Translations under genes and position numbers: made by a program | Part shown: piece by piece, positions 1 to 36,779 of the stretch | How positions within the stretch are numbered: position 1 is the stretch's first letter | Layout: every line of letters begins with the position of its first letter | Assembly (NCBI GenBank): GCA_903832025.1 | Contig: CAIKZY010000008.1 | Coordinates: 1-36,779 of the forward strand | Direction: 5' to 3' | Length of the DNA stretch: 36,779 nucleotides | DNA from: an uncultured Actinomycetes bacterium | Lineage (GTDB): Bacteria; Actinomycetota; Actinomycetes; S36-B12 | Notes under the pieces: generated by a model | What the model was told of the DNA's origin: nothing | Seen by the model: the letters and a program-made list of their open reading frames with translations, nothing else | Databases searched by the model: none

Positions 1-826
1 CCGATCTCACGCGCGGACCTTCCAGTCGCCAGGCAAGGCGCTGGACCACCCGCTGGCCCAGTGCCGGTGATCCGGCAACAGCAACGGTATCCGCGTCGGA
101 CAGAGCAATGCGCGCCATGACCTCGTCCAACCAGGAATCCAGGCCCTGCTCATCGATTTCCGAAGTCGGCTCGGCTATCTCGTCCACGACCGTGAAGCCG
201 GCAACCGGATCGCGATCGAGCATGTCCACCACGGTGGACTTGGTCGGCTCCGCGCCGATGACGATCGTGCGATGCAGGAAGTGTCCGTATCGGCGCTCAT
301 GGCGCAACCATGCGCGCAGGCTCCAGCGCACTCCGAGCAGCAGCACGATGCCCACAGCGAAGGTGATCACCACGAAGCCGCGCGACAGTTCCACTTTCAG
401 GACAAAGGCCACGATTGCGATGGCTCCGAACACCACGGCCGTGGCACCCACCACGCGCTTGAATTCCTCCGACCCCACACCCAGGATCCGAGTGTCATAG
501 GCACCGCGGAACAGCAGCACGCCGATCCATGCCAAGACCACGATCACCACGAATGAGACATACGTGAGGTTGTTCGGGGTCACCGAATAGGGAATCGTCC
601 ACCGCAGCACGAAGCCGGTGACACCGGCAATGATGATGGCCAGGAAGTCCAGAACGAACGCCCGAATGGCGTAGACACGCAATGGGTCGCGGCGAAGGTG
701 CGGGCGGTCGCGATGGGAATGGACCTCGGCCCACCCGATCCGTGACGGTGTCTGGGTCTCGGTGGGTTCACCGCCGACTTCGTCGCCGAAGTCGGCGAGG
801 TCACCGGAGACATCCTCGAGCGCCAT
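1..826 (-). CDS. Polyprenyl glycosylphosphotransferase (exopolysaccharide/O-antigen priming), N-terminal part, cut by window edge
   Basis: An open frame of about 275 codons runs leftward off the window without a stop. The ATG at 826 is preceded by a strong AAGGAGGG Shine-Dalgarno. A polar N-terminus is followed by a series of hydrophobic segments (around residues 52-75, 88-105, 125-145 and 150-165). A soluble part then contains HRTIVIGAEPTKSTVVDML, the Rossmann-like CoA-binding domain found between the membrane segments and the catalytic part in WbaP/CpsE-type enzymes. The C-terminal sugar-transferase domain should lie beyond the left edge. By family, these enzymes start a repeat unit by moving a sugar phosphate onto undecaprenyl phosphate at the inner membrane face. 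The family call rests on the N-terminal half only, so the sugar is unknown. It lies near two exported glycosidases on the same strand. Confidence 0.78.
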   Translation of the reverse strand, partial: MALEDVSGDLADFGDEVGGEPTETQTPSRIGWAEVHSHRDRPHLRRDPLRVYAIRAFVLDFLAIIIAGVTGFVLRWTIPYSVTPNNLTYVSFVVIVVLAWIGVLLFRGAYDTRILGVGSEEFKRVVGATAVVFGAIAIVAFVLKVELSRGFVVITFAVGIVLLLGVRWSLRAWLRHERRYGHFLHRTIVIGAEPTKSTVVDMLDRDPVAGFTVVDEIAEPTSEIDEQGLDSWLDEVMARIALSDADTVAVAGSPALGQRVVQRLAWRLEGPRVRS

Positions 827-1241
<415 letters not shown>

Positions 1242-1277
1242 GACTGTAGGCGACAGGATCACCTGTCGCCCACAGTC
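1242..1277 (-). terminator. Hairpin terminator after the glycosidase lipoprotein gene
   Basis: Two 16-base arms, GACTGTAGGCGACAGG and its complement with a single mismatch, flank a 4-nt loop. The structure begins 28 nt after the stop at 1305. There is no T-run, as often seen in high-GC actinobacterial terminators. Confidence 0.65.
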
Positions 1278-1304
1278 ATTGGTCGTTCGTTACCGCGTTG
1301 CCTG

Positions 1305-2594
1305 CTACTGCTGCAGGTAAATCCGCACGGGGATCTCAGTCAGGGTCAACGAAGCCCCGGACGAGCTTTGCGTGCACTGCGCCAGCGGATCGCAGACCAG
1401 TTGCGCATTGTCCGGCGCCTTGTATGCGGCAGTTCCGGTCTCAGCCCAGGCCACGATCCAGCTGGCACCTGCCTTGGAGAACTTGCAGGACACCACGTTG
1501 CCGGTTGTCGTGCAGCCGTTGTAATTGGCACCGGTCATCCAGTTGGACAAGGCAAAGAATCCTTGCTCGGCATCAGTACCCGGGTATGCCTGAATGCCCA
1601 GCCACGGATGCGGCTTCTGGGTCCAGATGTACCAGTACGAGCGGTTGATGCCATACCGCAGATCATCGATGTATGTGCGAACGATGAAGCCGGCCGCGCG
1701 TGCACCAGTGATGTGCTGCTCCGGGATTGAGCCGGGGCCGGCCAGACCGTAGTTCAGCTCGGTGTCCCACAGCTGCACCTTTGCGGGCACTCCAGCGGCC
1801 TTCATCATGGCCTGAACGCCGGTGATGAGCACGCCGCGTGCAGCAGGGTCTCCGGATGCACTGGGGTAGGTGTGGATTGCCAATGCGTCCACCGGCCAGT
1901 TGTAGGCGGCCAGCGCCTTCAGGTATGCCGGGTAGAAGCGCGTCGCCGCACTCGTCAGGCGAAGTGCCGGCGATGCGGCAACGACCGTGGCGGCCGGATC
2001 GATCTTCTTGATGATGGCGTAGGCGTCCTTGGTCATATCGGCCATCTGCTGCGGCGTACCGTTGTAGAACATCTTCAGGTCCGCCTCGTTCCAGACCTCG
2101 TAGGCAGAAATCTTGCCCTTGTAGCGGGTGACGACTGCGGTGACCCAGGCGTCCCAGTCAGCGATGTTCTTCGGTGCTGAGTTCGCACCGGGATACGGCG
2201 GATAGGGATTGGCCGTGGAGGTGTTCGATGCCGCCCACGTGGGAGTGGTACCCAGCACTTCTAGGATCTGGTTGGAGCCCTTGGCCTGGATATTGGCCAC
2301 GGCGTGGTCAAGGTTGTCCCACTTGTAGACACCCTTCTTCAGCTCAATCTGACTCCACGCGGTTCCGTTATCCCATAGGCGAATGGACCCAAATGGCGCC
2401 GACGGCCACGACTGGCCTTCCACGCCTTCGACCGTCATGCCAACAGTCGTAGTCGGAACACCGGGTCCGGCAGGTGCAGTAGGACTGCTCGCTGACGAAC
2501 CGCCCGAGGACGATCCGCCGCACGCAGCCAGCGTCAGCGCCAGGGCAACGAGCCCTGATGCAGCGGTTAGGAGTTTTGTACGGTGCCGAACCAT
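1305..2594 (-). CDS. Lipoprotein glycoside hydrolase, GH39/GH5-like (clan GH-A), paralogue 1
   Basis: 429 aa. The N-terminus MVRHRTKLLTAASGL leads to a lipobox LTLAAC with the lipidated Cys at 25, then a Ser/Gly/Pro-rich linker, so the protein should be anchored outside the membrane. The body resembles clan GH-A barrels: SIRLWD at 70-75, VWNEAD with presumed acid/base Glu170, and LWDTELNYG with presumed nucleophile Glu279. By family these retaining enzymes cut beta-linked polysaccharides; PslG, which trims exopolysaccharide in Pseudomonas, is a GH39 member. The substrate here is unknown. The start at 2594 is chosen because GGAGGA lies 8 nt upstream and a lipoprotein signal follows. It overlaps the end of the upstream paralogue by 28 nt, implying coupled translation. 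Confidence 0.75.
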   Translation of the reverse strand: MVRHRTKLLTAASGLVALALTLAACGGSSSGGSSASSPTAPAGPGVPTTTVGMTVEGVEGQSWPSAPFGSIRLWDNGTAWSQIELKKGVYKWDNLDHAVANIQAKGSNQILEVLGTTPTWAASNTSTANPYPPYPGANSAPKNIADWDAWVTAVVTRYKGKISAYEVWNEADLKMFYNGTPQQMADMTKDAYAIIKKIDPAATVVAASPALRLTSAATRFYPAYLKALAAYNWPVDALAIHTYPSASGDPAARGVLITGVQAMMKAAGVPAKVQLWDTELNYGLAGPGSIPEQHITGARAAGFIVRTYIDDLRYGINRSYWYIWTQKPHPWLGIQAYPGTDAEQGFFALSNWMTGANYNGCTTTGNVVSCKFSKAGASWIVAWAETGTAAYKAPDNAQLVCDPLAQCTQSSSGASLTLTEIPVRIYLQQ

Positions 2595-3796
2595 TCGGGC
2601 ATTCCTCCGATCGTGACTGGCGTGCCCGGAGCCACCGGTACGCATGCGCCGGTTGCATCGCACTCTTGGGTGGCGAAGGACGGCACCGTGAAGGCCCCCG
2701 GTGCCCCTTCTGACCAGGCCACCTGCGCCGGGAAGCGACCGGTGATGTTGCAGACATCAACCGCACCGGTTGTGCACGCGGTCTGGGTATCGGCCAGCCA
2801 CTTCTGAACCGTGGCAAAGCCCTGCGCACCAGCGGTTCCCGGTGACATCTGAATGCCTACCAACGGGTTGCCGTTCTGCCATAGGTACCAATAGGAGCGC
2901 TGCACGCCCAGACGCTGATCGTCCAGGAAGGTCGTGGCCACCCAGGCGGCGGCCTGGGAGCCGGTGATATCCACGTGCGGGTTGCCCGCACCAGGACCTG
3001 CGATGCCGTAATTGATCTCGGTGTCCCACAGCGGCTTGGTTGCCGGAGCACCGGCGGACTTCAACGTGCCGATCGCCTGGCTGATGTACGACGCGCGAAC
3101 TGCAGGAGTGCCCGTGGATGCCGGGTAGGAGTGGATGCTGAACGCATCCACCGGCCAGTGCATCTTCTTCAAGGCCGCCAGGTACTTGGGGTAGAACTTG
3201 TTGTACGCACTTTGCAGGCGCATCGTGGTCGAGGCAGCAACCACCACACCCGTCGGGTCATATTGCTTGATGATCTTGTAGGCCGCCTGCGTCAGGTCAG
3301 CCATCTGCTTGGGCGACCCCTGGAAGAACGTCGGCAGGTTTGCCTCGTTCCAGATCTGGTACGCCTGGATCGACGGCCCGTAGCGCTTGACCACCGCAGT
3401 GACCCAGTTCTTCCACACGGTCATGTTCGGAACTGACGCGGCGCCGGGGTTGGGATAGGAACCGGCCTTCTTGTTCGATGCAGCCCAGGTCGGCGTTGAT
3501 CCCAGGACCACCATGATCTGAGCCTTCTGGGTGTTTGCGGTGCTGATCGCGGCGTCCATGCCATTCCACCAGTAGGTGCTCTTGGACTGCTGCACCTTGC
3601 CCCAGCTGACCCCTGAATCCCACAGACGGATCGAGCCGTAGGGCACCGTGGGGGTGTCACCGGCGGCGATGCCAGGGATGTGCAGGCCAAAGTCTCCGGG
3701 GGAAACGGCGTTGTCTGCCATGGCGGGAGCGGCTGCAGCCAGGCCTCCGGCGACCACGGTCAGGCTTGCCACGGCGGCTACGAGCGCACGACGCAT
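2567..3796 (-). CDS. Secreted glycoside hydrolase, GH39/GH5-like, paralogue 2
   Basis: 409 aa from an ATG at 3796 with GGAAGG 6 nt upstream. A longer reading from 3826 would add ten residues ahead of a perfectly good signal peptide. The signal peptide has an Arg-Arg n-region and likely ends at AMA-DNA (after residue 27); there is no lipobox, so this copy should be released. It aligns along its length with the downstream lipoprotein: SIRLWDSGVSW at 55-65, IWNEAN with Glu151, and LWDTEINYGIAGPG with Glu260. These are the expected catalytic pair of a clan GH-A retaining glycosidase. A released and an anchored copy in one operon suggest two places of action on one polysaccharide. GH family number and substrate cannot be fixed by eye. 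Confidence 0.74.
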   Translation of the reverse strand: MRRALVAAVASLTVVAGGLAAAAPAMADNAVSPGDFGLHIPGIAAGDTPTVPYGSIRLWDSGVSWGKVQQSKSTYWWNGMDAAISTANTQKAQIMVVLGSTPTWAASNKKAGSYPNPGAASVPNMTVWKNWVTAVVKRYGPSIQAYQIWNEANLPTFFQGSPKQMADLTQAAYKIIKQYDPTGVVVAASTTMRLQSAYNKFYPKYLAALKKMHWPVDAFSIHSYPASTGTPAVRASYISQAIGTLKSAGAPATKPLWDTEINYGIAGPGAGNPHVDITGSQAAAWVATTFLDDQRLGVQRSYWYLWQNGNPLVGIQMSPGTAGAQGFATVQKWLADTQTACTTGAVDVCNITGRFPAQVAWSEGAPGAFTVPSFATQECDATGACVPVAPGTPVTIGGMPEWFGTVQNS

Positions 3797-3935
3797 GAAG
3801 AACCTTCCGATAGTGGGACGCACCAACAGCGGTGCTTCGTCAGGCTAGCCCAGGGGCGTGGGCAAACCGCTGATTGAACCCTGTGAGGAACGCAAGAATT
3901 AGGCCAACAGTCGGTGACGAATCTGCCACCAAAAA

Positions 3936-3970
3936 GGTATAAATACCGCAATTACCAACAATTACCGTAT
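3936..3970. repeat. AT-rich patch with an inverted repeat and ACC-ended short repeats
   Basis: Between two leftward genes lies GGTAT-AA-ATACC followed by CAATTACC, CAATTACC and TATTTACC. The patch is much more AT-rich than its surroundings. It could be an operator for the glycosidase operon or a 3' signal of the methyltransferase gene. It contains no T-run hairpin. Confidence 0.4.
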
Positions 3971-4678
3971 TTACCGCTTCCGGAGCACGTAGAGCGACTG
4001 TCCATCGGTCTCACGGCCATACTCGAATCGGTCCACCGCCAGTCCGGCGGCATCCACATGATCCTCAAAGTGCCGGCGGGCAAATCGCGTGCAGTGCAAG
4101 CGGCCCTTCCACTCAAGCGGTCCGTACTGCGCCGGATTTTCCTCCCATGCCGGGACACCTTCCTCCACGAAACAGGTCACCAGCGCCTTGCCAGTCGGTG
4201 ACAGTGCCTGCGCGATGAGCTTCATGTACGCAGGAGTGTCCTGATCATTCATGTGCGAGAAGACCGAGTAGGCGTAGAACACGTCCACTGAACCCGGATC
4301 AGCGGCCAGCGTTCGTTCGGGGGACCCATCGGGGTTGTACCGCTCGTTGGACACATCAACCAGCGTGAAGCGATATCCAGGAGCCGTCAGATGGGCCTGT
4401 GCCCAGCCCAGGACATCCGGCTGCACATCAACGCCGTGGTAGTCGGCGACCGTGCCAAGTCGTTCGCGGACTCCGATCGCCAGGCGGCCAGCACCGCACC
4501 CCCAGTCATACAGGGAGCTCGATGTGGTCAGGCCGCAGTAGTCCTGCAGGCGCGCCACGTCATTGACCGCGGTGTCGATGAACGCTGCATCGTCCTTGAA
4601 GTGCTCACCGCCCATGCGGTACCTGCTCGGCGGCAGGGTCAGTGCGGGAATTGTCGATGCCTTTTTCCGTCCAAACAT
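3971..4678 (-). CDS. Class I SAM-dependent methyltransferase
   Basis: 235 aa when started at ATG 4678. The SAM-binding motif I is LYDWGCGAGRLAIGV, followed by an acidic beta-2 end (YHGVDVQP) and a motif-IV-like DVFYAYSVFSHM, typical of Methyltransf_11/25-type Rossmann enzymes. The substrate is not visible. There is no Shine-Dalgarno, but TAGTCT lies 7 nt upstream of the ATG, fitting a leaderless transcript; a TTG 51 nt upstream would run into the divergent gene. It is encoded head-to-head with a chorismate mutase with 24 bp between start codons, and near polysaccharide genes. Sugar or small-molecule methylation is possible, but this is inference. Confidence 0.72.
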   Translation of the reverse strand: MFGRKKASTIPALTLPPSRYRMGGEHFKDDAAFIDTAVNDVARLQDYCGLTTSSSLYDWGCGAGRLAIGVRERLGTVADYHGVDVQPDVLGWAQAHLTAPGYRFTLVDVSNERYNPDGSPERTLAADPGSVDVFYAYSVFSHMNDQDTPAYMKLIAQALSPTGKALVTCFVEEGVPAWEENPAQYGPLEWKGRLHCTRFARRHFEDHVDAAGLAVDRFEYGRETDGQSLYVLRKR

Positions 4679-4685
4679 GATCGCA

Positions 4686-4695
4686 AGACTACGCT
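4686..4695. promoter_or_regulatory. Overlapping divergent -10 boxes of two leaderless genes
   Basis: TAGTCT (minus strand, 4691-4686) sits 7 nt before the ATG at 4678. TACGCT (plus strand, 4690-4695) sits 7 nt before the GTG at 4703. The hexamers share two base pairs, so polymerase cannot occupy both at once. Neither start has a Shine-Dalgarno. Confidence 0.55.
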
Positions 4696-4702
4696 GATCC
4701 GC

Positions 4703-4996
4703 GTGGATGAACTGTCGCGACTTCGCCAAGAGCTCGATGGAATCGACGCCGGAATCGTTGATGCCATCGCGGATCGATTTGCCATGGTGCGCAAGATCGG
4801 TGATGCCAAGGCTCAGTCCGGTACTGCGGTTCGCGATGTGTCACGTGAGGCAGTGGTGTTCGACAATGTCCGTCAGCGGGCAGTGGACCTCGGGATCAGC
4901 GCGCAGGTCATCACCGAGGTATTCACCGTCTTGATCACCGGTTCGCTGGTTGAACAAGGTCATGACGCCGCGTGGAAGGACGTCAGTCCGAACTAG
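4703..4996 (+). CDS. Chorismate mutase, AroQ class
   Basis: 97 aa from GTG 4703. It matches the all-helical AroQ fold: LRQELDGIDAGIVDAIADRF in helix 1, then VRKIGDAKAQSG, then VRDVSREAVVFDNVRQRA, ending with FTVLITGSLVEQG. The Arg of helix 1, the Lys of IGDAK, the RE pair and the C-terminal S-x-x-x-Q position are the usual active-site landmarks. By family it converts chorismate to prephenate for Phe and Tyr. The length is normal for a stand-alone mutase (about 90-100 aa). A longer upstream reading is rejected because it overlaps the divergent methyltransferase. TACGCT 7 nt before the GTG and no Shine-Dalgarno suggest a leaderless message. Confidence 0.85.
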   Translation: MDELSRLRQELDGIDAGIVDAIADRFAMVRKIGDAKAQSGTAVRDVSREAVVFDNVRQRAVDLGISAQVITEVFTVLITGSLVEQGHDAAWKDVSPN

Positions 4997-5077
4997 ACGT
5001 CAGTCCACATCAGGGACCGGGTCGCACACTGTCTTCGGCATGCACGCGCAGCGGTCGTGCGCTCACGGTGTTGGCGG

Positions 5078-6319
5078 CTATCCGGTGCGACCTGGTGCCA
5101 AGCCGAACTGCGCCGCCTGCTCCCGCAGCTGCTCGCGCGCATCCGGGTGCGCGGCGTGAGCGATCAGATTCGCTGCCTGCTCAGATTGCGAATGGCCGAA
5201 CATCTGCGCGATGCCCTGCTCGGTCGCCACGGCGGTGTGCTGCACGCTGGTGACCGGCTCAGTGAGCTTGCCCACGATCGTTGACTGCTGCGCCTTAGCG
5301 TGCCAACTTGGCAACGCGATGAAGGATTGTCCGCCGCGGGCATGTTGCGCACCAACGACGAAGTCCGTGGCTCCACCGAAGCCCGAGTAGATGCGGTTGC
5401 CAATACGCGATGCATTGGCCTGATCGAACAGGTCGACCTGCAACGCAGCGTTAACACTGGTCATCAATACCTGCCGGGCGATCTGGGCCGGATCATTGAC
5501 GATGTCGGTGCGCAGCATGTGCACCTGCTGGTTGAAGTGCACCCAGTCGTAGAGGTCCTGGGAACCGAACAGGAACGAACTGGTCACCGGCAGCTGATCG
5601 TCCAGGCAACCGGATCGATGCAATTCAGCAACGCCATCGGAGAACATCTCCGTCCAGATTTTCAGCCCGCGATGCCCTCGCAATGCTGTCAGCACGGCAT
5701 CGGGGATCGCACCGATGCCGAGCTGCAGAGTTGCTCCGTCAGCAATACGCGCGGCAATGCTCTGGCCAATGATGTGGGCAGTGTCCCCGAGGTCACCGAC
5801 CGTGTTTGTGGGGACCGGTTCATCCACCTCAACGAGGTAATCGATCTGCGATTCATGGATCTTTGCATCGCCGTACGTGTAGGGCATCTGCCGATTGGCC
5901 TGGGCAATGACCAAGGCGCCGGTGCTCCGAGCAGCCTCGATTGCCGCCGGCAGCACGTTGACTTCGATACCCAAGCTCACGGTGTCCCGATGGCGTGCGG
6001 AGGTGTGCAGCAGCACCGCCTGCGGTCGGCACCGCTGATGAAACAGCACCGGAACCAGCGATAGCCGACAGGGGATGTAATCCAGGCGATGATGACCGCG
6101 CATGGCCGGGCCGACGAAGGTGGTCTCGTAGCGCACCCCTTCTCGATCGGGAAGTGGTCCATGAGCGTTGAGCATGTGCAGGCGATACCTGGGCACTGAT
6201 TCATCCAATGCGGCAAGCAGCACCCGTGGAGTGGCGAAATTTCCGCTGGCGATCACCCGCGCACCGTTGGGCAGTGTCGACAGGATTGCCGAAAGCTGCT
6301 CTGCCGTGATGACGCGCAT
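5078..6319 (-). CDS. Acetyl-CoA hydrolase / 4-hydroxybutyrate CoA-transferase family protein
   Basis: 413 aa, the usual length of this family. It carries the conserved IWTEMFSDG with the catalytic Glu near residue 224, which forms the glutamyl-CoA thioester intermediate. It also has the second-domain signature GFGGATDFVVGA and a C-terminal ATEQGIAQMFG followed by an AANLIAHAAHPDAREQL-like tail. By family, members move CoA between acyl groups (acetate, 4-hydroxybutyrate, propionate, succinate) or hydrolyse acetyl-CoA; the donor and acceptor cannot be told from sequence. It is cytoplasmic, encoded alone, convergent with chorismate mutase and divergent from the fucose synthase gene. Confidence 0.85.
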   Translation of the reverse strand: MRVITAEQLSAILSTLPNGARVIASGNFATPRVLLAALDESVPRYRLHMLNAHGPLPDREGVRYETTFVGPAMRGHHRLDYIPCRLSLVPVLFHQRCRPQAVLLHTSARHRDTVSLGIEVNVLPAAIEAARSTGALVIAQANRQMPYTYGDAKIHESQIDYLVEVDEPVPTNTVGDLGDTAHIIGQSIAARIADGATLQLGIGAIPDAVLTALRGHRGLKIWTEMFSDGVAELHRSGCLDDQLPVTSSFLFGSQDLYDWVHFNQQVHMLRTDIVNDPAQIARQVLMTSVNAALQVDLFDQANASRIGNRIYSGFGGATDFVVGAQHARGGQSFIALPSWHAKAQQSTIVGKLTEPVTSVQHTAVATEQGIAQMFGHSQSEQAANLIAHAAHPDAREQLREQAAQFGLAPGRTG

Positions 6320-6515
6320 GCGCCCAGTCTTGCAGCGTGGACATCAGGCCGGCTGGCTGCGCTCACCGGATCTCCCAGCACCCCTGACCAGGTGACCCAC
6401 CATGCCATCGGTGACGCACCATGGACCGCGGTTCGGCGCGGTGGGTGTCCATGGCCGTGACCGGTTTCGGGCAGTTGCCGGTGCGGCAGTTTCGGGGTGT
6501 GCACCATCGCTATGC

Positions 6516-6521
6516 GACAAT
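6516..6521 (+). promoter_or_regulatory. Probable -10 box (GACAAT) of the fucose synthase gene
   Basis: GACAAT lies 7 nt before ATG 6529, the spacing expected for a leaderless transcript. TATGCG overlaps just upstream as an alternative. No Shine-Dalgarno is present. Confidence 0.35.
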
Positions 6522-6528
6522 CGCCGAC

Positions 6529-7473
6529 ATGGTGTCCACGTTCGCCTGGGGCGATCAGAAGGTCTACGTCGCCGGCCATCGCGGATTAGTGGGATCTGCG
6601 TTAGTGCGTGCGCTGGAGGCTGCAGGAGCCGGTGAGGTCATTGGCTGGAGCAGTGCAGAGTTGGATTTGCGTGATCGCGATGCCACGTTCGATGCCATCA
6701 GCCAGGCAAGACCGGATATCGTGATTGATGCTGCGGCCAAGGTGGGCGGCATCATGGCCAACTCCACATATCCGGTGGAGTTCTTGCGCGACAATGCCCT
6801 GATTCAGACCAACGTCATGGATGCCGCGCATGCGATCGACGTAGATCGTCTGCTCTTCCTGGGCTCAAGCTGCATCTATCCACGCCATGCCACGCAGCCG
6901 ATCAGGGAGTCATCGCTGATGACGGGGCCACTGGAGCCCACCAACCAGGCATATGCCATGGCGAAGATCTCCGGCATCTTCTATATCGAGGCTCATCGAA
7001 CGCAGTACGGCAGGCACTGGATCTCGGCAATGCCCACCAATCTGTATGGCCCCGGTGACAACTTCGACCTGCAGTCCTCGCATGTGCTGCCCGCATTCAT
7101 TCGCCGGTTTCACGAAGCGAAGGTGTCCGGCGCAGCGTCGGTCACCGTGTGGGGTACCGGAGCCCCGCGACGGGAATTTCTCCATGTCGACGACCTGGCG
7201 GCTGCATGCCTGATGCTGCTGGAGCACTACGACTCCGAGCAGACGATCAATGTCGGCCGCGGGCAGGACTTGCCGATTCGCGAGCTGGCGCAGACTGTCG
7301 CTGACGTGGTCGGCTTCACCGGAGCCATCCAGTGGGATGCATCGAAGCCGGACGGCATGCCGCGCAAGCTGCTGGACACCTCGCGGATCACCGAGCTGGG
7401 GTGGAGGCCGCGCATTTCCCTTCGCGATGGCCTGGCCAGCACCTACCAGTGGTACCTGGATACCCATGCCTGA
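6529..7473 (+). CDS. fcl: GDP-L-fucose synthase
   Basis: 314 aa from ATG 6529, the normal length; upstream extension gives non-homologous residues. The NADP-binding motif GHRGLVGSALV is at 16-26. LGSSCIYP (111-118) and Tyr142/Lys146 in YAMAKI form the SDR catalytic triad with Ser113/114. PTNLYGPGDNFD and the C-terminal DGMPRKLLDTSRITELGW region are also typical. By family it epimerises and reduces GDP-4-keto-6-deoxy-mannose to GDP-L-fucose in the cytoplasm. The partner GDP-mannose dehydratase is not in the window, so the precursor must be made elsewhere. Fucose for surface polysaccharide would fit the glycosylphosphotransferase at the left edge. The stop overlaps the next start. Confidence 0.92.
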   Translation: MVSTFAWGDQKVYVAGHRGLVGSALVRALEAAGAGEVIGWSSAELDLRDRDATFDAISQARPDIVIDAAAKVGGIMANSTYPVEFLRDNALIQTNVMDAAHAIDVDRLLFLGSSCIYPRHATQPIRESSLMTGPLEPTNQAYAMAKISGIFYIEAHRTQYGRHWISAMPTNLYGPGDNFDLQSSHVLPAFIRRFHEAKVSGAASVTVWGTGAPRREFLHVDDLAAACLMLLEHYDSEQTINVGRGQDLPIRELAQTVADVVGFTGAIQWDASKPDGMPRKLLDTSRITELGWRPRISLRDGLASTYQWYLDTHA

Positions 7474-7867
7474 GCCCGAGGGTGCCAACAGGGGTGCAGC
7501 CGGTGAGATGCTGCCCCGGCAGGTGCTCACCCCCGGGAGGCATTCGGTGCTTGTCCGGCTGACAGCAGCTCCGGGCATGCGGCCGGCATTGCTGGAAGTC
7601 CTGAACACCTACGTGGACACCTTGCGCCACGAACCCGGCACGGAAATGCTCGTGGTGTCCATTGATCCCGACGACGTCAACAACGTCTGGCTCTACGAGA
7701 CCTTCAAGGATGACCAGGCGCAAGACGCGCATCGGGCGGCCGATGGCTTCGCGGTGATGATTCGCGATATGCCGGAGTTCCTTACCGGTCCGCCTGCCCT
7801 GCTCCGACTTGACCCATTGCGGCTGAGCATGCAGGACAGCCTCCTGGAAAACGACTGGTCCTTCTAA
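7466..7867 (+). CDS. ABM-domain (antibiotic biosynthesis monooxygenase-like) protein 1
   Basis: 133 aa from ATG 7466, which overlaps the fucose synthase stop by 8 nt; ATG 7508 is an alternative, giving 119 aa. The part from about residue 24 (HSVLVRLTAAPGMRPALLEV) through EPGTEMLVVSIDPDDVNNVWLYE and the AVMIRDMPEFL region has the dimeric alpha-beta barrel pattern: strand, helix, a strand with an EPG turn, then W-x-Y-E. Members range from cofactor-less quinone-forming monooxygenases to proteins of unknown role, so only the fold is claimed. It is followed 14 nt later by a second ABM gene; the two may form a heterodimer. Confidence 0.68.
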   Translation: MPEPEGANRGAAGEMLPRQVLTPGRHSVLVRLTAAPGMRPALLEVLNTYVDTLRHEPGTEMLVVSIDPDDVNNVWLYETFKDDQAQDAHRAADGFAVMIRDMPEFLTGPPALLRLDPLRLSMQDSLLENDWSF

Positions 7868-7881
7868 GACAGGAAATCCCG

Positions 7882-8172
7882 ATGATTCTCGAACTTGTCC
7901 ACATTGACGTGCTGCCCGATCATCACGAGCAGTTCGAGCAGGACCTGGCAACTGCGGCCGCCACGGTGCTGCCGCAGGCCAGAGGCTTCGTGGAATTCAC
8001 GCCCGCAGGCTGGTGCGTGGAGAGACCCGATGTGTACGTGTTCACCATCGGGTGGGAAACCCTGGAGGACCACACCCAGGGATTTCGCGACTCAGCGCTG
8101 TTTGAGCAGTGGCGAGCGCTGATCGGCCCGCATTTCGCGCAACCGCCGGTTGTCGAGCACTACGCACGTTGA
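7882..8172 (+). CDS. ABM-domain protein 2
   Basis: 96 aa, a typical single ABM domain. MILELVHIDVLPDHHEQFEQ is strand 1 plus helix 1, GFVEFTPAGW is strand 2, and VYVFTIGWETLEDHTQGFRD ends with the usual W-x-x-x-x-D-H. AGGAAA upstream of ATG 7882 is a fair Shine-Dalgarno. It directly follows ABM protein 1 and ends 6 nt before the convergent flavoprotein gene. A cytoplasmic dimer acting on a small aromatic or quinone compound is possible; the substrate is unknown. Confidence 0.72.
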   Translation: MILELVHIDVLPDHHEQFEQDLATAAATVLPQARGFVEFTPAGWCVERPDVYVFTIGWETLEDHTQGFRDSALFEQWRALIGPHFAQPPVVEHYAR

Positions 8173-8178
8173 TCGCGC

Positions 8179-9477
8179 TCACCCAAATGGCGGACGATCA
8201 TCGAGCTTGACGCTGGCCTTGCCCGCAGCGCGCCACACCCGTGCAGTCAGATCGGTGTCCTCGTCGGTCACCAGGTTGCCCATGACCCGCAGCGCGATTG
8301 TCATCAGGCTTCGCGAGCGCATGCCCACCGGTCCCAGCGTCGGAAGCAACTTCGGCACCGTGAGCAGTCCGGCGAGTCGACGCGCGATGGAAAATGCCGT
8401 TCCGTACTTGGACGACAGCAGCGGGGCCCAGAGGCGGGCGTAGTCCAATGACGCGTTGGGGACAGTATCGGCAAACAATTGCGCCGCCAGGTGTCCGGTC
8501 TCCAGGCCGTAGTCGATGCCTTCGCCATTGAGGGGATTCACGCACCCGGCCGCATCACCGACCAGCACCCAGTTCGGGCCGGCAACTGTGGATACCGCAC
8601 CGCCCATCGGCAGCATCGCACTCCACACATCACGAACCTGCTCGCCAAGTCCCCAGTCGGTGCGCTGGGTGTCGGCATAGTGCGTGATCAGATGTCGCAG
8701 ATTCACGTCCGCCGGTCGCTTGGACGTGGCCAAGGTGCCCACTCCGATGTTGACGCTGCCATCGGCCAGCGGGAACACCCAGCCGTAGCCGGACAGCAGT
8801 TCCCCGGCTGTGCCACGCAGCTCCAGGTGCGAGGTGATCCACGGATCGTCGCTGCGCGTGGAGTCGACATAGCCACGCGCGGCAACGCCGTACGCGGTGC
8901 TTCGGTGCCAGGTGCGGCCAAGCACGCGACCGAGCTGGCTCTTGACGCCATCGGCGACAATCAGGCGCCGGCAGTTGATGCGCACCGCACCGGCTGCCGT
9001 TGCGAACACCACGGCAGTGACCTGATCGCCGCTGCGCTCGACATCGACGGCCCGATGCCCTTCGACCGCACCGACGCCGGCAGCCAGTGCCACGTTGCGG
9101 ATCTGGTCATCAAGCAGGGTGCGGGGCGCAGCACTGCCGTGGGCGGGCAACGACCCGCCCGGCCAGGGCAGGTATAACTCCTGACCGAACCCACAGGCGC
9201 GAAGCCCCCAGTTGGTCGTTCTGGTGGCAAGCCACGGGCCCACGCCCAACTGATCCAGTTCGGCAATGGCACGTGGTGTCAGTCCGTCACCGCACGGCTT
9301 GTCCCGGGGAAAGGTTTCCGCGTCAGCCAAGATGACGTCCAGCCCGGCCCGGGCACTCCAGGTCGCCGCAGCCGAGCCGGCCGGGCCGGCACCGACCACC
9401 AGCACATCGGTGGACAGGTCGGCGGGCACAACACCGTATTCTCCCCGCGTTTTCAGGGTCTGGCGAATCGGGGCCAC
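8179..9477 (-). CDS. Geranylgeranyl-reductase family FAD-dependent oxidoreductase (MenJ-like)
   Basis: 432 aa from GTG 9477 (AAGGAG 13 nt upstream); GTG 9429 with GGGGAG upstream is an equally possible start. The FAD dinucleotide motif VLVVGAGPAGSAAATWSARAG begins near residue 26, PRDKPCGDGLTPRA is the family signature after the first strand pair, and LVGDAAGCVNPLNGEGIDYG is the second FAD motif. In actinobacteria close relatives reduce one isoprene unit of menaquinone (MenJ) or archaeal-type polyprenyl chains. Menaquinone is the likely substrate, but this is by family only. The gene lies downstream of the AhpD-like pair on the same strand with a 118-nt gap. Confidence 0.82.
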   Translation of the reverse strand: MAPIRQTLKTRGEYGVVPADLSTDVLVVGAGPAGSAAATWSARAGLDVILADAETFPRDKPCGDGLTPRAIAELDQLGVGPWLATRTTNWGLRACGFGQELYLPWPGGSLPAHGSAAPRTLLDDQIRNVALAAGVGAVEGHRAVDVERSGDQVTAVVFATAAGAVRINCRRLIVADGVKSQLGRVLGRTWHRSTAYGVAARGYVDSTRSDDPWITSHLELRGTAGELLSGYGWVFPLADGSVNIGVGTLATSKRPADVNLRHLITHYADTQRTDWGLGEQVRDVWSAMLPMGGAVSTVAGPNWVLVGDAAGCVNPLNGEGIDYGLETGHLAAQLFADTVPNASLDYARLWAPLLSSKYGTAFSIARRLAGLLTVPKLLPTLGPVGMRSRSLMTIALRVMGNLVTDEDTDLTARVWRAAGKASVKLDDRPPFG

Positions 9478-9595
9478 GCCACTGTGGTGGCTCCTTGTGG
9501 GCCCATGAGCGATCGCATGGCCTCAGCCGAAGCTGGCAGGGGTGTATCGCCAGGGTGGCTGCCCGGCGCGCGCTGGCAGGGCACGCAGCGAAGTA

Positions 9596-10204
9596 TCAGA
9601 CCTGATGGGAGCCAGGCCGAACCGGGCTCATCGTTGCCACGGCTCCTGAGGCGGCGAAGGTGAAATATGCCCGACCGTCAGGTCCCAGCGGCACGCGGTC
9701 GGTGCCATCGGTTCCCAGGGCAACGTGGATTTTCTGCGTACTCCACTTGCTGATGTCCACCAGCAGCTCTGCCAACTGCCGATCGGTGTAGTGGCTTCGT
9801 GCCTGGGCAACGAGTTCAGGGTCCACGTTCGCCGGATGCCAGATGAAGGCATCGACGATGCGCAGGGCCACTTTGTGAGCCTCGGAGAAGTCCGCGTCCT
9901 CGAATCGGTCAACGTCTTGAATTCCATCCTCGTCCAGCCCGGATTCCATGGCCGAGATCAGACGCAACGACTGGCAGATCCGGCAGTCGTGCTGGCGGGC
10001 GCATCGACGACGCACCAATTCAGTGGTCACCGCATCCAGGGCATCCATGCGCACCACGGTGTCCTGATACGCCGACAGTGCTCCTGCCAGTTCAGCGCTG
10101 CGGCCGGCTGGCCTGCCGTTGCCATCCACGACCACGCGCGGTCCCCGTGCGGCCGCACCGGTCACCGGTGGCGTATCGGCGCTCAACTGCGCACCGGTGG
10201 ACAC
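9596..10204 (-). CDS. Carboxymuconolactone decarboxylase / AhpD-like protein
   Basis: 202 aa from GTG 10204; internal starts are possible because no clear Shine-Dalgarno is seen. The C-x-x-C pair (Cys74 and Cys77 in HDCRICQSLR) followed by an all-helical region with SEAHKVALRIVDAF and LAELLVDIS is the CMD/AhpD pattern, in which the Cys pair gives peroxidase or disulfide-reductase activity. The N-terminal 40 residues are low in structure. It overlaps the upstream small gene by 22 nt, so the two are likely translated together. Its role here, such as peroxide defence, is inferred from family only. Confidence 0.75.
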   Translation of the reverse strand: MSTGAQLSADTPPVTGAAARGPRVVVDGNGRPAGRSAELAGALSAYQDTVVRMDALDAVTTELVRRRCARQHDCRICQSLRLISAMESGLDEDGIQDVDRFEDADFSEAHKVALRIVDAFIWHPANVDPELVAQARSHYTDRQLAELLVDISKWSTQKIHVALGTDGTDRVPLGPDGRAYFTFAASGAVATMSPVRPGSHQV

Positions 10205-10608
10205 AGCAGGGCCTGGGACATCAGTTCCAGGCGTGTGCGCGCTTCGTAGATGTAACTGGCGGTCACCAGATCGGCCAGAGCACCTTGGGCAAGCAGTGCG
10301 TCAGCGGTCGCAACAGTGTCGTGATCGACATTCGACACGTCCACGAGCATCTGCGCAATGACCGCGGCCACCGCTCGTGATGTCTGCAGGTGCACCTCAT
10401 GCTGGTCGATCGAGGCCACATCGGGGGCAACTTGGGCAGCCATGTTGGGGGCAACGCCCCCGGTAGGGCGCAGTGCGGCATCCACGGTGGCCATCACGAC
10501 CAAGAGCAACGACGGGTCACACACGGCCGCCGCCACCGCCCACGCCGCATCGAGGTCGTCCATGGCCGCTGCTGCGCCGTGCGCGCGCAATTCCTGCAAT
10601 TGGGCCAC
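10183..10608 (-). CDS. Hypothetical helical protein, partner of the AhpD-like protein
   Basis: 141 aa from GTG 10608, predicted mostly alpha-helical with MDDLDAAWAVAAAVCDPSLL near the start and DLVTASYIYEARTRLELMSQAL near the end. The D-x-x-A-A-W-A opening resembles the first helices of AhpD/CMD proteins, but the C-x-x-C pair is missing. It may be an inactive half of a two-gene CMD unit with the overlapping gene downstream. TAGCAT 6 nt before the GTG and no usable Shine-Dalgarno point to a leaderless message. No firm function. Confidence 0.55.
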   Translation of the reverse strand: MAQLQELRAHGAAAAMDDLDAAWAVAAAVCDPSLLLVVMATVDAALRPTGGVAPNMAAQVAPDVASIDQHEVHLQTSRAVAAVIAQMLVDVSNVDHDTVATADALLAQGALADLVTASYIYEARTRLELMSQALLCPPVRS

Positions 10609-10613
10609 GTCCT

Positions 10614-10620
10614 TATGCTA
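10614..10620. promoter_or_regulatory. Shared divergent -10 element (TATGCTA)
   Basis: Read rightward, TATGCT can serve the DinB-like gene. Read leftward, TAGCAT lies exactly 6 nt before GTG 10608. The two start codons are only 24 bp apart. Confidence 0.42.
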
Positions 10621-10632
10621 CGGCACGATGGC

Positions 10633-10950
10633 GTGAACGTGGGGTCCGTGCAGGAGCCGGCAATCACCGGCCGGGTCACTGAGCAGGACATTGCACGTCT
10701 GACTCGATTGCATGCCGCATGCGCGGCGGGGTTTGCCGATGCAGCAGCGCAGGCACCTGCCCAGCTGCGCAAGGGACCACGAGGCGGGGGCCGCGATACC
10801 GAAGCGGTCGTCACTCACGTTCATCAGGTCGAGCACACGTATGCCACCTCGACACGACGCGGCACGTGGCCGATGGCCTACTACCTGCGGCGCTCTGCCT
10901 ATCACTACACCGACCAGCTGTGGGAAATCCAGGACCGCTCCGCCCACTGA
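10633..10950 (+). CDS. Short DinB/YfiT-like hypothetical protein
   Basis: 105 aa from GTG 10633 (ATG 10615 also possible). It carries LRKGPRGGGRDTEAVVTHVHQVEHTYA and then RRGTWPMAYYLRRSAYHYTDQLWEIQDR. I recognise the G-P-R-G-G-G-R-D helix and the final R-R-x-A-x-H-x-x-D-x-x-W-E-I-x-D-R helix from actinobacterial DinB-like proteins of about 150-190 aa. The stretch that normally separates these two helices is very short here, so this is either a compact variant or an internal deletion. No metal-binding His set is obvious. It diverges from the AhpD-like pair; function unknown. Confidence 0.6.
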   Translation: MNVGSVQEPAITGRVTEQDIARLTRLHAACAAGFADAAAQAPAQLRKGPRGGGRDTEAVVTHVHQVEHTYATSTRRGTWPMAYYLRRSAYHYTDQLWEIQDRSAH

Positions 10951-11184
10951 TTTCAACGCATGCAGTCCCGCACGGTCAGTCCGTCACCTGCAGCTCCGTT
11001 CACCACTGCCGCTCCGCATTGCGACCTGCCGGCACGTGCTGTCACCTGCCTGGGCCTCATGCCTGTTGGCTGACCAGGCATCGGCCAGACAGGCCTGCAG
11101 GACGGGTGTGCACGCGGGGTTTTTCGGCGCATACTGGTCAAGAGGCGGCAGGCGGCTGCCCGCAGTTGTCCGAGGAGCACGCCG

Positions 11185-11697
11185 ATGACCGAACAGCAGC
11201 ACTACGACGTCATCACTGTCTATCCCGATGCTGAGTTGCGCTCATACGCACGATGCACCGTTGCTGAGATCACGATGATCGGCTCTGCCGAGCGCGTCGG
11301 CAACTCCGCATTCGGACCACTGGTCCGCTACATCTCCAGCAAGCAGTTGGCGATGACCGCCCCCGTGCTGCAGACCAAGAGCGGGGAGCATGATCAGTGG
11401 ACGGTGAGTTTCGTGCTGCCGGGCGGCAAGCAGTTGACTGACTATCCGATCCCTGACAACGCCGACATCACCTTGCGTGAACTTGCCCCGCATCTGGCGG
11501 TAGCGGCCCGCTGGTCCGGTCGATGGTCATACTCCTCCGTCGAGGAGCGCACAGAGCACCTGCTTGAGGTCATCCAGCAGCACGGACTCGTGCAGGTTGG
11601 AGCCCCGGCGTGGGCTCGATATGACCCGCCCTGGAAGCCCTGGTTTGCCCGAAGGAACGAAGTCTTGATCCCTGTCACCGCGCCTGCGCATGACTAG
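11185..11697 (+). CDS. SOUL-family heme-binding protein
   Basis: 170 aa from ATG 11185 with GAGGAG 8 nt upstream. The sequence follows the SOUL/HBP domain throughout: YDVITVYPDAELRSYA at the start, FGPLVRYISSKQLAMTAPVLQ in the middle, FVLPGGKQ and the ending WARYDPPWKPWFARRNEVLIPV. By family these small beta-barrel proteins bind tetrapyrroles; the bacterial role is not settled. No signal peptide, so cytoplasmic. Its TAG stop shares the CTAG palindrome with the stop of the convergent zinc-ribbon gene. Confidence 0.88.
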   Translation: MTEQQHYDVITVYPDAELRSYARCTVAEITMIGSAERVGNSAFGPLVRYISSKQLAMTAPVLQTKSGEHDQWTVSFVLPGGKQLTDYPIPDNADITLRELAPHLAVAARWSGRWSYSSVEERTEHLLEVIQQHGLVQVGAPAWARYDPPWKPWFARRNEVLIPVTAPAHD

Positions 11698-11813
11698 CGC
11701 GGACAGGTGCACCATTCGTCGTCGCTGAACATGGCCTTGACCTGGTCAATGTGGTCTCCGCAGCCGCTCCACGTCACCTTGCCGCAGGCCTGGCATCGCA
11801 CCGGACTACACAT
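11694..11813 (-). CDS. 39-aa cysteine-rich zinc-ribbon-like protein
   Basis: A very short gene with a strong ribosome binding site: GAGGAGG ends 5 nt before ATG 11813. The protein has six cysteines (2, 7, 10, 18, 35, 37). Pairs in CQAC and CTC, with GCGDH between them, suggest a small treble-clef or ribbon zinc site. The central HIDQVKAMF reads as an amphipathic helix. Similar tiny proteins starting MC-x-P-V-x-C-x-x-C-G-K are common in actinobacterial genomes and remain uncharacterised. The excellent Shine-Dalgarno and regular Cys spacing argue that it is real. Confidence 0.72.
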   Translation of the reverse strand: MCSPVRCQACGKVTWSGCGDHIDQVKAMFSDDEWCTCPR

Positions 11814-11972
11814 ATGGCCTCCTCATGGTGACATCACGACACCGCATGACGCTCGGACTCAATGCTGACACCATCCGCCGTCCTGCATGCACTGCAACCT
11901 GCATTCGCTCAATCTTGGTCACGCATGCCTTGACACGGACGTATCAGGCTGAATCAATGTTCCAGCTGGATT

Positions 11973-12701
11973 CTATTGAACTGCCCATGTGCCGGCCGAC
12001 GTGTAGTACGGCTGGCGCTCGCAGACGAATCCACCGGTGCCCTTGTTCGGCCATTGAGCCCAACTCTCACCCCAGCCGCTGTACTGCGCTGCAGCAATGC
12101 CGGGCCAATTGACCCATTGCGGGGCATTGTCGGCACAGTGGGAGCCCTGAGTACGCACATACCCCTGCATGGGAGCAGTCGGCGCGCCATCAGTGCCCGG
12201 TGCGACACCATTGATCACCGGATATGTCTGAGGGACCGCGGGCGAGGGGTCCTCATATTGGTTGTCGATCTCGGCCAGGATGCTCCCGGTCTGCAATGGG
12301 GCACTGATGCCATCGGTGGCATTGACCGTCACGGTCACCGTGTCGGCCACACCTGCGCTGTAGGCCCCCCAGGAACCCGGGGAACCCGGGGAGGGACCGT
12401 AATACCCAATGTTGCCCGTGTAGGAGCTGTAGTCCAAGAAGCCGTACGCGCTAAAAGTGGGCAGAATTCCGTTGAGATTCTCCAGTTCCCAGTACTGATT
12501 CGGGAAATTCGTTCCGTCATATGTGCACGCGGGTCCAAACGTGAACACGATGGTGTCGCCGGCGCTCACCGGCGCATACACCGGCCCGGTGCACGAGATC
12601 GTCACGTTCACCGTGTTGCCCGTCGCCATCGCAGCCGGGGCAGCAATGACCCCTGCCCCTAGCAGTGCCAGGCAGCTCACCATGACTCCAGTGCGTCGCA
12701 C
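11973..12701 (-). CDS. Exported two-domain protein of unknown family, paralogue A
   Basis: 242 aa from GTG 12701, the only usable start before an in-frame TGA upstream. The signal peptide MRRTGVMVSCLALLGAGVIA likely ends at AMA-TGN (residue 26). Domain 1 has Cys37, SAGDTIVF (46-53) and Cys59, probably an immunoglobulin-like or cupredoxin-like beta sandwich. A long Gly/Ser/Tyr/Pro-rich middle follows. Domain 2 has Cys189 and ends SWAQWPNKGTGGFVCERQPY (Cys227) then a G-T-W-A-V tail. The same two-domain plan occurs in the next two genes. There is no membrane anchor or sorting signal. I do not recognise a named family; the protein is exported and probably has two disulfides. Confidence 0.72.
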   Translation of the reverse strand: MRRTGVMVSCLALLGAGVIAAPAAMATGNTVNVTISCTGPVYAPVSAGDTIVFTFGPACTYDGTNFPNQYWELENLNGILPTFSAYGFLDYSSYTGNIGYYGPSPGSPGSWGAYSAGVADTVTVTVNATDGISAPLQTGSILAEIDNQYEDPSPAVPQTYPVINGVAPGTDGAPTAPMQGYVRTQGSHCADNAPQWVNWPGIAAAQYSGWGESWAQWPNKGTGGFVCERQPYYTSAGTWAVQ

Positions 12702-12812
12702 AGCCGCCCCTGTCGCTCGTCATTCGTCGCCTGCATCTACACCGGCGTGTCCGTTCAGTACTCCCCCGTACTGTAGGTGACACACAAGCAGATGTGCTCA
12801 CTCATGCGCAGC

Positions 12813-12844
12813 GACACCCAGGCCCGACACCCAGGCCCGACACC
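12813..12844. repeat. 13-bp direct repeat, two full copies and a partial third
   Basis: GACACCCAGGCCC occurs at 12813-12825 and 12826-12838, with GACACC following. It lies in the 202-bp spacer between paralogues A and B, in the 5' region of A. It may be a regulator binding array or simple slippage. Confidence 0.6.
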
Positions 12845-12903
12845 AGATCGGGGCATGGTCGTGGCTGAGCAGTTGCGGCCTCAGCACTGTGCGGTGGCAG
12901 ACC

Positions 12904-13476
12904 CTACGCAACGGTCCATCGACCTTGCGCTTGCTCGTAATGCAGGGTGCGCGAGCACACCGGTCCCCCGGCACCGTGATTGATCCATTGCGCCCAGGTC
13001 AATCCCCGGCCACCGCTGACTGAAGTGCCATAGCTGAAGGCAGTATCGACCACTGCAGCGCACGAACCCGCTGGCGGAACGGGAACTTGCTGAAGGATGT
13101 CGGCAGGCACGTTCTGCATCGGAGCCACAATGGTCAAGGTCGGATTCACCGTGCCCGCAATGGTGGTGGCGACGTCGATGGTCCCCGTTCCGATCACGGT
13201 CAGCACCAGTGTCTGAGCGCCATTGAATGTGTTCGAACTTGCGGTGGCGACGCCATTCAGACTCAGTGTGCAGGTATCCGACGCATCTGGGCGTCCAACC
13301 AATGTGATGGTGTCCCCGGGCTGAGCGACGACAGTGGGCACATCAAACCCCCAATCACTGCAGCCAACGCCAACGGTGTCCGGGTTTGCCTGCGCCAACG
13401 TGACCGGCGCAGATGCCAAGACCACCGCTCCGAGCAGCGCTACCGTTGCCATTCGAACCCTTGCGCGCACGTTCAC
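12904..13476 (-). CDS. Exported two-domain protein of unknown family, paralogue B
   Basis: 190 aa from GTG 13476, chosen because AGAGGA lies just upstream and the protein then begins with a clean signal peptide (MNVRARVRMATVALLGAVVL, cleavage near TLA-QAN). A longer frame to 13611 adds Arg-rich residues without homology. Domain 1 has Cys39, AQPGDTITL (47-55) and Cys69. Domain 2 begins after ILQQVPVPPAGSCA (Cys139) and ends TWAQWINHGAGGPVCSR (Cys174) then a G-R-W-T-V tail. It shares the LQQ-V/L-PVP-x-x-GSCA segment with paralogue C and the WAQW-x-N-x-G-x-GG segment with A. Function unknown; exported. Confidence 0.72.
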   Translation of the reverse strand: MNVRARVRMATVALLGAVVLASAPVTLAQANPDTVGVGCSDWGFDVPTVVAQPGDTITLVGRPDASDTCTLSLNGVATASSNTFNGAQTLVLTVIGTGTIDVATTIAGTVNPTLTIVAPMQNVPADILQQVPVPPAGSCAAVVDTAFSYGTSVSGGRGLTWAQWINHGAGGPVCSRTLHYEQAQGRWTVA

Positions 13477-13849
13477 CTCTGTCCTCTCGCATTCAGCACG
13501 CAACTGTCGACATGCTGTGCTCAGCGTAATGAGGATGCGCGATTTCGTGACCACCCTTGGCCCATGTCTTCGTCCACGGATCGATCGGTATGCCAATTCA
13601 CTCCCGGCCACCAGCAGTCACTATTCACCGCATGGGGATGGCTCGCAGCCTGAGGGCACGGTCATGTCATTGGCTCCCAGAGGAAGATTGCGTTCAGCGC
13701 CTCTTGGCGGGTCTCCTGTTGACTTGGAATTGTGATTCCGGTGATGACGTAAATCGCGGTTGCACGCCGCCATCACTCAGGAGGGCGCCTGATCTTGGCA
13801 GACTGCAAGCCGATTCCTCAAACTGAGGTAGTCGTCAGAGAGGAAACTT
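13477..13849. other. Divergent promoter region between paralogues B and C
   Basis: 373 bp without a convincing gene; frames in it lack ribosome binding sites. It must hold both divergent promoters. On the plus strand TTGGCA (13796-13801) is followed 17 nt later by TCAAAC overlapping the inverted repeat CCTCA-AAC-TGAGG (13816-13828), a possible operator at the -10 of paralogue C. Confidence 0.4.
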
Positions 13850-14461
13850 ATGAAGGCTCAAACCAGTCGCAGTCGTCGCCGTATCACCGCAATGGCGATC
13901 ACTGTCTCAGCGCTCGTGGGTGGAGGCCTGCTTTCGGCATCGCCAGCGTTCGCCGCCAATGTCGGCACGTATAGCGTCAACTGCGCAAGCACGAGTTACT
14001 CAGTACAACCTATTAACGCTGCAGTTGGAGACACCGTCACCATCACGAACACAGGTTCGGGCCCGTGCGACGTGCGCGTCTACGGCGCGACCTCCAGCGG
14101 CACTGTGGCTGCTGACGGCTTGGCGGCGGGGGATACAGATACGTTCACGTTCACCGATGTCGGCGTAGATTTCGCGATCGTGGCCGACAACCTCTACCCC
14201 TCAAACAGCTCGACCTACGGAATCGCCCTGGTGGCCACCGTCTCCGCAGATGTGGCCCCGACGGTCTCCGCGGCGGAATACCTCCAGCAGCTTCCTGTAC
14301 CGGCATCAGGCTCGTGTGCTGATGTGAAGGATGCGGATTACGCATGGAACACCGGAGTCACCGGCGGCTGGTCAAAGGCTTGGGGCGACTGGAACCACAA
14401 CTGGGTGTGCAGCCGAGTCCTGACCAACGCCGGCGGAACCTGGCACACCACCAACTCCTAA
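13850..14461 (+). CDS. Exported two-domain protein of unknown family, paralogue C
   Basis: 203 aa from ATG 13850 with GAGAGGA 6 nt upstream. The signal peptide has a strongly basic n-region (RSRRR) and likely ends at AFA-ANV (residue 35). Domain 1: Cys45, AAVGDTVTI (58-66), Cys73. Domain 2: YLQQLPVPASGSCADVKDAD (Cys156) to WGDWNHNWVCSR (Cys187), ending with G-T-W. The G-rich loop before the last Cys is shorter than in A and B. Its own promoter and a strong terminator (14497-14537) make it a single-gene unit diverging from A and B. Function unknown. Confidence 0.74.
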   Translation: MKAQTSRSRRRITAMAITVSALVGGGLLSASPAFAANVGTYSVNCASTSYSVQPINAAVGDTVTITNTGSGPCDVRVYGATSSGTVAADGLAAGDTDTFTFTDVGVDFAIVADNLYPSNSSTYGIALVATVSADVAPTVSAAEYLQQLPVPASGSCADVKDADYAWNTGVTGGWSKAWGDWNHNWVCSRVLTNAGGTWHTTNS

Positions 14462-14496
14462 CCAAGGACAGGCGTGCTTCGAGCGCCTGTTGCCTC

Positions 14497-14537
14497 GGTG
14501 AGCCCCCGATGACAGCAGTCACGGGGGCTCACCTTTT
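14497..14537 (+). terminator. Strong intrinsic terminator of paralogue C
   Basis: GGTGAGCCCCCG (14497-14508) pairs perfectly with CGGGGGCTCACC (14522-14533). TGAC/GTCA extends the stem inward past one bulged A, with an AGCA loop, and TTTT follows. Confidence 0.9.
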
Positions 14538-14670
14538 GGTGTCTGCACGTGTCCTGGCATCCCCTGCCGGTGAAGCAGTCTGAACGCAAACGCTCATCTC
14601 TGACGATGATCTCGTCAGGTCGACGCTGGCCTGAGGATTCGGCTCCATCGGTGTCACCTCGGGCAACCAA

Positions 14671-14710
14671 GAAGGCTCTGCCCTCACTGAAGTGTGAGGG
14701 CAGAGCCTTC
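14671..14710 (-). terminator. Terminator of tRNA-Leu
   Basis: A perfect 17-bp stem (GAAGGCTCTGCCCTCAC and its complement) with a 6-nt loop begins 5 nt beyond the encoded CCA of tRNA-Leu. TTGGTTG follows on the minus strand. Confidence 0.85.
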
Positions 14711-14715
14711 CTGCA

Positions 14716-14802
14716 TGGTGCGCGAGGGGGGAGTTGAACCCCCATGCCCTTTCGGGCACACGGACCTGAACCGTGCGCGTCTGCCTATTCCGCCACTCGC
14801 GC
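14716..14802 (-). tRNA. tRNA-Leu (anticodon CAG)
   Basis: 87 nt including an encoded CCA. The acceptor GCGCGAG pairs with the 3' strand, the anticodon stem-loop is CACGG-TTCAGGT-CCGTG, there is a long variable arm (TGCCCGAAAGGGCA), and the T arm is GGGGG-TTCAACT-CCCCC. A class II tRNA reading CUG codons. Confidence 0.96.
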
Positions 14803-14830
14803 GCGCTGCCTCCTGATTGAAGGCAGCCTC

Positions 14831-14860
14831 AGGCTACAGCAGCCCCCTGCGCCGGAACAA
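14831..14860 (-). promoter_or_regulatory. Possible tRNA-Leu promoter
   Basis: TTGTTC (14860-14855), an 18-nt spacer, then TAGCCT (14836-14831) on the minus strand, about 28 nt before the tRNA 5' end. Confidence 0.38.
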
Positions 14861-14978
14861 TCGAGGCGCCGTGATGGTCCCGGCACCCGGCGTGGTGACA
14901 AACTTCGTCGTGCTGATCGGACGCTGACGACAAGGGTGGACCACGGTGCGGGACCACTGCCTTGGATGATCCAACGGT

Positions 14979-14984
14979 TAGCAT
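14979..14984 (+). promoter_or_regulatory. Possible -10 box of the fhaA operon
   Basis: TAGCAT lies 52 nt before the proposed fhaA ATG, with ACTGCC 17 nt upstream as a weak -35. This is the only fair candidate in the spacer before the six-gene operon. Confidence 0.32.
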
Positions 14985-15036
14985 CGAGTGGGGTGCAACA
15001 TGACGTCTGCCCCCATCGCGCGTGAGTCCGGAGGCA

Positions 15037-15714
15037 ATGGTGGGTCTGCTGGAGCGGTTCGAGGATTCCCTCGACCGACTGGTCAACGGGGCATTTGCCC
15101 GTGCGTTCAAGGCCGAGGTGCAGCCGGTCGAGCTCGCTTCTGCGCTGCAGCGCGAGGTCGACGACCGGGCTGCTGTCATCGATCGAGATCGCACCGTGAT
15201 TCCCAACGTGTTCCTCATCGAATTGTCTGAGCATGACTACAAGCGACTGGCCGTCTTCAAGGATGCACTGCAGACCGAGCTGTGCACCCTGGTCAGCGAA
15301 TATGCCGGGTCCCAGCGCTACACCCTGATGGGCACGGTTGCGGTGAGCCTTGCCCAGGACGGTGACCTGGAGACTGGCATTTTTCGGGTGCGGAGCGAGG
15401 CACGAGCCGAGGTGCGCGGGGCATCCACAAACGCGGTGACCACCACAGCACGCCTGGAAGTCGGGGGCATGTCCTATCCGCTGGTGCGCGCGGTAACCCG
15501 CCTGGGCCGTGGCTCGGATTCAGACATTCGCGTGGAAGATCCCGGCGCCAGTCGCAATCACTGCGAGATCGTCCTGGGTACCCCCGTGATCCTGCGAGAT
15601 CTCAAGAGCACCAACGGCACGATGGTGAATGGTGCGCGAGTGACCGAGGCTGCCCTGGAGGACGGGGCAGCAGTGCAGATCGGCGCGACCGTGCTGGTCT
15701 ATCGGATCGGCTGA
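15037..15714 (+). CDS. fhaA: FhaA: DUF3662 and FHA domain protein
   Basis: 225 aa from ATG 15037; GTG 15022 or GTG 15040 (better spaced from GGAGG) are alternatives. The N-terminal DUF3662 region (MVGLLERFEDSLDRLVNGAF onward, about 1-125) is followed by an FHA domain with LGRGSDSDIRVEDPGASRNH and LRDLKSTNGTMVNG, which hold the Arg, Ser, His and Asn that contact phosphothreonine. M. tuberculosis FhaA (about 527 aa) has a long Gly/Pro/Tyr-rich linker between these domains; here it is almost absent. By family, FhaA binds phosphorylated partners of PknB and helps control peptidoglycan precursor export and cell shape. First gene of the operon; 2 nt to fhaB. Confidence 0.93.
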   Translation: MVGLLERFEDSLDRLVNGAFARAFKAEVQPVELASALQREVDDRAAVIDRDRTVIPNVFLIELSEHDYKRLAVFKDALQTELCTLVSEYAGSQRYTLMGTVAVSLAQDGDLETGIFRVRSEARAEVRGASTNAVTTTARLEVGGMSYPLVRAVTRLGRGSDSDIRVEDPGASRNHCEIVLGTPVILRDLKSTNGTMVNGARVTEAALEDGAAVQIGATVLVYRIG

Positions 15715-15716
15715 TC

Positions 15717-16208
15717 GTGTCCGAGCTCGCGCTCACCGTCATCCGCCTGGGATTTCTTGCCCTGCTGTGGGTCTTCGTCCTGGTGACGGTGTTCGTCCTG
15801 CGCAAGGACTTACGAGCACCGGCTGATGCTCGCCCCGGTCGTTTAGCCCCGCCTCGGCGGCCGGCAAGCACCACAGCCAAGGCAGCAAAGGCGGCCAAGG
15901 CCAAGGGAGCAAAGGTTCGCGGCACCAAACTGGTCGTGACCGAGGGACCATTGACCGGCACGATCGTGCCGCTGACCGACGCGCAGGTCACCATCGGCCG
16001 GGCACCGGACTCGGTGATCGTGGTGGATGACGACTATGCCTCCAGCCGGCATGCACGGGTCTACGCGGCGGAGGGCGCATGGGTGGTTGAGGACCTGGGC
16101 AGCACCAACGGCACCTGGATCGAGCGCACCCGCATCACCACGCCGACTGTGCTGCAGGTCGGCGCAGCCCTGCGCGTGGGCCGCACCACGATGCAGTTGC
16201 AGAAGTAG
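15717..16208 (+). CDS. fhaB: FhaB: membrane-anchored FHA domain protein
   Basis: 163 aa from GTG 15717, 2 nt after the fhaA stop. One N-terminal transmembrane helix (LALTVIRLGFLALLWVFVLV) is followed by an Ala/Lys-rich linker and an FHA domain with TIGRAPDSVIVVDDDYASSRHARV and LGSTNGTWIERTRI. M. tuberculosis FhaB/FipA is similar in length (155 aa). By family it is a PknB substrate or adaptor at the division site. Tight spacing indicates co-translation with fhaA and pstP. Confidence 0.93.
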   Translation: MSELALTVIRLGFLALLWVFVLVTVFVLRKDLRAPADARPGRLAPPRRPASTTAKAAKAAKAKGAKVRGTKLVVTEGPLTGTIVPLTDAQVTIGRAPDSVIVVDDDYASSRHARVYAAEGAWVVEDLGSTNGTWIERTRITTPTVLQVGAALRVGRTTMQLQK

Positions 16209-16213
16209 GCGCC

Positions 16214-17584
16214 ATGGTCCTGCAGATGCGGTATGCCGCGAAAAGTGATGTGGGACTGGTTCGCTCGGGCAACGAGGATTCCGGCTATGCCGGACCACAC
16301 CTGCTCGTGGTGGCCGACGGCATGGGCGGGCATGCCGCCGGAGAACTGGCCTCGGCCACCGCGGTGGCGATCCTGGCGGACTTGGATATCCACCCACCCG
16401 CCGAGACCGATGTGCTGGCCGAACTGGCGGCAGCCATCGATGATGCCGGGGACATGATCGGTGCCACGATCGCCGATGATCCGGAACTGACCGGCATGGG
16501 AACCACCATCACCGGGGTCTACTGGATGTCAGGTCGGTTCGCCATCGTGCACGTGGGAGATTCGCGCGCATATTTGCTGCGCGACGGCGAGCTGTCCCAG
16601 CTCACGCATGACCACACGTACGTGCAGACACTGGTTGATGCCGGTCGCATCACCGAGGCTGACGCCGCGGTGCATCCGCGCCGGTCACTGATGATGCGGG
16701 CCGTGGATGGCCTGACACCGGTGGAGGCCGACCTCTCCATTCGTGAGGCGCGCGCCGGTGACCGACTCCTGCTATGCAGCGATGGACTGTCGGGGGTCCT
16801 GCCCAAGGAGCAGCTGGCTGCGCGCATGGCCGACGGCGATCCCACCATCGCCGTCATCCACCTGATCGAGGATGCCCTGGCTGCGGGTGCACCGGACAAC
16901 GTCACCGCAGTGGTGGCCGACATCGTGGACCTGCCCGAGATGGACCGCTCCAATGACACCGTCACCCTGGTCGCCCCGGTCGTCGTCGGCGCTGCCGGTG
17001 AGCCACGGGTGCGTTTTCGCTTGCCGCACGTCCACTTTCCCACCGACATTCAGCCTGATGCCGATGCGCCGGCTGCCCCCCCGGCAGTGGAGGGCGGGCC
17101 TCCCACTGCTGAGCAGCCGTTGATCGACTCCGAGTTGATCGTGCCGGCAGCAGAGACCGCACGACGCACGGCAATCCGCGAAGAGGCCGAGCGTGACAGC
17201 CGAAGACGCAGGCGTCGACGGGTCTGGATCGGCATTGCTGCCGTCGTCGTGGTCGTGGTGGTCCTGGCCTGCGCGGTGATCGGAGTCAGATCGTGGGTGC
17301 GAAGCCAGTGGTACGTGGCATTGAACGGCGCTGCGGGCACCGGGACTGTCGCGATCTACAACGGGGTACCCGGTTCGCTGGTGGGGATTGATCTGTCCTC
17401 GCTGTACGCCAACAGCTCGATCGAGATCGGCAAGCTGCCGCTGTTCGATCAGGAGTTGGTGTCCAAGACGATTCCCGCGTCGAGCCGGTCCGATGCCCAG
17501 CGCATTGTCACCGAGCTGGCCATTCACGCTGCCTCGTGCGCGCAGCCGCTGCCGGCCGCCGGCTGTCCCGGGGTGAGCAACTAA
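16214..17584 (+). CDS. pstP: PstP: PP2C-family Ser/Thr protein phosphatase
   Basis: 456 aa. All PP2C metal and phosphate motifs are present: VRSGNEDSGY, VVADGMGGHAAGE, GMGTTITG, VHVGDSRAYLLRDG, LTHDHTYVQ, LLLCSDGLSGVL and APDNVTAVVAD. An Arg-rich juxtamembrane stretch (RRRRRR) precedes one transmembrane helix near 335-357, and about 95 residues lie outside the cell. By family it is the sole phosphatase reversing PknA/PknB phosphorylation, working on the cytoplasmic side. The gene sits between fhaB (5 nt) and rodA (2 nt). Confidence 0.95.
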   Translation: MVLQMRYAAKSDVGLVRSGNEDSGYAGPHLLVVADGMGGHAAGELASATAVAILADLDIHPPAETDVLAELAAAIDDAGDMIGATIADDPELTGMGTTITGVYWMSGRFAIVHVGDSRAYLLRDGELSQLTHDHTYVQTLVDAGRITEADAAVHPRRSLMMRAVDGLTPVEADLSIREARAGDRLLLCSDGLSGVLPKEQLAARMADGDPTIAVIHLIEDALAAGAPDNVTAVVADIVDLPEMDRSNDTVTLVAPVVVGAAGEPRVRFRLPHVHFPTDIQPDADAPAAPPAVEGGPPTAEQPLIDSELIVPAAETARRTAIREEAERDSRRRRRRRVWIGIAAVVVVVVVLACAVIGVRSWVRSQWYVALNGAAGTGTVAIYNGVPGSLVGIDLSSLYANSSIEIGKLPLFDQELVSKTIPASSRSDAQRIVTELAIHAASCAQPLPAAGCPGVSN

Positions 17585-17586
17585 GC

Positions 17587-18960
17587 ATGCGACAGTCCAA
17601 CCGACGCGGCACGGAACTGATGCTGCTGGTCTTCGCCCTGGTGTTGGTCGTGCTGGGCATGCTGCAGGTCGGTTGGGCAACCGGAACCGCCATTCCCACC
17701 CGCCTGTGGGTCACCATGGCGCTGCTGGCTGCCTTGGCGGCCGGCATGCATATGGTCGTTCGGCTGCGCGCCACGTATGCCGATCCGATCCTGCTCCCGG
17801 CCGCGACATTGCTCACCGGGCTGGGCCTGGTCATGATCTATCGGATCGACGTGGCCAACGCCCAGCGCGCAGTGCACAACAACATCACCCCGCCCACCCC
17901 TGATGTGTATGCGCAGCTGACGTGGTTCGCGATCGCCGCAGTGCTCTTCGTCGCGGTACTCATCCTGGTGCGAGACCATCGGCGATTGCAGCGGTATACC
18001 TTCACCTTCGGCCTGATCGGCATCGTGCTGCTGATCTTGCCGCTGGCGCCGGTGCTCGGGCACACGATCAACGGTGCCCGATTGTGGGTGCGACTGGCAG
18101 TGTTCAGTTTCCAGCCCGGGGAGCTGGCAAAGATCGCGCTGACGATCTTCTTCGCCGGCTACCTGGTGCTCAAGCGGGATTCCCTGGCACTGGTTCGCAC
18201 GCGAGTCGCCGGCGTCGGCGTCCCCCGGGTGAAGGACCTCGGTCCGATCCTGATCGCCTGGCTGATCTCCCTGGGTGTCCTGGTCTTCCAGAATGACCTG
18301 GGAACCTCCCTGCTCTTCTTTGCCCTGTTCGTGTCCATGCTCTACATCGCAACGGGTCGACGAAGTTGGCTCATCTGGGGGGCGGTGCTGTTCGCGGTCG
18401 GCTCACTGGCCAGCTGGGCATTGATTCCGCACGTCCACGAGCGCGTCACGATCTGGCTGAATCCATTCGGCTATGCGGCAGATTCCGGCTATCAGATCGT
18501 GCAATCGCTGTACGGGTTCGCCAACGGCGGGCTGCTCGGTGCCGGGCTTGGCCAGGGATTTCCCACGCTGGTGCCCTTTGCCAACACCGACTTCATTACC
18601 GCCGCCTTCGGTGAGGAGCTCGGGCTGATCGGGTTAATGGCCATGTTGATGGTGTACGCCATCATCGTGGAGCGCGGCATGCGCATCTCGGTGTCGGTCA
18701 AGGACTCCTTCGGCCAGTTGCTTGCCGCGGGCTTGTCGATCTCGGTGGCGATCCAGGTGTTCGTGATCATCGGCGGGGTGACGCGGCTGATTCCGCTGAC
18801 CGGCCTGACCACCCCGTTCCTGTCATACGGCGGATCCTCGCTGGTGGCGAACTGGATCATCATCGCCCTGCTGCTGCGTATCTCCGATCGCGCACGTCGG
18901 CCAGATACGCAGGCGCCGGCAATGGATGATGCGATGACCCAGGTGGTGCGCCGGGTATGA
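17587..18960 (+). CDS. rodA: RodA: SEDS-family peptidoglycan glycosyltransferase
   Basis: 457 aa from ATG 17587, 2 nt after pstP; a longer reading would overlap pstP by 49 nt. Many hydrophobic helices. SEDS landmarks include the QNDLGTSLLFFALF loop with the catalytic-type Asp, GYQIVQSLYGFANGGLLGAGLGQG, FITAAFGEELGLIG and PLTGLTTPFLSYGGSSLVANW. By family it polymerises lipid II glycan strands during elongation with a class B PBP. Its stop overlaps the pbpA start as ATGA, so the two partners are translationally coupled. Confidence 0.95.
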   Translation: MRQSNRRGTELMLLVFALVLVVLGMLQVGWATGTAIPTRLWVTMALLAALAAGMHMVVRLRATYADPILLPAATLLTGLGLVMIYRIDVANAQRAVHNNITPPTPDVYAQLTWFAIAAVLFVAVLILVRDHRRLQRYTFTFGLIGIVLLILPLAPVLGHTINGARLWVRLAVFSFQPGELAKIALTIFFAGYLVLKRDSLALVRTRVAGVGVPRVKDLGPILIAWLISLGVLVFQNDLGTSLLFFALFVSMLYIATGRRSWLIWGAVLFAVGSLASWALIPHVHERVTIWLNPFGYAADSGYQIVQSLYGFANGGLLGAGLGQGFPTLVPFANTDFITAAFGEELGLIGLMAMLMVYAIIVERGMRISVSVKDSFGQLLAAGLSISVAIQVFVIIGGVTRLIPLTGLTTPFLSYGGSSLVANWIIIALLLRISDRARRPDTQAPAMDDAMTQVVRRV

Positions 18961-20414
18961 ACCGTCCCATTCGATTGATGGCCGGATTCCTGGCCGTGCT
19001 GCTGTTTGCCTTGCTGATCAACATCACCGTCATCCAGGTATTCCAAGCCTCCAACTACCGCGATCATGTGGGCAACCAGCGCAATCTGCTGGCCGAGTAC
19101 GGACGCGAGCGTGGGCCGATCCTGGTCGGCAATGATCCGGTTGCCCGGTCGGTGGTCACCGGGAACACGCTGATGTATCAGCGGACCTACTCCCAAGGCC
19201 CACTGCTGGCTCCGGTGACCGGCTTCTACTCCCTGGTCTATGGCGCAACCGGCCTGGAGCGGACCGAGAACCAGGTCCTCACCGGACGCTCGGACCTGTT
19301 CTTCGTTGACCGCATTCATCAACTGTTCGCCGGCCGCCGGCCGCAAGGCGGTGCAGTGACCACCACGATCAACGACGCTGCCCAACTTGCTGCGTTCAAT
19401 GGCCTGGGGACCAAGGTCGGCGCCGTGGTTGCCATCGAGCCAGCCACCGGCAAGATCCTGGCGTCCGTGCAATCACCGTCCTTCGATCCCAACGTGTTGA
19501 CCAGCCATGACCCCACGGCAATTCGTGCCTACTACAACACCCTGCTCGCCAACCCGGCAAAGCCGTTGCTCAATCGACCGATCGTGGGGCTGCAACCGCC
19601 GGGTTCGACATTCAAGCTCGTGGTCACCGCAGCGGCACTGGCATCGGGGCAATACACCGCCGACTCGGTCCTGCCCGGACCTGCGGTCTATCAACTGCCC
19701 AACTCCACGCACCTGCTGCACAACTGGACCGGCAAGGCCTGCGGTCCGGGCTCTCGCGTGACGTTGCGCCAGGCACTGGCGATCAGCTGCAACACCGCAT
19801 TCGCCTGGCTCGGGGTTCAACTTGGTGCGCCGGCACTGCAGCATCAGGCCGAGTTGATGGGATTCAATACCGGTTTCGCGATCCCCCTGCATGCGGCCAC
19901 CAGCGTGTTCCCCGCGCAACTGGACAAGCCGCAAACCGCCCTCAGCGCGATCGGCCAATACGACGATCGCGCCACAGCCCTGCAAATGGCGATGGTCGCA
20001 GCCACGATCGCCAACCACGGCGTGACGATGCTGCCGTACTTGGTCCAGGAGATTCGCGGTGCAGACCTGTCGATCCTGACCACCACCCAGCCAAAGGCGT
20101 TTGCCACCGCGATGACTCCCGCCAACGCCGCAGCGGAGACCGACATGATGGTCAACGTCGTGCAAAACGGCACCGCCTCCAACGCCCGTATCCCGGGCAT
20201 TGCCGTAGCCGGTAAGACCGGCACCGCGCAAACGGGTAACTCCAGTCCGAACGTGGCCTGGTTTGTTTCCTTTGCGCCGGCCCAGTCACCGAAGGTTGCC
20301 GTGGCGGTCATGGTCGAGGATGGCGGCGGCACGTCGGAGATCACCGGCAATGGACTGGCCGCTCCGATTGCCAAGGCGGTCATGGAAGCGGTCCTGCAGG
20401 GTGGTAGTCGATGA
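18957..20414 (+). CDS. pbpA: PbpA: class B penicillin-binding protein (transpeptidase)
   Basis: 485 aa with an N-terminal membrane anchor (LMAGFLAVLLFALLINITV). The transpeptidase motifs are intact: S-T-F-K with active Ser217, S-C-N at 277-279 and K-T-G at 420-422. The region before the catalytic domain is short, as in actinobacterial PbpA. By family it crosslinks peptidoglycan made by RodA and responds to the PknB system. ATGA overlap with rodA; the next gene, pknB, follows after 52 nt. Confidence 0.95.
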   Translation: MNRPIRLMAGFLAVLLFALLINITVIQVFQASNYRDHVGNQRNLLAEYGRERGPILVGNDPVARSVVTGNTLMYQRTYSQGPLLAPVTGFYSLVYGATGLERTENQVLTGRSDLFFVDRIHQLFAGRRPQGGAVTTTINDAAQLAAFNGLGTKVGAVVAIEPATGKILASVQSPSFDPNVLTSHDPTAIRAYYNTLLANPAKPLLNRPIVGLQPPGSTFKLVVTAAALASGQYTADSVLPGPAVYQLPNSTHLLHNWTGKACGPGSRVTLRQALAISCNTAFAWLGVQLGAPALQHQAELMGFNTGFAIPLHAATSVFPAQLDKPQTALSAIGQYDDRATALQMAMVAATIANHGVTMLPYLVQEIRGADLSILTTTQPKAFATAMTPANAAAETDMMVNVVQNGTASNARIPGIAVAGKTGTAQTGNSSPNVAWFVSFAPAQSPKVAVAVMVEDGGGTSEITGNGLAAPIAKAVMEAVLQGGSR

Positions 20415-20466
20415 TGGATGACGCAATACAAGGCCAAATTCAGACGCAACCTGGGAGCATGACCAC

Positions 20467-22206
20467 ATGACCATCGAAACAGGCGACGGTCGCCGCATGC
20501 TGGGCGACCGCTACGAGATCGGTGAGGTCATCGGTCGCGGCGGGATGGCCGAAGTGCACCAGGGCCGCGACCTGCGCCTGGGACGTCGCGTGGCCGTGAA
20601 AATCCTGCGACCGGACTTAGCCCGCGACCCGTCTTTTCAGTCACGGTTCCGCCGCGAGGCGCAATCGGCGGCAGCACTGAATCACCCGAACATCGTGGCC
20701 GTCTACGACACCGGCGAGGACGTACTGGCGGCAGAGGGTGCCGAACCGATCGTGGTGCCGTACATCGTGATGGAGTACGTCGACGGCATGACCTTGCGGC
20801 AGCTCCTGGGTGCCGGGCGACGCCTGCTGCCTGAGCGTGCACTGGAGATCGCAGCCGGTGTCCTGTCGGCGCTGGACTATGCGCACAAGCATGGCATCGT
20901 CCATCGCGATATCAAGCCGGCAAACGTGATGCTCACCCGCACCGGTGACGTGAAGGTGATGGACTTCGGCATCGCTCGGGCGTTGGGTGATACCTCCGGC
21001 ACGATGACGTCAACGTCTGCGGTCATGGGCACGGCGCAATACCTGTCGCCGGAGCAGGCACGCGGGGAAACCGTCGATGCCCGCAGCGACCTGTACTCAG
21101 CCGGGGTGCTGCTGTATGAACTGCTCACCGGGCGACCGCCATTCACCGGTGACTCACCGGTGTCTATCGCCTATCAGCATGTGTCGGAGATGCCAACGCC
21201 TCCATCGCAGATCGATCAGGGTGTTCCCCCGGATGTCGACGCGGTGGTGCTGACCGCATTGGCCAAACGGGCATCGGATCGCTACCAGACTGCTGCGGAG
21301 TTTCGCTTCGACGTCGAGCGGGCGATCTCCGGCGGACCGTTGACCGCAGCGGTGCCGGCGATCTTGTCAGAGCACACCACACAGATGCCCGCGGTCGCTG
21401 CTGCAGGCTTCGACTACGAATACGACGACCGTGATACCGCCTCACGGCGACCGCGTCGAGCCGGATTTTGGATCGTGAGCTCGATCGCGGTTGTCCTGGC
21501 CATCGTCTCGGCCATCTTGATCGGCAAGGTGCTCCTGGGCGGATCCAGCCTGGCCAACATTTCGGTGCCCGACCTGTCCGGCCTGACAGTTCAACAGGCT
21601 CAGTCGCAGCTGTCGGCCGACAAGCTGCAGCTCGGCGCGCAGACACCGCAGACCTCTGACCGTCCCACCGGCACCGTGGTCGCCCAGCAGCCGGCCGCGG
21701 GGGAGATGCTGGCGCAGAACCAGGCCGTCAACATCACCGTGTCCTCGGGCAAGGCACAGTCCACCGTTCCGCAGCTGGTGTCGTTGATGAGCTCCTCCGC
21801 TGCGCAGATCGCCCTTCAGGATGCCAATTTGCAGTTGGGGACGGTCACCACTGACGTCTCCGATCAGCCTGCCGGATACGTGATTGCCCAGGACCCCGTG
21901 CCCGGGACGCAGGTCAATGCGGGAACGTTGGTGAACATCACGGTGTCCTCCGGACAGATTTCGGTTCCGGATGTTTCGGGTCTGTCCGAGGCACAGGCGC
22001 GCAGTGACCTGGCCCAGGCCGGCTTTGATGTGCAGGTCGTGCAGCAGTCCGACAACTCCAATGCACCGGGCACCGTGCTGGCTCAATCGCCCAAGGGCGG
22101 CACCCAGGCCGGGCGCGGCTCCACGGTCACGATCACCGTGGCTGAAGCCTCGGCTCCATCGTCAGCACCGCTATCGGGCGGTGATGGCGCACCAAACCCG
22201 GGCTAG
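20467..22206 (+). CDS. pknB: PknB: transmembrane Ser/Thr kinase with PASTA repeats
   Basis: 579 aa. The kinase domain has G-loop GRGGMAEV (23-30), Lys45, H-R-D 146-148, D-F-G 166-168 and an activation loop with several Thr (179-183) before GTAQYLSPEQARG; it is very close to M. tuberculosis PknB. One transmembrane helix at about 335-358. The outside part has three PASTA repeats (about 366-430, 431-496, 497-563); mycobacterial PknB has four. A Ser/Pro-rich tail ends the protein. By family the PASTA repeats sense muropeptide or lipid II and the kinase regulates cell-wall synthesis with PstP, FhaA and FhaB. Its stop overlaps that of convergent pabA in a CTAG. Confidence 0.96.
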   Translation: MTIETGDGRRMLGDRYEIGEVIGRGGMAEVHQGRDLRLGRRVAVKILRPDLARDPSFQSRFRREAQSAAALNHPNIVAVYDTGEDVLAAEGAEPIVVPYIVMEYVDGMTLRQLLGAGRRLLPERALEIAAGVLSALDYAHKHGIVHRDIKPANVMLTRTGDVKVMDFGIARALGDTSGTMTSTSAVMGTAQYLSPEQARGETVDARSDLYSAGVLLYELLTGRPPFTGDSPVSIAYQHVSEMPTPPSQIDQGVPPDVDAVVLTALAKRASDRYQTAAEFRFDVERAISGGPLTAAVPAILSEHTTQMPAVAAAGFDYEYDDRDTASRRPRRAGFWIVSSIAVVLAIVSAILIGKVLLGGSSLANISVPDLSGLTVQQAQSQLSADKLQLGAQTPQTSDRPTGTVVAQQPAAGEMLAQNQAVNITVSSGKAQSTVPQLVSLMSSSAAQIALQDANLQLGTVTTDVSDQPAGYVIAQDPVPGTQVNAGTLVNITVSSGQISVPDVSGLSEAQARSDLAQAGFDVQVVQQSDNSNAPGTVLAQSPKGGTQAGRGSTVTITVAEASAPSSAPLSGGDGAPNPG

Positions 22207-22841
22207 TGGATCAATGGCGGCGGGGTACCCACCACCGGGGCCAGGCCGACTGCCCGCACCGGGGCATCGACATCGCCGCACTCGACCAGCCACGCTGCCA
22301 GCAACTGATGTCCGCCCTCGGTCAGAACCGACTCCGGGTGGAACTGCACGCCCTCAATCGCCTGTTCGACATGACGCACGCCCATGATGATGCCGGTGTC
22401 GGTGCGGGCGGTCACGATCAACTCCGCAGGCACGGTGTCCGGGTCGATCGCCAGGGAGTGATACCTGGTGGCCGTGAAGGGATTGGGAAGTGCGCCCATC
22501 ACGCCGAAGTCCTCATGAAAGACCGGTGATGTCTTGCCGTGGATGAGCTCTGGAGCCCGACCCACCGTTGCCCCGAATGCGGCCGCGATTGCCTGATGTC
22601 CCAGGCACACGCCCAGGATGGGAACCTGCCCCCCGAGCTCGAGCACGATGTCCATGCAGATGCCGGCATCCTGGGGCGTCCCCGGGCCCGGCGACAGCAA
22701 GATGCCGTCATAGTCGGCCGCGTCGGCCACGGTGATCGCATCATTGCGGCGCACGTCCACCTGTGCACCGAGCTGGGCGAGATACTGCACCAGGTTGAAC
22801 ACGAACGAGTCGTAGTTGTCGACCACCAGGATGCGCGCCAC
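22203..22841 (-). CDS. pabA: Glutamine amidotransferase of anthranilate / aminodeoxychorismate synthase (TrpG/PabA)
   Basis: 212 aa from GTG 22841. It opens with ARILVVDNYDSFVFNLVQYL and has oxyanion loop SPGPGTPQDAG, nucleophile Cys79 in GVCLGHQAI, and the His-Glu pair in EGVQFHPES, all of class I amidotransferases. By family it supplies ammonia from glutamine to chorismate for p-aminobenzoate or anthranilate. This position beside pknB/crgA is standard for the actinobacterial aminodeoxychorismate subunit. CACAAT ends 6 nt before GTG 22841, suggesting a leaderless start; a GTG at 22874 would add 11 residues. Confidence 0.92.
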   Translation of the reverse strand: MARILVVDNYDSFVFNLVQYLAQLGAQVDVRRNDAITVADAADYDGILLSPGPGTPQDAGICMDIVLELGGQVPILGVCLGHQAIAAAFGATVGRAPELIHGKTSPVFHEDFGVMGALPNPFTATRYHSLAIDPDTVPAELIVTARTDTGIIMGVRHVEQAIEGVQFHPESVLTEGGHQLLAAWLVECGDVDAPVRAVGLAPVVGTPPPLIH

Positions 22842-22887
22842 CCCCGTATTGTGGCCCTGGTTCATTTCACCCACGCAGGAGGATCAC

Positions 22888-23151
22888 GTGCCAGAGTCAA
22901 AGCGTCGTCGCAAGCCGGCATACACCCCGCAGCAGTCAATGGGTGAGCACAAGGCCGCCAAGCTGGGCTCACCGACCTGGCTGGCTCCCACCATGACCGC
23001 GTGTTTTGTCATCGGACTGGTCTACATCGTGCTGTTCTACCTGGCCGGACCCAATATCCCGGTGATGAAGTCCCTGAGCGCCCTGGTGAATGTCGGCATC
23101 GGATTCGGCTTTATCGTCGTCGGATTCTTCCTGTCCACGCGCTGGAAATGA
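22888..23151 (+). CDS. crgA: CrgA: cell division / septation protein
   Basis: 87 aa from GTG 22888 with CAGGAGGATCAC upstream, a strong Shine-Dalgarno. A Lys/Arg-rich cytoplasmic start (PESKRRRKPAYTP) is followed by two transmembrane helices (TWLAPTMTACFVIGLVYIVL and ALVNVGIGFGFIVVGFFL) joined by a short loop with NIPVM, exactly the CrgA layout and length. By family it sits at the septum and links FtsZ-dependent division with PBPs. It diverges from pabA, with 46 bp between the two start codons. Confidence 0.93.
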   Translation: MPESKRRRKPAYTPQQSMGEHKAAKLGSPTWLAPTMTACFVIGLVYIVLFYLAGPNIPVMKSLSALVNVGIGFGFIVVGFFLSTRWK

Positions 23152-23161
23152 TCCACACCTC

Positions 23162-23177
23162 ATCCCCAGCTGGGGAT
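23162..23177. terminator. Perfect 16-bp palindrome between convergent genes
   Basis: ATCCCCAGCTGGGGAT starts 11 nt after the crgA stop and is followed by AAAT. As RNA the arms could form a short hairpin on either strand, but there is no loop spacer, so a protein-binding site is equally possible. Confidence 0.4.
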
Positions 23178-23269
23178 AAATGACACCTGTGTATTTCGCG
23201 GTGGACCCAAGTCGCTGAGGGTGAACTGTGGTGCGTGTGCTGCTGTCGTGACTGATGCCGCGCTGCGAC

Positions 23270-24169
23270 CTATCGGTGCCACGGCATCCAGGGTCCCAGG
23301 GCGCCCAACTGCGCCTGCAGCTGGCTGGTTCGCACGACGACCATGATGAGCAAGACCGCGACGATGGCCACCACTGTCCCCCACTGGGCAACCGGCGTCC
23401 GGGGAAAATAGACAAAGGCCGCGGCTACCGCGGCTCCGGTGATCATGCCGCCCAGGTGAGCCCGCCAATCAATGCCCGGGGACATGAACCCAATCGCGAA
23501 GTTCACGCCGATCAGGACAACCACCTGCGTGATGTCGAATGAATGCCGTCGACCGGCCACCACCAGGGCTCCCATCAGCCCGAAGATCGCACCTGAGGCC
23601 CCAACGGAGACCGTCATGGGATCGGAGAACCCATACGAGCACACCGCACCGCCGAATGCGGCCACGAGATACAGCACCGTGAACCGCCAGTGCCCCAGTA
23701 CCCGTTCCAGGGCCGGCCCCAGCGCGAAGAGCACATACATATTGAAGGCGATGTGCAGGATGGAACCATGGAGGAAGGCGCTGGTGAGCAATGTCCACCA
23801 GTTGCCGTTGGCGGCAATGCCGGCCGGGTACATCCCCCAGTTCGTCGAGGACTTGTCGATGCCGACAGCCAACTGCAGCAAGAATGCCGCGACGTTGATC
23901 CCGATCAGGACAAAGGTCACGACCGGCCGGGTGGCCGCGACCATGCCCTGGCGCATCGGAGCACCGGCAATCGTTCGCGGAATCGCACTGGCCGGCGTTC
24001 CGCCGGCGATACATGCCGGGCACTGAAAGCCCACCGAAGCTGAGTTCATGCACCGGGTGCAGATGGGCTTGCGGCAGCGCGCGCAGTGGATGTACGTGAC
24101 CTGGTCGGGGTGGTTGTAGCAGGTCGGGGCAGGTGCGGGCACCGGTACGCCGGGAGTGGCCTCACTCAT
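23270..24169 (-). CDS. Rhomboid-family intramembrane serine protease with N-terminal zinc finger
   Basis: 299 aa. The N-terminus has a B-box-like cysteine/histidine cluster (Cys17, His20, Cys29, Cys32, Cys37, Cys40, Cys50, Cys53). It is followed by several transmembrane helices: NWWTLLTSAFLHGSILHIAFN in the first part, catalytic GASGAIFG with Ser192, and HLGG with His238 as the dyad partner. By family it cleaves within or near transmembrane segments; the substrate is unknown. It lies 27 nt after ppiA on the same strand, a pairing common in actinobacteria. No strong Shine-Dalgarno. Confidence 0.92.
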   Translation of the reverse strand: MSEATPGVPVPAPAPTCYNHPDQVTYIHCARCRKPICTRCMNSASVGFQCPACIAGGTPASAIPRTIAGAPMRQGMVAATRPVVTFVLIGINVAAFLLQLAVGIDKSSTNWGMYPAGIAANGNWWTLLTSAFLHGSILHIAFNMYVLFALGPALERVLGHWRFTVLYLVAAFGGAVCSYGFSDPMTVSVGASGAIFGLMGALVVAGRRHSFDITQVVVLIGVNFAIGFMSPGIDWRAHLGGMITGAAVAAAFVYFPRTPVAQWGTVVAIVAVLLIMVVVRTSQLQAQLGALGPWMPWHR

Positions 24170-24196
24170 GGCGCACCGGTACCGAGCAGGTGCCGG

Positions 24197-24715
24197 TCAG
24201 GAGCGCTCGACGGTAATCGAGGAGATCACCACGTCCTGCTTGGGGCGATCTTGGGCGCCCACCGGAGTCTTGGCGATGGCATCCACGACGTCGCGCGATG
24301 CCTGGTCAGCCACTTCGCCGAAGATCGTGTGCTTGAAATTCAGGTGCGGGGTATTGGTGACCGTGATGAAGAACTGCGAGCCGTTGGTATTCGGGCCGGC
24401 ATTGGCCATCGCCAGCAGATACGGCTTGTTGAACACCAGCTCAGGGTGTTGTTCGTCCTCGAACCGGTATCCCGGTCCGCCGGTTCCGTTGCCCGCCGGG
24501 TCACCGCCTTGAATCATGAATCCATCGATGACCCGATGGAAGACGGTGCCGTCATACAGCGGGGCGGTGGACTTGGCGCGGGCCTTGGGGTCGGTCCATT
24601 CCTGCGTGCCTTCGGCCAGTCCGGTGAAATTGCGGACGGTCTTGGGCGCGTGGTCGGGGAACAGGTTGACCCGAATGTCGCCCAGGCTGGTGTGGATCGT
24701 GGCTGATGTCGTCAT
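24197..24715 (-). CDS. ppiA: Cyclophilin-type peptidyl-prolyl cis-trans isomerase
   Basis: 172 aa with no signal peptide, so cytoplasmic. Cyclophilin core: ATIHTSLGDIRVNLFPDHAP at the start, then FHRVIDGFMIQGGDPAGNGTGGPGYRFEDE with the catalytic Arg, then LLAMANAGPNTNGSQFFITV and HTIFGEV. By family it speeds proline isomerisation in protein folding. Conserved near the origin in actinobacteria. It appears to lead a two-gene unit with the rhomboid gene. Confidence 0.95.
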   Translation of the reverse strand: MTTSATIHTSLGDIRVNLFPDHAPKTVRNFTGLAEGTQEWTDPKARAKSTAPLYDGTVFHRVIDGFMIQGGDPAGNGTGGPGYRFEDEQHPELVFNKPYLLAMANAGPNTNGSQFFITVTNTPHLNFKHTIFGEVADQASRDVVDAIAKTPVGAQDRPKQDVVISSITVERS

Positions 24716-24885
24716 GGAGCAATCCTGTCATGCCGTGACTGCCGGGCTGCACGGTGCCAGTTCGTTCCGTCGTGCAGCGCACCCAGCACCTGTTCAGGCT
24801 GCCGAATCGGTCAGCACCTGCGCTGCATGCGCGCCGTGGAACTCCACTCGGTGAACACCGGCAGCCAACGCATGCCTGAGGCACA

Positions 24886-24911
24886 AAGGACCACCCCGAA
24901 GGGTGGTCCTT
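24886..24911 (-). terminator. Terminator after tRNA-Ala
   Basis: AAGGACCACCC pairs perfectly with GGGTGGTCCTT around a CGAA loop. It starts 6 nt beyond the tRNA-Ala 3' end. Confidence 0.75.
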
Positions 24912-24916
24912 GTCTG

Positions 24917-24989
24917 TGGAGCTTAGGAGACTCGAACTCCTGACATCTGCCTTGCAAAGGCAGCGCTCTACCAACTGAGCTAAAGCCCC
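24917..24989 (-). tRNA. tRNA-Ala (anticodon TGC)
   Basis: 73 nt, CCA not encoded. The acceptor GGGGCTT pairs with AAGCTCC (one G-U), anticodon stem-loop is CTGCC-TTTGCAA-GGCAG, T arm is AGGAG-TTCGAGT-CTCCT. Downstream of tRNA-Ile and the DLW-39 gene. Confidence 0.97.
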
Positions 24990-25005
24990 GAGCGTGCGGA
25001 AACTA

Positions 25006-25131
25006 CTAGCGCAGATCAGGCTCGATGGTCGCCTCCGACCACAGATCCTGCTCAGCGCGGCTAGCGGCGATCTGTCGGTACACCAGGTAGCCGACACCCG
25101 CCAGGGCAATCACGAGCAGTAATTTCTTCAC
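25006..25131 (-). CDS. DLW-39 family small protein
   Basis: 41 aa from GTG 25131 to TAG at 25006. A hydrophobic helix (KKLLLVIALAGVGYLVY) is followed by RQIAASRAEQDLWSEAT, carrying the Asp-Leu-Trp that names the DLW-39 family. This family is typically about 39 aa and encoded between tRNA-Ile and tRNA-Ala near gyrA in actinobacteria, exactly as here. Probably a single-pass membrane protein; function unknown. The start codon lies one nucleotide beyond the tRNA-Ile 3' end, leaving no room for a Shine-Dalgarno outside the tRNA. Confidence 0.88.
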   Translation of the reverse strand: MKKLLLVIALAGVGYLVYRQIAASRAEQDLWSEATIEPDLR

Positions 25132-25132
25132 G

Positions 25133-25207
25133 TGGGCCCAGGTGGACTTGAACCACCGACCTCTTCCTTATCAGGGAAGCGCTCTAACCAAACTGAGCTA
25201 TGGGCCC
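25133..25207 (-). tRNA. tRNA-Ile (anticodon GAT)
   Basis: 75 nt, CCA not encoded. Acceptor GGGCCCA/TGGGCCC, anticodon stem-loop CTTCC-CTGATAA-GGAAG, T arm GGTGG-TTCAAGT-CCACC. Followed after one base by the DLW-39 start codon. Confidence 0.97.
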
Positions 25208-25220
25208 GTAACGCGGGGAA

Positions 25221-25251
25221 ACAATACCTAGGTGCGCGCTGCGTCGTCCAA
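25221..25251 (-). promoter_or_regulatory. Possible promoter of tRNA-Ile / DLW-39 / tRNA-Ala
   Basis: TTGGAC (25251-25246), a 19-nt spacer and TATTGT (25226-25221) on the minus strand. The expected start of transcription is about 7 nt before the tRNA-Ile 5' end, normal for a tRNA precursor. The spacer is slightly long. Confidence 0.42.
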
Positions 25252-25299
25252 CTGGCCTCATCAGCCCCTGGCCTGGTTGCCCAGGAGAACCGTGCGGGC

Positions 25300-25677
25300 C
25301 TAGGAGTCCGACATTTCGATCTCCACGCCGCCGGTAAATGACACGGTGGCGTTGTACATCACCGCGAACAGCCCCGCCAGGCCCGTGAATGCCACGATTT
25401 CGACCGAGCAGATGACCAGGGTCACGCCCAGGACTCGGGTGTAGGCAATCACGGAGGTGAAGTCAAAGGTGGTCGTGGCGTTGCCCACGACCTGGTTGAC
25501 GTTGTGGGCAACGGCTCCAAAGACCCCCGAGATTGCCAGGACAATCCACAGCAGCGTCATCGCGATGACGATGATGATCGCCAGGGCGATCGCCAGGGTG
25601 AACGCGGCCTTGGCAACCGACCAAGGATTGATGCGCGTGAGATACACCCGCGCCACACGTGGCTGCTGCGTGGTCAC
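25300..25677 (-). CDS. DUF3566 transmembrane protein
   Basis: 125 aa from GTG 25677 with GGAGGGGG upstream. VARVYLTRINPWSVAKAAFTLA leads into the first transmembrane helix (ALAIIIVIAMTLLWIVLAI), then a soluble loop, then a second helix (VTLVICSVEIVAFTGLAGLF) and a short acidic tail. This is the DUF3566 pattern; the gene is regularly found just after gyrA in actinobacteria. Role unknown. It follows gyrA by 76 nt on the same strand. Confidence 0.9.
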   Translation of the reverse strand: MTTQQPRVARVYLTRINPWSVAKAAFTLAIALAIIIVIAMTLLWIVLAISGVFGAVAHNVNQVVGNATTTFDFTSVIAYTRVLGVTLVICSVEIVAFTGLAGLFAVMYNATVSFTGGVEIEMSDS

Positions 25678-25753
25678 AATCGGCCCCCTCCTGATCTGCA
25701 GATCTCACCCCCGATGGTCACGACACCGTGCATGACCCTCAGATGATGATTGC

Positions 25754-28339
<2,586 letters not shown>

Positions 28340-28414
28340 GTCGCCTTCTCTTACCGTCGTGCCTGGTCAGTACCGGGAGTGTTCGTGTGCTGGGCGATGC
28401 CACACGTGGGTGCA

Positions 28415-30379
28415 CTAGATATCCAAGAACCGCACATCACGAGCGTTCTGCTGGATGAAGTTCCGTCGAGACTCAACGTCCTCGCCCATGAGCACCGAGA
28501 ACATCTCGTCCGCTTGCGCGGCATCGTCAAGGGTCACCCGAAGCAGCACACGACGATCGGGATCCATCGTGGTCTCCCAGAGCTCATCGGCGTTCATCTC
28601 GCCAAGTCCCTTGTAGCGCTGGATTGATTCTTCCTTTGGCAGGCGCTTGCCGGCGGCCATGCCAGCCTCGACATACGCATCGCGCTCGCGATCGGAATAG
28701 GCGTACTGCGGGTCTTCACGACTCCACTTGATCTTGTACAGCGGTGGCTGAGCCAGGAACACATGACCCTGCTCGACCAGTGGCCGCATGAAGCGAAACA
28801 GCAGCGTCAGCAGCAAGGTTCGGATGTGCTGACCATCGACATCGGCATCGGCCATCAGCACGACCTTGTGATAGCGCAAGCGATTGAGATCGAACTCGTC
28901 CTGCACGCCGGTGCCGAATGCACTGACCAGCGCCTGCACTTCGGTGTTCTGCAGCACCTTGTCGATGCGTGCCTTCTCCACATTGAGGATCTTTCCGCGG
29001 ATCGGCAAGATCGCCTGTCGCTTGGGGTCCCGGCCCTGACGGGCTGAGCCGCCGGCCGAGTAGCCCTCGACGATGAAGACCTCGCACTCCTCGGGCTCAC
29101 GGCTGGAGCAGTCGATCAACTTGCCGGGCATGCCAGCACCCCCGAGCAATCCCTTGCGATTGCGGGCCAGGTCGCGTGCCTTGCGAGCTGCCATGCGTGC
29201 GCTTGCCGCATTGACCGCCTTGCGCGCGATCTCCTTGCCTTCTGCGGGGTTCTTCTCCAGCCACGCACCGAGTTGATCGTTGACGACCTTTTGCACGAAT
29301 GCCTTCATCTCGGTGTTGCCGAGCTTGGTCTTGGTCTGCCCCTCGAATTGCGGTTCGGCGAGCTTGACCGAGACGATTGCCGTCAGGCCTTCGCGCACGT
29401 CCTCGCCGGACAAGTTGGTGTCCTTCTCCTTGAGCACGTTCCACTCTCGGGCGAACTTGTTGATCAGCGAGGTCATCGCCGTGCGAAATCCCTCTTCGTG
29501 CGTGCCACCCTCTGTGGTGTTGATGGTGTTCGCGAACGTGTACACCGACTCGGCGTAGGTGGTGTTCCACTGCAAGGCGACTTCGGCGAACATCCGCTTG
29601 TCCTCGGCCTCGGCCTCGAAGGCAATGACGCTGGGGTTCGCCACGCCCTTGGATGCATTGATGTGGTGGACGAAATCAGCGATTCCTCCGTCGTACTTGT
29701 AGTGCACCCGGCGCACCATCTCACCGGGCTCGTCGCCGTCCACATCCTCGCTGACGACCGGGGCGCGCTCGTCAATCAATTCCAGTGACAGGCCCTTGTT
29801 CAAGAAGGCCATCTCCTGGAAACGACGGGCCAAGGTCGTGAAGTCATACGTCGTGGTCTCGAAGATGTCGCCGTCAGCCCAGAACGTGATCGTGGTCCCG
29901 GTGTGGTCGGAGACGCCGGCGTTCGCCAGTGGTGCCTGGGGAACACCGTGCTTGTAGGTCTGGGTGTACACCGTGCCGTCGCGCCTGACCTCAACATCCA
30001 GTTGTGTGGAAAGGGCGTTGACGACCGATACCCCGACGCCGTGCAGGCCGCCGGAAACCGAATATCCGCCGCCGCCGAACTTCCCGCCGGCGTGCAGCAC
30101 CGTCAGGACAACCTCGACTGCGGGGCGCTTTTCCACCGGGTGCTCGTCAACCGGGATGCCTCGGCCGTTGTCAACCACGCGGACAGCGCCATCAGCGCAC
30201 AGCGTCACCGAGATGTCAGTGGCGTACCCGGCCATGGCCTCATCGACCGAGTTATCGACGACCTCATAGACCAGGTGGTGCAGTCCCCGCTCGCCCGTGG
30301 AGCCGATGTACATGCCCGGGCGCTTGCGCACCGCATCCAGGCCTTCCAGAACGGTGATGGCGCTTGCGTCATATGACAC
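28415..30379 (-). CDS. gyrB: DNA gyrase subunit B
   Basis: 654 aa from GTG 30379 with AAGGAGGAC upstream. GHKL ATPase motifs ([40 protein letters not shown]), then the TOPRIM domain with Glu438 and DADVDGQHI, and the C-terminal [19 protein letters not shown]. Oddity: the normally invariant EGDSAGGSA reads E-G-Y-S-A-G-G-S-A, with Tyr440 in the place of E. coli Asp426; the codon is TAC. The catalytic Glu and the D-x-D pair are intact, so the enzyme should work. By family it powers strand passage with ATP. Confidence 0.97.
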
Positions 30380-30606
30380 GGGCAGCGTCCTCCTTGCACA
30401 TCGACACCTTGGTCACCTGCCCGGTTCGGGACTGGGTGCGCACCGGATTGACCGGAACGGGGGAAGGCTCTCAGTCTACTGCGTTTTCGGTGAATGGAAC
30501 GCTCGCCACGGCCCCTGAGCCGCATTGAGACGCTTTTGACCCCCATTATGCGTGAAGGGGTATTGAGGTGGGCAGATAAGTGCCGAAGGTGGCCTTGGTT
30601 CCCCGT

Positions 30607-31281
30607 TCAGCCGTAGGTGTCACGTGGCCCTCGGCCGGCAACATGTCGGGGTCCGGATTTCCACGATGGAGCGGCTGGGCCAAGGATTTTGATGTCTGCG
30701 ACCACCCCAGTCCCGACCGCGGCGTCAATCGTGGTGCGCAGGGTTGGCAGGAGCAGGCGCACCTGGGTCGCCCAGGTCGTTGATTCGGCACGAAGTACCA
30801 GCACCCCCTGGTCGAACGACTCCGGGATCACATGTGCCGCCAGATCTGAGCCCACCACCTGCTCCCAGGATCCGATGAGGTTTGCTGCCGCTGCCGGGAC
30901 GGCCCATCCCTGTTCGGCGATGAATCGCTCCAGGGCTGATCCCACTAATTGCGGGTCCCGTCCAGCAGGACCTGGCGTCGATTTCGGTGTCCGACGCGTG
31001 CCTGACGATGCCGGTGCGGTGGACTTGGCGGCTCTTCGCAACGCTCGGGCCGCCGCCTGCATGCCGGGTTCGCTCTCCGGGCCACCCCCCGATTGTTGGG
31101 CTGAGGTGCCAGCGTGGGTTTCAGACCGGTGACCGCTGGCATCCTGCCTGCCGGCGTGGAGGTCATTGCCCGCAGGCTGTTCGAAGGTGACGGGATGCGG
31201 GAAGGACGGCTCCTGGTGAATCGGTTCCGGGTCAACTGGTTCCGGTGGCTGACCAGGGTTCAGGTCACTGTGGCCGGACAT
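30607..31281 (-). CDS. dciA: DciA (DUF721) helicase-loader-like protein
   Basis: 224 aa. The first 100 residues are polar and low-complexity; the DUF721 domain follows from about residue 108 (DPQLVGSALERFIAEQGW, GSWEQVVGSDLAAHVIPESF, LVLRAESTTWATQVRLL). By family DciA binds the replicative helicase DnaB and helps load it at the origin, replacing DnaC/DnaI. Position between recF and gyrB is standard. Its start overlaps the end of recF by 17 nt. Confidence 0.9.
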   Translation of the reverse strand: MSGHSDLNPGQPPEPVDPEPIHQEPSFPHPVTFEQPAGNDLHAGRQDASGHRSETHAGTSAQQSGGGPESEPGMQAAARALRRAAKSTAPASSGTRRTPKSTPGPAGRDPQLVGSALERFIAEQGWAVPAAAANLIGSWEQVVGSDLAAHVIPESFDQGVLVLRAESTTWATQVRLLLPTLRTTIDAAVGTGVVADIKILGPAAPSWKSGPRHVAGRGPRDTYG

Positions 31282-32425
31282 CGCTGACCTGTCCCTTGGT
31301 CACTACGTACCGCCGAGCGTGCAGTTGCGCGGGAATATCGTGCTCGACTGCCGCGGTGATGAATGACTGCGTTGCACTGGTGACCGCATCAACCAAGTGT
31401 GCACGGCGCACGTCATCAAGTTCGGCAAATACGTCATCCAAGATCAACACTGGCGCGATGTCGTCACCCACCAGGAGGTCATAACTTGCCAGGCGCAGCG
31501 ACAGAGCCAGTGACCATGACTCGCCATGGGACAAGAACGCTCGCGCGGGCATACCGGCGATGGACAGCGCAATTTCGTCGCGATGCGGACCCACGACCGT
31601 CACTGCTCGCGCCAGTTCCTGTCGCCGATGCACCCTCAACTGTTCGAGCAATCGTTGCTGCCAGTGCATCGGCGTCCAGGCTGTCATCTCATCAGGGCCC
31701 GGCGTGTGATCGTCGGTGCCTGCGACCGAGGACTGATAGCGCATTGCGACGTCAAGGCCGACATCTCCGGCAACATGCCGATAGCGATCAGCCACCAGAG
31801 GTTGCAGTTGCTGCAACAGATGCACGCGCTCGTGCAGCAATTCGGCTGCGTGCAGGGCGTACTGCTCATCCCACACGGCCAAGGCCGTGTCAGCTGCTGA
31901 CTGCGACATGCCGGTTGCGGCAGCAGACTTCAGCAGTGCATTGCGTTGCTTGAGCACGCGATCGACATCAGCCCGAAGGCCGGCAATACGCGGCGTACGC
32001 AACGTGAGCAGTTCATCCAGGAAGTTGCGACGTTCACCGGGGTCTCCTTTGACCAAAGACAGATCCTCCGGCGAGAACACCACAGTGCGGAGAACGCCGA
32101 CGATGTCCCTGACCCTGGTCACTGGCGTTCGATTGAGCTTGGCCCTGTTCGCACGCCCAGCGTTGATCTGTATCTCAACAGACATGTGTCGATCCTCGTG
32201 CGACACCACTGCACCGATGACAGCATGGTCTGCACCCAAGCGGACCAGTGGGGCATCTGAAGCCACCCGATGCGACTGAAGTGTCGCCAAGTATCCGATG
32301 GCCTCGATGACGTTGGTTTTTCCCTGCCCATTGGAACCGACCAGACAGTTCACGCCACCTTCGAAGGTGATGTCCAACGCTGCATAGGACCGAAAGTCAC
32401 TCAAGTGCAGCGACTTGACCCACAC
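31265..32425 (-). CDS. recF: RecF recombination / replication repair protein
   Basis: 386 aa from GTG 32425, 5 nt after the dnaN stop. SMC-like ATPase: Walker A GSNGQGKT (30-37), signature FLSHGESWSLALSLRLA (normally SxGQ, here SHGES) and Walker B PVLILDDVFAELDDVRR. By family it binds single/double-strand junctions and loads RecA at gaps together with RecO/RecR. Close spacing on both sides indicates a dnaN-recF-dciA unit. No gnd gene lies between dnaN and recF, unlike in Streptomyces or Mycobacterium. Confidence 0.95.
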   Translation of the reverse strand: MWVKSLHLSDFRSYAALDITFEGGVNCLVGSNGQGKTNVIEAIGYLATLQSHRVASDAPLVRLGADHAVIGAVVSHEDRHMSVEIQINAGRANRAKLNRTPVTRVRDIVGVLRTVVFSPEDLSLVKGDPGERRNFLDELLTLRTPRIAGLRADVDRVLKQRNALLKSAAATGMSQSAADTALAVWDEQYALHAAELLHERVHLLQQLQPLVADRYRHVAGDVGLDVAMRYQSSVAGTDDHTPGPDEMTAWTPMHWQQRLLEQLRVHRRQELARAVTVVGPHRDEIALSIAGMPARAFLSHGESWSLALSLRLASYDLLVGDDIAPVLILDDVFAELDDVRRAHLVDAVTSATQSFITAAVEHDIPAQLHARRYVVTKGQVSDVRPQ

Positions 32426-32430
32426 CCCGG

Positions 32431-33558
32431 TCAGCCAGTCAAGCGAACCGGCATGAGCAAGTACCGGTAGTCATCAAGTGCTGCTGATCGCTTCGCCGAT
32501 TCACCGGTCAGCACAGCAGGCTTGGTTGAGGCGGTGAAGCTGAAGAGTGTCGTTGTACTATCCACCGCAGCCAGGCCATCGAGTAAGTACGTTGGATTGA
32601 ACGCAATCTCCAACGCATCACCCTCCGTCGTGCATTCCAGTGCCTCACTTGCCTGCGCATCCTCACCGGTACCTGCGCGCAACTGCACCTCCCCTGCCTC
32701 GAATTGCAGCCGAAGTGGAGTGTTGCGCTCTGCGACCAGTGATACGCGCTTGACGGCCTCGACCAGTTGCGCAGTGTCCACTGTGGCAACTGTTGCCGCC
32801 TCGCTGGGCAGCAGCGTGCGGTATTTCGGAAACTCACCATCCAGCAGCCGAGTGGTCGTTCTGCGCCCGGCACCCTCAAAACCGATCAGCCCCTCGTTGG
32901 TCCCTCCGGCCAACGCAATCAACACCTGATCAACAGCGGCAAGTGACTTCGCGGTGTCGGCTAACGTCTTGGCCGGAATGAGCGCTTGGACCGACAGTGA
33001 TGAATCGTTCGGCGTCCACGTGAATTCACGGACTGCCAGGCGATATCTGTCCGTGGCTGCCAAGACGATGGAGGACCCTTCGATCTCCAACCGAATGCCC
33101 GTCAGAGTTGGCAAGGTGTCATCGCGACCTGCCGCAACGGCAACCTGTCCTACTGCTGCGGCCAGCGAATTGCCGGCAATGTGACCTGAGCTCGCGGGCA
33201 TGTCGGGAAGATTTGGATACTCCTCGACGGGCAGGGTTGGCAGGGTGAACGACGAGCGTCCACAGGTGATGACCGCTCGTGTTCCCTCATTCACGATCTG
33301 AACCGGTGCAGCCGGCAGTGAGCGAGTGATATCGGCAAGGAGTCGTCCGGAGACCAGCATGGTCCCCGGCGCTTGTACATCTGCGGTGATGGTCACCTGC
33401 GATGACACCTCGTAGTCAAAGCTGGACAGAATCAGTTGGTCCTCTGAAGCGGTGAGTACCAGGCCTGCCAGGACAGGCAGTGATGGGCGCGTGGGCAAGG
33501 TGCGGGCAGCCCAAGAGACCGCATCCGCCAGTACGTCACGCTCAACCCGAATCTTCAC
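32431..33558 (-). CDS. dnaN: DNA polymerase III beta sliding clamp
   Basis: 375 aa from GTG 33558 with GGGGAAGGA 5 nt upstream. Three repeated clamp domains are visible: KIRVERDVLADAVSWAARTL at the start, a second around LAAAVGQVAVAAGRDDTLPT and a third after RRTTTRLLDGEFPKYRTLLP. The C-terminal DDYRYLLMPVRL is the family ending. By family it forms the dimeric ring holding replicative polymerase on DNA. It lies directly after the presumed origin. Confidence 0.97.
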   Translation of the reverse strand: MKIRVERDVLADAVSWAARTLPTRPSLPVLAGLVLTASEDQLILSSFDYEVSSQVTITADVQAPGTMLVSGRLLADITRSLPAAPVQIVNEGTRAVITCGRSSFTLPTLPVEEYPNLPDMPASSGHIAGNSLAAAVGQVAVAAGRDDTLPTLTGIRLEIEGSSIVLAATDRYRLAVREFTWTPNDSSLSVQALIPAKTLADTAKSLAAVDQVLIALAGGTNEGLIGFEGAGRRTTTRLLDGEFPKYRTLLPSEAATVATVDTAQLVEAVKRVSLVAERNTPLRLQFEAGEVQLRAGTGEDAQASEALECTTEGDALEIAFNPTYLLDGLAAVDSTTTLFSFTASTKPAVLTGESAKRSAALDDYRYLLMPVRLTG

Positions 33559-34044
33559 GATGGTCCTTCCCCACGATTGAAGGGTCAGTGTGACAGGGGC
33601 ATAGGAATTTCACTAGCCGAGCCTCGAATCATCCACATCCCAGTCAGTGAAGGTTGGTTGATATTTCATTGACTAGATATGTAGTCATCGTCATAGGTCA
33701 TGTGGATGGAGTGGATAACGTCCAAACCCCCTGCTCAGTAGGTGTGTTGCGCGCCGGCCAAGCTGTGGAGGATCCAGTGACGGATGTGGATGAGTCACGG
33801 GGAAGACGGTCAACGGCGTGATGCGTCGGACGTTCATGTGGAGTAATACGCGGGGAATGTGGATAGGGAAGGAATCCAACGGTTGATATCCACAGGATGT
33901 CCACGCATGGGGATAGATGGACTAAAAGACACGAATTGGACACCCAGATGTCATGAATCACGAGATGATGAACACTTATACACAGAATAATCCACAGGGT
34001 TTATACACACCTGTGGGTGTGGCTGGGGATAGTGTGACTGGAGT
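33559..34044. other. Probable replication origin (oriC), dnaA-dnaN spacer
   Basis: A 486-bp gene-free stretch rich in DnaA boxes. Perfect fits to TTWTNCACA: 33976-33984 and 34001-34009 (both TTATACACA). One-mismatch boxes: 33629-33637, 33710-33718 (reverse), 33785-33793 (reverse), 33858-33866 (reverse), 33896-33904 and 33988-33996. Two AT-rich patches stand out: 33645-33700, with inverted repeat TGACTA-N6-TAGTCA at 33670-33687, and 33970-34010. Either could be the unwinding element. Position between dnaA and dnaN is the usual actinobacterial oriC. Confidence 0.85.
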
Positions 34045-35469
34045 TCACGCAAGTCGTGGCTGGGACTTGATTCTGCTGGTCAAATCGGTGACCTGGTTGA
34101 ACAGGGATCGCCGCTCGGCCATCAATTGACGAATCTTGCGGTCGGCATGCATCACGGTGGTGTGATCACGGCCTCCGAATGCCTGCCCGATCTTGGGCAA
34201 CGACAAATCGGTCAACTCCCGGCACAAGTACATGGCGATCTGCCGAGCGGTAACAAGCACGCGTGAGCGAGAGGATCCACACAATTCCTCCACAGTGACG
34301 CCAAAGTACGTGGCGGCCGCGGCCATGATCTGGGCTGCGGTGATCTCCGGGCCGGCATCGGAAGGGAACAAGTCCTTGAGAACGACTTCGGTGATGGCCA
34401 GATCAACCGGCTGACGATTCAGCGAAGCGAAGGCGGTGACGCGGATCAGGGCGCCCTCGAGCTCTCGAATATTGCTGGAGATCTTTGAGGCGATGTACTC
34501 CAGGACTTCCGGGGGTGCAACAAGGCGCTCCTGGATGGTCTTCTTGCGCAAGATAGCAATGCGGGTTTCCAGGTCAGGTGGTTGCACATCGGTAATGAGG
34601 CCCCACTCAAACCGAGACCGCATGCGGTCCTCGAAACCCGGTAACTGTTTTGGAGGCAGATCCGATGTGACCACGATCTGCTTGTTGGCGTTGTGCAGGG
34701 TATTGAAGGTGTGAAAAAACTCTTCTTGCGTCTGGACTTTTCCACTGAGGAACTGAATGTCGTCAACGAGCAGGACATCGACATCTCGGTATCGACGCTG
34801 GAAGGCGGCGGCTTTGTCGTCACGAATGGAGTTGATGAATTCGTTGGTGAATTCCTCCGAGCTGACGTAGCGAACGCGCGTGCCCTGGTACAGCGTTCGG
34901 GTGTAGTGCCCGATGGCGTGCAAGAGGTGGGTTTTGCCCAATCCGGAGCCGCCGTAGATGAACAGTGGGTTGTACGCGCGCGCGGGTTGTTCGGCGGCGG
35001 CTACCGCAGCTGCGTGAGCGAAGCGATTGGACGAGCCGATGACAAAGGTGTCGAAGGTGTACTTGGCATTCAGTCGGCCATCCTCAAGGCGGGTCCCCGG
35101 TGATCCGGCTCCCGGTCGGGCCTCCTCGCGCACGTCCTCGAGTGTCTCAGTGGTGGCATACGTGGCATCGGCCACCTCATCGGTCGTGGCCTCGTCCAGC
35201 GCAGGAGCAATCGTGGGATCCACGGTGACGGCGAGCTTGATGTCACGGCCCATCGTCTGGGTCAGTGCCTGGGTGACTAGGGGTCGCAGTCGGGCCTCGA
35301 GCACGTCTTTGGTGAATTCGTTGGGAGCGGCGACCAGGGCGGTGTCCTCGACCAGGCCCATCAGTCGGGTGAGCTTGACAAAGGCTCGCTGCTGGGCGGT
35401 CAAGATGCCATCGGAGAGGTTGGTGACCACCTGTTCCCACAGGAGATTGAGGTCTGGGGTCCCGTCCAC
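34045..35469 (-). CDS. dnaA: Chromosomal replication initiator protein DnaA
   Basis: 474 aa from GTG 35469, preferred because GGGGAAGG lies 5 nt upstream and [15 protein letters not shown] then matches the usual actinobacterial DnaA start; upstream ATG 35490/35496 and TTG 35541 lack ribosome sites and the last lies in a DnaA box. Domain I 1-85, acidic linker to about 135, AAA+ domain with Walker A GGSGLGKT (173-180) and Walker [10 protein letters not shown], and C-terminal DNA-binding domain with [15 protein letters not shown]. By family it binds DnaA boxes and opens oriC. The linker is short compared with Streptomyces. Confidence 0.97.
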
Positions 35470-35486
35470 GAACACCTTCCCCAAAC

Positions 35487-35507
35487 TCATCCACATGGTT
35501 ATCCACA
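35487..35507. promoter_or_regulatory. Two DnaA boxes in the dnaA leader
   Basis: TCATCCACA (35487-35495, one mismatch) and TTATCCACA (35499-35507, perfect consensus) lie just upstream of the proposed dnaA start, with a third perfect box at 35533-35541. Confidence 0.75.
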
Positions 35508-35532
35508 GATGTGGACCACCAACTATCGTGGC

Positions 35533-35566
35533 TGTGGACAATAGTGAATACTCGACTCACTGACAA
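35533..35566 (-). promoter_or_regulatory. dnaA promoter overlapping a perfect DnaA box
   Basis: On the minus strand TTGTCA (35566-35561), a 17-nt spacer and TATTGT (35543-35538) make a good sigma-A-type promoter. The -10 overlaps TTGTCCACA (35541-35533), a perfect actinobacterial DnaA box, so DnaA should block its own promoter. Confidence 0.72.
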
Positions 35567-35615
35567 GTCGAATTCGGCTTTTGCTGCCAATGGTGGTGTG
35601 GCGGTGCCCGTGCAT

Positions 35616-35645
35616 TTGACCGGCCAGGGGTAAAGTCCGTAGGCT
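35616..35645 (+). promoter_or_regulatory. rpmH-rnpA promoter
   Basis: TTGACC (35616-35621), an 18-nt spacer and TAGGCT (35640-35645), 53 nt before the rpmH start. It is divergent from the dnaA promoter within the same 230-bp spacer. Confidence 0.6.
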
Positions 35646-35698
35646 TTCAGCACAAAATCTGCCTTCCCCTCGTTCGTCATGCATCCAGGAGCCCGACC

Positions 35699-35833
35699 AT
35701 GAAGCGCACTTTCCAGCCCAACAACCGCCGTCGGGCGAAGACGCATGGTTTTCGGCTCCGCATGCGGACCCGCGCCGGTCGCGCCATCCTGGCCACCCGA
35801 CGCGCCAAGGGCCGCACCCGCCTGTCGGCCTAA
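35699..35833 (+). CDS. rpmH: Ribosomal protein bL34
   Basis: 44 aa from ATG 35699 with AGGAG upstream. [19 protein letters not shown] is the universal L34 start and the whole protein is basic, ending in a GRTRLSA tail. A component of the large ribosomal subunit. First gene of the rightward rpmH-rnpA-yidD-yidC operon; rnpA starts 3 nt later. Confidence 0.98.
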
Positions 35834-35836
35834 GGC

Positions 35837-36169
35837 ATGCTCCCGGTGCAGCATCGGCTGCGTACCCGGGCTGATTTCAGCACCGTGACCCGACAGGGAC
35901 GACGATGCGTGTGCCCGGAATTTGTTGCGTACTACCGAATTGATGGCGTTGGGCCGTCTCGGTTGGGCTTGATTGTTGGAAAATCGGTGGGCAATGCCGT
36001 GGTTCGCCATCAGGTGTCCCGACGCCTTCGGCATGAGTTTGCACGACACATGATGCGTATGCCGAGCGGGACGCAGGTCGTCCTGCGCGCTCTGCCGGCC
36101 GCCTCAGGGGCGAGCTCGGCTGAGTTGGCCTCGAGTGTGGCCCGCGTGGCCGACAAGGCATCGTCATGA
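35837..36169 (+). CDS. rnpA: Ribonuclease P protein component
   Basis: 110 aa. LRTRADFSTVTRQGRR opens the protein and the RNase P signature KSVGNAVVRHQVSRRLRH follows. By family it binds the catalytic RNA of RNase P, which trims tRNA 5' ends. Its stop overlaps the yidD start as ATGA. Confidence 0.95.
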   Translation: MLPVQHRLRTRADFSTVTRQGRRCVCPEFVAYYRIDGVGPSRLGLIVGKSVGNAVVRHQVSRRLRHEFARHMMRMPSGTQVVLRALPAASGASSAELASSVARVADKASS

Positions 36170-36594
36170 CCGGCGGGCTGCGCGCGATGTCCGTGACCCC
36201 GACATCGAACGAAACCGCCATTGGCGAGCTACATCTGGGTCACCTTGGTCGGGCGCGGCGCCGGCCAGGTGCGCTCGGTTGGCTGGTGTGGGGCTGGGAC
36301 CGATCAATCGGCTTGCTGCTGACAGCGATCGTCATGAGTGTCATCTGGGTATATCGGCAGACGGTGTCCAAGTGGATTGGACCGACGTGTCGCTATTACC
36401 CGAGTTGCTCCACGTATGCGATCGCGGCGGTGGACACCCATGGCGCACTGAAAGGCGTGGCGCTGGCGGCAGCTCGGGTCGGCCGATGCAATCCGTTCAC
36501 CAAGGGTGGTTTAGACCCCGTGCCGCAGCGCGGATATTGGCGACCCGCCATACTTCCTGATGGAACCCAGCGGCCACATGCCGCTATGAGGTAA
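36166..36594 (+). CDS. yidD: Membrane protein insertion efficiency factor YidD
   Basis: 142 aa by the ATGA-overlapping start, longer than the usual 70-100 aa; the first 35 residues are polar and may not be translated (an ATG at 36187 is also in frame). A hydrophobic helix (SIGLLLTAIVMSVIWVY) precedes the conserved CRYYPSCSTYAIAAVDTHGA core and RCNPFTKGGLDPVP. By family it assists YidC-dependent membrane insertion. Confidence 0.93.
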   Translation: MTGGLRAMSVTPTSNETAIGELHLGHLGRARRRPGALGWLVWGWDRSIGLLLTAIVMSVIWVYRQTVSKWIGPTCRYYPSCSTYAIAAVDTHGALKGVALAAARVGRCNPFTKGGLDPVPQRGYWRPAILPDGTQRPHAAMR

Positions 36595-36609
36595 GGACGT
36601 TCGCGCACC

Positions 36610-36779
36610 ATGTTTGTACTTGACTGGCTGAAGACCGGCGTGAGCTGGATCCTCGTCACGTTCCATCAACTGTTGTCGTCGATCGGCATGAATCCGTCGT
36701 CAGGTTGGACGTGGGCTTTGTCCATCGTTGGCCTGGTGGTCGTGATCCGAATCCTGTTGATCCCGCTGTTCGTCAAGCA
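36610..36779 (+). CDS. yidC: Membrane protein insertase YidC, N-terminal part, cut by window edge
   Basis: 56 codons to the right edge. MFVLDWLKTGVSWILVTFHQ is the start of actinobacterial YidC, followed by SGWTWALSIVGLVVVIRILL and IPLFVKQ, the first core helix of the insertase. Downstream of yidD in the usual order; the rest lies outside the window. Confidence 0.9.
   Translation, partial: MFVLDWLKTGVSWILVTFHQLLSSIGMNPSSGWTWALSIVGLVVVIRILLIPLFVK

Follow-up and report, generated by a model that had tools for sequence, protein, structure and literature searches.

A tandem pair of PslG-like glycoside hydrolases, one predicted to be anchored and one released, near a polysaccharide-priming transferase gene in an uncultured actinobacterium

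The overlapping gene pair and its flanks

The window, by which we mean the whole 36,779-nt stretch of DNA from an uncultured member of the Actinomycetes that was analysed, carries near its left end two hydrolase genes, GH-B and GH-A, whose products are paralogues with 45% identity over 372 aligned columns (Table 1). A sequence-only reading of the window had claimed that the 2 genes overlap by 28 nt and share a pair of catalytic Glu residues, and reading both open reading frames bore this out. The sequence GGAGG lies just 5' of the GH-A start, within GH-B. The same reading had assigned a lipobox to one paralogue and a cleavable signal to the other. Sequence patterns agree: GH-A has the lipobox and GH-B a plain signal peptide, with no lipobox found in GH-B by an N-terminal pattern scan. 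The pattern used, [LVIMA][ASTVIGL][GAS]C near the N-terminus, is our own and fairly lax. On its basis GH-A is a predicted lipoprotein, and the 2 enzymes are predicted to be anchored (GH-A) and released (GH-B).

Table 1. Features of the locus (positions are those of the window unless a contig is named)
Feature	Position	Strand	Remarks
Polyprenyl glycosylphosphotransferase, N-terminal part, truncated by contig end	2-826	-	CoA_binding_3, E 8e-13
18-bp hairpin 3' of GH-A stop	1240-1279	-	Possible end of a methyltransferase/GH-B/GH-A transcript
GH-A, PslG/GH39-like hydrolase, predicted lipoprotein	1305-2594	-	429 aa
GH-A Glu279, predicted nucleophile (WDTE)	1758-1760	-	
GH-A Glu170, predicted acid/base (WNE)	2085-2087	-	Aligns with PslG WNE motif
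GH-A lipobox LAAC (Cys25)	2520-2531	-	Followed by a Ser/Gly/Pro/Thr-rich linker
Overlap of GH-B end and GH-A start	2567-2594	-	28 nt
GH-B, GH-A paralogue with Sec-type signal peptide	2567-3796	-	409 aa; AMA before D28
GH-B Glu260, predicted nucleophile	3017-3019	-	Nearly invariant in a 50-row alignment
GH-B Glu151, predicted acid/base	3344-3346	-	
SAM-dependent methyltransferase, upstream of GH-B	3971-4678	-	Pfam Methyltransf_25, 1.5e-10
Rest of the transferase, very probably	G000:C174:3-650		

The next gene on the same strand had been read as encoding a polyprenyl glycosylphosphotransferase, and its domain match supports that identification. Its start is best set at position 826, an ATG after AAGGAGGGGTG; the match to TIGR03025 (E 2e-22) falls far under the cut-off, the protein being partial. 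The start of the methyltransferase gene was picked by eye using the N-termini of relatives. Between GH-A and the transferase gene lie 478 nt, which hold a hairpin and a perfect tandem repeat of the 7-nt unit TGCTCAG (1203-1239, 5.3 copies). When the hairpin region was folded as a segment of 105 nt it gave a z of -3.1, and 0 of 200 shuffles folded as well. A pattern scan found no T run at this hairpin, and scans of positions 700-5200 for promoters and terminators gave nothing above shuffles. Of 8 loci folded, four (the window, G025, G001 and G002) have a strong hairpin after GH-A, one (G031) has a hairpin of intermediate strength, and three (G021, G018 and G015) have none. Because 478 nt, an 18-bp hairpin and a 5.3-copy repeat intervene, co-transcription of GH-A with the transferase gene appears doubtful in the window; the hairpin and the length of the gap therefore suggest that the transcript may consist of the methyltransferase gene, GH-B and GH-A.

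Further along the window, 3 small secreted proteins are encoded at 11973-12701 (-), 12904-13611 (-) and 13850-14461 (+). Judged by eye, their C-termini have Trp, GG and VC.R arranged in a common pattern, and Pfam returned no match to them at E 0.01. A scan against Rfam at gathering thresholds identified two tRNAs.

Enzyme family and linkage to a polysaccharide cluster

Neither hydrolase of the window reached the cut-off of 26 bits for Pfam GH39 (PF01229), GH-A scoring 24.8 and GH-B 18.5. GH-A passed the cut-off for GH10 (PF00331; 23.5 vs 22.1) and GH-B that for GH5 (PF00150; 25.4 vs 23.5). The GH39 cut-off was reached by 6 of 10 relatives scanned (28.5-46.1), namely 5 of 5 GH-A and 1 of 1 GH-B orthologues and 0 of 4 unpaired proteins; the five GH-A orthologues passed the GH10 cut-off as well. 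In another family of the order (f4), a lipoprotein scored 21.6 for GH39, and its soluble counterpart from G042 was not listed for that model. NCBIfam gave the hydrolases no useful name. Since a single protein can pass 2 or more related barrel models, the family is not decided by Pfam, and on these scores the protein family is at the edge of the GH39 model.

We next consider the fold. An AlphaFold2 model of GH-B had a mean pLDDT of 66.8, with parts of the barrel above 90 and the last hundred residues poor. Foldseek searches with this model placed PslG at ranks 1-3 (E 6e-12 to 1.5e-11). VIA aligned it with PslG at Z 21.6 over 262 residues and 3.3 A, a score tied within 1 Z with those of a Croceicoccus glucosidase and GH39 xylosidases. 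A profile of the family matched a GH39 xylosidase first (1.9e-14) and PslG second (4e-14), with both catalytic Glu motifs of PslG aligned. In an alignment from which two rows from G052 had been removed, all 55 sequences, the 2 from the window among them, have both catalytic Glu residues. Clan GH-A glycosidases fill the fold lists, and the proteins carry the WNE acid/base together with a second Glu, as expected for that clan. The nearest solved structure by Foldseek is PslG, and the genes lie at an exopolysaccharide synthesis cluster through the contig join described below, both of which mark a PslG-type enzyme; G001 and G002 are exceptions as regards the cluster. We would call GH-A and GH-B PslG/GH39-like, without formally filing them under GH39. 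Thus, the original description of the pair as GH39-like holds for the nearest folds, which are PslG and GH39 enzymes, and for the orthologues that pass the GH39 model, but is less secure for the window pair itself, which misses GH39 and passes GH10 or GH5.

The transferase gene runs off the contig, and in the window genome PF02397 was found in two places, one of which (C174:69-629) is at the very start of a contig. Compared with a relative of 506 aa (L096), the window part stops at residue 272 and the C174 part starts at residue 292, and among relatives with a match to each part, 17 of 17 show this 19-residue gap. No exact overlap of at least 20 bases was found between the end of the window contig and that of C174. 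This agreement across relatives makes it very probable that C174, a contig of the same genome, opens with the missing half of the transferase. From there onward C174 encodes DUF4012, a polytopic protein (11 segments in a simple hydropathy scan), RmlC, glycosyltransferases, an ABC2 permease, an ABC ATPase with Wzt_C and a nucleotidyltransferase, and relatives show a similar gene order. To judge from the permease and the Wzt_C-bearing ATPase, the exporter is of the Wzm/Wzt type. The polysaccharide cluster with export genes that the sequence-only reading had asked for leftward of the pair is therefore found, in ABC form, by way of this inferred join.

A GDP-L-fucose synthase-like gene (6421-7473; 462.6 bits against a cut-off of 500) lies in the window, divergent from the pair, and such a gene is near the pair in many relatives. 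This gene and RmlC are a hint that the polymer contains deoxyhexoses.

Conservation and recurrence of the pair

GH-B had a match at E 0.001 in 35 of 59 genomes, its own included, and order-wide 82 of 166 genomes matched the family profile at E 1e-40. Reading of individual loci (22 plus 16) yielded at least 38 in the family, the window included, in which GH-B precedes GH-A on one strand; the order-wide search hints at more. Omitted from this count were G054 (L111), G010 (L141) and G030 (L142), in which a hydrolase fragment, with neither its N-terminus nor a GH-B gene, lies just before the transferase gene at a contig end. The lipobox pattern was present in 38 of 38 GH-A proteins and in 0 of the 37 GH-B proteins with a readable N-terminus. 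For G024 this N-terminus comes from a fragment on another contig taken as the same gene, and G091, where it is cut, is not among the 37. GH-B and GH-A overlap by 13-91 nt, always 3n+1, in 37 of the 38 loci; the remaining locus, G034, was not scored, its GH-B frame being broken in the assembly. Mean identity among relatives is 70% for GH-A and 62% for GH-B, and in comparisons among 19 of the 22 genomes GH-A is the more conserved protein for 161 of 171 pairs, which are non-independent. Better conservation of GH-A would fit work alongside the synthesis machinery.

The surroundings of the pair are conserved as well. Of the 38 loci, 36 extend far enough to be tested for the transferase gene (those of G029 and G120 stop short), and 34 of these 36 carry it on the strand of the pair. 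In G003, G032 and G118 it is upstream of GH-B; in G115 it is about 4.5 kb from the pair and in G015 about 8.6 kb. G001 and G002 have no transferase gene beside the pair; their cluster genes sit on separate contigs, and a search of G002 did not find the transferase. The methyltransferase gene precedes GH-B, in the same orientation, at 35 of 36 testable loci; in G115 it did not appear within the stretch read. Of 35 family genomes, 22 have the pair and 13 lack it. The polytopic cluster protein is present in 19 of the 22 and 0 of the 13 (Fisher 4e-7) and the transferase in 20 and 3, respectively (8e-5), figures based on presence classified by hand and on statistics that ignore phylogeny. The transferase was counted in the absence of a full pair in G010, G017 and G030, the pair in the absence of the transferase in G002 and G029, and a weak fragment of the polytopic protein in G029 was scored as present. 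The window genome also encodes a third paralogue on contig C53 (L112:2534-3841), with a signal peptide and without a lipobox, and single copies related to it are found in G001, G002, G010 and G022.

In a tree of these proteins GH-A forms one clade (100/100), and GH-B groups with two unpaired relatives in another (100/99); paired GH-B proteins alone are weakly supported as a clade (81/57). In two f4 genomes, G037 and G042, the order of the tandem pair is reversed, the lipobox gene coming first, and the four proteins concerned group in a clade of their own (100/99). G071, which was left out of the tree, has the same lipobox-first arrangement. The f4 pair of G042 adjoins an O-antigen ligase-like Wzy_C gene (L118:5721-13616), close to hexapeptide transferase, DegT aminotransferase and GFO/IDH/MocA genes, which are surroundings of the polysaccharide type. 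A further f4 genome, G072, carries three hydrolase copies in tandem (L148:7623-11796), and the lipobox pattern failed in all three. No tandem pair was present in the loci read from the f6 genomes G142 and G165.

Related loci outside the family, mostly from Chloroflexota, have at least two hydrolase matches in 28 of 57 cases, and in 22 of these 28 tandem loci a non-lipobox gene precedes a lipobox gene, in two tree groups; the lipobox pattern applied here was laxer than that used for the family, N being allowed, and the loci were sampled non-randomly. The exceptions comprise L040 and L057 (near-lipobox only), L035 and L036 (none), and L064 and L068 (first gene cut by the locus end). In L043, L062, L074 and L075 the non-lipobox partner exceeds 1000 aa; its N-terminus is hydrophobic, and this protein too may be held at the membrane.

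A single lipoprotein clade within the order was rejected (AU p 2.0e-6; 25 of 55 rows held together), as was a single clade after 40 Chloroflexota-type segments had been added (AU p 2.2e-6; 28 of 52 rows); the lipobox-defined constraint group was chosen after the first tree had been seen. The 52-row tree implies at least 4 changes of lipobox state overall, although it is a quick tree of selected segments from tandem loci and carries a long-branch warning. Taken together, these findings suggest that the split between anchored and non-anchored enzymes arose more than once. With somewhat less than even confidence, we raise the idea that a tandem pair of anchored and released PslG-type enzymes is a recurrent convergent solution, reached in the host family (released first), in another family of the order (anchored first) and at least once in Chloroflexota, both sites of action being selected for.

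Proposed roles, alternatives and precedents

We consider it fairly probable that GH-A and GH-B, as PslG/GH39-like hydrolases, have as their substrate the polysaccharide that the cell itself makes, with GH-A working at the membrane and GH-B on polymer already released. Both would be clan GH-A hydrolases, presumably retaining. A lipid anchor would hold GH-A on the outside of the membrane, at the point where the ABC exporter delivers the chains that the glycosylphosphotransferase has started. There it would cut nascent chains and so set their length, release them or remove stalled ones. After losing its signal peptide, GH-B would leave the membrane and trim polymer in the wall or medium. The 2 genes would be translationally coupled through their overlap, probably on the methyltransferase/GH-B/GH-A transcript. 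What the analysis shows is the sequence, both Glu residues, the signals, the overlap, the cluster context, the conservation and the nearest folds; we infer the division of labour, the substrate, the activity, the anchoring and release, and the transcript of the pair. Counted against a role on the cell's own polysaccharide are the separation of pair and cluster in G001 and G002, the 478-nt gap with its hairpin, the Chloroflexota loci, the missed GH39 cut-off and the moderate AlphaFold2 model. The unit of synthesis plus trimming proposed from the sequence alone thus survives as a linkage to the cluster; as a single transcript with the transferase gene it probably does not exist in this genome, and G001 and G002 keep the pair apart from the cluster.

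Might the pair instead be ordinary scavenging glycosidases for outside polysaccharides such as xylan or glucans, located near the cluster by chance? The GH10 and GH5 matches, the former common to all 5 GH-A orthologues scanned, would suit such enzymes, as would the existence of the C53 paralogue. So would the distant Chloroflexota homologues, since 0 of 57 of those loci had a relative of the transferase, DUF4012 or the polytopic protein (E 1e-12, in flanks that are short at some loci), and at the two loci read for this purpose (L045 and L058) unannotated neighbours resemble housekeeping genes by eye. Set against this are the linkage to the transferase gene across the family, the co-occurrence with the cluster protein and a best structural match that is PslG, and we regard scavenging as unlikely. 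Retaining clan GH-A enzymes are capable of transglycosylation, and the pair could be transglycosidases that shift chains from the lipid carrier to the wall or other acceptors. A lipoprotein would be located where the acceptors are, and the linkage of a methyltransferase gene to the pair at 35 of 36 loci also speaks for this; however, nothing in the sequence points to transglycosylation, and the closest characterised fold, PslG, is described in an abstract as a retaining endo-β-glucosidase, leaving this explanation highly improbable. Least probable of all is a duplication without distinct roles, in which the lipobox is incidental: the identity of 45% and the shared catalytic residues do point to similar chemistry, but the split is family-wide, follows the 2 well-supported clades and separates GH-A from GH-B without exception in the lipobox scan.

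Action on the cell's own polysaccharide, our preferred reading, has precedents, which we compared using published accounts of PslG, PlyA/PlyB and LamH (PMC9075953, PMC6813494, PMC9298526, PMC11233589, PMC11912335). According to these accounts, Psl production in Pseudomonas aeruginosa depends critically on PslG at the inner membrane, where the protein is full-length; PslG without its signal peptide is found in the periplasm. PslA, PslD and PslE are said there to help hold PslG in the membrane; direct contact between PslA and PslG was reportedly not detected, and PslA is likened to WbaP. The catalytic residues of PslG are given as E165/E276 (PMC9075953). The window pair resembles PslG in that PslG is the first Foldseek match and both catalytic motifs align, the Glu residues of each window protein being 109 residues apart. 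It also resembles PslG in belonging to a polysaccharide cluster with a transferase and in having, by prediction, membrane-held and released forms. In contrast, both forms of PslG are described as products of one gene, whereas the window has two genes with different signals; identity is about 20%, the host is actinobacterial, as the arrangement of genes near dnaA/gyrB also indicates, and export looks ABC-type from gene order.

Rhizobium leguminosarum likewise is reported to have two glycanases for its own exopolysaccharide, PlyA appearing to be retained on the cell surface while PlyB diffuses. Unlike the window pair, these are described as using type I secretion and cadherin-like domains, not a lipobox vs a signal peptide, and as both active only at the cell surface; the likeness is one of description. 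LamH of mycobacteria is similarly reported as an actinobacterial glycoside hydrolase tied to release of an envelope polysaccharide, but it is a GH76 enzyme without a detectable signal sequence, the sole GH76 there, and the polysaccharide is arabinomannan. We recognised no description of such an anchored/released pair in this actinobacterial group among the literature matches listed.

Why polysaccharide clusters carry hydrolases of their own has been called elusive (PMC9075953). If the proposed roles are true, the membrane and released functions that are mixed in one PslG polypeptide would sit on separate genes, and each could therefore be removed or relocated alone. If recurrence in other lineages holds, these would provide natural replicates. 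Related bacteria keep the split, and so an enzyme at the cell and one away from it may each have a trimming job of its own.
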